Source: a virus
Length of the DNA stretch: 61,603 bases
Strand: one strand, 5' to 3'
Virus record (IMG/VR): IMGVR_UViG_3300030090_000470
Span: 1-61,603 of that record
Position numbers and translations under genes: made by a program. This document shows, piece after piece, positions 1 through 61,603 of the stretch. The stretch's first letter is position 1, and the number at the start of each line of letters is the position of its first letter. Under the pieces are notes generated by a model, which was given only the letters and a program-made list of their open reading frames with translations, did not search any database and was not told the origin of the DNA.

Positions 1-128
1 GCATTATCATCTTCTCGCAATTCAATAAAAACTGAATCGCCGACTTCCATATCGCCCCATGCGTATTGTGAACCTCTGCCCCTGATATCTTCAGGGATAG
101 GAACTCCTTTTTCTATATTAAATTTCAT
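1..128 (-). CDS. Conserved small phage protein, partial duplicate copy (cut by the window edge)
   Basis: This is the first 42 codons of the same gene found complete at 61298-61588. It appears twice only because the contig ends overlap. The ATG at 126-128 overlaps the stop codon of the preceding gene (TAATG), indicating translational coupling. The reading runs off base 1. On a circularised map this copy should be merged with the right-hand one and not counted as a second gene. Confidence 0.85.
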   Translation of the reverse strand, partial: MKFNIEKGVPIPEDIRGRGSQYAWGDMEVGDSVFIELREDDN

Positions 129-143
129 TAGTGTATATCCTCG
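1..143. repeat. Terminal direct repeat, left copy
   Basis: These 143 bases match positions 61461-61603 except at position 78 (G here, A at 61538). A repeat at both ends of a contig usually marks a circular assembly of a circularly permuted genome, or a true direct terminal repeat. The mismatch means the two ends come from different variants, or one base is a sequencing error. The repeat covers the start of a small gene and the first bases downstream of it. Confidence 0.95.
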
Positions 144-346
144 ATTTTAATAAGTTTATTATCTTCTAAGTATTTTTTCCAAAACATAAAGACTAGAGCG
201 GGGTCGTTGACCCCCTCTAGTTGCTCACAGCCTTGTGCTATCATAAGGTCGGCTAGCTCTTGTGCTAGCTCATTCTCATGTGCTTTGCTGAATACAGCTT
301 CCCATAGTCTACCTAGTAGATTCGCAGGTATTCTATATTCGTCCAC
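128..346 (-). CDS. Small hypothetical protein (72 aa)
   Basis: A 72-residue, mildly acidic, probably helical protein with no family I recognise. The start is a GTG at 344-346 that overlaps the TAG of the DUF932 gene in the sequence TAGTG, and its own TAA overlaps the next ATG. It therefore sits in a tightly coupled three-gene string reading from 1371 across the circle junction. It may depend on the DUF932 gene for translation. Function unknown. Confidence 0.7.
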   Translation of the reverse strand: MDEYRIPANLLGRLWEAVFSKAHENELAQELADLMIAQGCEQLEGVNDPALVFMFWKKYLEDNKLIKIEDIH

Positions 347-1371
347 TATGCCGCCCTCGATAGAGCCATATCTAGTGCTTTAGCTTTTCTATTAGCTCCT
401 GCACCAAACCAAGCACTATGTAAAGCATTACCTTTTACTTGCGAAGTCCTAAGGTGGTCTTCGACATAGGTAACAGCATTAAATGCACCCCACCATGTTT
501 CTTTAGCTGATTTAAGGTTTGCACCTGGAGAGTTGTAATACCCTTCCATAGCTAATGCAGGGAACTTATTAAGTTTCTCCGCTAATGGTTCTTGTATACC
601 GACTGCTTTACCTTCTGAACGTAATTTTTCTTCTAGTTTATATTGCATAAGCATATCTGGTTGATATATTTCTGCAACGTAATCTATTACGTCAGAATGT
701 TTAGCTTTCGCTTTAGATAGAGTTGTAGCATATTGCTGAAACTCTTGCATTTTAGATTTAGATAAACCTAGTGCCTCTTCTGCAGTTTTAACAACTTGGT
801 CATTGAAATCTCTAACATGCGGCACTCTAAAGTGATTACCTGCTTGTTCTAGAGCCAATGTAAGTGTGTTATTACAAACTACTCTTATAGGCGTTAGTTT
901 TATCGTCATCGATTTACCTGCTACGTGTGGTTGATTAATTAAGAGATAACCTCCTATTTCATCACCACCAGCAAGTTCAAAGTCATCTGAGATTTTAGCT
1001 AAACCCCAAATTTCTTTACCGTTTCTTAAACTACCTGCAGTTTCCATGGTCATATCACCAGCTTCTGTAAAGCGTTTAAAAAACTCAAATACCCTCTCGT
1101 TTTGGAAAGGAACATAGTTCTTCCCGCAATGCGAAAGTATTGTATTGTCGCTGTCACGAACAATATGGTAGGTATCTTCAGCTTGAATTAACCCCACGTT
1201 GTCGCTCCAGTCTGGAGTATCGATAGTGTAGCTTGGACGTTTACTAACAGTCCAGTTTAACTCTGCCGCCTCCAACATTTGCAATGGCGTAAGATTAGAC
1301 TCTACCTTAACACCTAGTTTGTGCCAAGGGACATCGTTTGCCCACGCTATTGTTTCTATATTATGTGCCAT
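346..1371 (-). CDS. DUF932 / phage-plasmid-like protein (TIGR03299 family)
   Basis: This 341-residue protein has the hallmarks of the DUF932 family found in many phages and plasmids: an early segment with PWHKLG (residues 15-20), a central SMTIKLTPIRVVCNNTL stretch around residue 155-170, and a helical C-terminal third. The length is normal for the family. The biochemical role is unknown. An early accessory role is usually assumed because the genes sit among small early genes, as here. It has a good Shine-Dalgarno (AGAAAGGAGA) and its own early-type promoter at 1428-1456. It heads an operon with the 72-aa gene and the small gene spanning the contig junction. Confidence 0.9.
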   Translation of the reverse strand: MAHNIETIAWANDVPWHKLGVKVESNLTPLQMLEAAELNWTVSKRPSYTIDTPDWSDNVGLIQAEDTYHIVRDSDNTILSHCGKNYVPFQNERVFEFFKRFTEAGDMTMETAGSLRNGKEIWGLAKISDDFELAGGDEIGGYLLINQPHVAGKSMTIKLTPIRVVCNNTLTLALEQAGNHFRVPHVRDFNDQVVKTAEEALGLSKSKMQEFQQYATTLSKAKAKHSDVIDYVAEIYQPDMLMQYKLEEKLRSEGKAVGIQEPLAEKLNKFPALAMEGYYNSPGANLKSAKETWWGAFNAVTYVEDHLRTSQVKGNALHSAWFGAGANRKAKALDMALSRAA

Positions 1372-1427
1372 ATAATTTCTCCTTTCTGATAGTTCATATG
1401 GTTGTAAGCCCCACGCTTACCCTTATA

Positions 1428-1456
1428 ATAGTATATAACAACTTTACGAAAGTAAA
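1428..1456 (-). promoter_or_regulatory. Early-type promoter for the DUF932 operon
   Basis: Minus strand: -35 TTTACT at 1451-1456, 17-bp spacer, -10 TACTAT at 1428-1433 (TATACT also fits two bases closer). It shares the GCTTTACTTT block seen upstream of a dozen other operons. The leader contains a small hairpin with GTAAGC/GCTTAC arms. Confidence 0.65.
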
Positions 1457-1833
1457 GCACTAGTAAGAGCAGTCCAGTCGTAGGGAACGGTGAGAGTTAG
1501 AAGAGCTTTATGATTATATCCACCTTTTACTAATTCTTTAATTCCTGTTAGGCTGTCGATATGGTAGAGTTTGATTTCATCATTTTTTCTAGCCATGACG
1601 AATACTTGTCCTCCATGCATTGCACGTTTAGTTAACCATGATACTTGCATGGGTCGTAGAGTGAGTTTATTTCCTGAATGTATTTCTTTTAGTTCTATCC
1701 AAAATTCTTTGCCCCAACCACAACCGTTAACGTCGGGCACACCTGCACCTGTCATACCTGTTTCAATACGCTGTAGGTGAATATCTTTTAGGTTTTCTCT
1801 TAATAAGAGCCAGAGATTCTTTTCTTTAGCCAT
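1444..1833 (-). CDS. VRR-NUC-like PD-(D/E)xK nuclease
   Basis: A 129-residue protein with the layout of the small stand-alone VRR-NUC / Holliday-junction-resolvase-like nucleases common in phages. E24 sits in the first helix, then GVPD (D34), then the strand IELK with E47 and K49, followed by a conserved LRPMQ (55-59) and an aromatic/basic helix. These give a plausible PD-(D/E)xK metal site. A likely role is cleaving branched DNA during replication or packaging, or degrading host DNA. The ATG at 1833 lies inside the end of the upstream zinc-finger gene (34-bp overlap), so the two are co-transcribed. The fold is assigned by eye from the motif pattern. Confidence 0.75.
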   Translation of the reverse strand: MAKEKNLWLLLRENLKDIHLQRIETGMTGAGVPDVNGCGWGKEFWIELKEIHSGNKLTLRPMQVSWLTKRAMHGGQVFVMARKNDEIKLYHIDSLTGIKELVKGGYNHKALLTLTVPYDWTALTSALLS

Positions 1834-2450
1834 TCTTCGTGTCTGAATAAATCTGGTTTTCTAACATTTTCTTGATAGTATTTTTTCGAATAAGCTGCAC
1901 GTTTTTTCCTAGCTTCTTTATTAGTTCTATATTTCTTTTTTTGTCTTTCATTTATTTTTTCTTTATTTTTTTGCATATATTTTGTATTTTTAACACGAAT
2001 ACTTACTTTCTGGTCTTCTGTTAAGTTAGCTAGATATTTTTTAGATTGTTGAGATGCATAAGATTCATCATGGTGTTTATCGTATTCTTCTACAAATGCT
2101 TCTAAACCTGCTATAACAACTCTAGCTTCGTGTTCATTTCTATCTTGCACATACCGTTCATGGTTAGCTTCAGCTATAGCAAATATATCTGGGTCAACGT
2201 GGTAGTCATCAACTACGAACCTTCCATTACCTGTGACATGCGTTTCATCATGTTTGATAGAGTTTTCAACTGTAGTAAAACCTCTCGGTCCTCCTGAACA
2301 GTCAAGTTCTTTATAAATATCTTTTCTATCTAAACAATTAGCTTTTATTAAACATTTTCTACTACAATACTTTCTTTTCTTCCCTGTAAGTGGGTTATCA
2401 CATTTCGGTAAAGCACATCGTAGGTATGTTACTTTCTCTTTTTTAGACAT
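1800..2450 (-). CDS. Zinc-finger protein with HNH-endonuclease-like basic region
   Basis: 216 residues. The N-terminus has a C12-C17-C29-C33 cluster that looks like a zinc ribbon, preceding an acidic middle. The last 80 residues are repetitive and very basic (KNKEKINERQKKKY-type units), resembling the DNA-contacting repeats beside HNH or GIY-YIG endonucleases. I cannot find a convincing HNH histidine pair, so a nuclease call is not safe and a DNA-binding protein is the conservative reading. There is no Shine-Dalgarno, and the promoter-like sequence just upstream would put the transcript start near the ATG, so the message may be leaderless. Confidence 0.6.
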   Translation of the reverse strand: MSKKEKVTYLRCALPKCDNPLTGKKRKYCSRKCLIKANCLDRKDIYKELDCSGGPRGFTTVENSIKHDETHVTGNGRFVVDDYHVDPDIFAIAEANHERYVQDRNEHEARVVIAGLEAFVEEYDKHHDESYASQQSKKYLANLTEDQKVSIRVKNTKYMQKNKEKINERQKKKYRTNKEARKKRAAYSKKYYQENVRKPDLFRHEEWLKKRISGSY

Positions 2451-2456
2451 ACCTAT

Positions 2457-2485
2457 AGGGTAAAGTAGATTAACGCCAAAGTAAA
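2457..2485 (-). promoter_or_regulatory. Early-type promoter, weak -10
   Basis: Minus strand: -35 TTTACT at 2480-2485 inside the shared GCTTTACTTTGG block, 17-bp spacer, -10 TACCCT at 2457-2462. It lies only a few bases from the ATG at 2450. The -35 block matches the other early promoters well and the -10 is poor. Confidence 0.5.
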
Positions 2486-2575
2486 GCAGTAAAACGACGA
2501 AATTAGCTTTCTGTTTAATCTAAGCCGTTTTAAGCCCTGACTATATCTTCTAAGGCTAAACCCTTAACTACCTCG

Positions 2576-2597
2576 TCAAAACGCCTTAGGTGGCGTC
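2576..2597 (-). terminator. Probable intrinsic terminator after the polymerase operon
   Basis: On the minus strand a 5-bp ACGCC/GGCGT stem with a six-base loop is followed by TTTT. It lies just downstream of the HTH gene (2632-2976), the last gene of the operon that begins at 8219. Confidence 0.45.
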
Positions 2598-2631
2598 TAG
2601 TGAGACCGATTTTTCCGATATAGCTTAAAAT

Positions 2632-2976
2632 TTAGTATTTCCAGTCCCAACCGCTATGTGGTACTACTGATTGATTATTTCTAATAGTTTTAATACTTTT
2701 AGTCTTTAACCATGCATTATATTCGGCTGTTATTTCTTCCATATCATTAAAAGTAGAGTTGAGTTCATTCCATTTATTACGTGCAACTTGCGTTCCTAGA
2801 TAATAATCGCCGTCACCTAACTTACAGCGTGTTACAATTTGCCATACACGTTGTTTTGTTAAATCGTATGCTTCTGCTAATTCGAGTAGAGTGATATCTT
2901 GTTTTAGCCACTCCTCATACATCATTGCATATTTTTCTTGACTTTCTGCTTTCTTCTTTGGTGTTATACCTCTCAT
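2632..2976 (-). CDS. Helix-turn-helix DNA-binding protein (sigma-region-4-like)
   Basis: 114 residues. Residues 28-50 form a clear HTH of the sigma-70 region 4 type (LLELAEAYDLT turn, KQRVWQIV recognition helix). The rest is helical with a tryptophan-containing tail. It is too short to be a sigma factor. A transcription regulator or DNA-structure protein is likely, possibly acting on the shared early promoters. The ATG at 2976 overlaps the end of the polymerase gene by four bases, so it is translationally coupled and made with the replication proteins. No wing or dimerisation domain is evident. Confidence 0.65.
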   Translation of the reverse strand: MRGITPKKKAESQEKYAMMYEEWLKQDITLLELAEAYDLTKQRVWQIVTRCKLGDGDYYLGTQVARNKWNELNSTFNDMEEITAEYNAWLKTKSIKTIRNNQSVVPHSGWDWKY

Positions 2977-4838
2977 AGAGTTATCTCCTTAACTTTGCCC
3001 CAAGATTGACCAAGCTCTGCGTCGACTAGTAGAGGAACTGCGATTTTTACACAGTTTTCCATAATCTCTATAACTTTTTTAGCCTGAGCATGATTTTCGA
3101 TAGATATGTCTACCTCATCATGTATTTGCAAGTGTGGGACTATTCCTTCCTTCCATAAGTCTATCATAGCTAGTTTAGTCATATCAGCCGCAGAGCCTTG
3201 TATCAAACGGTTGAGTGCTTTATAAGTAAATGAACGTTTAAGTTCATCGCCGTATTTATTTATTGCGTCATCTTTTGCTAGCGGTGTAGTTCTTTCAAAT
3301 TTACTTTCCCATAAATCGAAACGACACCTACGTCCTCCTATAGTTTTTATAAATCCTTTTAAATTCGCTATCCGAGTGCATTGGTCTTGTAATGCTTTTA
3401 TAAACGGAACTTTTTCATGATACTGTTGAAATAATTTTTCTGCTTCAAATTCATCTAGTCCTAGTTCTCTAATTAATTTTTCTTTACCCATACCATAGCT
3501 TAATCCTAGATTAATCGTTTTAGCTTGTTTACGTGGTATATTTGCCATATCTGCAACTATTTGGTGAAAGTCTGCATTATTTTCTGTATACTGTTGTACA
3601 GCTTCTTGTGAGCCACGTAGACTCATTTCGTTGGCGTAATGCACCGTAAGTCTAGGCTCTTGTTGTGAGTAGTCAAACGCTCCCCATTCACAGCCTTCTT
3701 CTGGTATAAATAATGACCGTATTAAATTACCTATTTCTGGGTCACGAGCAGGGACTTGTTGTAGATTAGGATTACTATAACTAAATCTACCACTGACTGT
3801 GCCACCCCTGTCGTTACGCATAGGGTGAGCCTCTGCATGTATACGACCGTTAAATACATGGTCGCCTATCATTTTATCAATAAACGTAGTTCTCGCTTTA
3901 TTTAACTTTCTAGCCCTGACAATTAGTTTAGGCAACTCGTGTTCATGTCCTTCTAACCACTGTCTTTGAAAACTAGGTGTGCCTTTTTCTGTACGTGGAT
4001 ACCACAAATCGTTTTTATCGAATATGTTTTGTAATGAAGCGTTAGCCCATAAATTTACATCACTACCATATTTCCTTTTTATTTCTACTTGTATAAGTTG
4101 TTCTTCTTTAGATAATCGACTACTAACTTCATCTGCTTTATTAGTATCGACTCTTACACCCCTCCATCGCATTTCAATGAGTAGAGGTATTAGGCTAAGT
4201 TCCATATATAAAACTTTTTCTAAATCTTGTTCTTTTATTTGTTCTTCTAATTTATGCCACAACTTATAAGTAAGTATGGCATCTTGTTCACCATAAGGTC
4301 CAACATATTTTGCTGGTAACCTATACATTTCGCTTTTAGGATTACATCCATATGCAAGTGCAGCGTCTTGTAATAATGTTTCGTCTTTAGTTTCGTTACA
4401 CCAATCTTTACCTAAACTATCTAGCGAGTACGAAAATCTATTTTCATCTAGTAGAGGGGCGGCAATGATAGTATCAAGGATTGTACCTTGTATATCAATG
4501 CCTTCCCTTTTTAACCACCCAACATCATACAGAGAATTATGAAAGATTACTTTGCGTTGAGTAGATAAAACATTTTTTAACCACCTTAATACAATACCTT
4601 CATCTAAATTACCACCACCTTTATGGCGTATAGGAAAATATCCATGCCAATCTTTTGTAGCAATACCTACACCAACAATATGACCATTACCTGTAGCCCA
4701 ACCTGGACCATTAATAAGTAGATTAGGGTCATAAGTCTCAAGGTCTATGGCTACCGTTTCATCAGTAACAAACTGTGGAAACACATCAGGCACAGACCAA
4801 GAGCTTTCGGGTTTAAATAAAGGACTTTGCAAAATCAC
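2973..4838 (-). CDS. Family A DNA polymerase with 3'-5' exonuclease
   Basis: A 621-residue replicative polymerase of the T7-like, stand-alone Klenow type. The exonuclease motifs are DLE (D32, E34), HNSLYD (100-105) and YGEQD (Y182, D186), all with their acidic residues, so proofreading should be active. The polymerase motifs are A, DYSQQEPR (389-396); B, K440 to G451 ending in LSYGMG; and C, HDE (573-575). The residue matching Phe762 of E. coli Pol I is leucine (L444). The family's usual roles are leading and lagging strand synthesis. The start is GTG at 4836-4838 overlapping the upstream TGA (GTGA). No 5' nuclease domain is present. Confidence 0.97.
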   Translation of the reverse strand: MILQSPLFKPESSWSVPDVFPQFVTDETVAIDLETYDPNLLINGPGWATGNGHIVGVGIATKDWHGYFPIRHKGGGNLDEGIVLRWLKNVLSTQRKVIFHNSLYDVGWLKREGIDIQGTILDTIIAAPLLDENRFSYSLDSLGKDWCNETKDETLLQDAALAYGCNPKSEMYRLPAKYVGPYGEQDAILTYKLWHKLEEQIKEQDLEKVLYMELSLIPLLIEMRWRGVRVDTNKADEVSSRLSKEEQLIQVEIKRKYGSDVNLWANASLQNIFDKNDLWYPRTEKGTPSFQRQWLEGHEHELPKLIVRARKLNKARTTFIDKMIGDHVFNGRIHAEAHPMRNDRGGTVSGRFSYSNPNLQQVPARDPEIGNLIRSLFIPEEGCEWGAFDYSQQEPRLTVHYANEMSLRGSQEAVQQYTENNADFHQIVADMANIPRKQAKTINLGLSYGMGKEKLIRELGLDEFEAEKLFQQYHEKVPFIKALQDQCTRIANLKGFIKTIGGRRCRFDLWESKFERTTPLAKDDAINKYGDELKRSFTYKALNRLIQGSAADMTKLAMIDLWKEGIVPHLQIHDEVDISIENHAQAKKVIEIMENCVKIAVPLLVDAELGQSWGKVKEITL

Positions 4839-5113
4839 TTTTTCTTTTTAGGTGCTTTTCCGCCTACCCATGCTTCATTAACATCGGGAGTAGATTTATC
4901 GTCAGCGACGTATCTTCCTTTTTTAGTTCTAGCACGTTTTGGTTTTGTTGTGATAACTTCAGCTTCATCTATAGGTTTTAGTTCTACTGTTGCCTCATCT
5001 ATTGCAGCATCAATTACTTCTGCTTCTTTTAAAAGTTTTTTAGCATGTTCAACTTCTAGATTTTCCTGTGTTGGTAATCCTAAGAAACCTTTTAGTTTAT
5101 TCCAAAAACTCAT
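4835..5113 (-). CDS. Hypothetical protein with basic tail (92 aa)
   Basis: 92 residues: a hydrophobic/basic start, an acidic helical centre rich in Glu and Ala, and a Lys/Arg-rich C-terminus. No family recognised. The Shine-Dalgarno is strong (GAGGAGG). It lies between a 115-aa helical protein and the DNA polymerase, overlapping both by four bases, which suggests a replication-linked role, but nothing in the sequence states one. Confidence 0.7.
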   Translation of the reverse strand: MSFWNKLKGFLGLPTQENLEVEHAKKLLKEAEVIDAAIDEATVELKPIDEAEVITTKPKRARTKKGRYVADDKSTPDVNEAWVGGKAPKKKK

Positions 5114-5454
5114 ATATCCTCCTCGTCTACGTCGTTATAAGATTCTGTTATTTCTTGTGGTTCATCTGTAGTTTGAACAAGTATTTCTTGTTCTACTAGT
5201 AAAAGATATCTACGTAAATCACGTATATCGTCTAATAGACCTGCCTCGCCACTATATACTTTACCCGCTTCGAAGATATCCCAACCATGTTTTTCAGATT
5301 GATGTTCTATCCTATCGAACTTACGAGCAAGCATCATAAAGGCACCGACACCGCCACGTCTTTTCCAAGAATCGCCGTAAGATTGTTCCGCTCGTTGTAG
5401 AGCTTGTAAATCGTTTTGAGCAACTTCTTTCATGAGATTAAAATCTGCACTCAT
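5110..5454 (-). CDS. Hypothetical helical protein (114 aa)
   Basis: A mostly helical, acidic protein of 114 residues starting at the ATG at 5452-5454, which has an AAGGAG Shine-Dalgarno seven bases upstream. A longer reading from 5475 overlaps the ThyA gene and lacks a good site. A central segment (around YGDSWKRRGG) is conserved-looking in phage proteins of this size that I recall without a name. It is in the polymerase/thymidylate operon. Function unknown. Confidence 0.7.
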   Translation of the reverse strand: MSADFNLMKEVAQNDLQALQRAEQSYGDSWKRRGGVGAFMMLARKFDRIEHQSEKHGWDIFEAGKVYSGEAGLLDDIRDLRRYLLLVEQEILVQTTDEPQEITESYNDVDEEDI

Positions 5455-5455
5455 G

Positions 5456-6484
5456 TTATTCTCCTTTTTCCGCATGGTTATTTCTACGCTCTTCTCGGGT
5501 GCGGAGCCAACTAAGACAAGCGTTTTTCCAATCTTTTGGAATTATATAATCACAGTGTGCGTATGCTTCCTCATACTTTCCTGATTTATATAAATAATAA
5601 GTAATTGCCATAGGCACTGCAATATCTCTATAACAGGGGTTTACCCAATTAGCAGCACCTATGATATCTGCAGGGTGGTAATTAAAAAATCTATCGTGTT
5701 CCCAGTCTAAACAATCATGTTCTATAAATAAATCACTAGATTGGTAATTAGAAAATGTTTCGTAAATATTTTCAAAAGGTGTATAAACATCTATAGATAA
5801 ATGTTTAACTTTATCCCATACCTCGTTAAGATAGACATGAAAACTATCACTAACTTGTCGATATACGCCAACGGGTACACCAAGTCTATGTGCAACAAGT
5901 TCTTGTAGCACTGACATATGTACCACGTTAGCACCATACGCACCCCATAGCATATCGTTAGACCTATTACAAACAGTCATATTTAATTTATTATCTCTTA
6001 TCTTAAAATAAATATTAGTATTACAAGGCACGTCTTTACTGACTCTAGCTAAATCTTTATTTGGGTCCCACATCTGTAATACTGCACGTCTATCGTCTGG
6101 GTTTTCTTTAAGAAGTTTTACAATCATGTCTATTTGGTCTTTATGAAAATATTTTCTCCACCTATAACCATAAGCACCCCACAAAGTTTCTCCGTTATCT
6201 GAAAAGTCAGACATACTTGCAACATAATAAGTTAATGATTTTAAATCGTTTCTGCCTGCTAACATCCACATGCTCTCTATAAAGTGAAAGAAAGGATTTG
6301 CATCTCTTGCTTCTATAAGACATACTCTTTCTGTTGGTTTTAAATAAACAGTAGTGACAGGGTCAACACATTCTAATGTTTTACCGTTTCTACTATCTTG
6401 TTCGATATAATTTGTTTCATCTTGAAATAAATCAATGCCTCTTAAAATAGCGTCGTTTACGTTTCTAACTTTTATTACTCTCAT
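5456..6484 (-). CDS. ThyA-family protein: thymidylate synthase or dUMP hydroxymethylase
   Basis: A 342-residue ThyA-fold enzyme, longer than the usual 264. Catalytic Cys154 sits in DVPCN, paired arginines at R132-R133 match the phosphate-binding pair, and R174-S175 and D177 match the RSxD site. N186 in GAYGAN replaces the conserved Asn that reads uracil, so the substrate should be dUMP rather than dCMP. An F/HVY segment near residue 216 carries the H and Y that bind deoxyribose. It could make dTMP or, as in hypermodifying phages, 5-hydroxymethyl-dUMP; motif inspection cannot separate these. The next gene is a thymine-hypermodification family protein, which favours the second reading. It overlaps that gene by four bases. 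Confidence 0.88.
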   Translation of the reverse strand: MRVIKVRNVNDAILRGIDLFQDETNYIEQDSRNGKTLECVDPVTTVYLKPTERVCLIEARDANPFFHFIESMWMLAGRNDLKSLTYYVASMSDFSDNGETLWGAYGYRWRKYFHKDQIDMIVKLLKENPDDRRAVLQMWDPNKDLARVSKDVPCNTNIYFKIRDNKLNMTVCNRSNDMLWGAYGANVVHMSVLQELVAHRLGVPVGVYRQVSDSFHVYLNEVWDKVKHLSIDVYTPFENIYETFSNYQSSDLFIEHDCLDWEHDRFFNYHPADIIGAANWVNPCYRDIAVPMAITYYLYKSGKYEEAYAHCDYIIPKDWKNACLSWLRTREERRNNHAEKGE

Positions 6485-7380
6485 ACACCCTCCACTAATG
6501 GTAAATTTTCATTATAATTATACATAGACCTCGTTCTCCCCTCTCCTTTATAAATACGAGAATACTTATCAAACTCACATAGACCACCCTCTATTTCTCT
6601 CATCTCATAAGGCAAATCATTTCTAAAAGTTATGTGCACTGGTAGTTCTTGTATTGCTATATCGTATAGAGCTACCATTTCACTACACCAATCATGACTA
6701 CGCTGACAAAAATCTAATGGTCTACCTGTTAATCTATTTAGTCCTCGCATAGCTCCTGGACCTGCATTAGCCCATGAATATCTATCGTTTGCTCCTTGTA
6801 GTAGGTAAGTAAATCTTAAATCTGTAACAACTTCGTACGCCATGAACGGTCCCATATATGGATATTCTCGTAATAAATTCCAACAATACTCTAAAGAGCT
6901 TTCGTTATTATCTCTACGTTTTACAAGTTTTTTTATCATATAATCTTTACGTTCCCACATATGAGTTATACATTCCGCTACACCTGTAACTTTGTCCATA
7001 CCGTTTGGGGACTTTACTATATACGCTCCTGTAACCCATTTATCTTGTTTAGTTATTTCTTCTATCGCTTTTTTCCTATCCCAATTTTTAAGTAGGTCGT
7101 TTTTTATTAACGTTCTGCCTGTGGGTATCCAATTAAACCAACGGAAAATAACCGTAGCCATAAGTACGTCATTGTCTTCACGCATAGGCTCTCGTATATG
7201 TTTTTTAAACCAACGAGTTGTTCTGTCTTCTTCGCGAAAAACTTGACAGAACTTATATTGCTGAAGTATAGGGTCATCAGTCCAAGGAGGTGGGAAGTTC
7301 TGGACTTCTTTTTGTAGTCTGATGTTTTCCCTCTCTACTTGCCAATACAAGTACCTATCAAGTTCCTCTTGAATAAACAT
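6481..7380 (-). CDS. Thymine hypermodification protein (HMUDK helical / aGPT-Pplase-like domain)
   Basis: 299 residues with the signature of the helical domain shared by phage 5-hydroxymethyl-dU DNA kinases and alpha-glutamyl/putrescinyl-thymine pyrophosphorylases. The signature is PPPWTDDPILQQYKF near residues 30-45 followed by VFREEDRTTRW (47-57), then the FRWFN helix and the WANAGPGAMRGL stretch near residue 205. No P-loop is visible, so this is the helical-domain-only form and not the kinase. In the known systems these proteins act on 5-hydroxymethyl-uracil or its pyrophosphorylated form in polymerised DNA. It is coupled to the ThyA homologue (four-base overlap) and to a methyltransferase (one-base overlap). 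I am confident of the family and less so of the exact reaction. Confidence 0.8.
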   Translation of the reverse strand: MFIQEELDRYLYWQVERENIRLQKEVQNFPPPWTDDPILQQYKFCQVFREEDRTTRWFKKHIREPMREDNDVLMATVIFRWFNWIPTGRTLIKNDLLKNWDRKKAIEEITKQDKWVTGAYIVKSPNGMDKVTGVAECITHMWERKDYMIKKLVKRRDNNESSLEYCWNLLREYPYMGPFMAYEVVTDLRFTYLLQGANDRYSWANAGPGAMRGLNRLTGRPLDFCQRSHDWCSEMVALYDIAIQELPVHITFRNDLPYEMREIEGGLCEFDKYSRIYKGEGRTRSMYNYNENLPLVEGV

Positions 7381-8219
7381 TACTTTTTACGCAACACCCA
7401 TGAACAGTTATTCGCTACTTCTGGATAAAATGTAGCCGCAACAACTCTTAAAAATTGTCTGCCGTATCTATTTTCTAACATATTAAATTGTTGTGGAGTC
7501 CATCCCACATTAGGAATTTTCATAGCTTTCTTTAAATTAGGCATTTGTATAAATGTTCCTGTAACAGCTTCTATAGTAAAGTTTCTTTCTAATTCATCTT
7601 TTAATTCTTGAAAACCCCACTCATATACGTGGTCTTCAGGTAGCTTATCGTTAGAGCCGTCGTGGTTAGGTGTAGACACAAAACCCAAAGCTCCAGGACG
7701 CATCACCCTAGCTACATCATCAAGCCATGGAGCTATAAACTGTCTACCCATATGTTCAATAACTTCAGTAGACCAAAAGAAATCTATACTTTCGTCCTCT
7801 AATTTAAATACAGGGTCGACTGTTAAATCTTGAATTACTATTGTTGGATTAAAATTCTGAAACCATGTAGATTCCATAATCTTACCTCCTGCGTTTGACC
7901 AATAAGGTAATTCCATTTCACAGGCAGGGTCTATATCAGTGCCATAAAAAGAAGCTATAACATCTGTCTTTTTAATAACATACGCTTTATATAGACTTCT
8001 TAAAGCCCAACACTCACCGCAACCCACCTCAAAGGTGTTAAGCGGTCTGCCTAATCTTTTTGCTTCTTCTATACATAAAGAAGCTATTTTATCAAAACGA
8101 CTCATATGAGCTATCTCATCTGGTCGCCAGTTAGCTAATACACCCGCACTAGCTATATCCATTCTTGTGTTTTTACTGTCGTTTTCATTGACAAGTAATT
8201 TTTTTCTAATTGAAGACAT
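7380..8219 (-). CDS. Class I SAM-dependent methyltransferase
   Basis: 279 residues. Motif I (FEVGCGECWAL, around residue 60-70) and the acidic end of strand 2 (GTDID) make an AdoMet pocket. The STEVIEHM post-motif around residue 150 is typical of small-molecule and nucleotide methyltransferases of the Methyltransf_11/23 type. None of the target-base motifs of DNA adenine or cytosine methyltransferases (DPPY, PC) is present. Because it is the first gene of the operon with the thymine-hypermodification protein and the ThyA homologue, the substrate may be the modified base or a nucleotide, but that is inference. It has a strong Shine-Dalgarno and its own early promoter. Confidence 0.8.
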   Translation of the reverse strand: MSSIRKKLLVNENDSKNTRMDIASAGVLANWRPDEIAHMSRFDKIASLCIEEAKRLGRPLNTFEVGCGECWALRSLYKAYVIKKTDVIASFYGTDIDPACEMELPYWSNAGGKIMESTWFQNFNPTIVIQDLTVDPVFKLEDESIDFFWSTEVIEHMGRQFIAPWLDDVARVMRPGALGFVSTPNHDGSNDKLPEDHVYEWGFQELKDELERNFTIEAVTGTFIQMPNLKKAMKIPNVGWTPQQFNMLENRYGRQFLRVVAATFYPEVANNCSWVLRKK

Positions 8220-8241
8220 AAGTCCCTCCTTTCTTTTAATT

Positions 8242-8271
8242 AATATACTTTACTTTTTATTACAAAGTAAA
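8242..8271 (-). promoter_or_regulatory. Early-type promoter for the base-modification/polymerase operon
   Basis: Minus strand: -35 TTTACT at 8266-8271, 18-bp spacer, -10 TATATT at 8242-8247. It drives the operon from the methyltransferase through the DNA polymerase and HTH gene. The Shine-Dalgarno that follows is AAAGGAGGGA. Confidence 0.6.
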
Positions 8272-8276
8272 GAACT

Positions 8277-9773
8277 TTATATTTGAAAACACCGTGTTGT
8301 TTTTGGCTCTATCAAATATAGGTTTTCTTTTGCCCTAGTCATACCAACATAGAACACCCTATTTTCATCATCAGGATTTTTCTGATAATTTTTATAAACT
8401 CTTGTAGTTATATCAGTAAGTAATACAACGTTTGTAGCTTCACCGCCTTTTGCCGCATGTATTGTAGATAATCTTATACGTGGCTCTTTAGTTATTTTTT
8501 CTCCTCTACGTAACATTGCTCTTATATAACTAATTTCTGCAGGTCTTAGTAGAGTAAAAACATCGTACCACTCACCTATGGGTAAATCTGGAAACTGTTC
8601 TTTCAAAGAAGTTAAGTTGGGTTTTGCTGATGTTTCAAGTAAATCTAACTTTTTAAAATCTTTTACTTTGATATATTTAAGAATATTAGCACATTCTGTT
8701 AACGGTAATCTTGCACCTTTCCTTAAACGTTGCCAATTTATAACAGCTCTTACTTTGCTTTCGGGTAGACTTGTTTTACCTTTTACCTCAAAAAACCAGC
8801 CCTCGTTTCTACAATACTCATCTACTTCTTCAAGCAAATAGTTTGTTCTAGCTAATACTAGCCAATCGCCTTTTTCCATGTTTAATAAAGTTATGCTTGG
8901 CTCCCACCTCACAAGACCTTGTTCTTTTTTAGGATGCCATACTTTATGAATACGTGAGCTAACTTGGGATATACAACGTTTCGCATACTCATGAACGCTA
9001 GAAGGTATCCTATACGATTGTTCTAATACCATAGCATTAGAACTATTACTGATTAAATAATCCACGTCTGCTCCTGCCCATTTATAAATAGCTTGGTCAT
9101 CATCACCCGCTACATATATACGTTTTGCATTATCTGCTAGTTTACGTACAACAGCCCATTGCACAGGTGATAAATCTTGTGCCTCATCTACAAACATAAC
9201 GTCTAATTTTGGTATGGTTCCCTCGTGTATAAATTTATGTAACATATCTGTATAATCAACTAACAACTTATCTTCTTTAAATAATTTTAGTCCTCTAGCA
9301 TATCTTTCTAATTCAAACCAACCCACAGCTTCATCTACATCGTGCCATTGTTCTTCTAACGAAACATAACGCATACGTGCTAAATTTTCTATAAAAGCTA
9401 ATCGGTCGTCGTGGGTCATAGCGAATAAATGTCCGTCCTCAGATTGAGTTCGACCTGTTAATTTTAAATTTAATTTTTCATTTAATTCTTGTACATCTTG
9501 TGGACCCATGACGTTTTCTCTAGTTAATCCTAGTTGTCTAAACGCTAATGAATGTAATGTTCTAAAATAAGGAAGTTGTGTGTTTGTTATGCCAAACTTA
9601 TTCATAGCTCTTTCTTTACCTTCGTTGACTGCTTTACGGGTGAATGTAAAAAAACCTATGTCTGAAGGCTCTGTTCCTGTATCAAGTTCTTTTTCGATTA
9701 AATCTAGTAAAGTAGTCGTTTTTCCTGTTCCTGGTGGTCCAAGAATAACTTGTGTATGGCTAGGTAATGTCAT
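8277..9773 (-). CDS. UvrD/Rep-like superfamily 1 DNA helicase
   Basis: A 498-residue SF1 helicase. Motifs in order: Walker A GPPGTGKT (12-19), motif Ia FFTFTRKA (41-48), motif II DEAQD (196-200), motif III GDDDQAIYKW (223-232), a QSYR motif IV, STIHAAKG motif V and VGMTRAK motif VI near the end. It is short compared with cellular UvrD (about 720) and resembles compact phage SF1 helicases such as Dda. Likely role: unwinding at the fork or during recombination. No DnaB-type helicase is present in the window, so this or the SNF2 protein may do the replicative unwinding. It overlaps the AlkB gene by four bases. Confidence 0.92.
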   Translation of the reverse strand: MTLPSHTQVILGPPGTGKTTTLLDLIEKELDTGTEPSDIGFFTFTRKAVNEGKERAMNKFGITNTQLPYFRTLHSLAFRQLGLTRENVMGPQDVQELNEKLNLKLTGRTQSEDGHLFAMTHDDRLAFIENLARMRYVSLEEQWHDVDEAVGWFELERYARGLKLFKEDKLLVDYTDMLHKFIHEGTIPKLDVMFVDEAQDLSPVQWAVVRKLADNAKRIYVAGDDDQAIYKWAGADVDYLISNSSNAMVLEQSYRIPSSVHEYAKRCISQVSSRIHKVWHPKKEQGLVRWEPSITLLNMEKGDWLVLARTNYLLEEVDEYCRNEGWFFEVKGKTSLPESKVRAVINWQRLRKGARLPLTECANILKYIKVKDFKKLDLLETSAKPNLTSLKEQFPDLPIGEWYDVFTLLRPAEISYIRAMLRRGEKITKEPRIRLSTIHAAKGGEATNVVLLTDITTRVYKNYQKNPDDENRVFYVGMTRAKENLYLIEPKTTRCFQI

Positions 9774-10357
9774 ATTCCTGTCCTAAATGTAAGGTTGATT
9801 CTTTCTTCTGCCTCTAACATATCAGGCACAGCATGAGTAGATTTCATTTGACTATGTCCATCAAATACTAATACGTCGCCGTGTTCTAGAATATAGGTAT
9901 CTTCTTTTATTAAAAAATTTTCTATTTTAGTTTCTATCTCACTAGTTTCAGTTTTTTGTTTTATATCATTTTGGTAATGTCGCCATGTAAATACTCTAGG
10001 TGCTCCAAAAGATATAGAAACAACTAAGTCATCTAATGTGGGTACGGTGTCGCTGTGGTGGGGGATACCTTTGCCATCAACACCATAATACCCACATAGA
10101 CAAAACGAAAAATCAGCTCGTAAATCATATTCTCGTAATAACATATACTCAGTTAATGTTTTAATTCTAAAAATACGGTGGTTATCTGTCCACAAGCGTC
10201 CTTTATATTTTTTGCCTGCATAGGCAAAAGTATTTCCATAACCAACTGTTTTTCTACCTAAAACTTTATGACCATTGAACTCACGTATAGTAGGTTCATC
10301 CCAGTCAGTAATAACAGGGTTTTCATTTTTGAAATATCCTTTTTTAAAATCTATCAT
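9770..10357 (-). CDS. AlkB-like 2-oxoglutarate/Fe(II) dioxygenase
   Basis: 195 residues, standard length for AlkB. The iron ligands are H101 and D103 (HSD) and H175, and the 2-oxoglutarate-binding arginine motif is R186 to R192 (RINLTFR), with the same six-residue spacing as R204-R210 in E. coli AlkB. It should repair N-alkylated bases by oxidative demethylation. In a phage with a possible modified base, oxidation of that base is an alternative. It lies between the primase and helicase genes with four-base overlaps on both sides, so it is made with the replication machinery. Confidence 0.92.
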   Translation of the reverse strand: MIDFKKGYFKNENPVITDWDEPTIREFNGHKVLGRKTVGYGNTFAYAGKKYKGRLWTDNHRIFRIKTLTEYMLLREYDLRADFSFCLCGYYGVDGKGIPHHSDTVPTLDDLVVSISFGAPRVFTWRHYQNDIKQKTETSEIETKIENFLIKEDTYILEHGDVLVFDGHSQMKSTHAVPDMLEAEERINLTFRTGI

Positions 10358-11877
10358 ATTTTCGTATCGTTAAACTCTGGTAAATCGTGGGGCTCATTTT
10401 GAGTTTCGAATTCATTAATATACCATACGTTTACACCTTTGCCTTTTATATTGAAAAAATAAGGCTCACCGTCAAGCTGTTTTAATTTAGATGTTAGCCT
10501 ATTTCTTTGGTATTCTTTAAAATTATTTCTATGTAAGTAATCCATTAAATCTGCTAATCTAAAATATGTTTTACCTTTATTTGTCCATGGTTTATGTAAT
10601 AATAATTCATCTCTTTCTCTAGCAGGTCGTTCTGTACAAAAAGCTTCTAATAGCTCCATAAAATGTCCTTCGGTAGAACTTTCTTTAGGCACTTCTACAA
10701 TAGTAATAACGTCTAATAGCTGTTGTATAATCTGCCTCCAGACGTTATCTTTTACTTTAGGTGGTATTTTATTAAGAGCGTCCATACATTTACGCTGAAA
10801 CCTGTTTTGATTTAGTAGGTCATCTGTTTCTAGTTCTAACCTGCCGCCCTCTACATCTAAAAACCATATCGGTGGGTCACTATCTTGTTTTGTAAGATTA
10901 CTAAATAAAGGTGTGCCACCATTTGCTCCTATACCGAACTTACGAGTTCGACATAGCGGACTATTACAATGACTTGCTATAGGTTGGTCATTACATCTAT
11001 AAAAATAATCTTTACGTTTTAATTGTTTTACAACTGTTAGAACTTCTTGTGCACCTAAAGGTGGCTGCATATATTGAATATTTATATCTTCTAATCTTTT
11101 TTCCCAATCGTCTGCGTATTTTTTACGCAAGAATACACCAACGTTGAACAATCCTGAATTACGTGTGCCTTTAGGAAAACCCTGTACAACTAAATGTTGT
11201 ATGCATGGTGGTGCTTGGTCTAACCATTCGTGTTGTTCGTTTAAAGGACTAGCTTCTAATAGTTCTAGTGTTTTTGAGTTTATTTGTATTTCTTCTATAC
11301 GCTCTATAAATTCTGTTGGAGTAAGTGCTTGTCCCTGTATACCGTAAGCATATCTTGTTGAGTTTTCACCACCAAAATAAGGCATATTTAAAGTGCTGCC
11401 CCTATCACCTCTATCTAATAATAATTTAGTTTGTTTAGGAAATATTTCTGCCTGACCATAACCTATAGCAGCAGCAATCTGTCTCAGTTTTCTTTGCAAC
11501 ATAGATGCGGGGACAGGGTCTATCATAAATAAATATATATGAGCACCACCACTTTTACTCCTACAAATTATTAATGGTAGTTTTTGTTTTGCTAATTTAA
11601 TAGCTAATTGTTTTAAATCTAATTGGTATTCGTCAACATCTATAGCCCCCCACACACACTCGTTATTTTCATTTATGGGGACTATCCCTAAACTTTGTTG
11701 ACCCGATAGATGTTTTGTCCATAAGTCTAAAACATCACTATCTTCTAAATCTTTAGATATAGTAATATTTTTACCACTGGCTTTGCCGTCCTCTCTAGTT
11801 TCATTTGTAGAAGTAAACGTTCCGTATGCAGAACGTAGTCCTGCATACTTCTTAGCGAACGTTTCAGCTAACGACAT
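10354..11877 (-). CDS. Archaeo-eukaryotic-type primase (AEP, TOTE-like)
   Basis: 507 residues. The AEP catalytic motifs are clear: DVDEY (D80, D82) for metal binding, SGGAHIYLF (109-117) for nucleotide binding, and EIFPKQ (144-149) carrying a further acidic residue. A C295/H303/C304/C309 cluster followed by KFGIG (313-317) looks like the zinc-binding module seen after the AEP domain of TOTE-type primases. The C-terminal 180 residues are probably PriCT-like. No helicase domain is fused. It should lay primers for the family A polymerase. The promoter lies four genes upstream at 13570-13598. Confidence 0.85.
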   Translation of the reverse strand: MSLAETFAKKYAGLRSAYGTFTSTNETREDGKASGKNITISKDLEDSDVLDLWTKHLSGQQSLGIVPINENNECVWGAIDVDEYQLDLKQLAIKLAKQKLPLIICRSKSGGAHIYLFMIDPVPASMLQRKLRQIAAAIGYGQAEIFPKQTKLLLDRGDRGSTLNMPYFGGENSTRYAYGIQGQALTPTEFIERIEEIQINSKTLELLEASPLNEQHEWLDQAPPCIQHLVVQGFPKGTRNSGLFNVGVFLRKKYADDWEKRLEDINIQYMQPPLGAQEVLTVVKQLKRKDYFYRCNDQPIASHCNSPLCRTRKFGIGANGGTPLFSNLTKQDSDPPIWFLDVEGGRLELETDDLLNQNRFQRKCMDALNKIPPKVKDNVWRQIIQQLLDVITIVEVPKESSTEGHFMELLEAFCTERPARERDELLLHKPWTNKGKTYFRLADLMDYLHRNNFKEYQRNRLTSKLKQLDGEPYFFNIKGKGVNVWYINEFETQNEPHDLPEFNDTKI

Positions 11878-11879
11878 GG

Positions 11880-12644
11880 CTACAAAGTAACAGAGTCGTC
11901 TAGCTGTTCTTCTTTAACCTCAACCTCACCTGCTCTCGCTGCAGACATAAATGTTTTAGCAATTTGTGCATCTTCGATAACAGTAGGATTTGCTTGGCTT
12001 ATGCTAAAGCTATTCCAAGTACCTTTATCATTAGATTGAGTTGTTGTTGAAAGAATATAGTTATAAGCAAACATAGGTGCTTCTACATGCTTTCCTGCAG
12101 AGGTTTGTACTCTAGCCATTCTCATCATAGTTAACCATTTACGAGCTACACCTAATTGTGTAGAAGTAAATGCAAGAACTGCTTGTTGAGGCTCTGGCTC
12201 TAACACCAACACATAAAACTGTGCTGTTTCAACTATTTCGTTTCCTTCAGGTGTATAAAATCTCCTAGATTCAGGGTCTTTTTTACATTTATTAAGGATA
12301 GAAATATCGTGGTTAGCGTTGACCAAACCACCGCCTTTTTCTCTAGGCACCCATTCTATGTATTTTTTAGTATAAGCACATGGAACAATAGTTATTCCTT
12401 TAGCACCGTCATAAACACTATTTGTCACAGTGTTAAACAAGTCACCTGCACTTGCACCTTCTACATAGCTACCATTTGCTTTATTAAGCTGTGGCGACAT
12501 GGGTTGTAAAACTCTGATAAAAGGAATTGCAAAATCCTCTACCGTAGTTTCTTCTAGACCAGTCCCTTCTGATAATAAAGTATCATCGAAAGCGACTACG
12601 TTTGTTGTAGCTTTAGGGGCTACATTTTTATCTTCATCAATCAT
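11880..12644 (-). CDS. Hypothetical replication-operon protein, possible ssDNA-binding protein
   Basis: 254 residues with an acidic C-terminal tail (ending EEQLDDSVTL) and a central beta-rich, tryptophan-containing segment. An acidic tail after a beta domain, in a primase operon, is what one expects of a phage single-stranded DNA-binding protein. I do not recognise the OB fold directly, so this is a proposal. It begins with an ATG four bases after the upstream gene and has a good ribosome site (AAAGGAG). No catalytic motif seen. Confidence 0.5.
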   Translation of the reverse strand: MIDEDKNVAPKATTNVVAFDDTLLSEGTGLEETTVEDFAIPFIRVLQPMSPQLNKANGSYVEGASAGDLFNTVTNSVYDGAKGITIVPCAYTKKYIEWVPREKGGGLVNANHDISILNKCKKDPESRRFYTPEGNEIVETAQFYVLVLEPEPQQAVLAFTSTQLGVARKWLTMMRMARVQTSAGKHVEAPMFAYNYILSTTTQSNDKGTWNSFSISQANPTVIEDAQIAKTFMSAARAGEVEVKEEQLDDSVTL

Positions 12645-12647
12645 GTT

Positions 12648-13220
12648 TTACTCCTTTTTGATGATAGCCTTAGTGCCTATATAGACACCAAAAGGCTCGG
12701 TTGGAACATCATTCCCTGTAGTTAATTGCTCTTTTACAAAAGCTTTTAAGGTAGAGGGATGAATACTCTGTTTTACCTCTGGTGATAGACCACGAGATTT
12801 AAGTGCTAAAACAGTTTCATCTACTATAGCACTCTCACCACGAGCGAACTTTAAAGATACTTCGTTCTTTATAATACCCTCGTGTCCGTTATCTACTAAC
12901 CATTGGTATGCCTGTTGCTGATTAGCCTTAGATATATGAGCACTATAGAACTCGTTTATAGATATCTTTTCTCCAGAGGATAAAGTTATCTGCGAGAGTC
13001 CTGCTTCTGACATGGCGTCAGGTAACTCTTGTTCTTGACATAATCGCAATTCTTCTTTTTTAGCTTTTAAGTTTTCTTCAATACTCGCAACTTCATCTGA
13101 TAGACGTAGTTGTTTTTCAGCTAAACTAGAAACGGTGTTTAATTCATTATCAGTGACATTACTCTCCCATGAGTCGGGTTCGCTATTACCAATAAGTTCT
13201 TCAAATGTAGGTTTATTCAT
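12648..13220 (-). CDS. Hypothetical coiled-coil protein (190 aa)
   Basis: 190 residues: an N-terminal acidic stretch, a long charged helix at about 30-65 that should form a coiled coil, then an alpha/beta region with AYQWLVDNGHEGIIKNE near residue 105-122. Similar proteins occur in replication clusters of other podoviruses, but I know no function. It overlaps the 108-aa gene by eight bases. A structural or recombination-partner role is possible. Confidence 0.65.
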   Translation of the reverse strand: MNKPTFEELIGNSEPDSWESNVTDNELNTVSSLAEKQLRLSDEVASIEENLKAKKEELRLCQEQELPDAMSEAGLSQITLSSGEKISINEFYSAHISKANQQQAYQWLVDNGHEGIIKNEVSLKFARGESAIVDETVLALKSRGLSPEVKQSIHPSTLKAFVKEQLTTGNDVPTEPFGVYIGTKAIIKKE

Positions 13221-13539
13221 CTAATTCTCCTTTCTGATGTATATCTATATCTACAGGATAATACAAGCCTTCTTGTTTATCCCATTTTAATATACTATAT
13301 TTACCTCGATTAAAAAATGCAGCTAATGAACACGCCACACCTATAGCGGCAGGGTCTCCTATCAACAATAAGTAATCACCTTCTTTATAATCTTGTAGAA
13401 GTTTTTTCATTCTACGTACCGAAGGTCCAGAGCTTAACATAATTTGTGCATTAGAAGGTAACAAGACTTCAAAGTCGCCGTACTGTCTAGCACCTGCGAT
13501 ATTTCGTCCCGCTACTTCTTGAACAACATATACTGTCAT
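13213..13539 (-). CDS. Hypothetical protein, first gene of the primase operon (108 aa)
   Basis: 108 residues, alpha/beta, with a run LLLIGDPAAIGVACSLAAFFNRG near the centre that looks like a nucleotide-binding or hydrophobic core helix. Small proteins of this kind precede replication genes in related phages. It starts at an ATG with a Shine-Dalgarno AAGGAG and is the first cistron after the early promoter at 13570-13598. Function not assignable. Confidence 0.65.
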   Translation of the reverse strand: MTVYVVQEVAGRNIAGARQYGDFEVLLPSNAQIMLSSGPSVRRMKKLLQDYKEGDYLLLIGDPAAIGVACSLAAFFNRGKYSILKWDKQEGLYYPVDIDIHQKGELDE

Positions 13540-13569
13540 TTTTTTCTCCTTTCTTATTTCTAGGCTTTT

Positions 13570-13598
13570 AATTTATAATAGAGTAATACCAAAGTAAA
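13570..13598 (-). promoter_or_regulatory. Early-type promoter for the primase operon
   Basis: Minus strand: -35 TTTACT at 13593-13598 within the shared GCTTTACTTTGG block, 17-bp spacer, -10 TAAATT at 13570-13575. It drives the block 13539-8277. Confidence 0.6.
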
Positions 13599-13786
13599 GC
13601 TATTAGTATTATTAATTTTAAAAATATTTATTTTCACAGAAAAATATTTTATAAATAACTAATATATCTAATAGAGTAATAGATTTCTAAATCAAACACT
13701 CTACTAAACGGACTAAAAGATTATTATTTTGGTCTTTAAACTCTATTAGTTTTACTATATTATTATTACTAGAAATTAGAAAGTAA
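13599..13786. promoter_or_regulatory. AT-rich divergent spacer with CTAATAGAGT/ACTCTATTAG inverted repeat
   Basis: This is the only divergent promoter region in the genome, very AT-rich. A perfect 10-bp inverted repeat (13668-13677 and 13740-13749) brackets about 60 bp, and an AAAATATT/AATATTTT inverted repeat lies around 13620-13650. On the plus strand TTTAAA (13735-13740), 17 bp, TATTAT (13758-13763) is a plausible promoter for the helicase gene. It could also be a replication origin or an operator. No gene seen. Confidence 0.5.
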
Positions 13787-15235
13787 ATGGAAATTAAATA
13801 TAAATTTAAAACTAAGCCTTATAAACATCAGTTGCAGGCATTACAAAAATCGTGGAGAAAACACGAGTATGCCTATTTTATGGAAATGGGTACAGGTAAA
13901 TCTAAAGTGCTTATTGACAATATAGCTTTATTATATGATAAAGACGCTATTAACTCTGCAATTATAGTAGCACCGAAAGGCGTATATAGAAATTGGTTAG
14001 AAAAAGAAATACCAACACATATGCCAGACCATGTAGAATATAAAATGGCTATATGGAATCCTGCACCTAATAAAAAACAAAAGAAAGATTTAGTAGATTT
14101 GTTTGAACCATGTTTCGAACTTAAAATACTTATTGTAAATGTAGAAGCTTTTAGTACGAAGAAAGGTGTTACTTTTGTAGAAAAATTTATACGTAGTTCT
14201 AACACACTTATAGCTGTAGATGAATCTACTACTATTAAAAATCCGAAAGCACAAAGAACTAAAAATCTACTTAAACTTGCAATTAATACAAAATATAGAA
14301 GAATACTAACAGGCTTCCCTGTTACAAGGTCACCTTTAGATTTATATAGTCAATGTGCATTTCTTAATACACATTTATTAGGTTACGGCTCTTATTATTC
14401 TTTTCAAAATAGATATGCACAAGTTATGAATAGGAAATTAGGAACACATAGTTTTAGACAGGTTGTCGGATACCAAAACCTAGATGAACTTACATCATCG
14501 TTAGATAGTTTTTCTTTTAGAGTTTTGAAAAAAGAGTGTTTAGATTTACCAGACAAAATATACACTACTAGAGAAGTAGAACTTACTCCTGAACAAAAGA
14601 AAGTATATAAAGAATTGACCAAATATGCTGTTGCAGAATTAGAATCTAATGAGATAGTTAGCGTAACATCTATTCTTACACAGATATTAAGACTACATCA
14701 AGTTGTTTGTGGTTTTGTTAAACACGACCAAGGAGACGAAGTAGAGATAAAAAATAACAGGCTAGATGAATTAATAAACGTATTACAAGAAGTTCAAGGT
14801 AAAACTATAATATGGGCGAACTATCAATACGATATTAAAAGAATACTTAAAACATTACAAGGTATTACAGGCACAGATAGTGTAGCGACTTATTACGGTG
14901 AAACACCTGATGAAGAACGCCAAGAAATTATACGTAGGTTTCAAGACCCTAATTCAGAATTACAATATATTATTAGTAATACTCAAACAGGTGGTTATGG
15001 TATTACATTAACTGAAGCTAAAAATGTTATTTACTATAGCAATAATTACGACCTCGAAAAACGTCTACAATCTGAAGACCGTGCTCATCGTATAGGACAA
15101 ACTAATAAAGTAACCTATATTGATTTAGTTGCTAAAGGTACTGTAGATGAAAAAATAGTAAAAGCTCTTAGAAATAAACTTGACTTAGCACAAGAAGTTT
15201 TAGGCGACGAAAAATGGAAAGATTGGATTAATTAA
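13787..15235 (+). CDS. SNF2-family DNA helicase/translocase
   Basis: A 482-residue superfamily 2 SNF2-type ATPase, and the only plus-strand gene. Motif I MGTGKSK (34-40), motif II DEST (145-148), motif III LTGFPVT (174-180), and in the second RecA domain QTGGYGITLTEA (motif V) and QSEDRAHRIGQ (motif VI). These proteins translocate on double-stranded DNA and remodel bound proteins or forks. Phage versions often accompany AEP primases and may act as replicative or branch-migration helicases. The ribosome site is weak (AGAAAG). Its stop overlaps the stop of the convergent gene at 15232 by four bases, with no terminator between. Confidence 0.93.
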   Translation: MEIKYKFKTKPYKHQLQALQKSWRKHEYAYFMEMGTGKSKVLIDNIALLYDKDAINSAIIVAPKGVYRNWLEKEIPTHMPDHVEYKMAIWNPAPNKKQKKDLVDLFEPCFELKILIVNVEAFSTKKGVTFVEKFIRSSNTLIAVDESTTIKNPKAQRTKNLLKLAINTKYRRILTGFPVTRSPLDLYSQCAFLNTHLLGYGSYYSFQNRYAQVMNRKLGTHSFRQVVGYQNLDELTSSLDSFSFRVLKKECLDLPDKIYTTREVELTPEQKKVYKELTKYAVAELESNEIVSVTSILTQILRLHQVVCGFVKHDQGDEVEIKNNRLDELINVLQEVQGKTIIWANYQYDIKRILKTLQGITGTDSVATYYGETPDEERQEIIRRFQDPNSELQYIISNTQTGGYGITLTEAKNVIYYSNNYDLEKRLQSEDRAHRIGQTNKVTYIDLVAKGTVDEKIVKALRNKLDLAQEVLGDEKWKDWIN

Positions 15236-15990
15236 TTACCGCGTAAATAATTTAATCTATTCAAAGCTGTAGTTAGTTCACCACCACTAGCCATAAAGCC
15301 CATGTTATTTCTAACTTCCTCAGGCAGTTTTGCTAAACCTTTATTACCTTCTGGAATTGGTTCTAATTTACTATCTTTTTGTGGTAGTGGACCACCATCC
15401 TCCATCATTAATAATCTTCTGCCAGATTGTGTTAGTGGCGATTTACTTTTTGGTAATGAATCTAAAGGGTCAGGGTTTGTTCCACTACCTATATCACCAC
15501 TTCGAATACCCATTTCGTAAAGCATTTGTCTATCTTTATCACTTAATGCTCTACCACCTTTTGTTATAATATCTAAGTATAGTGAAAGAGGAAATTCTTC
15601 ACTTACTTCATTATAAGCAGCCATTTCTTTTCTAAATAAGTCTCCTAATTCTTCTAATCTATTTTCTGAAGCAGCACCACCCCTACTCATCATTTGTGGC
15701 TCACGTTTGCTACCTGAGATAAATTGCATAATAACTCCTTTGGCTCCTTCGATTATTTGTAAAGCAGTTTCTGGATTACCTTGCGACCTTTTTATTACAG
15801 CATCTGCTAACATTTGTGCGTCTTGTCCTGCATCAACACTTTGTTCTGCTTGTACCATTTCAGGTGCTTGGTCTTGCATAAGGTCGGGAGCTGGCACAGC
15901 CATAGGAGGTGCAGCAGGTGTAGGTTGTGGCTGACCTGCACTCATATTCCTTAACTCGTCTAATTTACTCATTATACCTTGTTGCATCAT
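15232..15990 (-). CDS. Putative virion protein, Pro/Gln-rich N-terminus (252 aa)
   Basis: 252 residues. The first 60 are rich in Pro, Ala, Gln and Met. The rest has a glycine-containing pattern (MEDGGPLP, MASGGEL) that recurs in the neighbouring virion genes at 22918 and 16873, suggesting this block encodes related low-complexity virion or ejected proteins. It begins with tandem ATG codons after AAGGAGA. It is the last gene of the late region and meets the SNF2 gene tail to tail. Function unknown. Confidence 0.6.
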   Translation of the reverse strand: MMQQGIMSKLDELRNMSAGQPQPTPAAPPMAVPAPDLMQDQAPEMVQAEQSVDAGQDAQMLADAVIKRSQGNPETALQIIEGAKGVIMQFISGSKREPQMMSRGGAASENRLEELGDLFRKEMAAYNEVSEEFPLSLYLDIITKGGRALSDKDRQMLYEMGIRSGDIGSGTNPDPLDSLPKSKSPLTQSGRRLLMMEDGGPLPQKDSKLEPIPEGNKGLAKLPEEVRNNMGFMASGGELTTALNRLNYLRGN

Positions 15991-15994
15991 AATC

Positions 15995-16876
15995 TTATCT
16001 CCTTGGCTTAAAAGCGTTTTGGAATATTCTTGTAGTCATTGTATCACCTTGTTGACTTTGCGGCAACATCATAATACCTGCATTTAAAGGACCGCCAAAT
16101 TTCATACCTTCTGGTTTAGGTGGTTCTTTAGGAGGAACTTGCGGTGGTTTGTATATAGGTCTTTTTATAGGAGTAGTAACATATCCAGGAGCTTGACCAA
16201 ATGTTCTTGTACTAATTCCTGGAGAAAGTCGAATACTTGGAACACCACTACTAAAATCAGTTGGTGGTCTATACATACGTCTGGTAGGTATAGGAGTGTC
16301 TACAGGAGGAGGTGGTATATAAGGTGGGTCATCTGGCGGCACTATAGGTCCATCATCGAATGGTGGCTCATCTGGTGGGTACACTATATCGTCATCAAAA
16401 GGTGGTCTAATAGGTCCATCTCCAGGAGGTCTTGGAGGTCTTGGAGGTCTTGGAGGCATTATAGGTATATCTATAGGGGGCGTAAATGGTGGTGGCACAT
16501 CTACAGGCGGTATAAATGGTGGCGGTGCATCTACAGGCGGTATAAATGGTGGTGGCACATCTACAGGCGGTATAAATGGTGGTGGCACATCTACAGGCGG
16601 TTCAAAAATATCGTCGTAAATATTATCTATGGGCGGAACAAAAATTTGGTCTGAAAAATCGTCTGGCGGCATACTAGGGGGTTGTATGTTAAAGGGGTCT
16701 ACAAAAGTATTACCACCAGACATTAAATTGTTTTCTATGTCGGTTACTTCACTATTGATAAAATCTGCAACATCAGCTTCGTATTGGTCTGTTGCTCCCA
16801 TACGAGATAAGTTAGCATCACGTCTTGCGTTAGCTAATGATAATATTCCGTCTCTGCCTATATCATCGTAAATCAT
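15995..16876 (-). CDS. Proline-rich repeat protein, putative virion component
   Basis: 293 residues with about a third proline. A central array repeats VDVPPPFIPP (10 residues, four to five copies) and a PPRPPRPP run, then a DEPPFDDGP acidic-proline stretch, ending with an arginine-rich tail and an MKFGGPL motif shared with neighbouring proteins. Such extended polyproline rods may act as spacers or flexible virion parts. Its ATG overlaps the stop of the 1119-aa gene (ATGA), so translation is coupled. The opposite strand also has an open reading frame here, but it is a by-product of the repeats. Confidence 0.6.
   Translation of the reverse strand: MIYDDIGRDGILSLANARRDANLSRMGATDQYEADVADFINSEVTDIENNLMSGGNTFVDPFNIQPPSMPPDDFSDQIFVPPIDNIYDDIFEPPVDVPPPFIPPVDVPPPFIPPVDAPPPFIPPVDVPPPFTPPIDIPIMPPRPPRPPRPPGDGPIRPPFDDDIVYPPDEPPFDDGPIVPPDDPPYIPPPPVDTPIPTRRMYRPPTDFSSGVPSIRLSPGISTRTFGQAPGYVTTPIKRPIYKPPQVPPKEPPKPEGMKFGGPLNAGIMMLPQSQQGDTMTTRIFQNAFKPRR
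16471..16600. repeat. 30-bp tandem repeat encoding VDVPPPFIPP units
   Basis: Three near-identical 30-bp units (16501-16530, 16531-16560, 16561-16590) with degenerate copies on both sides. The unit encodes ten residues of the proline-rich protein. Differences between copies are mostly synonymous or single changes, so the array probably expands and contracts. Confidence 0.85.
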
Positions 16877-19800
16877 TGTTGTTGTTTATACTCTTCAGTC
16901 AATTTTTTTATAACTTCATCTATTTCATCTGTTACTGGTGTTCTAGAATTTATTTTTAATTTTTTTAATTCGGTGTCGTAATATTTTAATTCGTTCGCCA
17001 TGTCATTGTAATACACTGTGCCATAAGAAGCTAAAAAATTTGCAAAATTTTGTAATGACCTTCTACCTTCTGCAAAAGCAATAGTTTCTTTTGCTAATTT
17101 AGGGTCCATTATCATTCGACCTATAAATGCTTGAGAACGTTCAGTCATAAGTACATCAAGTGCTGTAGTCCTTCTACCAAATTGTGTTAACGGTGGTATA
17201 AACATTCTTTGTAAAAATTTAAATCCTGGAAGTGGTTTACTAGTATCTAATCTTTTTGACGCTAAAGTAGCACCCTCTGACAATGTGTCTCTTGCCATTT
17301 CCCTCTGTGCTATATCATTAATTAATTGTAAAGTGTCGAGAGTTTGTTTTTTATCTTTACCTAATAATTTACCGAAAGTATCATCAAAAGTTAATCTCGG
17401 TCCAGTTAGTTGTTCTGGTCCAAACTTACCGAATAGTACATTATTTAATGCGTTTTCATCTAACCTAAATCCACCTGCTACACCAGTATTATCTAGTTTC
17501 ATAATATCACGTAAAAGAATATTTTTAGTTATTTGACGTATCTGTTGTTCTAAAACTTTATCTCCTTTAACTGTATTTAATAAAAAATCTATATCATTTG
17601 CTAATGCACCTGTACTAATATTTTCATCAGAAGCTCTAATAATTCTATTTACTATATCGTAAACAGGGTTTACTGCATCTTCTCCAACACCGAAAGTATT
17701 TTTTAGAATATTGATTTTTTTATCTGTTGCTTCAATCTTATTCGATAGCCTTGTTAATGTTCTTTGATTAGATATAGTAAGCACCCCAAATTTATCTTGC
17801 GGAAATATTGCTTTTAAAGTGCTTTGATTATTATCTAAAAATTCTTTAAGTGCTTTAGATTGTTCTTTTGCTGTTCCTTTACCAAGAACATTTTTTTGTA
17901 TATAATCCAACACTTCTTTTTGTACGTAATGTTCTCCGTCGTCACCTGCGGTACGTAATACTTTCATAAAATCAGAAACAGGTGTATTTATTTTTGCTCC
18001 TGAAACATTACTATTAAACATAGCGGGAATTAGTTGTTCTGGTCTATTACTTTTAAGAAGTTGCGAAAAAATAACATTATCGACATCACTATAAGCTTGT
18101 TCCATATTTTTATAAGCAAAATTTAAATCATCACCATAATTATTATCCCTTCTATATTTTCTAATAGCGTCTAATTCTTTTTTGTTATATTTAGTTTTTA
18201 TTTTAAAACCTAGTTTTGTTGCTATATCGTCATTAAAAGCTTTATCTATTTGTTTATTAATATCTTTTATAGCATCATTTGCAAATTTTCTTGAACCTGC
18301 TATTTTTGAATTTACTCTCATTTCGTTTAAAACGACTTGTAATTCGAATAATTCTTTAACAGTAAACTCAGGATTTTGAAATTTACCTTTACCTTTAGTA
18401 GCTTGACCTTGTAATCTTTTTAAAAGTTCTATACCACTACCTGAAAGACCTAAAGTTTCTTCTATTTCTCTCACAGCTTTTTTTCTTTCAAAAAATTTAA
18501 ATGTTGCATCTTTTAATTTTTTATATTCTCTACCGAAATTTCTAACATACCCTGCACCTGTAGTAAGTTCAGCGTATTTAGGACTGTTTAATAAATCATT
18601 AAAAGTATTTTGTGCTCCTACAAGATAATCATCTCTAGCTTTAGCTAATGCTGTAGCTTGTTTTGGTAAAATTTCTATACCGTCTTTAGAAGATTTGGTA
18701 AATAATGAGCCTTTTGGTGGTGGGATAAGTTCATTTATATCGTCGATAATTTTATTTAAAGCTACCACACCATCTGTTTGGAATCTAGCAGCATTTTCTG
18801 CAGCTTTTTTAGTTATAGCAGCACTTACTTCTACTCCTACAGGTACTTTACCACCTGCAAACTCATCACCTAAAGCTTTAACAAGTTGTGAAATAACGGT
18901 TTGATTTCCTTGCTGTAATTCGCCATATAATGCTTCTAATTTTTTATTTTGTGCATTTTTTAAATAAATAAATTCTAAATCTGCTGCATCTTGGTCAAGA
19001 GGGTTTCGTCCAGATAATGTTGGGTTATATGATGAAATTTCTTTTTTATATAATTTAACAAACTCATCTATTTGTTTATTTATTTCTTCTGCTGATGTTG
19101 TGCCGCTTGTATAGATAAGTCCTGCTTTACCTTTTTGTTCTAAGGCACTAGCTTGTCTTAATAAAATTTCTTCTATTTCTTCTAAAATATCAGTAGATAC
19201 TTGTTTACCCGATAATACTCTATACGCTGTAGGAAGCACACTCATTATGGTGCCGACCGCTGCTGTACCACCTAAAGCTAAAAGACCCGTTAGACCTGAC
19301 TCTTTTAAAATAGTTGCTGTATCTAAATCATTGTATCCTCCACCTTTACCTATAATTAATCGAGCAGCGTCCATACTAGCTGCACCTAAACCAGCACCAC
19401 CAGAAGCTTTTAAAAGTTGCAATAGTGCATTAGGAATACTTCTTGCACCTAAACCTGACACCCCTGCTATAGCAACACCCGTAATATCGCCAATAACTGC
19501 AGGAGCTTCACGTGAAAATATTGACCATACATCTTCAAAATTAATGTCAGGGTCACGTAAAACTTGATAAGTATCACTACCTTCAGGTTTAAATCTAAAA
19601 CCTTCACGAGGTTTGAGAGGATTTAAATAATCTAAATCACCTTTTATACCTAATTTATCTGTAATAAATTTAATATTTTCTTTAGTTAAATTACGAGGGG
19701 CGGCTATCAAATGTGCATAAAACTGACGTTCTAATTGATTTGTTTCAAATTGATATGGATTGTCAGGATTTATGCCATAACTTGCAATAGTAGCTTTTCT

Positions 19801-20232
19801 ATCAAACCGAAATGGTTTATTAGGCTCTATAACTGATTGAAGACCATCAGGAGGCATCGGTGGTCTATCTCCAGGACTTGCTGTTTTTGACCACTCTTCT
19901 AATATTTTATTATATTCTTCTTGTGCTACTTTACTTTCTGCTAATCGTTCAGTATATCCAGGAGCTTGGTCTTCTATATTGAAAGGTATCGGCGGTATAT
20001 TGTATTTATCAATTTTAGCTTGCATTCCTGGAAGTTCCTCTAAAATTGCATCATAAGTTTTTTGTGATAATCTACCTTCAGCTATTTCTTTATCTCGTAA
20101 AGCAGGGATGGTAGCTATAGAATAGAAAAGTATTTCATTAGGGTTTAATGCATTACCGTAAGTTAAGTTTGGATTATTAGGTAACGGAGTGTTATAAATT
20201 TTATTAATATTTTCCTGTAGTTGCGGATTCAT
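16873..20232 (-). CDS. Large putative virion/ejection protein (1119 aa)
   Basis: The longest protein in the window, 1119 residues. Residues about 245-340 form a Gly/Ala-rich hydrophobic stretch (AVIGDITGVAIAGVSGLGA to TAAVGTIMSVLP) that could enter membranes, and the remainder is long, charged and helical. Length, helical content and position after the tail genes resemble the internal ejection proteins of podoviruses (T7 gp16 or P22 gp16/gp20 type), but I see no lysozyme-like motif and cannot name a family. It is followed within three bases by the 539-aa virion gene. Confidence 0.6.
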   Translation of the reverse strand: MNPQLQENINKIYNTPLPNNPNLTYGNALNPNEILFYSIATIPALRDKEIAEGRLSQKTYDAILEELPGMQAKIDKYNIPPIPFNIEDQAPGYTERLAESKVAQEEYNKILEEWSKTASPGDRPPMPPDGLQSVIEPNKPFRFDRKATIASYGINPDNPYQFETNQLERQFYAHLIAAPRNLTKENIKFITDKLGIKGDLDYLNPLKPREGFRFKPEGSDTYQVLRDPDINFEDVWSIFSREAPAVIGDITGVAIAGVSGLGARSIPNALLQLLKASGGAGLGAASMDAARLIIGKGGGYNDLDTATILKESGLTGLLALGGTAAVGTIMSVLPTAYRVLSGKQVSTDILEEIEEILLRQASALEQKGKAGLIYTSGTTSAEEINKQIDEFVKLYKKEISSYNPTLSGRNPLDQDAADLEFIYLKNAQNKKLEALYGELQQGNQTVISQLVKALGDEFAGGKVPVGVEVSAAITKKAAENAARFQTDGVVALNKIIDDINELIPPPKGSLFTKSSKDGIEILPKQATALAKARDDYLVGAQNTFNDLLNSPKYAELTTGAGYVRNFGREYKKLKDATFKFFERKKAVREIEETLGLSGSGIELLKRLQGQATKGKGKFQNPEFTVKELFELQVVLNEMRVNSKIAGSRKFANDAIKDINKQIDKAFNDDIATKLGFKIKTKYNKKELDAIRKYRRDNNYGDDLNFAYKNMEQAYSDVDNVIFSQLLKSNRPEQLIPAMFNSNVSGAKINTPVSDFMKVLRTAGDDGEHYVQKEVLDYIQKNVLGKGTAKEQSKALKEFLDNNQSTLKAIFPQDKFGVLTISNQRTLTRLSNKIEATDKKINILKNTFGVGEDAVNPVYDIVNRIIRASDENISTGALANDIDFLLNTVKGDKVLEQQIRQITKNILLRDIMKLDNTGVAGGFRLDENALNNVLFGKFGPEQLTGPRLTFDDTFGKLLGKDKKQTLDTLQLINDIAQREMARDTLSEGATLASKRLDTSKPLPGFKFLQRMFIPPLTQFGRRTTALDVLMTERSQAFIGRMIMDPKLAKETIAFAEGRRSLQNFANFLASYGTVYYNDMANELKYYDTELKKLKINSRTPVTDEIDEVIKKLTEEYKQQQ

Positions 20233-20234
20233 TT

Positions 20235-21854
20235 TTAAGTACCAAACTCTTCTTCGAAAATACTATCATAATCGTTAGTTGTACTTGTATCTGTTGGCGT
20301 AACGACTCCCATAGTATCATAAAGTTCTAAACCGAATCCTGGACGTCTTTGTGAAAAAGTTTTAAATTCATATGTTCCTATATTTTCTGGGTATAAATAT
20401 ACATTGTTTGCATCAGTAGGAATTATATAATACGGATTGTAATAACTTTGTATAACTGGATTATTACTAATATCTCCTGCAAATCTAGGATAAGCTTGTT
20501 GTAAAGCAATATTAAGTTCATCGTCTACTCCGTCCATACTTTGTTTCATAAACGCCATAAGGTTTTTCTTAAGAACTCTAGGGTTAGTTGTTTGACCTAA
20601 ACCTACTATTTCTAAATGGTAGGCTAAATCTTTATCAGAAAGTGTTCTACCTGTTTGTCCGTTAATAGCAGCAGCAGTATAACCTAGTTGTAAAAATTGC
20701 GACCTTAACCTGACATCGTTATACACAGTTTTATCCATTTTATCACGTAATGTATACCCATAAGAATCTTGTGATATTTTATCGAATGCTGCTAATGCTT
20801 TTTCTTGTCTAGCTATAGCTTCTTTATTTGTAGGGTCTTTTATAACTGCTTGTGTTGCATTATATAATTCCTCTGCAATTAAACCTGTGCCCTCTCTACC
20901 GACACCTCCAGATTGTCCAGCACCAAAATCGTCAACATTACCGAATAATCTACCTTCTCGACCGAGCAGTTGAGAAACGTTATTAAATTCAATCCTAGCT
21001 CTATCACCTATACCTACCATAGCTGTTGTTAATGTATTTGGAGTTAAATCACCTTCACCAATACTATCAAGTGTTTCTATAGTGCTTTGAACAACATTAT
21101 TAAAACCTATAAGTGCTCTTTCTTTTTCATCAAAAGGGTCTAAAATATCTTTTAATGCTTTAGCATTAGGGTCTTCAGGCGGACTTATATCTTTAGTTGT
21201 TGATGTTTGTTTTAGATAGTTCGGACCTGCAGGGGTATATGAACCGTCTGGTAATAATAGTTCTAATGCACCTGTTCTTGAATTTTCTCTAGCTGATACA
21301 GTAGCGTACATACCTAGTGCTGCTGCATTTTTATCTACTGCATTTACAAAATCATATGTATCAGGTTTTAAATATTCTTTTATTAATTGACCTCTTGATT
21401 TATTTACAGCAGTATCACGTGCATCTTCTGCTCCTCTTAGTGACAGAGCTGACCGAACATACGCAGGAGCCCCTCTACCCATTTGCGAAGCAGCTACTAA
21501 ATCAACTATATCCATTCCTCTAAAACCACCAACTTCTCTCTGTGGACCATATGCTGTATATGCTGCTAATTGTGCCTCACCACTTCTGCTAGGATTTTTA
21601 GGGTCTTCACCAATACTTTCATAAAATTTTTCAGCCGTCATTAAAGGCTCTGATTTACCTTTAAAAAGTTCTGCTGCACCTCTTAAAAATAATGGAGCTA
21701 TACCACCTAATTTTTCTTTTGTTGTTGGTTCAGGTGCTCTACGCAGTGGTGGTCTGGCGGTGGGAAATGCTGTTCTTACTTGTGGTATTTGAATAGGTTG
21801 TATACCCCCTATACCTTGTTTACCGCCAAATGTTGGAAATGGTGCAAATTTCAT
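20235..21854 (-). CDS. Putative virion protein (539 aa)
   Basis: 539 residues with a proline-rich N-terminus (about 1-45), a helical middle with repeated acidic segments, and a C-terminal region rich in Tyr and Asn (SYYNPYYIIPTD near residue 470). It lies in a block of large proteins between the tail genes and the end of the late operon, and ends two bases before the 1119-aa gene. Ejection or internal virion protein is the likeliest role. No enzymatic motif seen. Confidence 0.55.
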   Translation of the reverse strand: MKFAPFPTFGGKQGIGGIQPIQIPQVRTAFPTARPPLRRAPEPTTKEKLGGIAPLFLRGAAELFKGKSEPLMTAEKFYESIGEDPKNPSRSGEAQLAAYTAYGPQREVGGFRGMDIVDLVAASQMGRGAPAYVRSALSLRGAEDARDTAVNKSRGQLIKEYLKPDTYDFVNAVDKNAAALGMYATVSARENSRTGALELLLPDGSYTPAGPNYLKQTSTTKDISPPEDPNAKALKDILDPFDEKERALIGFNNVVQSTIETLDSIGEGDLTPNTLTTAMVGIGDRARIEFNNVSQLLGREGRLFGNVDDFGAGQSGGVGREGTGLIAEELYNATQAVIKDPTNKEAIARQEKALAAFDKISQDSYGYTLRDKMDKTVYNDVRLRSQFLQLGYTAAAINGQTGRTLSDKDLAYHLEIVGLGQTTNPRVLKKNLMAFMKQSMDGVDDELNIALQQAYPRFAGDISNNPVIQSYYNPYYIIPTDANNVYLYPENIGTYEFKTFSQRRPGFGLELYDTMGVVTPTDTSTTNDYDSIFEEEFGT

Positions 21855-21857
21855 AAA

Positions 21858-22925
21858 TTAACTCATCATGAAGTTAGGAAACCCACCACCGAATCCTGGA
21901 AACATAAAATTACCTATACCACCAGGAGGCATTCCTGTTGGTGGTGTTCCTGTTGGTGGTGTTCCTGTTGGTGGTGTGTATGGTGTTTGTTGAAAAGGTA
22001 AAGACATATTACCTATGCCCGTATAACTTGGTGAAAAACTGTTAGGTGTATAAGCTGTGCCTGTTGCAGGTGTTGCACCTGCATAACCATAACCACCTGC
22101 TAACGGTCCTAAAGAAGCTGTTAACGAGCCAAGATTCTGTACTAATTGCATAGGTAAATTATATTGACCTGTAAAGTTTTGATACGCTAAATCCATTAAT
22201 GATTGACTTCTACCTCTACCTAAACCACCTAAACCCATAGTACGACTTATATCTTGTCCTTGTAATGCAGGAAGTGTTTGTGCTAAATTTTGAAAATTTC
22301 TACCTAATCCTGCTAATGCACCTGCACCTTGTAAACCTCTACGTTGTGCTTGTTCGAAAGCATTTGATGCAAGTTGCGAAGCTTGACCAAAACCACCACT
22401 TCTTATTTTACCGACTGCTTCTGCTGCACCTCTACCTGTAGCTCTAGCTAGTTCATTTTGTGCTACACGACCTCTAGAACCTCCGAAAGCTCCTTGACTA
22501 ACAGCTCTATCACGTAAGCCAATATCTGATTTTGCAAATCCTCTATTAATATCTTCTAAAGTTTGGTCTACAACTGCATCTTCAAAAGGGTTATAAAATT
22601 GGTCAATCATACTCGGGTCAAACTGTCCCGTACTACCACGAGTCATAGCACCTGCTTGATTTAATAAATCTGCAGAAGCACCTAAATATGGTCTATAACT
22701 ACCAATAGCACTATCAGATAGTTGCATAGCTAATCTTTCTCTAGGGTCAAAATCAGCTACCCTTTGTCCTGTATAAGTAAACGGACTACTATCTTCCGTG
22801 CCTAAATTCGCAAACTGGTCTTTAAAATATTGCGTCGCATACGGGAATATAGTTTGTGATAATAAATCACCTATATACCCTGCGGGGGCTTGACTGGAAT
22901 ATTCTTGTTCTTCTCTACTAGCCAT
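21858..22925 (-). CDS. Putative virion protein with Gly-rich arginine patches (355 aa)
   Basis: 355 residues. A QGAFGGSRGRVAQNELAR stretch near residue 145-162 and a Gly/Gln-rich middle are features of a virion protein family I recall from marine podoviruses and myoviruses, of unknown role. The C-terminus has tandem PTGTPPTGTPP repeats and a Phe/Gly/Pro tail (GIGNFMFPGFGGG). It overlaps the 261-aa gene by eight bases. It may be an internal or ejected protein. Confidence 0.6.
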   Translation of the reverse strand: MASREEQEYSSQAPAGYIGDLLSQTIFPYATQYFKDQFANLGTEDSSPFTYTGQRVADFDPRERLAMQLSDSAIGSYRPYLGASADLLNQAGAMTRGSTGQFDPSMIDQFYNPFEDAVVDQTLEDINRGFAKSDIGLRDRAVSQGAFGGSRGRVAQNELARATGRGAAEAVGKIRSGGFGQASQLASNAFEQAQRRGLQGAGALAGLGRNFQNLAQTLPALQGQDISRTMGLGGLGRGRSQSLMDLAYQNFTGQYNLPMQLVQNLGSLTASLGPLAGGYGYAGATPATGTAYTPNSFSPSYTGIGNMSLPFQQTPYTPPTGTPPTGTPPTGMPPGGIGNFMFPGFGGGFPNFMMS

Positions 22926-23703
22926 ACATTCTATTTCCTTTATTATTTAATTTTTCTAATGTTTTTATACCTTTATTATGATTACCACCACCAACTAAAT
23001 CGACCGTAGCTTTAGATAACATAAATTCACCATCACTAGCCATAATCGGTATTAGGTCATCTTTGGGTCCTCCTGGACCATCGAGTTCACCACCACCTAA
23101 CATGGGTTTGAACATTTCTCTATTTAGAACTTCATCTGGGTCACCACCGTCTTTCATACCTATGGGGTCGAACTGAAGCCGTCTTCTATTAGCATTGCCT
23201 GCAGGTAATGTTCTTGTACTAACTATGCTACCTTTAGGTTCCTCACGCTTTTTTATTAAAGCTAATAAACCACTAGATAAAATATCATCAATATTATCTT
23301 GAACTTCTTCGGATTGATTTTCATAAAAACTTTTTAAATCAAATATGGGGTCCATATTATTTAAAAGACCGAAACCAAAAATACCCCCTCCATCTTGATA
23401 TTTATGAACATCACCGCCATGATACATACCCATAATGCCATCTTGGTTTTGTTGTAATAATTGCATTATAGCTTCTTCGTCTGAATCTGTCATAGCACCA
23501 CTTTTTTCTTTTTGCGATGCATCTTCTGGTGAGGTAACTTTTGTGCCTAAAATTTCTTGTATCTCTAAAGGTATACCTGAATCTAAAGTAGGAGCAGTAC
23601 CACTACCTATAGGGGTTTTTTGTTCAGGTGCTCTTTTACGATTTATCTCGCCTATTAAAGCACCACCTAGAACATTAATTGCTAGGTTTGTCAAAAAACT
23701 CAT
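22918..23703 (-). CDS. Putative virion protein (261 aa)
   Basis: 261 residues with a hydrophobic N-terminal helix (about 4-18, possible membrane insertion), an acidic middle, and a C-terminal module DDLIPIMASDGEFMLSKATVDLVG (about 215-240). This module resembles the 'GEFVM' tail found in marine phage virion proteins whose role is unknown. It lies between the cyclase cassette and the ejection-type proteins. A weak promoter-like sequence precedes it. Confidence 0.6.
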   Translation of the reverse strand: MSFLTNLAINVLGGALIGEINRKRAPEQKTPIGSGTAPTLDSGIPLEIQEILGTKVTSPEDASQKEKSGAMTDSDEEAIMQLLQQNQDGIMGMYHGGDVHKYQDGGGIFGFGLLNNMDPIFDLKSFYENQSEEVQDNIDDILSSGLLALIKKREEPKGSIVSTRTLPAGNANRRRLQFDPIGMKDGGDPDEVLNREMFKPMLGGGELDGPGGPKDDLIPIMASDGEFMLSKATVDLVGGGNHNKGIKTLEKLNNKGNRMYG

Positions 23704-23733
23704 ACTAAATGTCTCCTTTTGACTGATTATATA

Positions 23734-25467
23734 TCAAAAAGTATATATTATTAAAGGTTTTTCTTTACCTTTTACTTTTATAGGTTTTACTGATTTTAGG
23801 TGATGACCGCAATATTTTTCAGTTTCTTCACCTATTAGTATGTTTACACCTGCTTCTTTTGTAGCTGATTCTAGTCTAGCAGCAGTATTTACAGCATCTC
23901 CGATAGCACTATAATCGAACCTTGTATCACTACCCATATTACCAATTACAGCTTCTCCTGTATTTACACCAACACCTATAGCCACTCCTATATTAGCTTT
24001 TTCTATATTTTCTTGTATTTCTTTAGCACATTCTACAGCCACCTGTTCATGGTGTGGTAAATCTAATGGTGCATTAAATATAGCCATCATTGCATCACCG
24101 ATATATTTATCGACCATACCATTGTATTTTTTGACAGCCTCTGATTGTATCGTAAGTGCTTTATTCATTATTTTAGTAACTTCTTCAGGTTCTAATTTTT
24201 CAGATAATGCAGTAAACCCTCTAACATCAGTAAATAAAAAAGTACATCTTCTTTTTTCTCCACCTAGTTTTAATAAATTTGGGTCTTTTTGTAAACGTTT
24301 TACTTGTCGTGGGTCTAAATAATGTTCAAACTGTTTCTTAATTTGTAAACGTAATTTATATTGTTCTCTGAATCTAAGGTAAAAAGCCACACTACCTGAG
24401 ATAAATTGACTTATTAAAGACCAAGTTACATCTATTAAAACACCTGTACCTATCGTATAAGCCCCGTATAAGCCCGTTAAAGCCATAGTTAATAAACCTA
24501 AGGTTATGCCCCAAGTTATTCCTAAATAGCTTATAAACGCCCATACTAGCCCCACAGATACTAAAAATATAAATAGTTCTACTGATAAAGCGTAATCGGG
24601 TATATAAGGGCTATTTTGTATAAGTATCGATTCTGCTAATGCTGCTTGTATTTTATGTGGCTCAACTAATCCAACGGGAGTTGCTATTTGCGGCATAACA
24701 CCATTAGCAGTAACACCAACAAAAACAAACTTACCGTTTACATTCATTTCTTGTAAATCTGTTTCTTCTGTTTCTACCCATGATATCCATTTACGACCGA
24801 AGCTATCTGTTTTCACAGGTGGTAATCCTCTAACTGCTATTTCTTGTACACCGTTATCATTAGTGGTAACTATATATGTAGGTGTATCTGTTAGTATTTT
24901 TAATACTTGCGTTCCGAATGAAGCCGACCAACCGTCAGGCGTTTTTAATAAGAGAGGGATTCTTCTGACAAGTTGGTCAACTTCTGTAGGTGCAATAGCA
25001 ATACCTTGTGGTATATCATCATACTTATTATAATTTTGTTTTATTCCTGAAGAAAGTATACCACCAACATCAGGTCCTCTAATAACAGTGCCTGTGGTTT
25101 TAGGATATTTACCACTACCATTTTCGAAAGTAGCTAAAACACTAGGAGCATAACCTAATGAACTAGCAAATCTTGCATCTCCTCCCATTCTATCTGCTTG
25201 TGGAAAAGATATTACCCAACCAACACCCATAGCTCCTGCACCTAATAATTCTATTTGTATATCAGCTAAGCGTTCTCTAGGCAATGGATAACCGCCTTCT
25301 TTTTCTACATCTTCTTCTGTTATATTCAGTATTACAAAGTTGCCGCTAGGCTCAGGTGTTTTGATAAATGCATCAAAAGTTTTAAGTTTCAATATTTCTG
25401 TTGGGGTGCTTTGAAATATTAAAGGCACGGCTAATAATGGTAATAATAAAAGTATTAGTTTTTTCAT
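23734..25467 (-). CDS. CHASE2-domain class III adenylate cyclase
   Basis: 577 residues: an N-terminal membrane anchor (1-20), a CHASE2 sensor on the outer side of the membrane (about 25-285), three membrane segments (about 294-312, 316-336, 345-363), a linker helix, and a class III cyclase domain (about 405-577). Metal aspartates D414 (FTDVRGF) and D458 (YIGDAMM), adenine-selecting K454 and D518, and transition-state N527 and R531 (NTAARLE) are all present, so it should convert ATP to cAMP. It is a full-length bacterial-type receptor and not a fragment. It is the last gene of the curli cassette; its ATG overlaps the FecR stop (ATGA). The host or phage signal it senses is unknown. Confidence 0.95.
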   Translation of the reverse strand: MKKLILLLLPLLAVPLIFQSTPTEILKLKTFDAFIKTPEPSGNFVILNITEEDVEKEGGYPLPRERLADIQIELLGAGAMGVGWVISFPQADRMGGDARFASSLGYAPSVLATFENGSGKYPKTTGTVIRGPDVGGILSSGIKQNYNKYDDIPQGIAIAPTEVDQLVRRIPLLLKTPDGWSASFGTQVLKILTDTPTYIVTTNDNGVQEIAVRGLPPVKTDSFGRKWISWVETEETDLQEMNVNGKFVFVGVTANGVMPQIATPVGLVEPHKIQAALAESILIQNSPYIPDYALSVELFIFLVSVGLVWAFISYLGITWGITLGLLTMALTGLYGAYTIGTGVLIDVTWSLISQFISGSVAFYLRFREQYKLRLQIKKQFEHYLDPRQVKRLQKDPNLLKLGGEKRRCTFLFTDVRGFTALSEKLEPEEVTKIMNKALTIQSEAVKKYNGMVDKYIGDAMMAIFNAPLDLPHHEQVAVECAKEIQENIEKANIGVAIGVGVNTGEAVIGNMGSDTRFDYSAIGDAVNTAARLESATKEAGVNILIGEETEKYCGHHLKSVKPIKVKGKEKPLIIYTF

Positions 25468-26579
25468 CCGCTACCTTGTCTTATGGTAATAGTAGAATCA
25501 CCACCACCATTTATTTTTATTATATTAGAAACACCGTCTTGTATCAAAATAACTGTATAACCAGCACCAGAATTTAAATCGACCTGAGCCGACTCACTAA
25601 CTTTTCTACGTAAACTAACAGTTTGTCCTGTTACTATCGTTGTTATTTGCGTATCAGAATCTTGTCCTATCGACGTACCTGTTATATTTATACCCGTAGC
25701 TAATGCTAATTGGTCTTCTTCGTCTTCTATAGCTAAAGCATCAAGAACATTTAATAAATCTTCTAAAAAATTAACATCGAGATAATTAATATCTAATTCT
25801 GTAAATTCTAAACTATTATCTTCTAAAAAATCTTCTGCTAAATAATCTATATCTAAATCATTAAAATCTAGTAAGTTAACTGTTTTAGTGCTTGCTGTTT
25901 CTTCTTGTAAAACATCGTCTTCTTGAGGCGGAGATACTATAAGCATATTATCAATAATATCTAGTGATAAATCTAATATCACAGGTTTACTGGGTGCGTT
26001 TTCGAACACATCAACAGTTGTAGCTTGATATGGTTTATTTAATAGAACACTTCCTGTAGCTGTTACTACTTCTATTTCGCCACTAGATAGTCCTAATGCA
26101 TCAGGTAATAAAATTATTAAACTACGCCCTAGCTCATCTACGGTAGCAGTAAAATCAGTCCCACGAATCGCAATATTTGCAGTGGGAGTAGTAAGTTTTA
26201 TATTTTGTTTATCTATACGGTTTAGATTACCTGTAATGAATCTAGCTGTGCCTAAAGCAAAGTTAAGGGACATTTTTGATTTACTAGGGTCTGGGTCATA
26301 GATATACTCATCTATAAGAAGTTGAGAGTGTTCAGTAAGTTTTACTATTGATTTATCTAAAAAAGTAATAGCCATACGACCATTAGTCGTTATAGCTTCA
26401 TCATTACTTTGAATAGCGAATTGTAAATTAGCGTCGTAAGATTTATCTCTTACTATTTGAGCAGAGCCGTTAAGTTCAGATATATCTCCGATATCAACAG
26501 CTTGTGCTTGTGCCTTGGTCGTTTTGAATGACACAAACAGTGCCACTATTACCGCTAGACAGAATCTTGAGCCAATCAT
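25464..26579 (-). CDS. Secreted FecR-domain protein of the curli cassette
   Basis: 371 residues: a signal peptide (1-26, ending AQAQA), a FecR domain (about 36-190) with the typical PTANIAIRGTDF segment near residue 130-141, an acidic Leu/Asp-rich middle with imperfect repeats (LDINYL, FLED), and a Gly-rich C-terminus whose last 40 residues (QDGVSNIIKINGGG...RQGSG) look like a curlin repeat. FecR domains sit in the periplasm, often as sensors or peptidoglycan-associated scaffolds, and occur in some curli loci of marine bacteria. It overlaps the curlin gene by 86 bp and the cyclase by four. Its role here may be nucleation, anchoring or sensing. Confidence 0.85.
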   Translation of the reverse strand: MIGSRFCLAVIVALFVSFKTTKAQAQAVDIGDISELNGSAQIVRDKSYDANLQFAIQSNDEAITTNGRMAITFLDKSIVKLTEHSQLLIDEYIYDPDPSKSKMSLNFALGTARFITGNLNRIDKQNIKLTTPTANIAIRGTDFTATVDELGRSLIILLPDALGLSSGEIEVVTATGSVLLNKPYQATTVDVFENAPSKPVILDLSLDIIDNMLIVSPPQEDDVLQEETASTKTVNLLDFNDLDIDYLAEDFLEDNSLEFTELDINYLDVNFLEDLLNVLDALAIEDEEDQLALATGINITGTSIGQDSDTQITTIVTGQTVSLRRKVSESAQVDLNSGAGYTVILIQDGVSNIIKINGGGDSTITIRQGSG

Positions 26580-27198
26580 TATCTAATGTACTTGATTGTG
26601 TAATGTTAAATGTTCTAGAGTTACCTGTTTGGTCTAAGTAAAAATAACCCCCCGCATAACCAGAACCTGTAAAATTGACTGTATTACTATCACCGTCCAC
26701 ATCTACATAAGAAGTACCGCCGTCATAATTTATATCGAAATCGAAAGTATTTCCATCGCCTTGAATAATCCAATCTAAATCTAATGTTGCAGCTAATGCA
26801 GTTGTTCCATGGTCTAAAGTGAATGTATTAGTACTGCCAGTAACGTTTACGTTGTAATTAGAGTTGTCTATACCATATGTATTTGTTGGGTCACCCTGTA
26901 TAGTAAATGTATTACTATCTCCATCAAACTCAAAAAAGCCTGTGATAGAATCTCCTAGAATATCGCCTAGAAATTTGTTTGTATCCCCTAACTGGTTTAT
27001 ATCAAGAGTTAATGAAATACCGTCTAAATCTAACGCAGTCAAAGAGCCTGCAGAAGAATTAAGACCGCCAATAATATTACCTGAACCAAGTTGTTCTAAA
27101 TCAATATTAGCTGTTGCCCCTGATTGGTCGACATATATCTCATTATCAGCAGCAAAAACTAATGTTGAAATTAATAATAAACTAATTAATATTTTCAT
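26494..27198 (-). CDS. Curlin-repeat protein (CsgA/CsgB-like)
   Basis: 234 residues from the ATG at 27196-27198, chosen for its GGGAGG Shine-Dalgarno six bases upstream. A signal peptide (1-17, VFAAD) is followed by curlin-like strands: a first Q-x-G-x4-N...Q-x-G-x2-N unit (25-41) and about six later G-(D/S/N)-x-N-(T/R)-(F/V) units (71-76, 93-98, 121-126, 147-152, 169-174, 192-197). The repeats are longer and more Asp-rich than in E. coli CsgA. Two cysteines (C222, C234) end the protein, unusual for curlins. It should form or nucleate extracellular amyloid. Only one such gene is present, so it may serve as both major and minor subunit. Confidence 0.82.
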   Translation of the reverse strand: MKILISLLLISTLVFAADNEIYVDQSGATANIDLEQLGSGNIIGGLNSSAGSLTALDLDGISLTLDINQLGDTNKFLGDILGDSITGFFEFDGDSNTFTIQGDPTNTYGIDNSNYNVNVTGSTNTFTLDHGTTALAATLDLDWIIQGDGNTFDFDINYDGGTSYVDVDGDSNTVNFTGSGYAGGYFYLDQTGNSRTFNITQSSTLDNDWLKILSSGNSGTVCVIQNDQGTSTSC

Positions 27199-28003
27199 CA
27201 ATTTCCTCCCAGAAACTTTTATCATACCCTATTTTGACGATTTGCAAAACAGCTTCTTCTATAGCTCGTTGTAAAGCTAATGTTGCAGGTTCGTTTTCGG
27301 CGTCTCCTGTTTCTATTTCCACAAGTTCTGTGCCTGCTTCAATAAACTTAAAAACGTCTTGAGACTGACCATAACTATATAATTGTTTACTAACTAAAAC
27401 GTCTATTAAAACTTCTCCTGTCGCTACAGATACCATACGTAAAGCTACTGTAATATTGTCTACTCTATATTGTTTACTTGTTCCTATACCTAAATATCTA
27501 GCTCCGATACCTCCACTTTGAATATTTGTATCAAAACCAATAACGGCTCCTTCCATCAACACGCCTGCAAAAAGCAAAGGCATAATGGGTTTAGGTCCAT
27601 CAGTTTTTTCGTTTTGTTCTCTAGCGGAACGTATTAATTGTCTTTCTTTCGTTAAATTATCAAGACCAACTCTTTCAGCTACTCTGAAAAACTTTCCATT
27701 AGACGTATGTTTTAAACTTCTAATAAGTAGGTGGCTTGGTGCTTGCGTAAGTGCTGTGGAAAATAAAGCAAATTCACTGTTACTTTTACGCTGACCTGTT
27801 TGGTCTGTAAAACTATTAGGATAAACAGCAACAACAATAGGAACTTTAGGCTGTGCTATATTTAATAATTCTTCGGATTGGATTTCTAAAATAGTCGGTA
27901 AAGTTTTACCTTGTTGTATAGTAGTATCTACAGGAGCTAAGCTGCAACTAGAAAGAAAAATCGCCAACAGGCAACTGTATCTCGGTAATATTTCCATCAG
28001 CAT
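27182..28003 (-). CDS. csgG: CsgG, curli secretion channel lipoprotein
   Basis: 273 residues, close to E. coli CsgG in length. The signal peptide ends in a lipobox (LSSC, lipidated C20). Conserved blocks follow: DQTGQ (67-71), FSTA (81-84), ERxxIRxA (120-127), EGAVIGFDTN (151-160), SGGIGARYLGIG (163-174) and ATGEVL (194-199). CsgG forms a nonameric outer-membrane pore for curlin export. The phenylalanine of the constriction is kept (F81), but the residue before it is Leu where E. coli has Asn, and the Tyr51-equivalent site is Ser or Asn. It overlaps csgF by 56 bp and the curlin gene by 17. Confidence 0.96.
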   Translation of the reverse strand: MLMEILPRYSCLLAIFLSSCSLAPVDTTIQQGKTLPTILEIQSEELLNIAQPKVPIVVAVYPNSFTDQTGQRKSNSEFALFSTALTQAPSHLLIRSLKHTSNGKFFRVAERVGLDNLTKERQLIRSAREQNEKTDGPKPIMPLLFAGVLMEGAVIGFDTNIQSGGIGARYLGIGTSKQYRVDNITVALRMVSVATGEVLIDVLVSKQLYSYGQSQDVFKFIEAGTELVEIETGDAENEPATLALQRAIEEAVLQIVKIGYDKSFWEEIDENIN

Positions 28004-28433
28004 CTGTTATTTTGAGAGTTATGATTCCATTTTCAATACTATATTCTATAGTGTTTCCCTCTAGGGTCAAAGTCCCTTCTGTGCTAGGAGTTTCTCCGAA
28101 TAAATTTTCTACTAATTGTCTTGATAATTGTGCATAGATTCGTGACTCAAGATTCCTTATAAATCTAGCTAATGTAGTATTTTCTTTATCTCTTTCTATT
28201 TGTTCTTGTATAGCTTTTAATTCTTCTTTGATACTCATTTTACGATTAAACTCTTGATTTTCTATCGTTAAATAATGTGAAGAAGTATTAATACCATTGA
28301 AAGAAGGGTTTTTAAATTTATGAACTATTTGGTCAGCCCATAAAGGGTTTGTTAAAACTACAAGAAAAAAGAAAATACCAAGCAAGCCTGCTATCTTATA
28401 AATCCACGTATTATCAGTCTTTTCTTTGGTCAT
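27948..28433 (-). CDS. csgF: CsgF, curli channel accessory protein
   Basis: 161 residues. A hydrophobic signal segment (about 11-31, ending LWAD) precedes the CsgF N-terminal motif HKFKNPSFNGIN (38-49), which matches the FRNPNFGGNP segment that inserts in the CsgG pore. The C-terminal half repeats the family's beta pattern (NTIEYSIENGIITLKITD and NITEIQLPVG). E. coli CsgF is about 138 residues, so the middle is somewhat longer here. It couples curlin secretion to surface nucleation. It is the first gene of the cassette and overlaps the upstream membrane protein by 20 bp. Confidence 0.93.
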   Translation of the reverse strand: MTKEKTDNTWIYKIAGLLGIFFFLVVLTNPLWADQIVHKFKNPSFNGINTSSHYLTIENQEFNRKMSIKEELKAIQEQIERDKENTTLARFIRNLESRIYAQLSRQLVENLFGETPSTEGTLTLEGNTIEYSIENGIITLKITDADGNITEIQLPVGDFSF

Positions 28434-28764
28434 CTCTTTTTGCTTTAGCTATTTTACTACTATCTATTAAATTAGGTACTCCAAGTATAGTCTTAATTAA
28501 GGTATCTTGTCTAATTATTTCATTGTCTAAACTACGTACTCTATCTATTAAGGCTACTAATATACCATGTTGTGTATCTAATTTAGTACCTAATCTTTCT
28601 TCTATGGCGTTTATCTGACCTGCTACTTTTTCGTCAACAACATCTAATTTTTGTTCCATGCCGTCAACAATACGTATTACTAATTTATATATAAACCAAC
28701 CAAGACCTATTGCCGCTGCTATAGGAAAACCAACCTCTTGTATAAGTGTTACAGCTTGTTCCAT
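28414..28764 (-). CDS. Small membrane protein with N-terminal TM and coiled coil
   Basis: 116 residues: one membrane helix (about 10-28, GFPIAAAIGLGWFIYKLVI), then a long charged coiled-coil and a basic end. Very similar small proteins occur in the late regions of cyanophages and pelagiphages. A holin-like or spanin-like role has been guessed but not shown. It overlaps csgF by 20 bp and the thermonuclease by one base, so the cassette is joined to a normal phage late gene. Confidence 0.6.
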   Translation of the reverse strand: MEQAVTLIQEVGFPIAAAIGLGWFIYKLVIRIVDGMEQKLDVVDEKVAGQINAIEERLGTKLDTQHGILVALIDRVRSLDNEIIRQDTLIKTILGVPNLIDSSKIAKAKRDDQRKD

Positions 28765-29144
28765 TAATAATCACCCCAGACTTTAGTTTTCTTTCCTCCA
28801 TCATATTCCACAGCATGACCTTCTTTAATTAAAACATCGCATATATCTCTACCGTCTTCTGTATATGGGATGCCTAGAATACGACCATATTTACCTTTAC
28901 CTAAAGATTTGACCTGTATTTTACCAAGACATAATTCTTTTAACCTTTCTTTAGCAGCAAGACCTAACTTCTTTTCAGCTAAATCTCTTGTTCTACTTTC
29001 AGGCGTATCTATGCCTGCTAATCTAACACGCTGTTTATGTAATTTTACATCAAAACCTAAATCTAATGTGCAGTCGAATGTGTCGCCGTCAACAATACGT
29101 TCTAACGTTGCGTTATAAACAAACGATTCTGGTGCTTTAGCCAT
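28764..29144 (-). CDS. Thermonuclease (staphylococcal nuclease homologue)
   Basis: 126 residues, a compact SNase domain. D21 (VDGDTF), R41, D46 and E49 (VRLAGIDTPE) and R88 (KYGRILG) match the catalytic set of staphylococcal nuclease (D21, R35, D40, E43, R87). No signal peptide, so it should act inside the host or be packaged. Similar genes are common in cyanophages and marine phages, where host DNA breakdown for nucleotides is the usual guess. Its ATG is 1 base after the DUF6321-like gene's stop. Confidence 0.93.
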   Translation of the reverse strand: MAKAPESFVYNATLERIVDGDTFDCTLDLGFDVKLHKQRVRLAGIDTPESRTRDLAEKKLGLAAKERLKELCLGKIQVKSLGKGKYGRILGIPYTEDGRDICDVLIKEGHAVEYDGGKKTKVWGDY

Positions 29145-29444
29145 TTAACACTTCCACCTTCTACGAGCTTGTCTAATTCTTGAATTAGGGTCATTTCTGG
29201 TTTTTGCAGAACTTCTTTTAAGTTGCCCTAAAGACCTTGCACAATAAGATTTTCTACGTTTTGCTGCCTTACTGCCTTTTTTAACTTTACCTGTTACAGC
29301 TCCTTTTAATTTACTTCCAGGATTAGCTTTCCTATAAGCTCTAATTCCTTTTTTGGTCATTCCTGCCCCAGATTTTGTAGGTCGATAATTACCACCTTTT
29401 CCTGTTGTTCTTCTTATAGCTTTAGCTTTTTTTCTTTTTGCCAC
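29145..29444 (-). CDS. Small basic DUF6321-like protein
   Basis: 99 residues from a GTG at 29442-29444 preceded by AAGGAGG; a longer reading from a TTG at 29465 lacks such a site. It is about 35% Lys+Arg and carries the pattern YRKANPGSKLK...KAAKRRKSYCAR (about residues 35-70) typical of DUF6321, a family of cyanophage and eukaryotic-virus small proteins. Probably binds DNA and may be packaged. It overlaps the next upstream gene by 23 bases. Function not demonstrated. Confidence 0.8.
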   Translation of the reverse strand: MAKRKKAKAIRRTTGKGGNYRPTKSGAGMTKKGIRAYRKANPGSKLKGAVTGKVKKGSKAAKRRKSYCARSLGQLKRSSAKTRNDPNSRIRQARRRWKC

Positions 29445-29727
29445 GAGTCCTCCTTTTCTTAACAAATGTTCTTACGTTTGTTGGCTTACCGCCAGGATTA
29501 CCAGCTGCTCTTTTTCTTCTTACAGCACTAGCTCGTTGTGAAGCTGTCATACTTCTAGCTTTACTACGTGGAACACATTTCGGGTATTTACGTTTACTTT
29601 TACCTTTAGCAGATTTTCTACCGCATTTTTGAAACTTACCTTTTTTCTTAGGAGCACCTATATCTACCCAATCACCTTTAGGACCTTTACCAAACCATGC
29701 GGTTAGACCTCCTTTGGGCTTAGCCAC
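29422..29727 (-). CDS. Small basic conserved marine-phage protein (101 aa)
   Basis: 101 residues, very basic, with the hallmark start KPKGGLTAWF (3-12), a WVDIGAPKKKGKFQKCGR block (20-37), a second Cys (CVPRSKA), and an RRKRAAGNPGGKPTNV tail. I recall near-identical proteins in cyanophages and large algal viruses, with no known function. Start is a GTG at 29725-29727 with GAGGAAG upstream. It is likely a DNA- or capsid-associated peptide, inferred from its charge and late location. Confidence 0.8.
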   Translation of the reverse strand: MAKPKGGLTAWFGKGPKGDWVDIGAPKKKGKFQKCGRKSAKGKSKRKYPKCVPRSKARSMTASQRASAVRRKRAAGNPGGKPTNVRTFVKKRRTRGKKKKS

Positions 29728-30022
29728 GTTTCTTCCTCGCTTTTCTTATAGCTTCTTTACCTTTTTTAAATATACTAACTACTTGCGTTTTGCCCATTAC
29801 TTTTGCTCTTTGTTCCCCAACAGTAAGTATTTGTATTTTTCTTGCAAAAGGTTTACTAACTCTTTTGACTTTTGCGACTGTTGCTCTAGCGTCTGCAGGA
29901 GTAGCGAATTTAATACGTACTGTGTCTTTGGGGTTTTCATCGGTATATAATCTTCTTCCACTTCCTTTAGGTTTTTTACCAGTGCCTTTTTTAGGGTCTT
30001 TTTTACGTTTACTTTTTGCCAC
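29720..30022 (-). CDS. Small basic conserved marine-phage protein (100 aa)
   Basis: 100 residues, Lys/Arg-rich, with conserved GRRLYTDENPKDT (22-34) and ATPADARATVAKVKR (41-55) segments known to me from T4-like cyanophages without a function. The start is a GTG at 30020-30022, inside the end of the 52-aa gene (14-base overlap), and its end overlaps the next GTG by eight bases. Part of a string of basic late proteins. Confidence 0.75.
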   Translation of the reverse strand: MAKSKRKKDPKKGTGKKPKGSGRRLYTDENPKDTVRIKFATPADARATVAKVKRVSKPFARKIQILTVGEQRAKVMGKTQVVSIFKKGKEAIRKARKKRG

Positions 30023-30167
30023 GTTTTTTAGTTCCTTTTCTAGCTTTTTTCATTTGAGCTGCAGTAGGTGCACCTTTAGCACCTTTCTTTCGCATTTTTT
30101 CACCAGAACCTGCTTTAATTCTTTTACGTTTAGCATGTATATTAGCCCATAAGCCTCTTCTCGCCAT
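30009..30167 (-). CDS. Very small basic protein (52 aa)
   Basis: 52 residues, reading from the ATG at 30165-30167, beginning MARRGLWANIHAKRKR and continuing with KAGSGEKMRKKGAKGAPTA. Nearly half Lys/Arg/Gly/Ala. This peptide family is recurrent in cyanophages and pelagiphages. It starts on the last base of the upstream gene (coupled) and overlaps the next gene by 14 bases. No function is known; charge suggests nucleic-acid binding. Confidence 0.75.
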   Translation of the reverse strand: MARRGLWANIHAKRKRIKAGSGEKMRKKGAKGAPTAAQMKKARKGTKKRGKK

Positions 30168-30361
30168 TACCTATAACCTCCGCCACGCTTTTTGTAAGTT
30201 CTTACTAGCCACCCATTAGCATACGCACTGGGATAGACCTTAAACTTTCGTTTAGCTTCGGCTTTTACTCTAGCATATAAACTAGGGTTAGTAGGTGTAG
30301 CACCCTTCTTTTTCTTTTTCTTAGTAGTTTTCTTTTTTGCTTTAGTTGGTTTTCTAGGCAT
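30167..30361 (-). CDS. Small basic protein, DUF5872-like (64 aa)
   Basis: 64 residues: a Lys-rich N-terminal arm (1-22) followed by NPSLYARVKAEAKRKFKVYP (25-44) and SAYANGWLVRTYKKRGG, a compact helical module found in cyanophages and algal viruses that I associate, without certainty, with DUF5872. Late, basic, probably DNA-associated. It ends on the first base of the 52-aa gene. Confidence 0.7.
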   Translation of the reverse strand: MPRKPTKAKKKTTKKKKKKGATPTNPSLYARVKAEAKRKFKVYPSAYANGWLVRTYKKRGGGYR

Positions 30362-30363
30362 AT

Positions 30364-31038
30364 TTAATCCTCGTATAAATTATTAAAAGTTATTGATGGG
30401 TCAAGATAACTTTCATGTCCTTCTGCAGAATGAGTATGTTGTGAGGGTGTAAACTGTGGTGCACCTTCACCTGTCACCCATAATGCAGGACTTGTCGCTC
30501 TTACTCTATTGTTAGGTAAAGCAACTAAATTACCCTTCCATTCACAATCTTCTGTTATATATAATACATGAGATTGTTTATGTTGTGCAGGACAATCGGC
30601 TATAGCGTTATTTGTGTAATCTACTGTAAACATATACTTACCAGTATAAAACTTTCCATCGATTTTGCAAAGCCATGGAGACGAACTAACTCTATCCATA
30701 ACTATAACAGAATGGTCTCTCGACTCACAATCCCAAGGCTGTGCTAAATGGTCTTCCATAGGAATAGCCCATTCATCAACAGGTATATCGGCTATTAAGC
30801 CTTGAATAGGCATTCTTGCCCACATAGCACCACCATGGATGTTGCCTTCTTCCCAATCATCATATTCTCTTTCACAACCTGTAAAAACAACTTGGAAACT
30901 TAATGACCTATCGGGAATAGTATTCACGGCGAAAGCTATAGCATGAAGGAACTCTCCATGGTAATTTGCATGATTGGCTGTAAACTCCCTTCGCACCCAA
31001 CATTTAAAGTGCGGGATATTACTTATGAGATAAGACAC
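30364..31038 (-). CDS. Conserved late protein of unknown function (224 aa)
   Basis: 224 residues, mixed alpha/beta, rich in Trp, His and Cys (for example WARMPIQGL, WDCESRDHSVIVMD), without a signal peptide or catalytic motif I recognise. Similar proteins are widespread in marine cyanophages and pelagiphages, where they are annotated only as hypothetical. The start is GTG at 31036-31038, immediately after the stop of the 36-aa peptide. Confidence 0.75.
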   Translation of the reverse strand: MSYLISNIPHFKCWVRREFTANHANYHGEFLHAIAFAVNTIPDRSLSFQVVFTGCEREYDDWEEGNIHGGAMWARMPIQGLIADIPVDEWAIPMEDHLAQPWDCESRDHSVIVMDRVSSSPWLCKIDGKFYTGKYMFTVDYTNNAIADCPAQHKQSHVLYITEDCEWKGNLVALPNNRVRATSPALWVTGEGAPQFTPSQHTHSAEGHESYLDPSITFNNLYED

Positions 31039-31149
31039 TTACTTCTTCTTCTTTTTTCTCATGGTTTTTCTTTTCATGCCGCCTTTCTTTTTATATTTAG
31101 AACTTTTGAGTTTTCCACCTCTTTTCATTCCTTTAGCTTTCATGACCAT
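31039..31149 (-). CDS. Tiny Lys-rich peptide (36 aa)
   Basis: 36 residues from the ATG at 31147-31149, with AAGGAG seven bases upstream, beginning MVMKAKGMKRGGKLKSS and ending in six lysines. More than half Lys/Arg. It lies directly between the lysozyme and the 224-aa gene with no spare bases, which supports it as real. Member of the run of basic late peptides. Confidence 0.7.
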   Translation of the reverse strand: MVMKAKGMKRGGKLKSSKYKKKGGMKRKTMRKKKKK

Positions 31150-31150
31150 A

Positions 31151-31594
31151 TTATTCTCCTTTTAATACTCTTTCTTTTAAACGAATCGCACGAGGACCAA
31201 CTTGGGTCGCCCAACGACTATCCATCATTTCAACTGCAGCAGTTTCCCAATCATGTTCTTCTAATGCAGCTAAAAACTTTTTAAACTTTAGTAATCGTGT
31301 AATACCTAAATTAAAACACATATTTGCTAAAACTCTTTGTATATCTTCAGGTAAATGTATCCACCACTCTAAGTTCCTATCTAATTCTGTAGTTACAATA
31401 TTTATATCTTTTTCAAAACATTCTTTTATTCTATCTTCAGATACTGGTGTATCTACATCTTGACCGTGTTCGGGGTCTGATTCTAATATTAGATGTCCTA
31501 TACCAAATGTAGGATATCCGAGGTGGTCTAAATAAATTTTATTTACACAACCTTCATCGAAAGTTAATTCCTCTCTTAATTTATCTACATTCAT
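31151..31594 (-). CDS. T4-type lysozyme endolysin (GH24)
   Basis: 147 residues from the ATG at 31592-31594, which overlaps the upstream stop (ATGA); a longer reading from 31711 would add 39 unrelated residues. Catalytic E14, D23 and T29 have the same spacing as E11, D20 and T26 of T4 lysozyme, within the DEG...LDHLGYPTFGIGH pattern, and a C-terminal SRWATQVGPRA matches the family end. It should hydrolyse peptidoglycan for release. No signal peptide, so a holin is needed. Confidence 0.93.
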   Translation of the reverse strand: MNVDKLREELTFDEGCVNKIYLDHLGYPTFGIGHLILESDPEHGQDVDTPVSEDRIKECFEKDINIVTTELDRNLEWWIHLPEDIQRVLANMCFNLGITRLLKFKKFLAALEEHDWETAAVEMMDSRWATQVGPRAIRLKERVLKGE

Positions 31595-31917
31595 TTTATC
31601 GGGACTATTGTTGCTCCGTTTGTTTGTACTGTTATTTTGCCCAGAGTTGCCGTTCCCTGAACGCCATTTTCTTCCCCACTGTATAAATTTATCCATTCTA
31701 CACCACTCCATAACTGTAATTGATTAGTGCTTAGATTAAAAATTATATCACCTTTATTGAATTTATTTAAATTTCTTTGCGTCTCATTAACTGTCAAAGT
31801 TGCGTCTATATCTTTAGAATTTAAAGATAATTCAAGAACTCTAACTAATCTGTTAAATAATTCAGGACTAAGAGGACCAACTGCTATCGGTAATTTAGTC
31901 TGTAATAATTTAGCCAC
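31591..31917 (-). CDS. Small late protein, probably virion (108 aa)
   Basis: 108 residues with a helical N-terminal half and a beta-rich C-terminal half containing NLSTNQLQLWSGVEW (about 61-75), a pattern often seen where a fibre or tail tip protein reads out 'label' strands. It is coupled to both neighbours by one- or four-base overlaps. Likely a tail-associated protein; no named family. Confidence 0.6.
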   Translation of the reverse strand: MAKLLQTKLPIAVGPLSPELFNRLVRVLELSLNSKDIDATLTVNETQRNLNKFNKGDIIFNLSTNQLQLWSGVEWINLYSGEENGVQGTATLGKITVQTNGATIVPIK

Positions 31918-33803
31918 TATCGTCTACCGTCTGGTTTTACATCTAGACGGGTGGCTCCTAATCTAAAACTCATACCTATTTCATTAGTATCAGTATCATT
32001 AGACTGAACTCTTAGAACCACTTGTCTAGCTCTAAGACGAGTATCAATTTTAGTTGTAGTTGAAAAGCAAGAAGCTGTGGTGACTGTGCTTAAATCATCT
32101 CCTGGAAAATCTCTTTTCTTTAAAACAAAATCTAGTTTTTGTCCTGTGCTGCCTGTTGCAGCATCGCCTATAAAATTGACATCAGGAATAATTCTACTTA
32201 CTGCGGAAAATACTTCGCCTGCAGGGTCTATATCGAAATCACTAGATTCTATAAAAACATTTTGCATAGCAGAGCCGTCATCGTCATTACCTACCTCATG
32301 GTTATACAAGTAACTTGTGTTTGATGTTGTGTAAGAAGCTATGGGTTTATCGAAAACCCCTTCATCTAACCAAGCACATCTATCGAGTTGTCCTATTGAC
32401 CAAACATTTTCATTATAATTATAAGTGACATATCTATCTATACTTGATGAAGCAGCAGAACAATAAAACCAACCTACTTCATTAAAAGCTTTATTTATAA
32501 AAGCAAATATTTGAAAACTTTGTGTTACATTAATATCGCTAAAAACATAATCTTTAACCGAACATGGTAGAGTTTGTACTTGACCTGTGTAAACGTAAAA
32601 ACCTTTTTTATCCATCCAAAAAACACCTTTAGGTGAATTAACAGCAGCATTAGGACCTACCATACCTACACCTTCATTTACTAAATTTAATCCGAAAGTA
32701 AACGGCTGACCAATAAACTGTAAACTATATAAAGCTATGTCAGTCCATACTAAAGTTTCTTGCCTTGCTCTAATTCCACCAATAATTGCAGAACCTGCTG
32801 ATACTCGCAAAGAGCCTGCTGTGTTTGTAGATAAAGGCTCCCATTGGGTAACATCTTCTTGGTCACTAAAAGCTATTAACATAGGGTCTTGTACACCGCT
32901 TCTGCTTTCTCCTTCTATAGGGTCAGCTCCTAAACAGATTACGTGTCTATCTATATCACTAACTAAAACTTGTGCGGCAACAGTAGGAGCTAAATTAGAA
33001 TTAGCTAAATCTGATAAAGCTACTCCTCTCGTTGAAGTACCACTACTTGCGTCCCAATAATAAATACCACCGTTTCTTACGTTAAAAACTAAATCTTCTC
33101 CAAAATTATCGTGAGAATATAATCTTAATTGATTTGTTACAGATAAAGTAGAAGCTGAACCAAAAGTTCCCGCTCCCCATGTATCTATGCCCCAACCAGA
33201 GGAAGGTACAAAAACATCTAAACCTACATTGATTTGATAAGCTCCGTCTACAGCAGAACCACCGTTACCGCTATCACTAGCATTAGCTGTAACAGTATTA
33301 CCGTCAGTATCTTTAGCTACGAAAGTATAAGTATTAGATGTTGGTACAGAAACTATTTGGTATTCTTGATTTAATACAGCAGCTGTTATATTGCCACCTA
33401 AACTTACAGCTTCACTAAATGTGACGAAATCATTACGTACAGCACCGTGATTACTATCAGTAGCTGTTATAGTTGAACTACCATTAGTTGCTGAGAATGT
33501 AATACTATTAGTTGAAGATTTTCTTATAGGAGTAATATCGTAATAATTATCTCCTTCTAACACGTAATATTTTTGTGTAGCTCCTATACCTACATATTTT
33601 ATGCCGTTTAAAGCAGTCCAGCCTATTAAAGCTCTAGCTTTAGATATAAAAGTATTAGAAGTTCTTTTTACCCAACCACCTATTTTCTCTGGTAATCCCT
33701 TTCTAAATCTTACTAAATTACCATCAAACCAACCACCCTCATTTGTATAAGCCGTTGTATCTTTATTAATTCCTGGTTTGAATAAAAATTTTTGAAGAGG
33801 CAC
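31917..33803 (-). CDS. P22 gp10-like tail/stabilisation protein
   Basis: 628 residues, beta-rich. The start KFLFKPGINKDTTAY (5-19) and EGGWFDGNLVRFRKGLPEKIGGW (22-44) are characteristic of the packaged-DNA-stabilisation/tail nozzle family typified by P22 gp10. An insertion at about 85-190 is Thr/Ser/Asn-rich and Ig-like. Late blocks with DRYVTYNYNENVWSIG (about 470) continue the family pattern. It should sit at the distal neck or nozzle of a short tail. It is followed by the 108-aa protein and lysozyme. Confidence 0.8.
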   Translation of the reverse strand: MPLQKFLFKPGINKDTTAYTNEGGWFDGNLVRFRKGLPEKIGGWVKRTSNTFISKARALIGWTALNGIKYVGIGATQKYYVLEGDNYYDITPIRKSSTNSITFSATNGSSTITATDSNHGAVRNDFVTFSEAVSLGGNITAAVLNQEYQIVSVPTSNTYTFVAKDTDGNTVTANASDSGNGGSAVDGAYQINVGLDVFVPSSGWGIDTWGAGTFGSASTLSVTNQLRLYSHDNFGEDLVFNVRNGGIYYWDASSGTSTRGVALSDLANSNLAPTVAAQVLVSDIDRHVICLGADPIEGESRSGVQDPMLIAFSDQEDVTQWEPLSTNTAGSLRVSAGSAIIGGIRARQETLVWTDIALYSLQFIGQPFTFGLNLVNEGVGMVGPNAAVNSPKGVFWMDKKGFYVYTGQVQTLPCSVKDYVFSDINVTQSFQIFAFINKAFNEVGWFYCSAASSSIDRYVTYNYNENVWSIGQLDRCAWLDEGVFDKPIASYTTSNTSYLYNHEVGNDDDGSAMQNVFIESSDFDIDPAGEVFSAVSRIIPDVNFIGDAATGSTGQKLDFVLKKRDFPGDDLSTVTTASCFSTTTKIDTRLRARQVVLRVQSNDTDTNEIGMSFRLGATRLDVKPDGRR

Positions 33804-33812
33804 GCTTTTCTC

Positions 33813-33995
33813 CTAAATAAAAGTAGCAAATACTATAGAGCCTAGTATAAACGGATAAACCCCCCATAACAACATTTCTAATCTTTTAAATTTAGCAGAG
33901 CCTTCGTCTAATCTTTTTTCTATATATTCGTAGCGAATAGCACATTCTCTCTCATGCGCATTAAGTTCTGCTAAAGCGTCCTTGTCAGTTGCCAT
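33813..33995 (-). CDS. Small membrane protein, XhlA-like holin candidate (60 aa)
   Basis: 60 residues: a charged amphipathic helix (about 1-38, with HERECAIRYEYIEKRLDEG) followed by a C-terminal membrane helix (about 42-60, LLWGVYPFILGSIVFATFI). This layout is that of haemolysin XhlA-type proteins that cooperate with lysis enzymes. It shares its ATG with the stop of the 53-aa membrane protein (TAATG). Candidate holin or membrane anchor. Confidence 0.6.
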   Translation of the reverse strand: MATDKDALAELNAHERECAIRYEYIEKRLDEGSAKFKRLEMLLWGVYPFILGSIVFATFI

Positions 33996-34156
33996 TATTT
34001 ATCTTTAGCTTTACCTATATTTAAAGCACACCAATCAATAACTTTATAAAGTTTACCAACCCATACATCATCTTTTGGTGTTGGTGTAATCGCGGCTACA
34101 ACAGAAGCTATCGAAATTATAGCTGTAACCCACATAATTATATTTAACCACATCAT
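33995..34156 (-). CDS. Tiny membrane protein (53 aa)
   Basis: 53 residues from tandem ATGs (34151-34156): a hydrophobic helix (about 3-24), the sequence TPTPKDDVWVGKLYK (25-39), and a second amphipathic segment. I recall near-identical peptides in many T4-like cyanophages, function unknown. Overlap TAATG with the next gene indicates coupling. Membrane location suggests a lysis-related or superinfection role. Confidence 0.75.
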   Translation of the reverse strand: MMWLNIIMWVTAIISIASVVAAITPTPKDDVWVGKLYKVIDWCALNIGKAKDK

Positions 34157-34157
34157 T

Positions 34158-34382
34158 TTATTTTTCCTCCTTTAAAATTTGTTCGGATTCTTCTTTAGTT
34201 GAAGCTATAAAATTATTTTGAAAAACATTTAAAGCAGCGTCTACTTGGTCTAAATCAAACAACATCTGCTCTCTTTTTTGTCTTAAATTAGTTATTTGGT
34301 TAGCAAGATATTTTTGTTTATCAGTCATTTCTGACTCTAATATTTCTTTATCCCCAACCATAGCTTTATTTTCTTGAGTCAT
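34158..34382 (-). CDS. Small coiled-coil protein (74 aa)
   Basis: 74 residues, almost wholly helical and charged, with heptad-like leucines and isoleucines from about 28 to 60 (QITNLRQKREQMLFDLDQVD). No family name known. It starts five bases after the 90-aa gene and ends just before the tiny membrane protein. Possibly a fibre-assembly or chaperone factor because it follows the fibre gene. Inference only. Confidence 0.6.
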   Translation of the reverse strand: MTQENKAMVGDKEILESEMTDKQKYLANQITNLRQKREQMLFDLDQVDAALNVFQNNFIASTKEESEQILKEEK

Positions 34383-34387
34383 AATAA

Positions 34388-34660
34388 TTAACTATTAGAT
34401 GAAATATATGCTTTACCTGTTGTAATAGCGTTACTACAGTCAGTTTTTTTACTACTTGATGAGCTTGTTATATTTGGTTGATTTTCATTAGTTCCATCGT
34501 ATGCTAAAATAATTTCTAAATGGTCAACATTCTTTTGTACCATTTCATTTATTTCAGATTGAGTCATATCTCCAACTTCCCAACTACCACCATTTACACC
34601 ATTAATTAAATTAACGCTGTCCATAGCATTTGTTAAACATTCTGTAACTGTTTGTGCCAT
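34388..34660 (-). CDS. Small late protein (90 aa)
   Basis: 90 residues with an N-terminal helical half (NEMVQKNVDHLEIILAYDG, about 38-56) and a Ser/Thr/Asn-rich tail. It begins at an ATG one base before the end of the S74 fibre gene region and has its own AAGGAGAA site. No family recognised; likely a fibre-assembly or tail accessory protein from its place. Confidence 0.55.
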   Translation of the reverse strand: MAQTVTECLTNAMDSVNLINGVNGGSWEVGDMTQSEINEMVQKNVDHLEIILAYDGTNENQPNITSSSSSKKTDCSNAITTGKAYISSNS

Positions 34661-34661
34661 A

Positions 34662-37397
34662 TTATTCTCCTTCGTTTAATTTAGTTTTTAAATCTTCTAC
34701 TTGTGCAGAAAGTTCTTTTACTGCATTTACCAAATACCATGTCATGTTATCTGCATTTACAGTTTTACAACCAGTATCTTCTGTATTCACAATATCTGGT
34801 AAAATATCTTCTACCTCTTGTGCAATAACTCCTAGTTGTAAACCTTCTTTTTTAATAGCTGTATGAGTTGGTAACTCTGTAATTTCTTCTGCTGTTTTAT
34901 ATTCAAAGTTTCTAACTTGTATCTGATTAATTTTTTCTAGCCCAATATTATTATCAACTATATTTTTCTTTATTCTTCTATCTGAAGTAGTTGCAAAAGT
35001 TGTAGAATTATTACCTTGAAATAAATTACCATTGCCAGGAGGTGCGATAAATCCTGTGCCATCACCTTTACCTACTTCTGCTGTAGCTATGACTAGTTCA
35101 CTTCTACCACTGGCACTAACATTAGCGTTAAATCCAAACATAAGATTGTTACTACCATCAATTATAGAACTACCAGAACCATAACCATAACAAGTGTTTT
35201 GAGAAGCAGTGGTCTGGTTACTTGCAGCATTACTGCCCATAATAGTATTATAGTTAGAGGTAGTTATATTCATACCAGCTCTAAACCCTATTAAAGTATT
35301 ATGTGAACCCGATGTAATATCTTCACCACATTCAAAACCCATAGTTACACAAGAGTCGCCCGTAGTAAGATTTAATGAGGAATGATAACCTACAGCCGTA
35401 TTACCACTTGAATTAGCTGCATTTAAAGCTGCTCTACCTACAGCTACACTAGTGCCACCAGTAGTTTGACTAGCTAAAGCATTATCTCCAATAGCTACAT
35501 TACTTCCGCCTGTAGTTATACTTAAACCTGAAGCATTACCTACTGCTGTATTTCTTGTTCCTGTTGTATTATCGAGCAATGATGACCTACCAACTGCAAC
35601 GTTAAAATTAGCTGTTGTATTAGCAGCTAATGCGGCTCTTCCTACAGCAACATTGTCAACTCCTTCGGTATTTGAACCATAAGCAAATTGTCCTACGGCT
35701 ACTGATTCATCACCTGTAGTATTTGCAGCACCTGCTCTTTCGCCAATAAAAGTATTATTACCTGCTGTAGTATTTGCTGTTCCTGCATCACGACCTACAA
35801 AAGTGTTATTGTTTCCTGTAGTATTTGCATCTCCAGCATGAGAACCTACAGCTACATTTTCTACACCTGTAGTACAAGCTGCTAATGCTTGATAACCAAC
35901 AGCAGTATTAAAAGCATCAGCACCTGCATTCTGTACAAATAATGTTTGTGTTCCTATTGCTGTGTTTCCACCATGACCATCTTCATTTTTTAAAGCTTCG
36001 AAACCAACAGCAACATTATTAGAACCTGTTGTTAATGCTACTCCTGCATCTTTGCCGACTGCAACATTTTGATTGCCTGTAGTGTTTGCTAATAAAGCAT
36101 TTTTACCAACCGCTGTGTTATCTGACGCAGTTGTGTTGGCGTTTAATGCAGCATCGCCTATCGCGGTGTTGTTAGAGCCAGTTGTATTTTGACTAAAAGT
36201 TTCTCTACCAACAGCTGTATTATTATTTCCTGTAGTATTAGCGTCCATACACCCAGAACCCACTGCTGTGTTTTCCGTGCCTGTAGTGTTTGATAATAAA
36301 GCATTTAAACCAACTGCTGTGTTGTCTGATGCTGTGGTATTAGCATTTAAAGCATTTACACCTATTCCTGTATTTTGAGTACCTGTTGTATTTGTTGCAA
36401 GAGCAGAGCCACCCATTGCTACATTTAAGTTACCTGTGGTATTTGCTGCCAAAGAATTTCTACCTACAGCAGTTAATCCTGTCCCTGTAGTATTAGCTGT
36501 TAATGATTCTGAACCAATAGCTGTGTTATTTGAAGCTGTTGTGTTTGCATCTAATGCGTTCATTCCAACAGCAACGTTATTAGCACCAGTTGTTAAAGCT
36601 GTCATACTTTGATAACCAACTGCTGTATTTCTACCATCACCTGTGGTTGTAGTGGCTAAAGATGACCTACCTATCGCTGTATTAAATGGTGCCGTTGTTA
36701 ATGAAGTTAAGGCTAGATAACCTATACCAGTATTACCATCAGCAGAAGTAATATCATCAAACACTTCATGTCCAAAACCTGTATTATTATTGGCTGCATC
36801 TATTGTGCCAGTACCACCATCATTACTAATAAGCATACTGGCTGTACCAAATGTTGTTATTCCTAATCCATTAACAGTGCCGCCAGTTAAAGCTCCTGTA
36901 ATTGCTGCATCTCCACCTATACTTACATCATCTGTAACTGTTAAATCATCTTGTACTTTTAAATCTACAGTGCTAAGACTAGCAAAAGCATCGGTCACGG
37001 CTGCACCTGAACCTGCTCCATCAGAATAAACTACTTTTACATCGCCTGCTGGTATGGTAATACTTGCACCACTACCTTGCGATATAATTATATTTTGTGA
37101 GCCTGATGTTCCGTTTTCTATAAACCAAAGTTTAGATACGGTATTTGGTCCGATAGTAATAGTACAGGCTGAATCTAGTGTGCCTGTATATTTAAGATAT
37201 AGACTTCTTCCAGGGTCAGTTGAGCCGTCTGCTATTGTAGTAGTATGCGTATCTGCGTTGTCAGTAATAGCTTCTGTACCATAACTAAATGCTTCTGCAA
37301 TAAGTTCTAAATTTGTGTTTGTACTTGTGCCCCAAGTTCCCGATTCGTCACCTGTGGCTATTTCTTTTAATCTTAAATCATTTACATATGTAGCCAT
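34662..37397 (-). CDS. Tail fibre with YadA-like repeats and S74 intramolecular chaperone
   Basis: 911 residues. The N-terminus (DLRLKEIATGDESGTWG, 6-22) is a phage fibre attachment segment. Residues about 215-760 form a long array of about 17-residue units (NTAVGxxALxANTTGxx), the left-handed beta-roll pattern of trimeric adhesin (YadA-type) heads. The C-terminus is a peptidase S74 chaperone: S805 in SDRRIKKNI with K810 five residues on forms the self-cleaving dyad, and a coiled coil ends the protein. The fibre should trimerise, then cut off its last 107 residues. It probably recognises the host surface. Confidence 0.93.
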   Translation of the reverse strand: MATYVNDLRLKEIATGDESGTWGTSTNTNLELIAEAFSYGTEAITDNADTHTTTIADGSTDPGRSLYLKYTGTLDSACTITIGPNTVSKLWFIENGTSGSQNIIISQGSGASITIPAGDVKVVYSDGAGSGAAVTDAFASLSTVDLKVQDDLTVTDDVSIGGDAAITGALTGGTVNGLGITTFGTASMLISNDGGTGTIDAANNNTGFGHEVFDDITSADGNTGIGYLALTSLTTAPFNTAIGRSSLATTTTGDGRNTAVGYQSMTALTTGANNVAVGMNALDANTTASNNTAIGSESLTANTTGTGLTAVGRNSLAANTTGNLNVAMGGSALATNTTGTQNTGIGVNALNANTTASDNTAVGLNALLSNTTGTENTAVGSGCMDANTTGNNNTAVGRETFSQNTTGSNNTAIGDAALNANTTASDNTAVGKNALLANTTGNQNVAVGKDAGVALTTGSNNVAVGFEALKNEDGHGGNTAIGTQTLFVQNAGADAFNTAVGYQALAACTTGVENVAVGSHAGDANTTGNNNTFVGRDAGTANTTAGNNTFIGERAGAANTTGDESVAVGQFAYGSNTEGVDNVAVGRAALAANTTANFNVAVGRSSLLDNTTGTRNTAVGNASGLSITTGGSNVAIGDNALASQTTGGTSVAVGRAALNAANSSGNTAVGYHSSLNLTTGDSCVTMGFECGEDITSGSHNTLIGFRAGMNITTSNYNTIMGSNAASNQTTASQNTCYGYGSGSSIIDGSNNLMFGFNANVSASGRSELVIATAEVGKGDGTGFIAPPGNGNLFQGNNSTTFATTSDRRIKKNIVDNNIGLEKINQIQVRNFEYKTAEEITELPTHTAIKKEGLQLGVIAQEVEDILPDIVNTEDTGCKTVNADNMTWYLVNAVKELSAQVEDLKTKLNEGE
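35100..36760. repeat. 51-bp coding repeats of the tail fibre
   Basis: About thirty diverged copies of a 51-bp unit encoding a 17-residue NTAVG...NTTG turn. Copies keep GCNGTNGG-type codons for the Ala-Val-Gly turn and ACAACAGG-like codons for NTTG. Boundaries are approximate. It is a coding repeat and not a CRISPR array. Confidence 0.75.
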
Positions 37398-37442
37398 ATT
37401 GTCCTCCGACTGTTTTGATTGTACACTATATTTAACAAAATT

Positions 37443-38276
37443 TTAAGCAACTTCTTTCCAATTTGGTGTTTGCGTATCTGATACATTTGTATAACTTGCT
37501 GTTTGAGTTGTTGTTACTCCTGAATAATTAGCAGTTTGAGAATCATCTACTAGACCCCAAACATTAACTATATTAGCTACACCTGTTGCACTTACTCCTG
37601 TGAGTACTACCACAGCTTTTGATATTACTGTTTCGTTGCCAAGTGCTGTAGTTCCTTCATTTCCTGTAACACTTATATTATTATCTGAACTGACTGTAAT
37701 TGAGCCTAATGCAGACGTTGCTGTATTTCCTGTTACAGAAATATTAGCACCTGCAGTAACTGATTCATCCCCCAATGTTCCTGCTGAAGCAGAGCCAGAT
37801 ACACCTGTTACTGCTGCACCTGCAGTAATAGCATTTCCTAATGCAGATGTACCGACATTTCCTGACACAGAAACATCGGCACTTGCAGATACGGTTTCAT
37901 CACCTAAAGCAGAAGTACCTACATTACCTGAAACAGAAATATTAGCTGTTGCTACAATAGTTTCGTCACCAAGTGCAGAAGTTGCACTTAGACCAGTGAC
38001 ATTAGTTAAAGCTTTTGCGACAACGGTTTCGTTGCCTAATCCTGTGGTGCCTGCGTTCCCTGTTACAGCTGTAATCGAAGACGCTAATACAGTTATAGAG
38101 CCTAACCCAGATGTTCCTGCTAGACCTGATTGCGAAACGTTAGCATCACAAACTACTGTTTCAGAGCCTAATCCTGAAGTACCAACATTTCCTGTTACAC
38201 TGACAGTTACATTAATAACAGCAGGCTGACCCCAAGGACCAGTGCCCCATGTGGAACGACCCCAACCGACAGACAT
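37443..38276 (-). CDS. Repeat-rich tail/virion protein (277 aa)
   Basis: 277 residues. A GWGRSTWGTGPWGQP start (4-18) is typical of a tail-associated family in marine phages. The body is about nine tandem 22-residue beta units of the form VSGNVGTSALGDETVxAxA. The C-terminus ends NYSGVTTTQTASYTNVSDTQTPNW, also seen at the ends of related proteins. It follows the S74 fibre in position, upstream of it in the transcript. Likely a fibre or appendage subunit. Confidence 0.65.
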   Translation of the reverse strand: MSVGWGRSTWGTGPWGQPAVINVTVSVTGNVGTSGLGSETVVCDANVSQSGLAGTSGLGSITVLASSITAVTGNAGTTGLGNETVVAKALTNVTGLSATSALGDETIVATANISVSGNVGTSALGDETVSASADVSVSGNVGTSALGNAITAGAAVTGVSGSASAGTLGDESVTAGANISVTGNTATSALGSITVSSDNNISVTGNEGTTALGNETVISKAVVVLTGVSATGVANIVNVWGLVDDSQTANYSGVTTTQTASYTNVSDTQTPNWKEVA

Positions 38277-38280
38277 TTAT

Positions 38281-38712
38281 TTAAGCTATTCTTATAATAG
38301 CGTTTGATGCATCTGCTGTAGGGAATTGTATTGTAAAATCTCCGTTAGTCGAAGTCTTATCACCACCAAAAGCTAAAATACAAACAGCAGGGTCTCCAGA
38401 CGCACTATCGTTAAATATCATTGCACCATTAGCAGTTATAGTAGCAGAACTAAATGTTAAATCTGCAAAATCAGTTAAAGCAGTTGTACCTGATGTAGAA
38501 GGGTCAACTCTTGTTAAACTTCCTCCTTTTGCAGTGTAACCTGTTCCGCTAACTTCGTTTGAAGTTGTATATGCAGTAGTTGCCGCGTCTAAAGAAGCAC
38601 TACTTGTATATAACGCTAATTGAAAAGTGCTACCACCACTATTTTTAAAATTATGAACACCTTCTAATAATTCTTTTTTAAAAGATGTACACATTGCTTG
38701 TGTTATTGCCAT
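38281..38712 (-). CDS. Putative virion protein (143 aa)
   Basis: 143 residues, beta-rich, with an N-terminal helix (SFKKELLEGVHNF, 10-22) and Thr/Ser/Gly-rich strands, ending in NAIIRIA. I recall this family as a virion-associated protein between neck and fibre genes in marine phages, without a fixed role. It starts on the last base of the upstream gene (one-base overlap). Confidence 0.65.
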   Translation of the reverse strand: MAITQAMCTSFKKELLEGVHNFKNSGGSTFQLALYTSSASLDAATTAYTTSNEVSGTGYTAKGGSLTRVDPSTSGTTALTDFADLTFSSATITANGAMIFNDSASGDPAVCILAFGGDKTSTNGDFTIQFPTADASNAIIRIA

Positions 38713-39002
38713 TACAGCCTCCTTATAATATCAGCCATATCTTTATGACCTTGTTTTTCTAATAAACCCGCTACTGTTGACCTATCGCTAGCAATAGCTT
38801 GTTTCATATATAATAAAACGACTTGTGCCATATTATCTTTAAACGCTTGTGCTTGTGCTTTGACCATGGGGTCTGCGTTATCGCTAATACTAATAAGTCT
38901 TTCCATTATTCTTTCTGTCCAATATTCTGGACTTAAACCTTTATTTTTTGTGGTTTGTACATTTACGTCACCTATCGTAGGCACTACTTCTACACTAAAC
39001 AT
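38712..39002 (-). CDS. Small helical late protein (96 aa)
   Basis: 96 residues from the ATG at 39000-39002, chosen because AGGAG lies six bases upstream; a start at 39017 would put that site inside the protein. It is helical with charged repeats (LSPEYWTERIMERLI, about 24-38; GHKDMADIIRRL at the end). Function unknown; position between adaptor and virion genes suggests assembly. Confidence 0.65.
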   Translation of the reverse strand: MFSVEVVPTIGDVNVQTTKNKGLSPEYWTERIMERLISISDNADPMVKAQAQAFKDNMAQVVLLYMKQAIASDRSTVAGLLEKQGHKDMADIIRRL

Positions 39003-39660
39003 TTGGTGCTCCTGCATTAAGTTTTACTTGGTCGTTTCTTGCTTCATCTCTTAAATTTTTAAACTCACCTAAAAGTTTTAAAGTAGCTAAAGCTTCCTGA
39101 TATCTGGTTTCGTAAAGTCCTATTGTGTTAGGGTCTTGTTTTAAAAAATAAGCTCCTTCTACTAAAGAACCATATAACATTGCATTAGGTGCGTTTTCTG
39201 ATAACCAACTTTGACCACTATCCCCTAAAGTTGTGAGAGAATTAGGTCTATAGTAGTAATGAAGTTCAACATTATAATCACTATTAGGAGTTGGTGCTAC
39301 TATAAAACTATCTTCATCGAACTGTGCATAGTAAAGGGGTTTGCCTGTTGTTGCGGCTTGTGGTGTGTAATCTCTTATATAAGAAACTTGTTTTAATAAT
39401 AGATACGAATAATTATTGCTTCCATCTATTACAGCTAAACTAAAAGATGACAAATAATCATCAGGTGTAGATAAATAAGTATTATTTGTTGTAAGTGTTC
39501 CTGTAACATTTTTACGAAAAACAGGAAGCTGAACGCTTTTTAAAATACGTTCTTCAGTGGTTTGGATAAAATTATTTAAATTATTAACAAAAGTTGTCTC
39601 AGAACTGTCTAAATAATCTTGTATTGCTGTTTTTAAACTACTGTATGTAAATCCTGCCAT
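38995..39660 (-). CDS. Head-tail adaptor / neck protein (gp11-like)
   Basis: 221 residues. An N-terminal helical half (NNLNNFIQTTEERILKSVQ, about 25-43), then beta strands with YYYRPNSLTT (about 131-140), and a helical end. The YYxRPxxL pattern marks phage adaptor/tail tubular proteins of the T7 gp11 or DUF6682 sort. It should connect portal to tail nozzle. Start is an ATG at 39658-39660, overlapping the zinc-ribbon gene by one base. Confidence 0.7.
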   Translation of the reverse strand: MAGFTYSSLKTAIQDYLDSSETTFVNNLNNFIQTTEERILKSVQLPVFRKNVTGTLTTNNTYLSTPDDYLSSFSLAVIDGSNNYSYLLLKQVSYIRDYTPQAATTGKPLYYAQFDEDSFIVAPTPNSDYNVELHYYYRPNSLTTLGDSGQSWLSENAPNAMLYGSLVEGAYFLKQDPNTIGLYETRYQEALATLKLLGEFKNLRDEARNDQVKLNAGAPNV

Positions 39661-40001
39661 TATGTTATACTCACTGTTACGCTACCTAAAGCACTCGTAA
39701 TTTCTTGACCCTCTAGTTTACTACCTATGGGGTCACTTTGAAAAGTCATTCCAGCAGCAGATGCATTCGTTGTTTTTACTAAACCTAACTGTGTTTGTGG
39801 TAAATCTACTTCAGGTCTTGGCTGATGTAAAGCTTCAGCATCAGCTGTAATTGGTGGTGGGTCTAATTGTGGATGTTTTGGTTCATAACACTCATGACAA
39901 ACTTTCGTATTGTCCCATGTCATCCTAGCTTTTGTATATCTATATCTAAAACCACAAACGTCACATATAAAATATGCAAATTTACCAGAAGCGTAAGACA
40001 T
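39660..40001 (-). CDS. Small zinc-ribbon virion-region protein (113 aa)
   Basis: 113 residues. Cys pairs C13-x2-C16 (ICDVCG) and C35-x2-C38 (VCHECYEP) form a zinc ribbon, followed by a Pro-rich linker and a beta-like tail ending ALGSVTVSIT. I recall this protein between two adaptor genes of marine podoviruses. A structural zinc-stabilised neck protein is likely. One-base overlaps on both sides. Confidence 0.7.
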   Translation of the reverse strand: MSYASGKFAYFICDVCGFRYRYTKARMTWDNTKVCHECYEPKHPQLDPPPITADAEALHQPRPEVDLPQTQLGLVKTTNASAAGMTFQSDPIGSKLEGQEITSALGSVTVSIT

Positions 40002-40672
40002 TAGATATATTGCCTTTTAGGAACTATTTTAAGTGGCGACCTATCTTCATCGTACTTAATAGCATTTAATAAATCTTGTTCGTATTGTTGTTTTAATATT
40101 GGTAGCTTTTGGGTATTCTTTTTTAAACATAAGTAATAAGCTAATCCAGAAGTTAAACATGGTAAAAACCTATTGGGAACATCTATATCTTGGTCTGAAG
40201 CGTCAATATCTTCAATAGTTCGCCATACATAGTAAACCAGTTTGTCGGTTGAGTTCTCTGGTGTTGGATAAAGATGTATTTTTGGTGTGGTCAATCTTTC
40301 TAACCAATACTGTGTAGGTCTAGCTTCAGTTAATTTATTAGGTATACCTACATATTCGTTTCTGTCCATTCTACTTAAACTATGGTCTGTAATAATATTA
40401 TTTACTGTTCTTTCTATATATGCGTCTAAAATATCTATATCGAAAGAATTTATATTATACTCGTTGGTGCCTTTAGTTAACGTAAGTTCAACCTTAGCCA
40501 CCTCCCACATTTGTATACCTCTGTTATTCCAGTCGGCGAACATGATATTTAATGAACGTCTAGCAGTTACTGCATCATAAGACGTACGAGCTTCCAAACC
40601 TGCAAGTTCGTACGCCTCTTCGATTGCGTTAGCTACATTAACTGAAAAAGCTCTTGTACCTGACGTAGCCAT
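40001..40672 (-). CDS. P22 gp4-like head-tail adaptor
   Basis: 223 residues. An AIEEAYELAGLE start (11-22), a central NRGIQMWEVAKVELTLTKGTNEYNI (52-76), LDAYIERTVNN and a C-terminal YYLCLKKN...YEQDLLNAI helix match the P22 gp4 tail-accessory family that plugs onto the portal ring. It has a second adaptor (38995-39660) downstream, so two neck proteins stack between portal and nozzle. The start overlaps nothing upstream, one base after the 108-aa gene. Confidence 0.8.
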   Translation of the reverse strand: MATSGTRAFSVNVANAIEEAYELAGLEARTSYDAVTARRSLNIMFADWNNRGIQMWEVAKVELTLTKGTNEYNINSFDIDILDAYIERTVNNIITDHSLSRMDRNEYVGIPNKLTEARPTQYWLERLTTPKIHLYPTPENSTDKLVYYVWRTIEDIDASDQDIDVPNRFLPCLTSGLAYYLCLKKNTQKLPILKQQYEQDLLNAIKYDEDRSPLKIVPKRQYI

Positions 40673-40673
40673 A

Positions 40674-41000
40674 TTAGTTATAATATGCTACAAAAAAGTC
40701 ACAATTAGCCAATACAACATATGCACCAGTTCCAAACTTTACACCGTCATTAGGTATATAGTGGTCGAAACTTTCATTAGCTGCTGAACCAAATTTAAAA
40801 TGTATTAACAGTTTAGTGCCTGAAGCACCAGTGCCGTCATATATTTTAATTTCTCCATCAGCTGCACTAGATTGTGCTTGTATTGATTGGATTCTAATAG
40901 GTCCTAAATTAGTCGCAGTGCCTGCACCACTACCGATAAAACCTTGAAGTTGTCCAGTTGCAGTCAAAGCTTTAGACGCTTTTACATCTGATGAACTCAT
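40674..41000 (-). CDS. Small beta-rich virion protein (108 aa)
   Basis: 108 residues. Strands with IQSIQAQSSAADGEIKIYDG (36-55) and IHFKFGSAANESFDHYIPNDGVKF suggest a beta sandwich like head-decoration or tail proteins. It is 12 bases from the 168-aa gene. I recall homologues in pelagiphages, unnamed. Virion-surface role is an inference. Confidence 0.6.
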   Translation of the reverse strand: MSSSDVKASKALTATGQLQGFIGSGAGTATNLGPIRIQSIQAQSSAADGEIKIYDGTGASGTKLLIHFKFGSAANESFDHYIPNDGVKFGTGAYVVLANCDFFVAYYN

Positions 41001-41012
41001 CGTGACCTCCTA

Positions 41013-41519
41013 TTATGCGTCAGCGAATGGTGTAACTATAGTACCTGAGCCTAAAATTATACCCTCTACGGCATATTTTGCTGAAGCAATAGCAGTTACT
41101 TTAACAATGCTACCTGCTAGTCCGCCTTTTGTAGAACCATTCATAGTGATTACATCGTTAGATGCACCAGATATAAATGTTTTACCAGTAGCATCATCTT
41201 TACCTGTATAAAGACCACCTACGAACTTATCCGTTCCGTCAGTCAAAATATCCATATCGGTAGCTGCTGTTTCTACTACAAAAAAGAAAGAAGCTCCTAA
41301 ATTATTTAATTGATTTGGGTCGCTATTATCTCCAGGGTCAGTAGCAACGATACTTGGTAAAGTAAATTTACCATCAGCGTCATTACATGTTAATATTTTA
41401 CCTGCGTGTGATTCAACTGATAAAGTAGTATCCGCTGTCAAACTAACAACTACTGCATTACCTGCTGATATAAATCCCGCTAAAGATTTTACGGGACCTG
41501 AGAATGTACTCTTTGCCAT
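41013..41519 (-). CDS. Putative virion protein (168 aa)
   Basis: 168 residues, beta-rich and Gly/Ala/Asp-rich with VVETAATDMDILTDGTDKFVG (about 80-100). No enzymatic motif; probably head decoration or fibre-base. It lies just after the capsid operon's terminator and has a 5' leader with an 8-bp hairpin (41538-41577), so it may have its own promoter. Confidence 0.55.
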   Translation of the reverse strand: MAKSTFSGPVKSLAGFISAGNAVVVSLTADTTLSVESHAGKILTCNDADGKFTLPSIVATDPGDNSDPNQLNNLGASFFFVVETAATDMDILTDGTDKFVGGLYTGKDDATGKTFISGASNDVITMNGSTKGGLAGSIVKVTAIASAKYAVEGIILGSGTIVTPFADA

Positions 41520-41537
41520 ATTAAGTCTCCTTAATAA

Positions 41538-41577
41538 ATCTATCGTCTTGGCTTGTCTGCTAGGGCAGTCGATAGAT
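41538..41577 (-). promoter_or_regulatory. Leader hairpin upstream of the 168-aa gene
   Basis: ATCTATCG (41538-41545) and CGATAGAT (41570-41577) form a perfect 8-bp stem, 24-base loop, in the 150-bp gap between the major capsid gene's terminator and the 168-aa gene. It could stabilise the mRNA or be a processing site. No strong promoter was found beside it. Confidence 0.5.
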
Positions 41578-41624
41578 AGTTAATATATATCCCTAGTTCT
41601 GTTTACATTTTATATTATTAAATA

Positions 41625-41655
41625 CAAAAAAGAAAGGGGACCGAAGTCCCCTTAA
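41625..41655 (-). terminator. Strong terminator after the major capsid gene
   Basis: Minus strand: AAGGGGAC-TTCG-GTCCCCTT stem with a stable UUCG tetraloop, then TCTTTTTTG. It lies 15 bases downstream of the major capsid stop codon. Partial termination here would raise capsid mRNA over the tail genes. Confidence 0.9.
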
Positions 41656-41669
41656 ACAAATAAGCTTGT

Positions 41670-42578
41670 TTACGCTCCAGGAGAGCCAAAAATACCTCTC
41701 CAATCACTGAAACCAAAACTATATCTTTCTCTGGCTTTATATCTAACATTACCTGTTTCAAAATCACCTTCCATACTTGTACTTACGGGTGTTCTAACAA
41801 AATGTTTTAAACCATTAGGGACATCTGTTTTGATAAAGAATGCGTCTGTATCTGTCAGATAGTTGTTAACAACGTAACCTTGTGGGACCATACCCATGTT
41901 TCTGATTGCGTTGATATCGTTATCTGATGTTTGTACACGACCAGGAGACTCCATAAGTCTATCAGCAACAAATTGTAATGCTGGTGGAATTATGAGCTTA
42001 ACAGCTTGTGCATTGATTTTTAAACCTCTTTCATCTTTAAAGTCAGAAATATCAATTAATGACTGTTCTAATGAAGTTTCGTTTAAATCCGAAGCTGTTG
42101 ATAACTCGTTTCTTAAATCGATGTTACCTACAGTTGGGTGGTCAGTTGCACATAGCTCTTTACCGTCGCCTCCAACAAAGGATGAATTAAAAGCGTTGTT
42201 TAAAACATTAGCTGCTTTAACTTGCTTTGTAGTATTCATCGACCTTGCTAGTGCTCTTGTATATCTTGAAGAAAGAGTATCGTAGAGGTTATCTTCGATA
42301 GCTTCTTCTGTCAATGCAAAAGCTAAGGCTATAGTCTCATGTGTATATCTTGATGTAAACGATTCCTGTGCAGTATCATAGATAACAGCTGCTCCCTCAC
42401 CTTTAGTAGGTGCTTCGCCAAAACCTGAAAGCATAACTTCTTCTTCAAAAGCTCTTTCTGAACTTTCTGTGTCGAAGATTTCTTCATGTTGGTTTTCATA
42501 ACTGTCATACTCTAATCCAAAGAGAGCGTGCAAGCCAGGAACTAGCTCTTTAACTAGTTGTGCTCTGTTAATTGCCAT
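41670..42578 (-). CDS. Major capsid protein (HK97-fold, Mu gpT-like)
   Basis: 302 residues. The N-terminal region SRYTHETIALAFALTEEAIEDNLYD (about 76-100) and the SPGRVQTSDNDINAIRNMG block (about 210-228) match the Mu-like/pelagiphage major head subunit pattern. The C-terminal RYSFGFSDWRGIFGSPGA is typical of the family. The gene's place after scaffold and decoration genes and before a strong terminator supports it as the main capsid protein. An ATG with AGGAGA starts it 15 bases after the decoration gene. Confidence 0.88.
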   Translation of the reverse strand: MAINRAQLVKELVPGLHALFGLEYDSYENQHEEIFDTESSERAFEEEVMLSGFGEAPTKGEGAAVIYDTAQESFTSRYTHETIALAFALTEEAIEDNLYDTLSSRYTRALARSMNTTKQVKAANVLNNAFNSSFVGGDGKELCATDHPTVGNIDLRNELSTASDLNETSLEQSLIDISDFKDERGLKINAQAVKLIIPPALQFVADRLMESPGRVQTSDNDINAIRNMGMVPQGYVVNNYLTDTDAFFIKTDVPNGLKHFVRTPVSTSMEGDFETGNVRYKARERYSFGFSDWRGIFGSPGA

Positions 42579-42593
42579 TTATATTCTCCTATA

Positions 42594-43133
42594 TTAGACT
42601 GCAAAAGTGTTAGTTGGGAACGAGAATAGAGCTCTTGCGTTAGCACCAATCGAATTGCTTGGATTTGACGCAAAGCCTACACATAATGCCACACCACTAG
42701 ATGTTGTTGCTGTAACACCCTCTTTAGACCTACCAGTAACTGTGCTACCAGCAGTTGTAGAAAGAGTGTATTTGTTACCGATAAAACTTACTGCTGGAGT
42801 TCCAGCTGTAAATTGTGCTTCGTATACAATTCCAGGGTCATTGTATACTAAAGCTTCGGCGTCAACACTACCTTGTGTTGCGGTACTTCCTGTCCACACT
42901 TTAGAAAACGTAGGTGTACCATCAGACGCTGTAAAAAATACCCCGTAAAACACACCGATAGGTGTATCAGTCGCACCTGCTTGTTGGACGTAACCACTTG
43001 AAAGAGTTACAACATCTCCACTAAATATTGAAGTGCCGTAGCCACTTTGGATTCTCATCTTTGCAGGACGAATAATACCACCATAAATGTGATACGCAGG
43101 GGTAAAACCATCAGGGGCGTTTGTATTTGCCAT
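42594..43133 (-). CDS. Putative head decoration protein (179 aa)
   Basis: 179 residues, beta-rich, opening with NAPDGFTPAYHIYGGIIRPAK (5-25), a start recurrent in capsid-adjacent proteins of marine phages. Gly/Ser/Thr-rich strands follow. Its place immediately before the major capsid gene in the transcript is that of gpD-type decoration or capsid-cementing proteins. No protease or scaffold motif. Confidence 0.7.
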   Translation of the reverse strand: MANTNAPDGFTPAYHIYGGIIRPAKMRIQSGYGTSIFSGDVVTLSSGYVQQAGATDTPIGVFYGVFFTASDGTPTFSKVWTGSTATQGSVDAEALVYNDPGIVYEAQFTAGTPAVSFIGNKYTLSTTAGSTVTGRSKEGVTATTSSGVALCVGFASNPSNSIGANARALFSFPTNTFAV

Positions 43134-43176
43134 GATTTTCTCCTATGTTTTTATAGTTAATATTCGTCGGAACATT

Positions 43177-43677
43177 CTAACTTTCGTTTGAATTATTCCT
43201 ACTACCAAATTCGACCTTAGAAGACCTTTTTATATCACTTTTATTCAAAGGCATTCTAGGGTCACTCTCTCGCATAAGATTCTGGTCTACACCGTCGATA
43301 GCAGTCTGTGCCTGCTGTGCAAAATAATCATTTCTTGATTTAGCGGTTTCTTCAGGAACTTTAGCGAGTATTAGTCCTCCAACACCAATAACCCCTTTAT
43401 TTCTTCCGTGGTCAATACTAGGTGCTTCGAAATCAGGATAATCTTCTGCTCTTACAGGTTCATATCCTTCTCTAATACGTTTAGACATATTAGATTTATC
43501 ATCGTTACCTCTAGTAGATTCACGAATCCATCTGAATTTATATCCAGGAGGAGGTGTGGGTGCGTCTAACATTGACGGGGGTGTCCAAGGTTTACTGCGT
43601 GTTTGAGTTTCACGTGTCTCTGCAGACCTAGAGTTTCTGTCTGTGCCGACTTCTGAATTTTTAATATCTTCTGTCAT
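43177..43677 (-). CDS. Capsid-region protein, proline-rich (166 aa)
   Basis: 166 residues from the ATG at 43675-43677, preceded by GAAGGAG; the nine residues upstream belong to the tail of the scaffold gene reading. It has a Pro-rich PWTPPSMLDAPTPPPGYKFRW (about 30-50), a RGNDDKSNMSKRIREGYEPV patch, and VGGLILAKVPEE. Homologues sit by the capsid gene in pelagiphages. Perhaps a minor head or maturation factor. Confidence 0.65.
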   Translation of the reverse strand: MTEDIKNSEVGTDRNSRSAETRETQTRSKPWTPPSMLDAPTPPPGYKFRWIRESTRGNDDKSNMSKRIREGYEPVRAEDYPDFEAPSIDHGRNKGVIGVGGLILAKVPEETAKSRNDYFAQQAQTAIDGVDQNLMRESDPRMPLNKSDIKRSSKVEFGSRNNSNES

Positions 43678-43678
43678 T

Positions 43679-44560
43679 TTATACTCCTTCGATATGCTTA
43701 GCATATTCGGTTAATGGAACGCCTAATCTTTTAGCTATTGCTACTTGACTTGGTGTTAGTTTTACTTTGCGTGCTCCTTTCTTACCTGCAACTCCAGGAG
43801 TTGAGGCAGCAACCTGTTGCACGGGGGCTTGTTGCTCTTGCGAAAACTTTGTTGGAAAATTTTGTCTCATCCTTTTATCTACTTCTTCATAGTATTCATC
43901 CGAAGTTGGGTCATAACCTTGTTCTTCGACTAATTCTCTATGTATTCCAAAAGCTGCAAAAGTCATCACTGTGTCTTGACCAAACCATGTATTTTTACTA
44001 GCCCATTCCTCTGCTTTAGGGTCAGGTGCTTGTGTTTCGTCAGTCTTTAGTTGGACTGGGTCTGGTTGCACGTCTTGCTGTGTTTCTGCTTTTTTATCTC
44101 TAATTGCTTGTTGTGCCTGCAGTCTTTTTAAATTTTCTGCTTCAGCACTAGCACGAGATAATTGTTCAGCCGCATTGGCAACTCCTTCTGCATCTCCTGA
44201 GTCTTGAGCTTCTTTCATATGAATTTTAGCTCTCTCAATATCTGATTGTACCCTACTATCGTACTCTTTGAAAAGTGATGAGTCAGAATTTTTTAATTTT
44301 TCTTGTAACTCTGTGTTAGTAGTATTAATAGATTTTGCGTAATTTAGTGCCTCATCTCTTTGGCGTTCTGCTTCACGCATTTTATAAGTAAGTTTGTCAA
44401 TACGTTTTTTAACGTTATCACTTATTTCATCTAGCTCGCTTTTTTGCTCACTTTGTTCTGCAACTGTTTCAACAGGCTGTTCTGTTTCTTCTTGTTGCGT
44501 TTCTTCATCTTCTGGTAATACCAGTTCAATATCTTCAGCTGTGTTTGTATTATCTTGCAT
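43679..44560 (-). CDS. Putative scaffolding protein
   Basis: 293 residues: an acidic N-terminus (about 1-45), a long charged coiled coil (about 45-160), an acidic linker, a globular part (EWASKNTWFGQDTVMTFAAFG, about 187-207) and a basic C-terminal helix (KKGARKVKLTPSQVAIAKRLG). This arrangement, with a basic helix-turn-helix end that binds capsid protein, is that of phage scaffolds. Position before decoration and capsid genes agrees. Confidence 0.8.
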   Translation of the reverse strand: MQDNTNTAEDIELVLPEDEETQQEETEQPVETVAEQSEQKSELDEISDNVKKRIDKLTYKMREAERQRDEALNYAKSINTTNTELQEKLKNSDSSLFKEYDSRVQSDIERAKIHMKEAQDSGDAEGVANAAEQLSRASAEAENLKRLQAQQAIRDKKAETQQDVQPDPVQLKTDETQAPDPKAEEWASKNTWFGQDTVMTFAAFGIHRELVEEQGYDPTSDEYYEEVDKRMRQNFPTKFSQEQQAPVQQVAASTPGVAGKKGARKVKLTPSQVAIAKRLGVPLTEYAKHIEGV

Positions 44561-44575
44561 AATTTCTCCTGTTAA

Positions 44576-45016
44576 TTATGATATTATAGCTTCGGGGTCA
44601 TCAACAACTGCTAGTATTTCGTCATCGTTTAGAAGTCGCATATCGCCACCTTCTATTTGAAAACGAGCACCTGCATATCTGCCGAATATAACCCAATCAC
44701 CTTTTTTACACCAAGGACCTTCTGGAAACTTAATAGTATCCGCATAAGCGTCTGGACCTAAAGCAACTACGTGACCTACAACTGTTGACAATCTTTCTTT
44801 ATCGATAGTTTGTCTAGCAAGTTGTATCCCACCTTTAGTTGTAGTAGGTAGTGTAAAAGGTAAAATTAAGATACGATACCCCGTTGGACGTGGTAACTTA
44901 TCTGCATGAGATTCGTAGTTATCTGGAGTTATAAGGTTTTCTTGGGGTTCTAATTCCCTAACTTTACCTTTACTACCAAAATTTTCTACTGTGTTTGGAA
45001 TAACTTTGTTATTCAT
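44576..45016 (-). CDS. GroES-like co-chaperonin
   Basis: 146 residues. Residues about 42-145 form a Cpn10 fold: RILILPF (48-54), a mobile loop that should contact host GroEL (TTTKGGIQLARQTIDKER, 58-75), VVGHVVALGPDA (79-90), KKGDWVIFGRYAG and a final LLNDDEILAVVDDP. It has a 40-residue N-terminal extension. Like T4 gp31, it could fit the large capsid protein to the host GroEL cage. It lies between the portal block and the scaffold and overlaps the 64-aa gene by four bases. Confidence 0.88.
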   Translation of the reverse strand: MNNKVIPNTVENFGSKGKVRELEPQENLITPDNYESHADKLPRPTGYRILILPFTLPTTTKGGIQLARQTIDKERLSTVVGHVVALGPDAYADTIKFPEGPWCKKGDWVIFGRYAGARFQIEGGDMRLLNDDEILAVVDDPEAIIS

Positions 45017-45207
45017 TTTGCATCCTCCATATTAGAATGAATTGTTTGAATTTCTTGTTCTGCAAAACTCAAACCGTTTATTTCGCCTACAATTCGTTGG
45101 TATTGTTCAAAATTTTCAATACTTCCAGATGCAAGCGTTTGCGTGAGAGAATTAATTCTTTCACGATATTTTTGGAGCAAATGCTCCATAAGTCTTATAT
45201 GGTCCAC
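45013..45207 (-). CDS. Small helical late protein (64 aa)
   Basis: 64 residues with heptad-like helices (LQKYRERINSLTQTLA, 11-26; QYQRIVGEINGLSFAEQEIQTI, 35-56). Common in marine phage head operons without a function name. Starts on the last base of the 72-aa gene and overlaps groES by four. Possibly an assembly helper. Confidence 0.65.
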   Translation of the reverse strand: MDHIRLMEHLLQKYRERINSLTQTLASGSIENFEQYQRIVGEINGLSFAEQEIQTIHSNMEDAK

Positions 45208-45425
45208 TATTTAATATAGTTATACCAAAGTAAGCCTTTTGTCTGACCATAAGCAGCTTTTACTTTAGATTCTTTACCGATAACTTTACCGTCAGAATCT
45301 GTATTAAGTTCACCTGCTTTCACAACTTCAGACTTAGTTGTGTCCTCCATCGAAGGCACAGACATTTTTTGTTTAGCACCTTGCGATTTTGGAGAGGGAT
45401 AATCACCTTTATTGTAATTACTCAT
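45207..45425 (-). CDS. Small late protein (72 aa)
   Basis: 72 residues from the ATG at 45423-45425 with AGGAGA seven bases upstream; starting at 45455 would lose that site. Polar and probably flexible, with a tryptophan/tyrosine end (GLLWYNYIK). It overlaps the portal gene's end by eight bases. Function unknown; head-assembly role inferred from place. Confidence 0.65.
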   Translation of the reverse strand: MSNYNKGDYPSPKSQGAKQKMSVPSMEDTTKSEVVKAGELNTDSDGKVIGKESKVKAAYGQTKGLLWYNYIK

Positions 45426-47829
45426 TTTCTTCTCCTGAATTAGTTCGTGTTTCACGAACAGTTTTTAAAACTTCATTTAAATTTTTAATTTCATCGTTCT
45501 GCATTTTAGCTTGTAATTCTTCTAAATCTATTGCAGCTTTTATTTGTGTTGCTTCTCTTTGTTGTTCAATACGTTGCATATCTATTTCTTTATCACGTAA
45601 ATCTTCCTGTTCTTTTTGTGCTAATTGTTCTTTTTCTAATTGTAGTTGTTGTTGGAACATTTGTACTTGTGGGTTTTGTTGTGCCATGGCTTGTGCTTGT
45701 GCCATTGCTTGTGCTTGACCTGTAACTTGTTGCGTTGCTTGTGCTGCCATCATAGCTATTTCGTTCATAAGTTCTGGAGGCATTTGACCGTCTTCCATAG
45801 GAGGTAACGGTTGACCCATTGCTTGTTCTATTTGTTGTCTATATAGAATAGCTTGTCGTTCTTGAATATTAGCACCAATACTTTGACTAGCTATTGGGTT
45901 TTGTTGAATCATAGGGTTTTGTAAAAATGCACTATGGGCTGCAATATAAGCTTCTTGATTTTGGAAATCGTATGCTTTTATAGGCTCGCCTTTCATAGAA
46001 GCTTGTTGTTCTGATATAGGGTCTCGGGGCGGTATCTCTTCATCAGGCGGTAAAATTGCGTCTATATCTTTTACATTTAAAGCTATATACATTTTACGAT
46101 AAGCTTCTTTTAAATCATGTAAATCTGGAGCAGATTGTGCCATTTGTAATTGTGTTTGTGCTAATGTAATACGTTGTGTCATACTAAAAATATTAGGGTC
46201 GCTAACAGGAATTACATCTACACTATTATCAAAATCTTCTTTAAATACGTTTTGGTTATTACCTTGTACTTGGTATGGGTACTCGGGTGGTAAAAATTCA
46301 CCGAAAACTCTTTTTAATATTTTAAATTCGTTACGTTGTGCATAATGTAAACGTTTATGTATCGCCGACATAATACGTTGACCTTTTTCTAATAACGCTA
46401 CTGTTGTACCTACAGGTGCTTCGCTATTACCGTCGCCTGTTGGATTTTCTACAGTAGCCGCAAATCTTTTACCTGCGTCAACTAAAGCACCTAATAAAGT
46501 TCCTAATGTACCGCTAGGCTCTTTATATGGCAATGGTAAAAATGCATCTTGTAATCTACCACCAGGAGCATCAACATCTCTCCACTCTCCAGGTTGTAAA
46601 GGGTCATCATGTCTTTGTATATTTAAACCTCTTGATTTAAAACCAGCAGGTAAATTACTTAAAGTACCCGCATCAATAAGTTGTCTAAGTATCGCAGTTA
46701 CTGATTTAGTTAATCCACCCATCATATGTATTAAACCAAAACCATAAAACCCTAATCCAGGAAGAAATTTGTAATGAGTAAAATACTCTATCTTTTTACG
46801 CATCGGGTCGTTTTCGTTATAGTTAGGTCTAATCGCTAAAATTTTATTATTATCTTTACAAATAGTCACAATATACGGTAATGCTAATCCTGTCTCTTCA
46901 CCATTAGCGTCTTTATCTTCAAAACCCTCTAAATCTAAATTAACGTGCATTTCTAACAACGTATACTCTTCATCGTTAGCTGTTCTACTTAAACCTTGTA
47001 ATTCATCCATTTTAGAATCAACATCTGTATTATCGTAACCGCCATCGGGGTCCATCATATCCATGTCTTTATATAAACCTGATATTTGTAATTTTTTCAG
47101 GTCATTTGGCGACATATGTATAACGTGGGTAATTCTAGGGGACGTTAATAAATCTACAGCGTAATATGGCACGACTAAATCTTCAGATTTTACAAATCTT
47201 GCTACTGCACGCCCAACAGCAGGGTCATAATAAACTTTTTTAAATGCAGAACCTGCTAACGGGAGATAAAATAATAATTGGTCCATTTCTGGGTCGTATT
47301 CTTCCATTTTGTAAGTAATTTGGTAGTTCATAAAGTTTTTTACTCTATTCGCTTTTTCTAATTTAGCATTATCAGTTACACCTAATATTTCAGTATCAAC
47401 AGGTCCTCCTGCTGGCAACATTTCTTTATAAGCTTGTGCTTGGAACTGGGTAACCGCTTCTGCAAGTATCGGATGATGTACACCCGAAGCACCAATAAAT
47501 GGTTCTGTTCTATTATCGCTATTTATACCTAATAAATCTAAACCTTCGCTATATGTTCTAAACCAATCGTTACGAGAATCTAAATCTTCTTCAAAACTTT
47601 GTACTAATTCTTGTGCTATAGAATTTAATTCGTTATCGTCGATAACTTCAGCTAAATTTTCTCCAAATTTACCCGATATCGTATTTTCTTCTTCGGCTCC
47701 AATACTTACGCTGCCGTCTGGGTTGATAGTTACTTCAGTTTCTTCTGGAATTGCTTGTTCAACTAGTTCAAGTTCAATTTCTTCTTCAGGACGAAGTGGT
47801 TGTGGTATCGCTTGTTTTTCTATAGCCAT
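45418..47829 (-). CDS. Portal protein
   Basis: 803 residues, the size of P22-type portals. Acidic N-terminal 60 residues, then NDWFRTYSEGLDLLG and FIGASGVHHPILAEAVTQFQAQAYKEMLP (about 87-140), typical of the pelagiphage/P22-like portal family, a helical stem region with LIDAGTLSNLPAGF (about 387-400), and a long Gln/Met-rich C-terminal barrel (QAMAQAQAMAQQNPQVQMFQ). It forms the dodecameric DNA entry ring. It lies 27 bases after the large terminase in the transcript. Confidence 0.9.
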   Translation of the reverse strand: MAIEKQAIPQPLRPEEEIELELVEQAIPEETEVTINPDGSVSIGAEEENTISGKFGENLAEVIDDNELNSIAQELVQSFEEDLDSRNDWFRTYSEGLDLLGINSDNRTEPFIGASGVHHPILAEAVTQFQAQAYKEMLPAGGPVDTEILGVTDNAKLEKANRVKNFMNYQITYKMEEYDPEMDQLLFYLPLAGSAFKKVYYDPAVGRAVARFVKSEDLVVPYYAVDLLTSPRITHVIHMSPNDLKKLQISGLYKDMDMMDPDGGYDNTDVDSKMDELQGLSRTANDEEYTLLEMHVNLDLEGFEDKDANGEETGLALPYIVTICKDNNKILAIRPNYNENDPMRKKIEYFTHYKFLPGLGFYGFGLIHMMGGLTKSVTAILRQLIDAGTLSNLPAGFKSRGLNIQRHDDPLQPGEWRDVDAPGGRLQDAFLPLPYKEPSGTLGTLLGALVDAGKRFAATVENPTGDGNSEAPVGTTVALLEKGQRIMSAIHKRLHYAQRNEFKILKRVFGEFLPPEYPYQVQGNNQNVFKEDFDNSVDVIPVSDPNIFSMTQRITLAQTQLQMAQSAPDLHDLKEAYRKMYIALNVKDIDAILPPDEEIPPRDPISEQQASMKGEPIKAYDFQNQEAYIAAHSAFLQNPMIQQNPIASQSIGANIQERQAILYRQQIEQAMGQPLPPMEDGQMPPELMNEIAMMAAQATQQVTGQAQAMAQAQAMAQQNPQVQMFQQQLQLEKEQLAQKEQEDLRDKEIDMQRIEQQREATQIKAAIDLEELQAKMQNDEIKNLNEVLKTVRETRTNSGEENE

Positions 47830-47856
47830 AATTTCAGCAGTATAACCTTTATTTTA

Positions 47857-49371
47857 CTAATAATAAACCCTTTGTGTTGGATAGTAACTTGGCTCATCCC
47901 CCATATCAGTAGAAAGTTGTAAAAATCCGCCCTGTCTGAAGCGTGCTAATGCTAAAGTCGTAGCATCAACAAGGTCATCGTGTTCGCCTGCAGGAAAATC
48001 ACTAACTTCTTCCATAAGTTCTTCGCCAAAACGATTATCAGGCACCCAAACTCGTCCATCTTGGAAAATTGGGGACACAGAATTTAATCTTGCAATTTTA
48101 TCTTGACCTTTTCCTGGACTAAAAGTGTTCACAGGTATACCCATACGCCTTAATTCTTGTATTAACGGTAATCCTGACCCTTTTGCTTCAATAATTACAC
48201 TATCAGGGTCCCAAAATTCGTATAAACGCATAGCTTCTTGTTTTAATTCAGGAAAATCGAATCTTTCTTTAATACAATCTATTAAAATTAAGTGTGCTTC
48301 GTCCCCTTTATAGTGTTCTTCGCCTATTTTACCTTCTGGATAGAAAACTCCCCACGTTGTTATAGCGGTAAAGTCGGCTCTTTCGCTTTTTAAAAACGCT
48401 GTATCGTAACTTTGTATCAAATAATCGCAAGTTGGTGGTTTTTCTTGGTCCCAAACCATAAACCAATCTTTAGGGATTATAGAAATACCTTCACCTGTGG
48501 GTCTTTGCATGTATTGTGCCGCCCATTTAGACGGACTAACTGAAGCTTTTATACTTTCAAGTTCTTCTAATTTCCAAAATTCTTTCCAAAGTGAATTACC
48601 ACTGGGTAAAATTGCAGGAAATTCTATAACTTCCCATTGGTCAGCACCTTTTTCTTGTGCCATTTTCTTAATTAATCTACCTGTTAAGTCTTTTTTAGAC
48701 CAACGAGTCATAACAATGACGATTGCACCTCCAGGCTGTAACCTTTGTCGAGGTCCTGTCATAAACCATTCGTAAGCTTCGTCTAATGCTTTATCAGACA
48801 TAGCGTCTTGTTCCGAATGTGGGTCGTCAATAATAAACAAATCAGCACCTCTACCCGCTAAAGCACCTCCCGTACCTGCAGCGTAGTATTCACCGCCTTT
48901 ATTTGTTAACCATTTACCTGCAGAACGGCTATCTGCTTTTAATTCAGTTTCAGGAAACAAAGTTTTATATTCTTCGCTATCAATTAAATCCCTAACTTTT
49001 CTACCAAAATTAATTGCAAGGTCAGCAGTGTGGGTAGCTTCTATAATTTTTAATTTTGGATTTTTACCTAAAAGGTAAGCAGGAAATAAATGCGATGCAA
49101 ATTCAGATTTCGTATGACGTGGCGGCATATTAATTATTAAACGTTTTAATTTACCACTAGCAATATCATCAAAAGCTTTTGCCATTTTTACATGGTGGTC
49201 GCCATTTATAAATTCTTTCCATATACTTTTTACAAAATTTAAAAAAGTTGATGTAGAAATTTCTTGATGGTCGCGTTTTTCTAATTCTTCTAAAAGAACA
49301 GTAAATTCTTTAGCTTCTTGTTTACTTAGATGTGATAAATCTAAGTTTTTTAAATTTTTTAAATCAGTCAC
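47857..49371 (-). CDS. Terminase large subunit
   Basis: 504 residues. The ATPase: Walker A-like PPRHTKSE (83-90), Walker B LFIIDDPH (178-185), a TRWSKKDL coupling motif (about 225). The RNase H-like nuclease: SYDTAFLKSERADFTA (about 319-334), VIIEAKGSG and DDLVDATTLAL at the end. These make it the packaging motor and cutter. Its ATG overlaps the 369-aa gene by eight bases. The small subunit lies 3.6 kb upstream, separated by early genes and the holin. Confidence 0.96.
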   Translation of the reverse strand: MTDLKNLKNLDLSHLSKQEAKEFTVLLEELEKRDHQEISTSTFLNFVKSIWKEFINGDHHVKMAKAFDDIASGKLKRLIINMPPRHTKSEFASHLFPAYLLGKNPKLKIIEATHTADLAINFGRKVRDLIDSEEYKTLFPETELKADSRSAGKWLTNKGGEYYAAGTGGALAGRGADLFIIDDPHSEQDAMSDKALDEAYEWFMTGPRQRLQPGGAIVIVMTRWSKKDLTGRLIKKMAQEKGADQWEVIEFPAILPSGNSLWKEFWKLEELESIKASVSPSKWAAQYMQRPTGEGISIIPKDWFMVWDQEKPPTCDYLIQSYDTAFLKSERADFTAITTWGVFYPEGKIGEEHYKGDEAHLILIDCIKERFDFPELKQEAMRLYEFWDPDSVIIEAKGSGLPLIQELRRMGIPVNTFSPGKGQDKIARLNSVSPIFQDGRVWVPDNRFGEELMEEVSDFPAGEHDDLVDATTLALARFRQGGFLQLSTDMGDEPSYYPTQRVYY

Positions 49372-50473
49372 TTAATTTTAATAAATCTTCTAAAGATATT
49401 TCTTGTGCATATTTTACCGCATCATCATCTAAAGATAATATTGTATCACCTTCTTTACCCATACGTGTAAAAGTTCTAGGTGGGAATTGTATCGCATCAA
49501 ACCCTCTATCTCTAAAAATATCTCCAACAGGTTTACTAAACATAGATACTGCACCTCTATCTCCTGCATTAATTAATCGGTCTGTTAGGTAAAATGTATG
49601 TCTGGCTAAAGCTGTATCATAAGGATTACCTGATTTTTCCGCAGTTTGACTTAACCTTTCTACTAATTCATACATATCGTCAATAACGTTATCAGGTAAA
49701 TTTTTAGCATCAGCTACGTTTACAAATGAAGGTTGTATTGCGTATACAGATTTTTTAGGTAAAGTTTTTAATATTTCGGGAACACCAATTTCTAAACCTA
49801 AATCATCGGTAACACCGTATAGTGGTAATCTTGGGTCAGTCTTATCTAATACTGAATAAATACCGCCTGTAGATTCTTTAAGATTAGCTCTATCACCATA
49901 TCTAAATTTTGGTGTTCGTAACGTAGCTATACCTGCTTGTCCACCATGATAAATAGGTTGATTAAATTTAGGAGTTAATTTAACATCTTTTAAACCGCCA
50001 CCCTCTAAAACAGTTGATGTTATAATACCGCTTCTTTTTGTAGCTTGGTCCTCAGAAGCTAATTTTTTATTGACATCGTTTAATTGTTTTTGTAAACTAC
50101 TTTTAACTTGGGTATTGCCTTTTAAAATCGGGTCGGTTTCTATATCTTTTAATGTTTTTATTAAATTATTTCTTCTTCCAATTAAAAAAGCATTAGCTCC
50201 TAGTTTTACAGTAGTTGCTCCACCTGCAGTTATTGCATCTAAATAACCTAATGATTCGCCTAACTTATCTCCTCTAGCTTCAGCAACTGTACTACTTATA
50301 AAAGGTATATACGATGCAATATCCCCTAACCTTTTACGTTGTAGCTTTTTATCTCCAACAAGTCCAGGCTCGGTAATAAATCTTTGGAAAGGTCCAAGTT
50401 TTGACATATCGACCCCATACTCATTAAACATTCCTGCGTAAGATTGTTTATTATCTAAGGGTACTAGTGCCAT
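49364..50473 (-). CDS. Protein with possible ADP-ribosyltransferase-like domain (369 aa)
   Basis: 369 residues. The N-terminal 150 are helical and Gly-containing. From about 170 a pattern like ADP-ribosyltransferase-fold phage proteins appears: IYHGG (174-178), TGGIYSV (202-208), GYLD-like turns, GFDAIQF (324-330) and DTILSLDDDAVKYA (343-356), the last two resembling the 'GYDgii...vvfdp.qIK' ends of these domains. If real, it could modify host proteins or be carried in the capsid. I cannot point to a certain catalytic Glu. It overlaps terL by eight bases and its upstream gene by one. Confidence 0.5.
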   Translation of the reverse strand: MALVPLDNKQSYAGMFNEYGVDMSKLGPFQRFITEPGLVGDKKLQRKRLGDIASYIPFISSTVAEARGDKLGESLGYLDAITAGGATTVKLGANAFLIGRRNNLIKTLKDIETDPILKGNTQVKSSLQKQLNDVNKKLASEDQATKRSGIITSTVLEGGGLKDVKLTPKFNQPIYHGGQAGIATLRTPKFRYGDRANLKESTGGIYSVLDKTDPRLPLYGVTDDLGLEIGVPEILKTLPKKSVYAIQPSFVNVADAKNLPDNVIDDMYELVERLSQTAEKSGNPYDTALARHTFYLTDRLINAGDRGAVSMFSKPVGDIFRDRGFDAIQFPPRTFTRMGKEGDTILSLDDDAVKYAQEISLEDLLKLSD

Positions 50474-51102
50474 TATGCTTTACCTTTTGGTGGTTTCATA
50501 GCTAATAATTGATGATATGTTTCTGGTAAATACTTTGCACTTATTTTATATTTATCGTTATAGTCGAATATTTTACCTAAAAGATTCATACCTACAGGTG
50601 ATAATACTTTATTAAAAACTACATCATTAGAAAAATCTAATTCATCAGTTTGAGTTTTACTCAGTATATCTCTAAAACTACTATATTCGCGTTCTAATTC
50701 TTTTATAGTTAAATTTTTATCACTTTCTGCGTCGTAACTGTCGGTAAATAATCCTGAAGGTGTTTTATCGTATTTAGGTCTTCCGAATAAATTTGTTTCA
50801 TAAATATAATCAGGAGAAAGTTTTTTACGGTTTATATTTTTTAGTTCTGTTAAAAAATCACTAAAAGGGGCGTAATCTTCTTTTCGGTAATCAGCTCTTG
50901 GACTTTTATTATAAATATATTCTGCTTTTTCATATGGAGGTAAGTTTGCTAGATACTTATCATACATATCAGGGGTATAAGTACCCGCTTCTTGTGCAGC
51001 AAGAATATCATGAATAGTCATAGGTTTTTCTGGCTGATACGCATTAAGGGGTGGAATAAGGTTTTCGTTGAAGTTTTTTAATAAATCTACTATGCCAGCC
51101 AT
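50473..51102 (-). CDS. Hypothetical late protein (209 aa)
   Basis: 209 residues, helical and charged, with Pro/Tyr-rich N-terminal turns (NAYQPEKPMTIHDILAAQEAGTY, about 18-40) and a TPSGLFTDSYDAE loop near 115. It shares its last base with the ART-like gene's start. No family recognised. Because it precedes terL it may be a packaging or ejected protein. Confidence 0.6.
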   Translation of the reverse strand: MAGIVDLLKNFNENLIPPLNAYQPEKPMTIHDILAAQEAGTYTPDMYDKYLANLPPYEKAEYIYNKSPRADYRKEDYAPFSDFLTELKNINRKKLSPDYIYETNLFGRPKYDKTPSGLFTDSYDAESDKNLTIKELEREYSSFRDILSKTQTDELDFSNDVVFNKVLSPVGMNLLGKIFDYNDKYKISAKYLPETYHQLLAMKPPKGKA

Positions 51103-51149
51103 GTTAAGTAAAGCAGTTTAAACTATGAGTGAGTTTCTTTGTCGACGAT

Positions 51150-51617
51150 TTATTTTTCGCTATGCGATGCACCAAAATAAAAACTAATCACAGCACTTGC
51201 TAATCCTCCTAAGTAACCAAGAACTAAATTAATCAGTGCTTCACTGTTTTGTTCTGGTGGTTGTAACGTAACTAAAAATATATAACCAAGAAAACCTGCT
51301 ATCATTGCAATACCAATAATACGTGCGGTCCAATCTTTACTAAACTTGGTCCGTGCGTCTTGTTTATCTTTTGTTTCGATATCGAATAAGTTAACATCAA
51401 GTTCTTTCATTTTAACTTCGAAATCTTTTTCTGCTTTTTTAATCTCTAACAACTGTTCGGGGGTTGCGTTTGCTAGGGCTTGTTCAATAGTTTTTTCATC
51501 ATTGTTAACGCCTAAAACTTTAGAGATAACGCCTGTTGCCATACCGCCCAGTGGACCGTTAAGTGCCGTACCAAGTGTGGGTGCGACTGCACTGACTATA
51601 TTCAGTATCTTTTTCAT
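51150..51617 (-). CDS. Holin (GTA 3-TM type)
   Basis: 155 residues: a hydrophobic Gly/Ala N-terminus (about 1-35), a charged coiled coil with KMKELDVNLFDIETKDKQDARTKF (about 69-92), then two membrane segments (about 97-117 ARIIGIAMIAGFLGYIFLVTL and 128-148 LINLVLGYLGGLASAVISFYFGA). This is the pattern of the 'holin of 3TMs, for gene-transfer release' family (PF11351). It should time lysis with the GH24 endolysin. It heads the late operon with a promoter-like sequence just upstream. Confidence 0.82.
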   Translation of the reverse strand: MKKILNIVSAVAPTLGTALNGPLGGMATGVISKVLGVNNDEKTIEQALANATPEQLLEIKKAEKDFEVKMKELDVNLFDIETKDKQDARTKFSKDWTARIIGIAMIAGFLGYIFLVTLQPPEQNSEALINLVLGYLGGLASAVISFYFGASHSEK

Positions 51618-51623
51618 TACAAA

Positions 51624-51651
51624 AGTATAACTGTAAAAAATTTTTTTGCAA
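51624..51651 (-). promoter_or_regulatory. Candidate late-operon promoter before the holin
   Basis: Minus strand: TTGCAA at 51646-51651, 16-bp spacer, TATACT at 51624-51629, directly upstream of the holin start. It differs from the TTTACT early class. It is the only strong promoter-like site at the head of the 36-kb late block, so it may drive it. Confidence 0.5.
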
Positions 51652-51847
51652 AATTTTTTTTACTAGGGACTTATTTGTAAAGTAGATGCAATTAAGAGGC
51701 TGAAACTAAGGAGCGGCGGAGGGTGAGGAGGTAGCGGTAGCGTAAAGGGGGTATAGGGGGGCGTATAAATAGGTTTAAGGGCTACCTAGTAGATAGCCCT
51801 TTAGTTAGAATATACCCCGCCTAAGCGGGGCGTTAAGTAAGCTTAGC
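51652..51847. promoter_or_regulatory. GC-rich, purine-biased spacer between early and late regions
   Basis: A non-coding stretch whose plus strand is rich in G and A (GGGGGTATAGGGGGGCG around 51746-51762). This is unlike the rest of the AT-rich genome. It may include a packaging or origin signal; nothing decisive is visible. The hairpins at its right end are listed separately. Confidence 0.35.
51777..51830 (-). terminator. Tandem hairpins after the 127-aa early gene
   Basis: AAGGGCTA (51777-51784) with TAGCCCTT (51794-51801), and CCCCGC (51815-51820) with GCGGGG (51825-51830, loop CTAA). Each is a perfect stem. No clear U-run follows on the minus strand, so termination strength is uncertain. 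They separate early transcripts from the holin promoter. Confidence 0.5.
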
Positions 51848-52231
51848 TTAGCTTATATTAAATATATCTAGTTCATCACTAGTATATTTTTTATAGCCTT
51901 TGCTAAACACATTAAGGTAATGAGCAATAACAACGCTAGCGTCTTGCTTATATACATCAGTAGCTACATACAAATCAAACCATACTTTATTTAGGTCAGA
52001 CATTGTGCATGAGCCTTGTGTGTTGCTAATAGTATCAATATGATGTAGCAAGTTCTTAACCTGATTAGGCATAGCTAGGTAAACCTTATCAGCTTTAGAC
52101 TCATTAACAGAAATCACTTGGTTATCAGCTAAGTTTTTTCTATTAGTAGCTTTACTATATTTAGATACATATACATTCTGTTTCTTGGGTGTATTGCCCT
52201 CAGCTTTTTTAGCGTTTATTTTGTCGTTCAT
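51848..52231 (-). CDS. Early hypothetical protein (127 aa)
   Basis: 127 residues, basic N-terminus (KINAKKAEGNTPKK) and a helical body with LAMPNQVKNLLHHIDTIS (about 52-69) and a WFDLYVATDVYKQ segment. No family recognised. It has its own promoter with a perfect TTGACA box. Terminated by tandem hairpins. Function unknown. Confidence 0.65.
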   Translation of the reverse strand: MNDKINAKKAEGNTPKKQNVYVSKYSKATNRKNLADNQVISVNESKADKVYLAMPNQVKNLLHHIDTISNTQGSCTMSDLNKVWFDLYVATDVYKQDASVVIAHYLNVFSKGYKKYTSDELDIFNIS

Positions 52232-52238
52232 ATTGTGT

Positions 52239-52266
52239 ATATTACAGCTTTATATATAAATGTCAA
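52239..52266 (-). promoter_or_regulatory. Promoter with consensus -35 for the 127-aa gene
   Basis: Minus strand: TTGACA (52261-52266), 16-bp spacer, TAATAT (52239-52244), close to the ATG at 52231. It lacks the GCTTTACTTT block of the other early promoters. Confidence 0.6.
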
Positions 52267-52300
52267 TAGGTTAGACAAAAAAACATATACTTTTTTTCGT

Positions 52301-52478
52301 TAGGTTATATAACTTATATAAGTTAGTTAAGTTAGTTAAGTTAGCTAATATTTGTGGACGGACGGACGGACGCACGCACGCGAACGAACACACACGGGAG
52401 AAGGATAAAAGGAGGGACAGGGATAGAGTAGAGGTAGACGGATAGAGTAGAGCGATAGAGTAGACTAAAGTAGAGCAC
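52301..52478. repeat. Repeat-rich non-coding island (possible origin)
   Basis: Contains three runs of direct repeats: AAGTTAGTT-type units (52301-52350), GGAC/GCAC tetranucleotides (52357-52385), and three copies of GATAGAGTAGAG (52422-52433, 52441-52452, 52454-52464, last one base short). No gene. Iteron-like repeats near a region boundary could be an origin or a protein-binding array. It could equally be slippage-prone filler. Confidence 0.6.
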
Positions 52479-52504
52479 AAAAAAGGCGACCGAAGTCGCC
52501 TTTT
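52479..52504 (-). terminator. Strong UUCG terminator after the 98-aa gene
   Basis: Minus strand: AAAAGGCGAC-TTCG-GTCGCCTTTTTTG, a 10-bp stem with UUCG tetraloop and a U-run, 18 bases downstream of the 98-aa early gene. Same loop as the capsid terminator at 41625-41655. Confidence 0.92.
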
Positions 52505-52521
52505 GGAACCAGTCAGTAAGT

Positions 52522-52818
52522 CTAGCTTACTGTTACCAATCCTTCGTCGATGAGTCTGTTTCTGTAGTGATTCCAGATATCCATCGGTGTTTGAACTGTT
52601 ACCAATCCAACTTTTTCGAGAGCAGAATCAGTCGAGCCGTCAGTTCCGACTAACTCACCAACTGTAAGACTGTAGTCTTTCGCAGTTAGTAAAGCTTCGA
52701 TAATTTTCCCCGCTTGGGCAGGAAATTTACCCTTAGGCGTCGCTACTAATGTAACAATCGCGTTTAAGTTAGCAGTCCCTTTTTGGTTAGCTGCTTTAAA
52801 GTTTTTATCTATTGTCAT
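52522..52818 (-). CDS. Early small protein, paralogue of the 61200 gene (98 aa)
   Basis: 98 residues. A Gly/Lys stretch, then KIIEALLTAKDYSLTVGELVG (38-58) and VQTPMDIWNHYRNRLIDEGLV (74-94), a winged-helix-like end. The C-terminal block matches the 123-aa protein at 60829-61200 (RIFRFYKDRLVSEGFL). Probably a DNA-binding early protein. The promoter with perfect TATAAT and the strong terminator flanking it suggest high expression as a single gene. Confidence 0.7.
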   Translation of the reverse strand: MTIDKNFKAANQKGTANLNAIVTLVATPKGKFPAQAGKIIEALLTAKDYSLTVGELVGTDGSTDSALEKVGLVTVQTPMDIWNHYRNRLIDEGLVTVS

Positions 52819-52865
52819 AATATTCTCCTTTCTAATAGTGGGAACTACCCCGTTAATATAGGTAT

Positions 52866-52894
52866 ATTATATGGCAGATTGGTACCAAAGTAAA
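52866..52894 (-). promoter_or_regulatory. Early-type promoter, near-consensus
   Basis: Minus strand: TTTACT (52889-52894), 17 bp, TATAAT (52866-52871). The -35 is in the CTTTACTTTGG block. Drives the 98-aa early gene. Confidence 0.75.
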
Positions 52895-52937
52895 GGAGTA
52901 AAAAGAACGGAAGAAAGTCGGTCTATCGCTCCGTCGG

Positions 52938-53465
52938 TCAGTGGTTCTTGGTGAAGTCGCCTTCGATTATGTTATCAGTCTTTTTTGCAATCAATTCTTT
53001 GAGTCGAGTGAGTATATCGTCCTTGGTCATTAAATCAATTTTTGCAGTCAATATCTCTCTCCTATCGATGTAGAGTCCGCCAGCTTTGCCTCGATGGACC
53101 TCTGCAGTGATAGCAGCGGATATCTGTCCTTGGTCCTTGGCTTCTTCTCGCAGGTCGTGTAGAGTGGAGAGGTGGTTCTCTAAAGAAACTGCTTCCTTCT
53201 CCGAGGCTTGTATTTCCAAGTCAATGAGGTAGTTTCGTACAACTGGGTTATGATTCAGTAATACGCTGCCTTGTGTTTTAGCACCCTTCCTATCTTTTGT
53301 ATAGCCTGCTTTTATAGCGGCTTCCGTTGCAGTTTGTCCTTTGATATACTCTTTACAAAATAGTTTTTGTTTAGAGTTGAGTGGCTGCCACGTCTTACCA
53401 TTATGGTCTACGAAAGCTTTGCCGTCTTCGGTGGGAACTAAATGAGTATAAGTTAGCTTTTTCAT
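52938..53465 (-). CDS. Terminase small subunit
   Basis: 175 residues from the ATG at 53463-53465, with GAGG eight bases upstream; an earlier ATG lacks this. The N-terminal HTH (PLNSKQKLFCKEYIKG, 29-44, then TATEAAIKAGYT, 46-57) and a helical body match the terminase_2-type small subunits that recognise the packaging site. It sits among early-type genes, not next to terL. The C-terminal helices (LRKEEAKDQGQ, KDDILTRLKELI) suggest ring assembly. Confidence 0.88.
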   Translation of the reverse strand: MKKLTYTHLVPTEDGKAFVDHNGKTWQPLNSKQKLFCKEYIKGQTATEAAIKAGYTKDRKGAKTQGSVLLNHNPVVRNYLIDLEIQASEKEAVSLENHLSTLHDLREEAKDQGQISAAITAEVHRGKAGGLYIDRREILTAKIDLMTKDDILTRLKELIAKKTDNIIEGDFTKNH

Positions 53466-53486
53466 TGTAATACCTCGCTTCAGCAA

Positions 53487-53729
53487 ATGATATTACAAAT
53501 ATATTAAAAAAGATAATTTTCAAATTACTTTTCTCGTGCCCTCTAGTAATCTTACCATAGTTTCTAATAACTAATAGAAAATCTATTAGTTTTGTAGATT
53601 CAAAGAACAGAGTAGCAAAGAGAGTTGTAGACTGATTCTATTAGTATATTAGAGATATTAGTAGTTTTGTAGATTTCTTTCAATAAAATTTTTTATTTTT
53701 AAAAACACTAATACGATAGGTCTAATAAT
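53487..53729. promoter_or_regulatory. AT-rich spacer with CTATTAG elements and a palindrome
   Basis: No gene. A perfect inverted repeat CTAATAGA-AAA-TCTATTAG (53571-53589) and further CTATTAG copies (53638-53644) and TTTTGTAGATT words (53590-53600, 53664-53674). The same CTATTAG/CTAATAG word makes the inverted repeat in the divergent spacer at 13668-13749. Possible operators or origin elements upstream of terS. Confidence 0.5.
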
Positions 53730-53764
53730 AAAAAACCCCCGAGCCGCGGACAACGGCACGAGGG
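53730..53764 (-). terminator. Terminator after the 144-aa gene
   Basis: Minus strand: CCCTCGTGCCG stem with CGGCTCGGGGG, then TTTTTT. A GC-rich stem of about 10 pairs with one mismatch, 17 bases past the stop of the 144-aa gene. Confidence 0.88.
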
Positions 53765-53780
53765 CATTTAGTAGATAGTC

Positions 53781-54215
53781 TTACTTTCTATAATCTATCG
53801 TTAACGGTCTTCTCGTTATACTCTGACAATTGAATGTTACAGCATCGTGAATATATTCGTTCGATATAGTATAAATATAATCTCTATAAACAAACATTTC
53901 TACGTCGATGTCCCAAGTGCATTCATGATACGGGTTACTAATCCCGTCTTCAGTAAGTTCTACTCTGTCAACCGTTAAACATTTTGTTTGTACAGTTTCA
54001 CTCACCTCAGACAGGTCGAAAGTGTGTCCACGTGCCTCGTTATATCCATCGTCATCGCTGAAGTTACATATTTCCGTACGCATCGGACAGCCCGTCTTTT
54101 CCCAACAGTCTTTGTTTGTATGTAAGCCTTCTAACCAATCATAATCGTCATTCAATGATTGAGCTTTTTCGTAAAGCTCGTCAAGAGTTTCTAATTTATT
54201 TTCTTTATCTTTCAT
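53781..54215 (-). CDS. Early acidic hypothetical protein (144 aa)
   Basis: 144 residues, acidic, with several cysteines (CWEKTGCPMRTEICNFSDD, about 38-56) and a C-terminal half of strands (YHECTWDIDVEMFVYRDY, about 103-120). No known family. Its own promoter and a strong terminator make it a single-gene unit in the early region. Confidence 0.65.
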   Translation of the reverse strand: MKDKENKLETLDELYEKAQSLNDDYDWLEGLHTNKDCWEKTGCPMRTEICNFSDDDGYNEARGHTFDLSEVSETVQTKCLTVDRVELTEDGISNPYHECTWDIDVEMFVYRDYIYTISNEYIHDAVTFNCQSITRRPLTIDYRK

Positions 54216-54262
54216 AATTTCTCCTTTCTTAGTTAATCGTAAAAATAATTTTTTACCCCTAT

Positions 54263-54292
54263 ATTATACCTAAGATTTTTAAGAAACGCCAA
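54263..54292 (-). promoter_or_regulatory. Promoter before the 144-aa gene
   Basis: Minus strand: TTGGCG (54287-54292), 18 bp, TATAAT (54263-54268). The -10 is perfect; the -35 is unlike the early block. Confidence 0.55.
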
Positions 54293-54316
54293 CGACTTTT
54301 AGATTACTACAGGCGT

Positions 54317-54342
54317 AAAAAACCCCCGCATAAAGCGAGGGC
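54317..54342 (-). terminator. Terminator after the 103-aa gene
   Basis: Minus strand: GCCCTCGC with GCGGGGGT arms around a TTTAT loop, followed by TTTTTTAC. Lies between the 103-aa gene and the 144-aa gene's promoter. Confidence 0.85.
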
Positions 54343-54349
54343 TTACACT

Positions 54350-54661
54350 TTAAGAGGCTCTACGCTTCTCAGTTTCTTCGACCCATTCAGCGTCGACTTC
54401 AACCATAGAATCAAACTTAGATTCACATTGATTAGCAGTTAAGACCGCAGGGCATTTTTCGAAATGATAGACCGCATGCATACCATCATTAACATTTAAA
54501 CGCATAATAGTAGAGTTACCGACAATAAAGAAATCGCCGACTACAGGAATCCCACCATTCAGCTTATCGGCTAATTCTTTAGGGTAAGCTTTACTAAAAA
54601 TCTTAGCGTCTAGCTTTTCGCTAGGGCTATTTATTCCTTCAAATTCTGGTATATCGTTCAT
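54350..54661 (-). CDS. Early hypothetical protein (103 aa)
   Basis: 103 residues, beta-rich centre (GGIPVVGDFFIVGNSTIMRLNV, about 36-57) and an acidic/basic helical end. No family recognised. It starts with AAGGAG and has a near-consensus promoter. Single-gene unit with its own terminator. Confidence 0.65.
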   Translation of the reverse strand: MNDIPEFEGINSPSEKLDAKIFSKAYPKELADKLNGGIPVVGDFFIVGNSTIMRLNVNDGMHAVYHFEKCPAVLTANQCESKFDSMVEVDAEWVEETEKRRAS

Positions 54662-54690
54662 AATTTTCTCCTTATATTTTTTATACTAAT

Positions 54691-54719
54691 ATTATAGCTA
54701 CCAGCAAAGCGATTATAAA
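54691..54719 (-). promoter_or_regulatory. Near-consensus early promoter
   Basis: Minus strand: TTTATA (54714-54719), 17 bp, TATAAT (54691-54696). The CGTAGCTATAAT end is shared with the promoter at 55426-55454. Confidence 0.72.
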
Positions 54720-54736
54720 GCAGCTAACGAGCCGTC

Positions 54737-55072
54737 TCACATTCCGTTTTCGTCCGCAGACGCTGTAACTCCGAATAACTCATATCCAACAACTTCGTAG
54801 TTTTCGTTGTATTGGTTCACATACCAAAACTTTTCACCTGTTTTGGTATCGACTAGTAATGCGTCGTGGTTTAAACCTTCCCAATTAGCTACTAAATTGC
54901 TTTCGGTTTCTAAACCTGTTTCGTTCATAATGTCGAAAAGTTCACCATATAAATCAAGAATTTTACCTAACCTATCTGTCGTAGTAATGCCCACATACTC
55001 CTTGTATTGATTAGGGTTTCTTTCTTGCTCGTGATGATAACAAAGATATACTTTAAATAATTTATCGCTCAT
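54737..55072 (-). CDS. Early hypothetical protein (111 aa)
   Basis: 111 residues, alpha/beta, with KVYLCYHHEQERNPN (7-21) and GEKFWYVNQYNENYEVVGYELFG (about 78-100). It overlaps the upstream gene by four bases. Unknown function; part of an early two-gene operon. Confidence 0.6.
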   Translation of the reverse strand: MSDKLFKVYLCYHHEQERNPNQYKEYVGITTTDRLGKILDLYGELFDIMNETGLETESNLVANWEGLNHDALLVDTKTGEKFWYVNQYNENYEVVGYELFGVTASADENGM

Positions 55073-55383
55073 ACTTCCTCCGCATTTTGGTTAATTCTAG
55101 TAATTGAAGCACTGAATCCATGTCCGTCTCCAATCTTCAATATATGGTAGAGATAATCTTTCGATTGTATAACTGTAGTACCTATAACGTCGGCTTCAGT
55201 GAAACCCCTGCGTTCTTCGTCAATCACAACTATATAACCGTCAACTAATCCGCCTGGTCCAATAGTATCTACTAAATCGTCAGCCATTACTCCTCCATCT
55301 TCTGATAGAGGTATCATACAGTGCCACTCGTCAACTCGATTCTTATCAAGCTGTTCGTTTATATTATTAAAAATTTCGTTCAT
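55069..55383 (-). CDS. Early hypothetical protein (104 aa)
   Basis: 104 residues from the ATG at 55381-55383, with the standard AGAAAGGAGAAAG site; an upstream reading to 55458 lacks it. Contains SEDGGVMADDLVDTIGPGGLVDGY (about 25-48) and strands VVIDEERR. No family known. First gene of the operon with the 111-aa gene. Confidence 0.65.
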   Translation of the reverse strand: MNEIFNNINEQLDKNRVDEWHCMIPLSEDGGVMADDLVDTIGPGGLVDGYIVVIDEERRGFTEADVIGTTVIQSKDYLYHILKIGDGHGFSASITRINQNAEEV

Positions 55384-55425
55384 ATCTTTCTCCTTTCTAT
55401 CGTAATAATAATTTACTACTTTACT

Positions 55426-55454
55426 ATTATAGCTACGAGTTTTACCAAAGTAAA
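55426..55454 (-). promoter_or_regulatory. Early-type promoter, consensus -10
   Basis: Minus strand: TTTACT (55449-55454), 17 bp, TATAAT (55426-55431). Strong member of the early family. Confidence 0.78.
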
Positions 55455-55505
55455 ACAACCGCCGAAGTTAGCAAAAGCCAAGCCATTAGTAACCAAAGTC
55501 CGTCA

Positions 55506-55679
55506 TCATTTCTCACCTTTTATTATCGGGTATGTAAGTAATACATATATCCCTGTGCCTCCACACATATAGCAATCTTCTTCCTCGCCACCTGTTTCGT
55601 AGAAATGGTCTAGGTCGAATCCTTCCCCACAACACTCGGGGCAGTCGTTATTTTTCGTAGTATGTTCCTGCTTTTCCAT
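55506..55679 (-). CDS. Small DnaJ-like zinc-finger protein (57 aa)
   Basis: 57 residues from the ATG at 55677-55679, overlapping the end of the 106-aa gene. Two CxxCxGxG-type motifs (CPECCGEG 13-20; CYMCGGTG 36-43) form a zinc centre as in DnaJ or in phage small zinc proteins. Ribosome site is weak, but the motif pair makes the coding sequence convincing. Role unknown. Confidence 0.72.
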   Translation of the reverse strand: MEKQEHTTKNNDCPECCGEGFDLDHFYETGGEEEDCYMCGGTGIYVLLTYPIIKGEK

Positions 55680-55968
55680 AAAATCCCATTTTCTCTAATT
55701 GTAGAGCTAAATCGTCTAAACAATGTTTATTACCACTTTTTCCTAATGCTACACTTAAAGGGTCGTCCCAACAATCGTAGGTAGCCATTAACATATTGCG
55801 AGTAGTCTCATCGGGTATAGCTTTGACATAAGCTATAATTTTCTTTTGCCCTGCTACCCATGTTTTTTCACTTCTAGTTCGATACTCGAATTCTATTAAT
55901 TTAAATTCTTTATCTAATAATGAAGGTTTGTAATTACCTTTACCTAATATATGTATATCTAAACTCAT
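55648..55968 (-). CDS. Early hypothetical protein (106 aa)
   Basis: 106 residues, alpha/beta with FKLIEFEYRTRSEKTWVAG (22-40) and a DLALQLEKMGFYGKAG end. No family recognised. It overlaps the 65-aa gene by four bases and the zinc-finger gene by 32. Part of the operon from 56880. Confidence 0.6.
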   Translation of the reverse strand: MSLDIHILGKGNYKPSLLDKEFKLIEFEYRTRSEKTWVAGQKKIIAYVKAIPDETTRNMLMATYDCWDDPLSVALGKSGNKHCLDDLALQLEKMGFYGKAGTYYEK

Positions 55969-56162
55969 TTTACCTCCTCAATTATATAATCGTCAAGTGT
56001 TTCAGGTTCAAATAAAGGGTCTTCTATAAGACTGTTATTATTTTTTATCCAAGCATCTAAATCATCTGTAGTTCCTTGATATACTTTCTCATATCCAGGT
56101 TTATATATACCCCATTTTCTATAATCAAAATAAATTTTATATTTTTTATTTGGTTCACTCAT
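55965..56162 (-). CDS. Small acidic hypothetical protein (65 aa)
   Basis: 65 residues, acidic C-terminus (EPETLDDYIIEEVK), start YKIYFDYRKWGIYKPG (8-23). Four-base coupled overlap with both neighbours. Unknown. Confidence 0.6.
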   Translation of the reverse strand: MSEPNKKYKIYFDYRKWGIYKPGYEKVYQGTTDDLDAWIKNNNSLIEDPLFEPETLDDYIIEEVK

Positions 56163-56326
56163 TTTTTCTCCTTTTTATAAAGTTCGTCAAAAGTTTGTAC
56201 TTCTCTTCTACCGCAAATCTCACATTCGAGCACATTTTGTAATACTCCATCTGCAGTTATTTTATGGCTGTTTCTTATATCACATGGTCCAATACTAATT
56301 CTTCTACCTTTACAATCTTCACTCAT
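56159..56326 (-). CDS. Small zinc-finger-like protein (55 aa)
   Basis: 55 residues from the ATG at 56324-56326 with GGAGTAA upstream. Cys residues at 5, 15, 35 and 38 (ECEICGRR) could bind zinc. It overlaps both neighbours (ATGA). Too short to be in most ORF lists, but coupling and cysteine spacing support it. Confidence 0.65.
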   Translation of the reverse strand: MSEDCKGRRISIGPCDIRNSHKITADGVLQNVLECEICGRREVQTFDELYKKEKK

Positions 56327-56505
56327 AATTTACTCCTATCTATAAATTTATATCTACTTTCTATATTTGGAAACTTCAGAAAAGTCTTAATAAGGTCGTC
56401 TTGAGTAGAGTCGCTAAATTCTACAAAATCGTCTAAAAAGTCTTTATCAGGCTCGATATTATTAGCCCTCAAATTAGCTAAAGTTTCCTCTCGCGTTCTA
56501 CTCAT
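56323..56505 (-). CDS. Small helical protein (60 aa)
   Basis: 60 residues, helical, with IEPDKDFLDDFVEFSDSTQDDL (17-38). Coupled by overlaps. Unknown function. Confidence 0.6.
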   Translation of the reverse strand: MSRTREETLANLRANNIEPDKDFLDDFVEFSDSTQDDLIKTFLKFPNIESRYKFIDRSKL

Positions 56506-56686
56506 TATTGTTTTCTCTTTGTGCTTTCATCCAAGCACTAGCAATATCTACAGCTTCGTGTCTCTTTAGTTTTGGAAATACTTTTCGTAACTCTGCAGGT
56601 GCTCCGTACATATTCACACCACCCATTTCTTGCATAGTATCTAACATTTCAAAGTATGGTTTATATTTATTTTCTTCAGTTTGCAT
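56498..56686 (-). CDS. Small helical protein (62 aa)
   Basis: 62 residues with a MYGAPAELRKVFPKLKRHEAVDIASAWM block (26-53). Such proteins recur in phage early regions, unnamed. Eight-base overlap with the next gene. Confidence 0.6.
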   Translation of the reverse strand: MQTEENKYKPYFEMLDTMQEMGGVNMYGAPAELRKVFPKLKRHEAVDIASAWMKAQRENNNE

Positions 56687-56688
56687 AA

Positions 56689-56880
56689 CTACCTCCCAAT
56701 AGTTTTAGTGTCGTTAATAGTAATATACTGATATGCACCTTTGTTATAAGCGGGTGCAATCTGTTTTTTACGCTGTTCAGCTAGTCGCTGTGCAGCTTCC
56801 TCGCCACACGATGTACAGGTCGAATAACCTAGTTTAGCTCGTGCAGTCGGTATTTTGTCTCGGCATAATGAACATATCAT
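56689..56880 (-). CDS. Small zinc-binding early protein (63 aa)
   Basis: 63 residues with C3-x2-C6 and C22-x2-C25 (CSLCRDKI...CTSCGEE), the four-cysteine finger of DksA/TraR-like or phage anti-sigma-type small proteins. A basic helix follows (EQRKKQIAPA). First gene of a six- to seven-gene early operon, with the standard AGAAAGGAGAAAG site. Confidence 0.7.
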   Translation of the reverse strand: MICSLCRDKIPTARAKLGYSTCTSCGEEAAQRLAEQRKKQIAPAYNKGAYQYITINDTKTIGR

Positions 56881-56912
56881 ATCTTTCTCCTTTCTTTTAT
56901 TACGCTATAAAT

Positions 56913-56941
56913 AGTATAGCTACGAGTAAAGCCAAAGTAAA
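56913..56941 (-). promoter_or_regulatory. Early-type promoter
   Basis: Minus strand: TTTACT (56936-56941), 17 bp, TATACT (56913-56918). Drives the operon 56880-55506. Member of the shared family. Confidence 0.75.
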
Positions 56942-56944
56942 GCA

Positions 56945-57412
56945 CTACCACCATACGTGCATTACCGCACCACGTTTACCAGCAACGCCGAGTAAAGTCG
57001 CTAGGTCTTTAACTTCGCCGAGTGTATATTCAGCCCTATCCTTTATTTGATAAACTATAGTGTCGTCATCAATATCTAAAGGACAGTTTGTATCATTAGG
57101 GTCGCTACCAAACACACCATATTCTTCTCTAACAGTATGTAAAAATTCTTCTAATACTTTAGCCTGTGCTTTTAGCTCATCGTTTGTAACATACGGCGGG
57201 TCATCGTCTGATGATTTATGCCATATACCTCCTCGATGTTGCATAAGGTTATCAACTAAAGGCTCGTATGCTTTACCTCTAAATGAGCCATCGCTACCAC
57301 TTCCGCTGAACATACCTCCGCAAAGGTTGATATCTTTTAGGCGTTCATCATCTTTATGAGTAAACGCTTTATCTTGGTCGTTACCATGTACTATATAACA
57401 ATCTAATCCCAT
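56945..57412 (-). CDS. Early hypothetical protein (155 aa)
   Basis: 155 residues from the ATG at 57410-57412, GGAG site upstream, TAATG overlap with the tiny membrane peptide. A Gly/Ser-rich loop (GGMFSGSGSDGSF, 28-40) and an acidic helical centre; ends GKRGAVMHVWW. I recall this type in marine phages without a function. Confidence 0.6.
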   Translation of the reverse strand: MGLDCYIVHGNDQDKAFTHKDDERLKDINLCGGMFSGSGSDGSFRGKAYEPLVDNLMQHRGGIWHKSSDDDPPYVTNDELKAQAKVLEEFLHTVREEYGVFGSDPNDTNCPLDIDDDTIVYQIKDRAEYTLGEVKDLATLLGVAGKRGAVMHVWW

Positions 57413-57486
57413 TATAATCTCCAAAACTCTATAGCAAATGCTATGGCTATTATAACCATGGCACTCAAAAACATTACTGCTTCCAT
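57412..57486 (-). CDS. Tiny membrane peptide (24 aa)
   Basis: 24 residues from the ATG at 57484-57486 with TAAGGAG eight bases before: EAVMFLSAMVIIAIAFAIEFWRL. One membrane helix. It fits exactly between two genes and shares TAATG with the next start. Such phage micropeptides can act on the membrane. Tentative. Confidence 0.45.
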   Translation of the reverse strand: MEAVMFLSAMVIIAIAFAIEFWRL

Positions 57487-57495
57487 AATTACTCC

Positions 57496-57792
57496 TTAAT
57501 ATAACAATCGTTTAATAGTAGTTTCTTGACCTTCGTCTTTCACTATATATCTATACAAACGATGTAGGGTTTGTTCTTCTTCTTCAAGACTATCACGTTG
57601 TATTATAGCGTTTTGCTCGCTACTATGTGATGAATGAAGTTGCCAAACATCTTTATTAGTTTCGTCAGTCCTTTGTCTTAATACTTTGTAGCGTAAGACT
57701 CTTTCCTCATGGTAATGGTTACCTTTTTCGTCGACATACAATCCGTCGTCTACTCTAGTAAATTTACCTTCTGGTTGAAATGTAATTTTCAT
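57496..57792 (-). CDS. Early hypothetical protein (98 aa)
   Basis: 98 residues, beta N-terminus and charged helices (VLRYKVLRQRTDETNKDVWQL, about 32-52). Unknown. First gene after the promoter at 57825-57853, standard AGAAAGGAG site. Followed by the membrane peptide. Confidence 0.62.
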   Translation of the reverse strand: MKITFQPEGKFTRVDDGLYVDEKGNHYHEERVLRYKVLRQRTDETNKDVWQLHSSHSSEQNAIIQRDSLEEEEQTLHRLYRYIVKDEGQETTIKRLLY

Positions 57793-57824
57793 AGCTTTCT
57801 CCTTTCTTAAAATTAACTATAAAT

Positions 57825-57853
57825 AGTTTACTTACCAGCAAACCGAATGTAAA
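57825..57853 (-). promoter_or_regulatory. Early-type promoter
   Basis: Minus strand: TTTACA (57848-57853), 17 bp, TAAACT (57825-57830). It directly abuts the structured RNA region at 57857-58147. Confidence 0.72.
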
Positions 57854-57856
57854 GCA

Positions 57857-58147
57857 AGGCGGAGAGTGAGCTATGAACAGGGCAAATAATAACCCCTTTG
57901 GAGACCCACTCTCCTATTAGGTGGTCACGGGAGTAAGGTCGCTAGTTTGCATACTCTTTGACATGTCTACCCAACAGTAATCACCTAAATAAAGTCGGTG
58001 GTCGTGCAGTTGGCTCCTCAGGGACTGCTTGTCGTATACTACCATTCCAGACCACCTATCTTATATACCATCTAGTCTCGCCACGCATCGTATTTTAACT
58101 AGTATCTTAGCCTACCCTTATTTGTGGAGCTTATCCCACTGCTTTGT
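57857..58147 (-). ncRNA. Multi-domain structured RNA candidate
   Basis: No gene in 57854-58374. Three consecutive domains are each closed by a perfect stem: 57861-57868/57907-57914 (8 bp), 57917-57923/57982-57988 (7 bp) and 57997-58003/58050-58056 (7 bp), separated by two and eight bases. The third contains a hairpin 58006-58010/58024-58028. A further short helix near 58111-58150 lies beyond. On the minus strand TTGACT (58175-58180), 17 bp, TATGCT (58152-58157) would start transcription near 58145. I matched no known RNA family. Strand and ends are inferred. Confidence 0.5.
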
Positions 58148-58151
58148 AGGT

Positions 58152-58180
58152 AGCATATAATGTTCAGAAGGTAAAGTCAA
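58152..58180 (-). promoter_or_regulatory. Candidate promoter for the structured RNA
   Basis: TTGACT (58175-58180), 17-bp spacer, TATGCT (58152-58157) on the minus strand. It lies in the gap between MazG and the structured region, with no gene of its own to serve otherwise. Confidence 0.5.
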
Positions 58181-58374
58181 AACTAATTAAATCACCTCTT
58201 TCGTTAATATTGAACCGCTCTATAGGTCGAGTGTAATTGCTGTAACAACTACCTTTTACTCTTCACAATCGCAGTATCAATAAAGTTTTCAAACCCAACG
58301 ATACACTCCTTACAGTGACGGGAAGCCTAACTGTCCCATTATGTATTGTCTATCTAGTTTCGACTTTACCAAAA
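58181..58374. other. Non-coding region 3' of mazG with long-range stem
   Basis: No reading frame of note. GAGTGTA (58229-58235) and TACACTC (58302-58308) make a perfect 7-bp long-range stem; an ACAGT/ACTGT pair lies nearby. It could be a 3' UTR structure of mazG or a second part of the RNA at 57857-58147. Confidence 0.4.
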
Positions 58375-58704
58375 TCAATCTTTCTTAAATAATCCGTCCT
58401 CCAATTTTCCTGTGCGGTCTTTTATTTCATCCCACACATGTTCTAAACACTCTTCTAAAGTCATATTATGTTGTGCTGCTAATACAATCAACACCACTAC
58501 ACAATCACCAATACCATCCATAACTCCTTGTGAATCTTTATAGGCTATAGCTTTGACAGTTTCACCTACTTCTTCCATAAGTTTCATCGTTTGTGCTTGA
58601 ATATCGTGATACTTATAAGCATAACCATTATACTCTGGTGAGTCTATAAGTAAGCCACGTTCTTCAGCCCACCTCTCTATTTGTATTATTTTATCTTCTC
58701 TCAT
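58375..58704 (-). CDS. MazG-like nucleotide pyrophosphohydrolase
   Basis: 109 residues. The MazG catalytic motif EExxE (E44, E45, E48) with the distal D63 and D67 (DGIGDCVV) is present in the four-helix pattern; short single-domain form common in phages. Its role is hydrolysis of (d)NTPs or (p)ppGpp-related pools to keep the host metabolically active. Last gene of the operon from 59486; followed by a long structured gap. Confidence 0.88.
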   Translation of the reverse strand: MREDKIIQIERWAEERGLLIDSPEYNGYAYKYHDIQAQTMKLMEEVGETVKAIAYKDSQGVMDGIGDCVVVLIVLAAQHNMTLEECLEHVWDEIKDRTGKLEDGLFKKD

Positions 58705-58734
58705 AGTTTTCCTCTAAATATATATCTAAGTGCA

Positions 58735-58998
58735 TCAAGTTTCTTTTTGCTCAGATGTCGTAAGTTTTTCGGAACCTCTTGCTTTTTCGGGGTACATTTC
58801 TTTTGCCCACTTGTCGATTTGTTCGATTGCTGCTCCATAAAATACTCCTGTTTCATGTTCTCTAGCAAGCCGTGCCATTACATGCTGTGCTTGCCAGTTT
58901 GCTAAATTAGGGTGTAGTTTTTTAATATCATCTATTGTTATTTTAACACCCAACTCTAAATCTGATAAAGCTGTATATTTATTAATCACTACTTTCAT
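58735..58998 (-). CDS. Early hypothetical protein (87 aa)
   Basis: 87 residues with helix-rich core LHPNLANWQAQHVMARLAREHE (29-50), resembling small HTH-type folds but not assigned. Overlaps the 70-aa gene by 17 bases. Part of the mazG operon. Confidence 0.6.
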   Translation of the reverse strand: MKVVINKYTALSDLELGVKITIDDIKKLHPNLANWQAQHVMARLAREHETGVFYGAAIEQIDKWAKEMYPEKARGSEKLTTSEQKET

Positions 58999-59194
58999 CT
59001 TTTTGCCTATCTAATCTAGTATCGATGTTCGCTAACATCATAATACTATTTTGCGTATGAGCGTGATGTAAAGCTTGGATAATATTTGTCCAAGCATGTT
59101 GGACTTTATCTTTAGCATTTTCGTCATCACTTATATCACAATAAAAATTAATTATCTTTTTAATTGTATTTACATCTTTACTTTGAACTAACAT
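58982..59194 (-). CDS. Early hypothetical protein (70 aa)
   Basis: 70 residues, helical, with HAWTNIIQALHHAHTQNS (about 33-50) and a charged end. Unknown. Sits between the 96-aa and 87-aa genes of the mazG operon. Confidence 0.55.
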   Translation of the reverse strand: MLVQSKDVNTIKKIINFYCDISDDENAKDKVQHAWTNIIQALHHAHTQNSIMMLANIDTRLDRQKDESSD

Positions 59195-59195
59195 A

Positions 59196-59486
59196 TTAAT
59201 ACCCCTTAGTCATGTGTTCGTAGCAGTTTTTACCATTTAACGATAAAGGTAAACCACATAAACATTTTTCTTCATTACCATAATAAACATCAAACCATAT
59301 ATCAAAAAAGTGGCTTACGTCAGCAACTTTGATTTTAGTATAAGGTTCGTATATCCTATGGTAATCCCATATTGCTGAAGATACGAACTTATATGCTCGT
59401 AATCTATCTTCATCAGACATATCTAAATAGTATGTTAACCTACTGATATGCCGTAATGTTTCGTCTAATATCTTTTGTAAATCCAT
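59196..59486 (-). CDS. Early hypothetical protein (96 aa)
   Basis: 96 residues, helical, with a Cys/His-containing end (CLCGLPLSLNGKNCYEH, 74-90) that could bind metal. First gene of the mazG operon; its mRNA has an unusually long, structured leader. Unknown function. Confidence 0.6.
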   Translation of the reverse strand: MDLQKILDETLRHISRLTYYLDMSDEDRLRAYKFVSSAIWDYHRIYEPYTKIKVADVSHFFDIWFDVYYGNEEKCLCGLPLSLNGKNCYEHMTKGY

Positions 59487-59509
59487 ATATTCTCCTTTCT
59501 ATAAAAATT

Positions 59510-59610
59510 GAGAGTGTGTGCCGAGTGGGTCTTCCTCGGATTTGCATGCGTTTTTCCCCTACACACACCCTCGTCTAGTTGTGGGTATGAACGACTGTAA
59601 ATCCTCACAA
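59510..59610 (-). promoter_or_regulatory. Structured 5' leader RNA of the mazG operon
   Basis: Between promoter and ATG lies a 133-base leader. An 11-pair stem (59510-59520 with 59562-59572) encloses a CCGAG/CTCGG hairpin (59521-59525/59535-59539) and a GCATGC palindrome; further upstream a TTGTG...CACAA helix (59579-59610). A riboswitch, protein-binding or processing element is possible. No known family was matched with confidence. Confidence 0.55.
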
Positions 59611-59625
59611 CTAAAACTTAATAAT

Positions 59626-59654
59626 AGTTTACTTAAGACTAACGCCAAAGTAAA
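59626..59654 (-). promoter_or_regulatory. Early-type promoter of the mazG operon
   Basis: Minus strand: TTTACT (59649-59654), 17 bp, TAAACT (59626-59631). Transcription would start about 59619. Confidence 0.75.
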
Positions 59655-59657
59655 GCA

Positions 59658-60164
59658 CTAATAATATCCCGCGATTTCCATTCCAGGCTCGTCATAAAAC
59701 GCTGTAATACTAACGCCATCACGTTCTTCTTTATATATCTCGCGTAGGTGAGCCACTGCCATTTCTGGCGGCGACCATGCTGTACTGAAACGATATTCTA
59801 AAGTTTCATTAACTTCGCATAACTCGTCGTCATACGTATTCCATTTAGTACCCCAATTCATGATATTCCAGTCATACCACCTATCGTCGTTTTGACCAGT
59901 GCTAGCAAATTTCCAAACTTCACCTATTGCTTCAGGAAAAGTATCGTCTTTTACAGGTAATTCACCAACATCACCGTATTTCTTATCAACCGAAACCCAT
60001 GACTTTTCTTTACCTGTCAAAGGTGTTTTTGACCAATTAGGTGCTGGACAAATATTATTTAAATCGAAACAAGTTTTTTCAGACTGTAAAAATTCTTTAA
60101 TTTCTTTAGCCTGTTTTTCCGACTTACAATGTATTTCTACTTTATTAAAACAATGGTTTGGCAT
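59658..60164 (-). CDS. Api92/DUF1281-like ferredoxin-fold phage protein
   Basis: 168 residues. The N-terminal MPNHCFNKVEI, a central NRWYDWNIMNWGTKWN-like stretch (about 94-110; here DDRWYDWNIMNWGTKWN) and a final EPGMEIAGYY are hallmarks of the Api92/DUF1281 family of phages and mobile elements, ferredoxin-like fold, function unknown. AGGAGG site. Coupled by nine bases with the 76-aa gene upstream. Confidence 0.85.
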   Translation of the reverse strand: MPNHCFNKVEIHCKSEKQAKEIKEFLQSEKTCFDLNNICPAPNWSKTPLTGKEKSWVSVDKKYGDVGELPVKDDTFPEAIGEVWKFASTGQNDDRWYDWNIMNWGTKWNTYDDELCEVNETLEYRFSTAWSPPEMAVAHLREIYKEERDGVSITAFYDEPGMEIAGYY

Positions 60165-60173
60165 AATATCCTC

Positions 60174-60404
60174 CTAATCTAATAAAACCATATATGCTTT
60201 GGGCTCGTATTGTCTAAACCAATCTAAACCTACACGCATACTATCGTAATCTTCAAATAGTTCACAACCTTTAATCATGTCGTAAACTGCGATTGCATCG
60301 GCGGGTATCGTTATACTTTCGCCACTATAAGGGTTTTTCACTTTTTGTGGGTCACCCTGATATTTTTCTATACCTTTCGGATAATTTTTTTCTCTATCTT
60401 TCAT
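60174..60404 (-). CDS. Early hypothetical protein (76 aa)
   Basis: 76 residues with AIAVYDMIKGCELFEDYDSMR (38-58) and FRQYEPKAYMVLLD end. Similar proteins precede Api92-like genes in phages, function unknown. First gene after the promoter at 60437-60465. Confidence 0.6.
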   Translation of the reverse strand: MKDREKNYPKGIEKYQGDPQKVKNPYSGESITIPADAIAVYDMIKGCELFEDYDSMRVGLDWFRQYEPKAYMVLLD

Positions 60405-60436
60405 AACTTTCTCCTTTCTTAATTAGTTATATTAAT

Positions 60437-60465
60437 ACTTTACTTACCAACAAGCCGAAAGTAAA
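60437..60465 (-). promoter_or_regulatory. Early-type promoter
   Basis: Minus strand: TTTACT (60460-60465), 17 bp, TAAAGT (60437-60442). Drives the 76-aa gene and the Api92-like gene. Confidence 0.72.
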
Positions 60466-60471
60466 GCAACG

Positions 60472-60675
60472 TTATTTCATTTCTTTTTCAGTAAACATAG
60501 TATCGATAGTATCAATTACGCAGTTAATAAAATCAGCTTGGTCCCAACGTATTTCTGATTTTTCTAAAACTCCATCAGCCATGTTAGGTACTACAACATT
60601 GTTGAGCTTACGAGCGAGTGCTATAGCATTAGTTTCTATAACAGTGCCGTCATCTTTAGTTATTGTGATTTGCAT
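60472..60675 (-). CDS. Early hypothetical protein (67 aa)
   Basis: 67 residues, strand-rich start (QITITKDDGTVIETNAIALA, 2-21) and an acidic helix. Unknown. It is separated by 153 bases holding a strong hairpin from the 123-aa gene upstream. Confidence 0.6.
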   Translation of the reverse strand: MQITITKDDGTVIETNAIALARKLNNVVVPNMADGVLEKSEIRWDQADFINCVIDTIDTMFTEKEMK

Positions 60676-60784
60676 TATTTACTCCCATTTAAATAATAAG
60701 TGATAAGGCGTTGTTCATATGAGCGTAGTTCTCAAACTGGATTTATACTTTAATAGCTATCCACTTTTCCGCTAACCTTATCGT

Positions 60785-60818
60785 GTGAGACTGTACTATT
60801 GAGGCAATACAGTCTCAC
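60785..60818 (-). terminator. Perfect 11-bp hairpin after the 123-aa gene
   Basis: GTGAGACTGTA (60785-60795) and TACAGTCTCAC (60808-60818), 12-base loop. It is 10 bases past the stop of the 123-aa gene. No U-run follows, so it may be a processing or stability hairpin rather than a classical terminator. Confidence 0.5.
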
Positions 60819-60828
60819 GGTTTCCAAA

Positions 60829-61200
60829 TTATACTTCAGATAGGAAGCCTTCGCTTACTAATCTATCTTTGTAAAATCTGAAAATTCTTAAAGGGTCTTG
60901 GCATGTAGACAAGAATCCTTTTTTAACAGCTAGTGCAACTAAGTCTTGAGCAGTAAACTTTTTAGGGTCTAGCTCAGTCTTTTTAGCTTCACTAATTGTT
61001 TGTAATAAAGCATACATTTGCGGTGTAAAGCCAGTTTGTTCAGGCATAGTGCCACTGAACGTGTAGCTTTTTCTCGCTGCACCTCTAGTTTTTGCGACAG
61101 GCTTTGGCACTTTTGTTACTTGTGCTTTGCTTATAGGCTTGTCTGCAACAACCTTTGGCGGCATACTTTTAGATTTTGAAGTAGTAGTTGCTGTTCGCAT
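60829..61200 (-). CDS. Early basic protein with winged-helix-like C-terminus (123 aa)
   Basis: 123 residues: a Lys/Pro/Arg-rich N-terminal arm (about 1-45) and a C-terminal domain with FTAQDLVALAVKKGFL and RIFRFYKDRLVSEGFL (about 80-120), matching the end of the 98-aa protein at 52522-52818. A DNA-binding early protein is likely. Standard AGAAAGGAGAAAG site. Confidence 0.7.
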   Translation of the reverse strand: MRTATTTSKSKSMPPKVVADKPISKAQVTKVPKPVAKTRGAARKSYTFSGTMPEQTGFTPQMYALLQTISEAKKTELDPKKFTAQDLVALAVKKGFLSTCQDPLRIFRFYKDRLVSEGFLSEV

Positions 61201-61256
61201 ATCTTTCTCCTTTCTAAATATTAATTTAATCTGCTTTTATACAGACACCAAGCTTT

Positions 61257-61285
61257 ACTATACTTACCACTTTTACGAATGTAAA
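61257..61285 (-). promoter_or_regulatory. Early-type promoter
   Basis: Minus strand: TTTACA (61280-61285), 17 bp, TATAGT (61257-61262). Drives the 123-aa gene. Confidence 0.72.
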
Positions 61286-61297
61286 GCAGCAAGTTCA

Positions 61298-61588
61298 TTA
61301 AGCGATACGCCAGACTCTTATACCTGATGTTTCTACTGGTGTAGGATTAGAAGGGTCAGATATTTCTTCAAGTCTATAACGTAATACAAACTTCCACTCA
61401 GGTTCTTGTTTTTTACAAAAAGTCCTAGTAGATTGTTGTAATCTATTTTTTGCACGAGTTGCATTATCATCTTCTCGCAATTCAATAAAAACTGAATCGC
61501 CGACTTCCATATCGCCCCATGCGTATTGTGAACCTCTACCCCTGATATCTTCAGGGATAGGAACTCCTTTTTCTATATTAAATTTCAT
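61298..61588 (-). CDS. Conserved small phage protein (96 aa)
   Basis: 96 residues. The start KFNIEKGVPIPEDIRGRGSQ (2-21) with a following WGDMEVGDSVFIELRE is common in marine phage early regions, function unknown. The C-terminal half is strand-rich and ends in IRVWRIA. It lies across the contig junction and is repeated in part at positions 1-128. Its ATG overlaps the stop of the preceding gene on the circle (TAATG). Confidence 0.8.
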   Translation of the reverse strand: MKFNIEKGVPIPEDIRGRGSQYAWGDMEVGDSVFIELREDDNATRAKNRLQQSTRTFCKKQEPEWKFVLRYRLEEISDPSNPTPVETSGIRVWRIA

Positions 61589-61603
61589 TAGTGTATATCC
61601 TCG
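61461..61603. repeat. Terminal direct repeat, right copy
   Basis: Right copy of the 143-bp terminal repeat, offset from the left copy by exactly 61460 bases with one mismatch (A61538 versus G78). Joining the ends on this repeat gives an unbroken reading of the small gene at 61298-61588 followed by the genes at 346-128, which supports a circular or terminally redundant molecule. Confidence 0.95.

Follow-up and report, generated by a model that had tools for sequence, protein, structure and literature searches.

What would a phage do with a curli secretion system, and why are the csg genes in its late region followed by genes for a FecR-domain protein and a CHASE2 adenylate cyclase? The question is raised by a 61,603-nucleotide stretch of DNA (hereafter the window), the 61.6-kb metagenomic IMG/VR virus record IMGVR_UViG_3300030090_000470. 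This phage is of the HTVC023P type, kin to known SAR11 viruses; the nearest relatives of its terminase (TerL) are those of 023Pt_psg01 (58%), HTVC027P (53%), and HTVC023P (51%). Six ORFs overlap in succession on the minus strand from position 28764 down to 23734 (Table 1). By their coordinates, the overlaps are of 20 nt between the small transmembrane (TM) protein gene and csgF, 56 nt between csgF and csgG, 44 nt between csgG and the curlin gene (counted from the first ATG of the latter), 86 nt between the curlin gene and fecR, and 4 nt between fecR and the cyclase gene. An earlier reading of the window made without database searches (the sequence-only reading) had placed CsgF, CsgG, a curlin-repeat protein, a FecR-domain protein, and a CHASE2 cyclase in consecutive, overlapping genes, which the ORF coordinates and Pfam bear out (for the curlin at family level). 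Its description of these genes as fused was mistaken, since the ORFs overlap but are not joined, and there are no gene fusions. Late phage genes do lie on both sides, as it had claimed: a DNA-ejection-protein homologue (21858-22925) on one flank, and on the other an SNase, an endolysin (31151-31711), and a virion structural protein. A scan for promoters and terminators gave signal no better than in shuffled sequences. The reading that we favor, and that in our judgment stands about an even chance of being correct, is that this late-region module pairs secretion of the curli type (type VIII) with a periplasmic sensor-cyclase.

Table 1 Features of the curli locus in the window
Feature	Position	Strand	Evidence
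Small TM protein gene, 116 aa	28414..28764	-	One N-terminal TM segment, no kinase domain
CsgF	27948..28433	-	Pfam PF10614 E=1.9e-17; conserved in phage loci
CsgG, outer-membrane curli secretion pore	27182..28003	-	Pfam PF03783 E=2.5e-47
Curlin-repeat protein (CsgA/B-like substrate), 243 aa	26494..27225	-	Homologue-level Curlin_rpt matches
FecR-domain protein, 371 aa	25464..26579	-	Pfam FecR E=3.5e-10
Curlin-like FecR C-terminal tail, about residues 310-371	25464..25652	-	Model, motif, tail HMM
CHASE2 adenylate cyclase	23734..25467	-	Pfam CHASE2 9e-22, Guanylate_cyc 6.8e-21

Conservation of the module among pelagiphages

A first scan of IMG/VR with CsgG gave 232 encoded relatives, among which the order SNase-TM-csgF-csgG-curlin-fecR-cyclase recurs, and a second one with FecR reached pelagimyophage-like contigs. 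The set TM-CsgF-CsgG-curlin-FecR-cyclase was found in 59 loci examined, and two TM genes together with a second curlin in 34 loci examined, all counts being taken over related sequences. A Salmonella phage csgG match (OR851715) was left out, the 1.5-kb contig being unverified and of low coverage. Pairwise comparison of the window with relatives (five pairs) gave dN/dS between 0.03 and 0.22 for all six genes, values indicating that the module genes are under purifying selection. In a record of metagenomic origin, a chimeric assembly, which the sequence-only reading had considered, or bacterial contamination might be suspected. Many independent contigs, however, share the gene order and the phage flanks, and there is no composition break (34.0% GC in the cassette and 35.7% in the window, with a mean of 35.6% and a standard deviation of 1.2 over 4.7-kb windows). 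A 73.9-kb record carries csgG near both ends, as expected if a circular genome of near 60 kb had been over-assembled. With the same module in independent assemblies, we regard a chimera as excluded, its chance of being the explanation being negligible. CsgG was found in only 2 of 118 Pelagibacteraceae (SAR11-family) genomes, on phage-like contigs in both; these contigs carry the module seen in the window, one of them together with terminase and portal genes, which hints at the host but may be a binning artefact.

The existence of a phage curli module is already known (PMC9599517, with parts of it in PMC7029224 and PMC9004378), and the window adds one more member. Wittmers et al. 2022 (PMC9599517) described it in HTVC023P-type podoviruses and pelagimyoviruses, together with where it occurs in the oceans, its expression in metatranscriptomes, and its alphaproteobacterial origin, and put forward aggregation, superinfection exclusion, and uptake as hypothetical functions. 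The sequence-only reading had mentioned such clusters in HTVC023P-type phages; they are indeed published there, and synteny with pelagiphage loci holds. The window agrees with that module in phage group, components, and order, the succession TM gene-CsgF-CsgG-curlin-FecR-cyclase being found in an HTVC023P-type genome, whereas the published labels 'histidine kinase' and iron-linked FecR do not fit the sequences examined here, which suggests that the 'FecR regulator' and the 'histidine kinase' have been misread. In the pelagimyophage HTVC008M (PMC7029224) and the methylophage Melnitz (PMC9004378), homologues of CsgF, CsgG, the curlin, FecR, and the CHASE2 cyclase follow one another as in the window, and the CsgG proteins are 48% and 40% identical, respectively, to that of the window; these phages differ in being myophages and in having a second TM gene as well as a second curlin. 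Four refinements, concerning FecR, the TM gene, the Melnitz curlins, and the joining of two systems, seem unreported in the open-access literature searched.

The predicted curli exporter and its candidate substrate

Both the CsgG pore and the CsgF of curli systems are encoded in the locus. CsgF has a signal peptide followed by a mature N-terminus with the motif F-x-N-P-x-F-x-G, and CsgG has a lipobox-like LSSC near residue 20 and aligns over residues 11-266 with the solved Escherichia coli CsgG structure (E=3.3e-44). The segment aligned with the E. coli PYP-ASNF loop, which from general knowledge of CsgG structures we take to be the pore constriction, reads SNSEFALF in the phage protein, so that the properties of its pore may differ. 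CsgE, the periplasmic gate of E. coli type, was searched for and is absent, as the sequence-only reading had noted, which counts against curli export; Alphaproteobacteria and pelagiphages are reported to lack it (PMC9599517), and it is therefore not a defining component in this branch. Alphaproteobacterial curli operons likewise have CsgF, CsgG, and curlins but, unlike the phage module, the five loci examined contain neither FecR, nor a CHASE2 cyclase, nor a small TM gene.

The curlin of the window alone remains below threshold for Curlin_rpt (Pfam E=0.065), and the assignment of a curlin-repeat substrate holds at the family level, 27 of 31 aligned homologues matching this model (best E-value 2.5e-10) and the Q/G/N columns of the repeats being invariant in the alignment. 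A signal peptide is followed by curlin repeats at the N- and C-terminal ends, and the AlphaFold model (pLDDT 80.3), with its regular short strands, predicts a beta-solenoid. Structure searches with this model (Foldseek/VIA) returned generic solenoids only, namely SufB/SufD (Z about 16), tailspikes, and pectate lyases; no solved curlin was among the Foldseek matches listed for either the curlin or the FecR model, a result that weighs against curli export. The tailspike scores, together with the position of the module among virion and ejection protein genes, would suit a curlin that is a virion or adhesin component, either exported or packaged, by which particles adhere to cells or to one another. 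We consider this very unlikely, since the signal-peptide-like N-termini of curlin and FecR indicate Sec export, packaging would not need a CsgG/CsgF channel, and the solenoid matches are generic.

The exporter has also been seen as a gated envelope pore serving lysis timing or solute uptake, its fibre function having been lost, an idea that goes back to Buchholz et al. 2022 (PMC9004378), who proposed a pinholin/secretin role, and to Zaragoza-Solas et al. 2020 (PMC7029224), who proposed uptake. The proximity of the module to lysis genes such as the endolysin, the linked small TM protein with its weak likeness to YvrJ/holin models, and the lack of CsgE speak in its favor. However, the lysis pore was proposed because Melnitz was said to lack curlins (PMC9004378), whereas we detect two by HMM (240 and 209 bits), both labeled 'curlin associated repeat protein' in its GenBank record, and HTVC008M also has two. 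The premise of a pore-only function is thus weak: curlins exist and are constrained, and the TM protein tracks the curli genes and not the phage lysis genes. We therefore judge a gated pore unlikely.

The FecR-domain protein and the CHASE2 cyclase

Under the preferred reading of curli export coupled to a sensor, the FecR-domain protein and the cyclase are the sensing half. FecR consists of a signal peptide, a FecR beta-domain, an acidic linker modeled with low confidence, and a curlin-like tail. All 47 homologues (47/47) contain the Pfam FecR domain, and the match of residues 57-212 to the PupR surface-signalling domain (Z 15.6, rmsd 2.5) indicates a true FecR fold. In the published account FecR is an iron-linked regulator (PMC9599517). 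Its sole hydrophobic segment in the hydropathy profile is the signal-peptide-like N-terminus (residues 1-20); a cytoplasmic anti-sigma region and a second TM segment were looked for in the protein, and neither was found, nor was a Sigma70_r2 sigma factor in the window record or in four related records. We accordingly rejected the role of iron or anti-sigma regulator for a protein that has no TM segment past its signal peptide, no sigma factor to act on, and a curlin-like tail.

This tail is modeled as a separate unit of six short strands (strand pLDDT about 82-88) and terminates in ...VILIQDGVSNIIKINGGGDSTITIRQGSG. Its terminal pattern, made of a Gln, 9-24 residues, alternating aliphatic residues, a second Gln, and the chain end, is shared by 146 of 147 phage FecRs and is seen in none of 74 bacterial ones (0/74) and in 3% of shuffled tails, counts that are descriptive because the pattern was defined after the sequences had been seen and the phage sequences are related. 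A tail HMM run against the remaining ORFs of the loci (more than 7,000) placed the phage curlins at the top (21 of the 23 matches at E<1, best 2.3e-5) and matched none of the shuffled curlins; it failed to retrieve bacterial curlins. Profile comparison by hhalign gave a short, weak likeness between the tail and the curlin family (E=0.0025, with a probability of only 12%) and nothing for the other segments of FecR. On these sequence comparisons we use the term curlin-like for the tail and do not regard homology to curlin as proven.

The CHASE2 domain, a periplasmic sensor, and the cyclase domain occur together in all 26 homologues of the cyclase (26/26), and cyclase structures were matched in structure comparison. 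The metal, purine, and transition-state residues expected of a class III adenylate cyclase are all intact (D414, D458, K454, D524, N527, and R531); the window keeps the transition-state Asn, replaced by Ser in 7 of the 26 homologues. Bacterial FecR genes, SAR11 ones included, often lie no more than 8 kb from a CHASE2-type cyclase gene, and in Burkholderia FecR is paired with a CHASE2 kinase in a biofilm-regulating operon (PMC5192318). These pairs resemble that of the phage in the vicinity of a FecR-domain gene to a CHASE2-type cyclase or kinase gene and differ from it in having, in the loci seen, no linkage to curli and a FecR devoid of the curlin-like tail. As the pair recurs in bacteria and the five curli loci lack it, the phage module unites two systems, a curli exporter and a FecR/CHASE2 sensor pair.

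The module could instead serve mainly for signalling, with FecR and the cyclase raising cAMP during infection and the curlins merely supplying a ligand. The intact cyclase residues and the recurrence of FecR near CHASE2-type cyclases in curli-free bacterial settings, as well as the Burkholderia operon, are in line with it, but a cNMP-binding domain is present in only 6 of the 118 SAR11-family genomes and none was found in the window phage record, which makes an action of cAMP through a CRP-type receptor doubtful, and published modules do not always include FecR and the cyclase (PMC9599517). We find this possibility improbable; the scarcity of cNMP-binding domains also counts against curli export coupled to a cyclase sensor. 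For the cAMP signalling envisaged in the sequence-only reading, the catalytic residues are in place and a CRP-type route is doubtful.

The small membrane protein and a proposed mechanism

The sequence-only reading had missed the gene for the 116-aa membrane protein, though it is part of the module. The protein has a TM segment at about residues 11-33 followed by a probable coiled coil, and belongs to a family of 80-130 aa proteins that have a single TM segment and a stretch resembling a coiled coil and are encoded ahead of csgF, sometimes in two copies. From its position and copy number, it is probably the gene upstream of csgF that was named histidine kinase (PMC9599517). No kinase or HATPase domain was found in 22 homologues of 80-130 aa, one of which matches a HAMP model at E=0.15, and we rejected the kinase identity. 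The protein also gives weak scores with YvrJ/holin-like models; a general phage holin is nonetheless unsupported, for the gene adjoins csg genes in all 77 informative loci (77/77) among the closest relatives, the best 80 of 590 confirmed stretches. In 17 loci it lies on the opposite strand, still within the same locus, and it was not found in the examined stretches of three curli-less HTVC023P-type phages. The small TM protein is a member of the curli module.

For the favored curli-type system, profile and structure matches supporting each part, conservation of the module as a unit, purifying selection, the resemblance of the FecR tail to phage curlins, and the bacterial FecR/CHASE2 pairs suggest the following working. 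Sec would export the curlin, and FecR as well, to the periplasm; CsgG would form the outer-membrane pore, CsgF would couple it to the surface, and the predicted beta-solenoid curlin would assemble outside, at the surface. FecR might remain periplasmic or pore-bound, presenting its curlin-like tail to the substrate as a nucleator, an anchor, or a gauge of subunit load, and its partner in the inner membrane, the CHASE2 cyclase, would read the FecR/curlin state and convert it to cAMP. The small membrane protein or proteins would be obligate accessories of the secretion assembly and not a kinase. More tentatively, and with considerable doubt, we propose a self-monitoring amyloid exporter, in which the FecR tail acts in the periplasm as nucleator or sensor of the fibre and signals to the CHASE2 cyclase, with dedicated small membrane proteins; if true, this would be a circuit not known from bacterial curli systems. 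Reinterpreting FecR and the 'histidine kinase' in this way replaces an iron and two-component story by curlin binding, seeding, or sensing by the FecR tail, which are testable.

The benefit to the phage may be to keep prey or progeny close or to exclude rival phages. A fibre on the infected cell, suggested by the sequence-only reading, is the most economical interpretation and had already been proposed (PMC7029224, PMC9599517), including as 'sibling capture' by Zaragoza-Solas et al. 2020 (PMC7029224; also in PMC9599517). The aggregation of host cells that it had likewise suggested is unproven; for Melnitz, the only carrier in culture to have been examined, neither cytograms nor TEM revealed clumps of infected cells (PMC9004378), a result that also weighs against the favored reading.

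The window phage also encodes a thymidylate synthase along with a 5-hmdU-kinase-type gene (5456-7380), in agreement with Wittmers et al. 2022 (PMC9599517), who report this thymidine-modification pair from clades in which the curli module is likewise present.

Curlin and FecR overlap and the cyclase active site

The 86-nt overlap between the curlin and fecR genes has an identical length in 66 loci. In the window (26494-26579), the 3' end of the curlin gene contains, in a different frame, nearly all of the sequence coding for the FecR signal peptide. In the adenylate cyclase, the transition-state Asn (N527 in the window enzyme, codon near 23889) is replaced by Ser in 7 of the 26 phage homologues of our alignment.

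Related genes in bacterial genomes and other records

PBPT01000002.1 (60,834 bp; L089 and L090), a module-bearing phage genome that is likely circular, was binned in a Neomarinimicrobiota MAG, and Flavobacteriaceae and Pirellulales MAGs contain comparable phage-like contigs (L091-L093). Two Pelagibacteraceae-family genomes also carry the module on phage-like contigs (L267, G406:C1, and L266, G441:C11); in L267 it immediately precedes the SNase and terminase genes, a position different from that in the window. SAR11 genomes (L103, L106, L110, L142, and L158) encode their own FecR protein of 190-191 aa, with a large CHASE2-type cyclase a few kb away, and csgG is absent from the same five loci. 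A csgG also occurs in OR851715.1 (L085), a record of 1.5 kb labelled "Salmonella phage"; it is unverified, its coverage is 2.07, and it is possibly a contamination.

Other genes of the window

The 60-aa ORF close to the endolysin gene is a better holin candidate than the transmembrane protein of the module. Thymidine hypermodification is probable, as predicted from the succession of thymidylate synthase, 5-hmdU-kinase-type, and methyltransferase sequences.

Additional features of the window
Feature	Position	Strand	Remarks
Thymidylate synthase, 5-hmdU-kinase-type helical domain, methyltransferase	5456-8219		Consecutive
SNF2-type helicase	13787-15235	plus	Adjoining genes on the other strand
ORF, 60 aa	33813-33995		C-terminal TM segment; XhlA-like by eye

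Follow-up and report, generated by a model that had tools for sequence, protein, structure and literature searches.

The window analyzed here, that is, the whole stretch of 61,603 nucleotides of the IMG/VR virus record IMGVR_UViG_3300030090_000470, carries a curli-export module whose genes all run in one direction in the order CsgF-CsgG-curlin-FecR-cyclase (Table 1). The cyclase, the last gene of the module, is an open reading frame with no internal stops, and its start overlaps the stop codon of the FecR gene in an ATGA (positions 25464 to 25467), the link that the original prediction had described. Placing this gene in a late operon is a fair guess taken only from its position and direction. 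Promoter and terminator scans gave signals at chance level only.

Table 1. Features of the curli-export module and other genes of the window mentioned in the text (aa, residues of the cyclase protein).
Feature	Position	Strand	Evidence
Thymidylate synthase-like gene, 5-hmdU DNA kinase helical-domain protein, and methyltransferase, in a row	5456..8219		
CHASE2 receptor adenylate cyclase, 577 aa	23734..25467	-	Pfam, AlphaFold2 model, Foldseek matches to CyaB, CyaC, Cya2
Cyclase, N-terminal transmembrane helix	aa ~4-22		
Cyclase, periplasmic CHASE2	aa ~21-290		
Cyclase, three transmembrane helices	aa ~293-379		
Cyclase, class III cyclase domain	aa ~400-577		
FecR-domain protein, 371 aa, N-terminal signal peptide	25464..26579	-	Pfam FecR 3.5e-10
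FecR tail resembling a curlin repeat	25464..25600		Conserved in relatives
Curlin-like repeat protein, candidate fiber subunit	26494..27225	-	Weak profile matches; homology and position
CsgG, outer-membrane curli export pore, lipoprotein signal	27182..28003	-	Pfam 2.5e-47
CsgF, curli assembly factor	27948..28433	-	Pfam 1.9e-17
116-aa protein upstream of CsgF	28414..28764	-	Conserved position in relatives
Staphylococcal-nuclease-like protein	28764..29144		8e-14
GroES-like co-chaperonin	44576..45016		Cpn10 5e-11

The cyclase had been proposed to be a full-length receptor comprising CHASE2 and a membrane region, and both the domain searches and the structure prediction agreed with this. Pfam matches to CHASE2 (aa 12 to 302; 9e-22) and Guanylate_cyc (aa 406 to 571; 6.8e-21) were found in the protein, with scores of 78.3 bits for PF05226 (CHASE2) against a cutoff of 26.3, followed by three transmembrane helices, and of 75.1 bits for PF00211 against a curated cutoff of 21.9. 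In the AlphaFold2 model (pLDDT 81), built from 40 relatives, an N-terminal helix is followed by a mixed alpha/beta periplasmic domain, by transmembrane helices at residues 293 to 314, 316 to 340, and 348 to 379, and by a cyclase fold. In Foldseek, the cyclase part matched the solved domains of CyaB, CyaC, and Cya2 with a target-normalized TM score of ca. 0.8.

Adenylyl cyclases combine an adenine-specifying Lys with Asp, Thr, or Ser, while guanylyl cyclases have Glu with Gly or Cys; Lys together with Thr or Ser is the combination found in the CyaC-like (class IIIb) adenylyl cyclases. Alignment to CyaC and Cya2 showed that the metal residues D414 and D458, together with N527 and R531, match the solved enzymes. 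Position 454 holds Lys in this protein, in CyaC, and in CyaB but Glu in the guanylyl cyclase Cya2, and residue 520, the base-specifying position, is Ser here, Thr in CyaC (and in about half of the relatives), and Gly in Cya2. The six residues listed originally (D414, K454, D458, D518, N527, and R531) are thus all where they were said to be, but the substrate-specifying role given to D518 has to be discarded, since the CyaC alignment puts this position at 520. The sequence pattern does bear out the assignment as an adenylate rather than a guanylate cyclase, and K454/S520, compared with E/G in Cya2, rules out the latter. Among 83 viral homologues, D414, K454, D458, and R531 were invariant and N527 was kept in 82; D518 and N527 were changed only in the methylophage Melnitz. 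The enzyme is very probably active, and we infer that its product would be cAMP; by extension, it would raise cAMP in the host, as first suggested. Melnitz and a contig in a Rhodobacteraceae MAG have a common altered stretch (SYD..GD.VS) in which the catalytic Asn is replaced by Ser, and the cyclase of this sublineage may be inactive or altered.

Strong purifying selection acts on the cyclase domain. In nine pairwise comparisons, its dN/dS ratio was 0.02 to 0.15, compared with 0.07 to 0.24 for the CHASE2 domain, the cyclase domain being usually the more constrained of the two. Given these values and the conservation of the catalytic residues, the enzyme is maintained, and a decayed cyclase fragment, already dismissed in the original prediction, is ruled out. 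In two of the phage loci found through CsgG, the cyclase frame is broken or shortened. In the phylogenetic tree, drawn up as the same prediction had proposed, the phage cyclases form one group (support of 98) whose neighbors are CHASE2 cyclases of Alphaproteobacteria. Within the group, the myophage cyclases are sister to the podophage ones; the neighboring alphaproteobacterial branch had a support of only 92. This topology points to an alphaproteobacterial ancestry of the gene.

As to the other genes of the module, all 36 relatives of the FecR-domain protein had a Pfam FecR match, and an alignment showed a conserved C-terminal tail (Y.V..IQDGVSN.IKINGG.DS.I.I.Q), the last part of which (IQDGVSN.IKINGG.DS.I.I.Q) resembles a curlin repeat. 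The Q.G..N motif was found in 28 of the 36 tails, against ca. 0.3 in shuffles, a comparison among sequences that are related to one another. Because of this relatedness, and because Pfam detected no Curlin_rpt in the tails, the resemblance stays a hint; such a tail could bind or nucleate the fiber. The AlphaFold2 model of FecR (pLDDT 49) was too weak for use. The curlin-like protein matched Curlin_rpt (0.065) and CsgB (0.0036), both below the Pfam/NCBIfam cutoffs, and its homologue stands where HTVC008M and Melnitz have their annotated curlin genes; the start of the gene is likely the ATG near 27198, with a signal peptide. CsgG also matched the NCBIfam model (4.8e-48), yet under that model's own cutoff. 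The 116-aa protein, found upstream of CsgF in relatives as well, has an N-terminal hydrophobic helix followed by a polar stretch that is probably a coiled coil. It matched PHROG 18771, with a weak holin hint (0.021), and gave no Pfam match, so that no histidine kinase was recognized there. The staphylococcal-nuclease-like gene upstream of the module is near it in many relatives. Neither this neighbor nor the 116-aa gene is a recognizable histidine kinase, the scan beside the module having covered these two genes and not the small ORFs at 29.1 to 30.0 kb.

The terminase (TerL) of the phage was 58% identical to that of 023Pt_psg01 (host listed as unknown), 57% to that of DSL-LC04 (listed with a gammaproteobacterial host), 53% to that of HTVC027P, and 51% to that of HTVC023P. 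The order of the structural genes (TerL, portal, GroES, and head) is the same as in 023Pt_psg01 (MW574966). Since the nearest TerL matches and the structural gene order agree, we classify the phage as an HTVC023P-type pelagipodovirus. The GroES-like co-chaperonin gene between the portal and head genes is itself present in 023Pt_psg01. Elsewhere in the window, the three genes at 5456 to 8219 are likely a thymine hypermodification cluster.

In this phage group, the linkage of the cyclase to the curli genes is near-universal. All 40 cyclase-anchored IMG/VR loci with enough upstream DNA had CsgF-CsgG-curlin-FecR, and among phage loci found independently through CsgG, FecR was present in 68 of 68 and the cyclase downstream in 53 of 53, counts that describe the nearest relatives of the window and undersample rarer arrangements in distant phages. 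The module order was conserved across protein identities of 30 to 40%, in podophages and myophages. A CsgG search of genome contigs gave only eight loci, mostly on phage-like contigs binned into MAGs. Phage contigs with the module were binned in MAGs named Maricaulis, Marinimicrobia, Flavobacteriaceae, Rhodobacteraceae, and Pelagibacter, a contamination trap for phylogenies of auxiliary metabolic genes.

The module of the window, cyclase included, is exactly the one already known from the same phage lineage and published in 2022. Wittmers et al. described it, FecR and adenylate cyclase included, in pelagimyophages as well as in nine HTVC023P-type genomes; they proposed that it came from Alphaproteobacteria and had moved from one phage family to another, and they reported its transcripts in metatranscriptomes (PMC9599517); CHASE2 is not named in the text of that paper. 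CsgG/CsgF had been noted earlier in pelagimyophages (PMC7029224) and in Melnitz (PMC9004378). The original prediction was therefore right about an intact cyclase coupled to FecR but missed its place as the last gene of a published curli (type VIII secretion) module. The window has CsgF, CsgG, a curlin-like gene, FecR, and cyclase in the same order as the published modules, in which a histidine kinase always comes first and the cyclase is often preceded by a second curlin (PMC9599517), but it has no recognizable histidine kinase in the two adjacent genes scanned and no second curlin. HTVC008M likewise ends its CsgF-CsgG-curlin module with a full-length CHASE2 cyclase (AGE60353; 35% identity over 96%), although it is a myophage, with an extra gene between FecR and a longer cyclase. 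The Melnitz cyclase (QZI94833; 32% identity) shares the module and the architecture but has S at 518 and 527 and D at 520 (HSYDVLGDSVS), so that the catalytic Asn is lost, and its host is OM43.

Outside phages, of the 20 best alphaproteobacterial loci with a CHASE2 cyclase, 6 had FecR within ca. 5 kb of it, where ca. 1% would be expected from our own estimate of ca. 4 FecR genes per genome; there was no CsgG near the CHASE2 cyclase in the alphaproteobacterial loci examined. The FecR/CHASE2 pairing has been published for cyclase clusters of Campylobacterota (PMC9239204) and for a biofilm operon of Burkholderia (PMC5192318). Like the window, alphaproteobacterial and campylobacterotal CHASE2 cyclases have a CHASE2-transmembrane-cyclase architecture and a FecR gene nearby (PMC9239204), but they are longer (mostly ca. 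615 to 840 aa) and have no CsgG within the loci read. The Burkholderia BiofilmReg operon also pairs a FecR protein with a CHASE2 sensor in biofilm control, but there CHASE2 drives a histidine kinase and not a cyclase (PMC5192318). Given this bacterial pairing of FecR with CHASE2 sensors, we interpret the module as an exporter of curli to which a FecR/CHASE2 sensor is attached, the cyclase providing the output; from its gene linkage, FecR is probably the partner of CHASE2.

We consider it probable that the protein works as a membrane-bound adenylate cyclase of class III and that its periplasmic CHASE2 domain serves as the sensor of the phage curli-export module, with FecR reporting to this domain. 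During infection, the phage would make the CsgG/CsgF outer-membrane pore and export the curlin-like fiber protein, and the periplasmic FecR protein would report the state of the envelope, the export, or the fiber to CHASE2. The signal would then pass through the three transmembrane helices and switch a homodimeric cytoplasmic cyclase, which would convert ATP into cAMP. This scheme presumes a ligand for CHASE2 and expression of the gene with the late genes. The reader of the cAMP would probably not be CRP.

This last point comes from the presumed host order. The search covered 148 genomes, selected for at least 85% completeness, of the order holding a MAG titled “Candidatus Pelagibacter”. None of them had a Crp-type HTH (HTH_Crp_2) over the cutoff or a class I cyclase. 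The single class III cyclase lay on a phage-like contig carrying the phage module, while the OmpR-type HTH used as a positive control was found in all 148. The cNMP_binding domain was detected in 14 genomes, nearly always as a weak match in an 870-aa protein that also has an acyltransferase domain. This protein, with one or more cNMP-like domains, is common to ca. 13 of the 148 genomes and is a possible cAMP-binding candidate. In the phage, the domain search gave no cNMP-binding effector at an E value of ≤1. The case for the absence of a CRP pathway in the host order is strong but not final, and if the host is SAR11, action of cAMP through CRP appears unlikely. Because no Crp-type regulator was found in the 148 genomes, the usual reading, in which cAMP is raised to act via CRP, is left with no known receptor. 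If the host order has no CRP, cAMP made by the phage enzyme could not work by way of CRP, and the published suggestion of a cyclase output that acts on the regulation of curli, as in Gammaproteobacteria, requires a different receptor as well. Separately, 40 of the 148 genomes encode a CHASE2 protein of ca. 690 aa with no cyclase; the one that was read has a C-terminal SpoIIE-type PP2C phosphatase, so that the host would have a CHASE2 receptor of its own that feeds a different output, and we rejected a host CHASE2 cyclase as the source of the phage gene.

The cyclase might instead be active in a host that is not, or not only, SAR11, namely, another marine bacterium with its own CRP, whose ordinary cAMP-CRP pathway (in biofilm or carbon control, for instance) the phage would feed. 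The host has indeed been assigned indirectly, the TerL match to DSL-LC04 carries a gammaproteobacterial host, a related module occurs in the OM43 phage Melnitz, and the GC content of the phage (35.7%) is above the 25 to 31% of the host-order loci read. However, HTVC008M, which was isolated on Pelagibacter, has the same module with an intact cyclase, and the gene order around TerL is that of an HTVC023P-type phage, so we regard such a host as unlikely.

Still less probable is that the protein persists in the curli module as a sensor or scaffold that structurally couples FecR to the inner membrane, its cyclase domain being silent or negligible. The lack of a known cAMP receptor in the host-order genomes or the phage would fit this, as would the loss of N527 in Melnitz, but a silent domain would hardly be the more constrained part of the protein or keep its catalytic residues in nearly every homologue. 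We disfavor most of all the view that the module is passive cargo recently acquired from an alphaproteobacterium and unused by the phage. It is compatible with the ancestry indicated by the phylogeny (also PMC9599517) but at odds with the strong purifying selection, with an order conserved in such divergent podophages and myophages, and with the environmental transcripts reported (PMC9599517).

Returning to an active cyclase serving as the sensor output of the module, a more tentative extension, to which we give rather less than even credence, is that the phage supplies a full outside-in cAMP input to a host that has no cyclase or CRP of its own. The trigger would be curli export or the state of FecR, and the cAMP would act through an unrecognized non-CRP receptor of the host or the phage, or by another route, for example, in lysis timing or superinfection control. 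What is new here is the CHASE2 sensor, the near-universal linkage in the phage group, the FecR/CHASE2-cyclase linkage in alphaproteobacterial chromosomes, and the unexpected picture of the host; the gene and the module themselves were known, and the value of the finding lies in the unexplained readout. Pelagiphages infect a cell type that is among the most abundant on Earth, and nearly all members of this phage group carry the curli module with its cyclase. An intact and constrained CHASE2 cyclase, set against a likely host order without CRP, raises the sharp question of what reads the cAMP of the phage.
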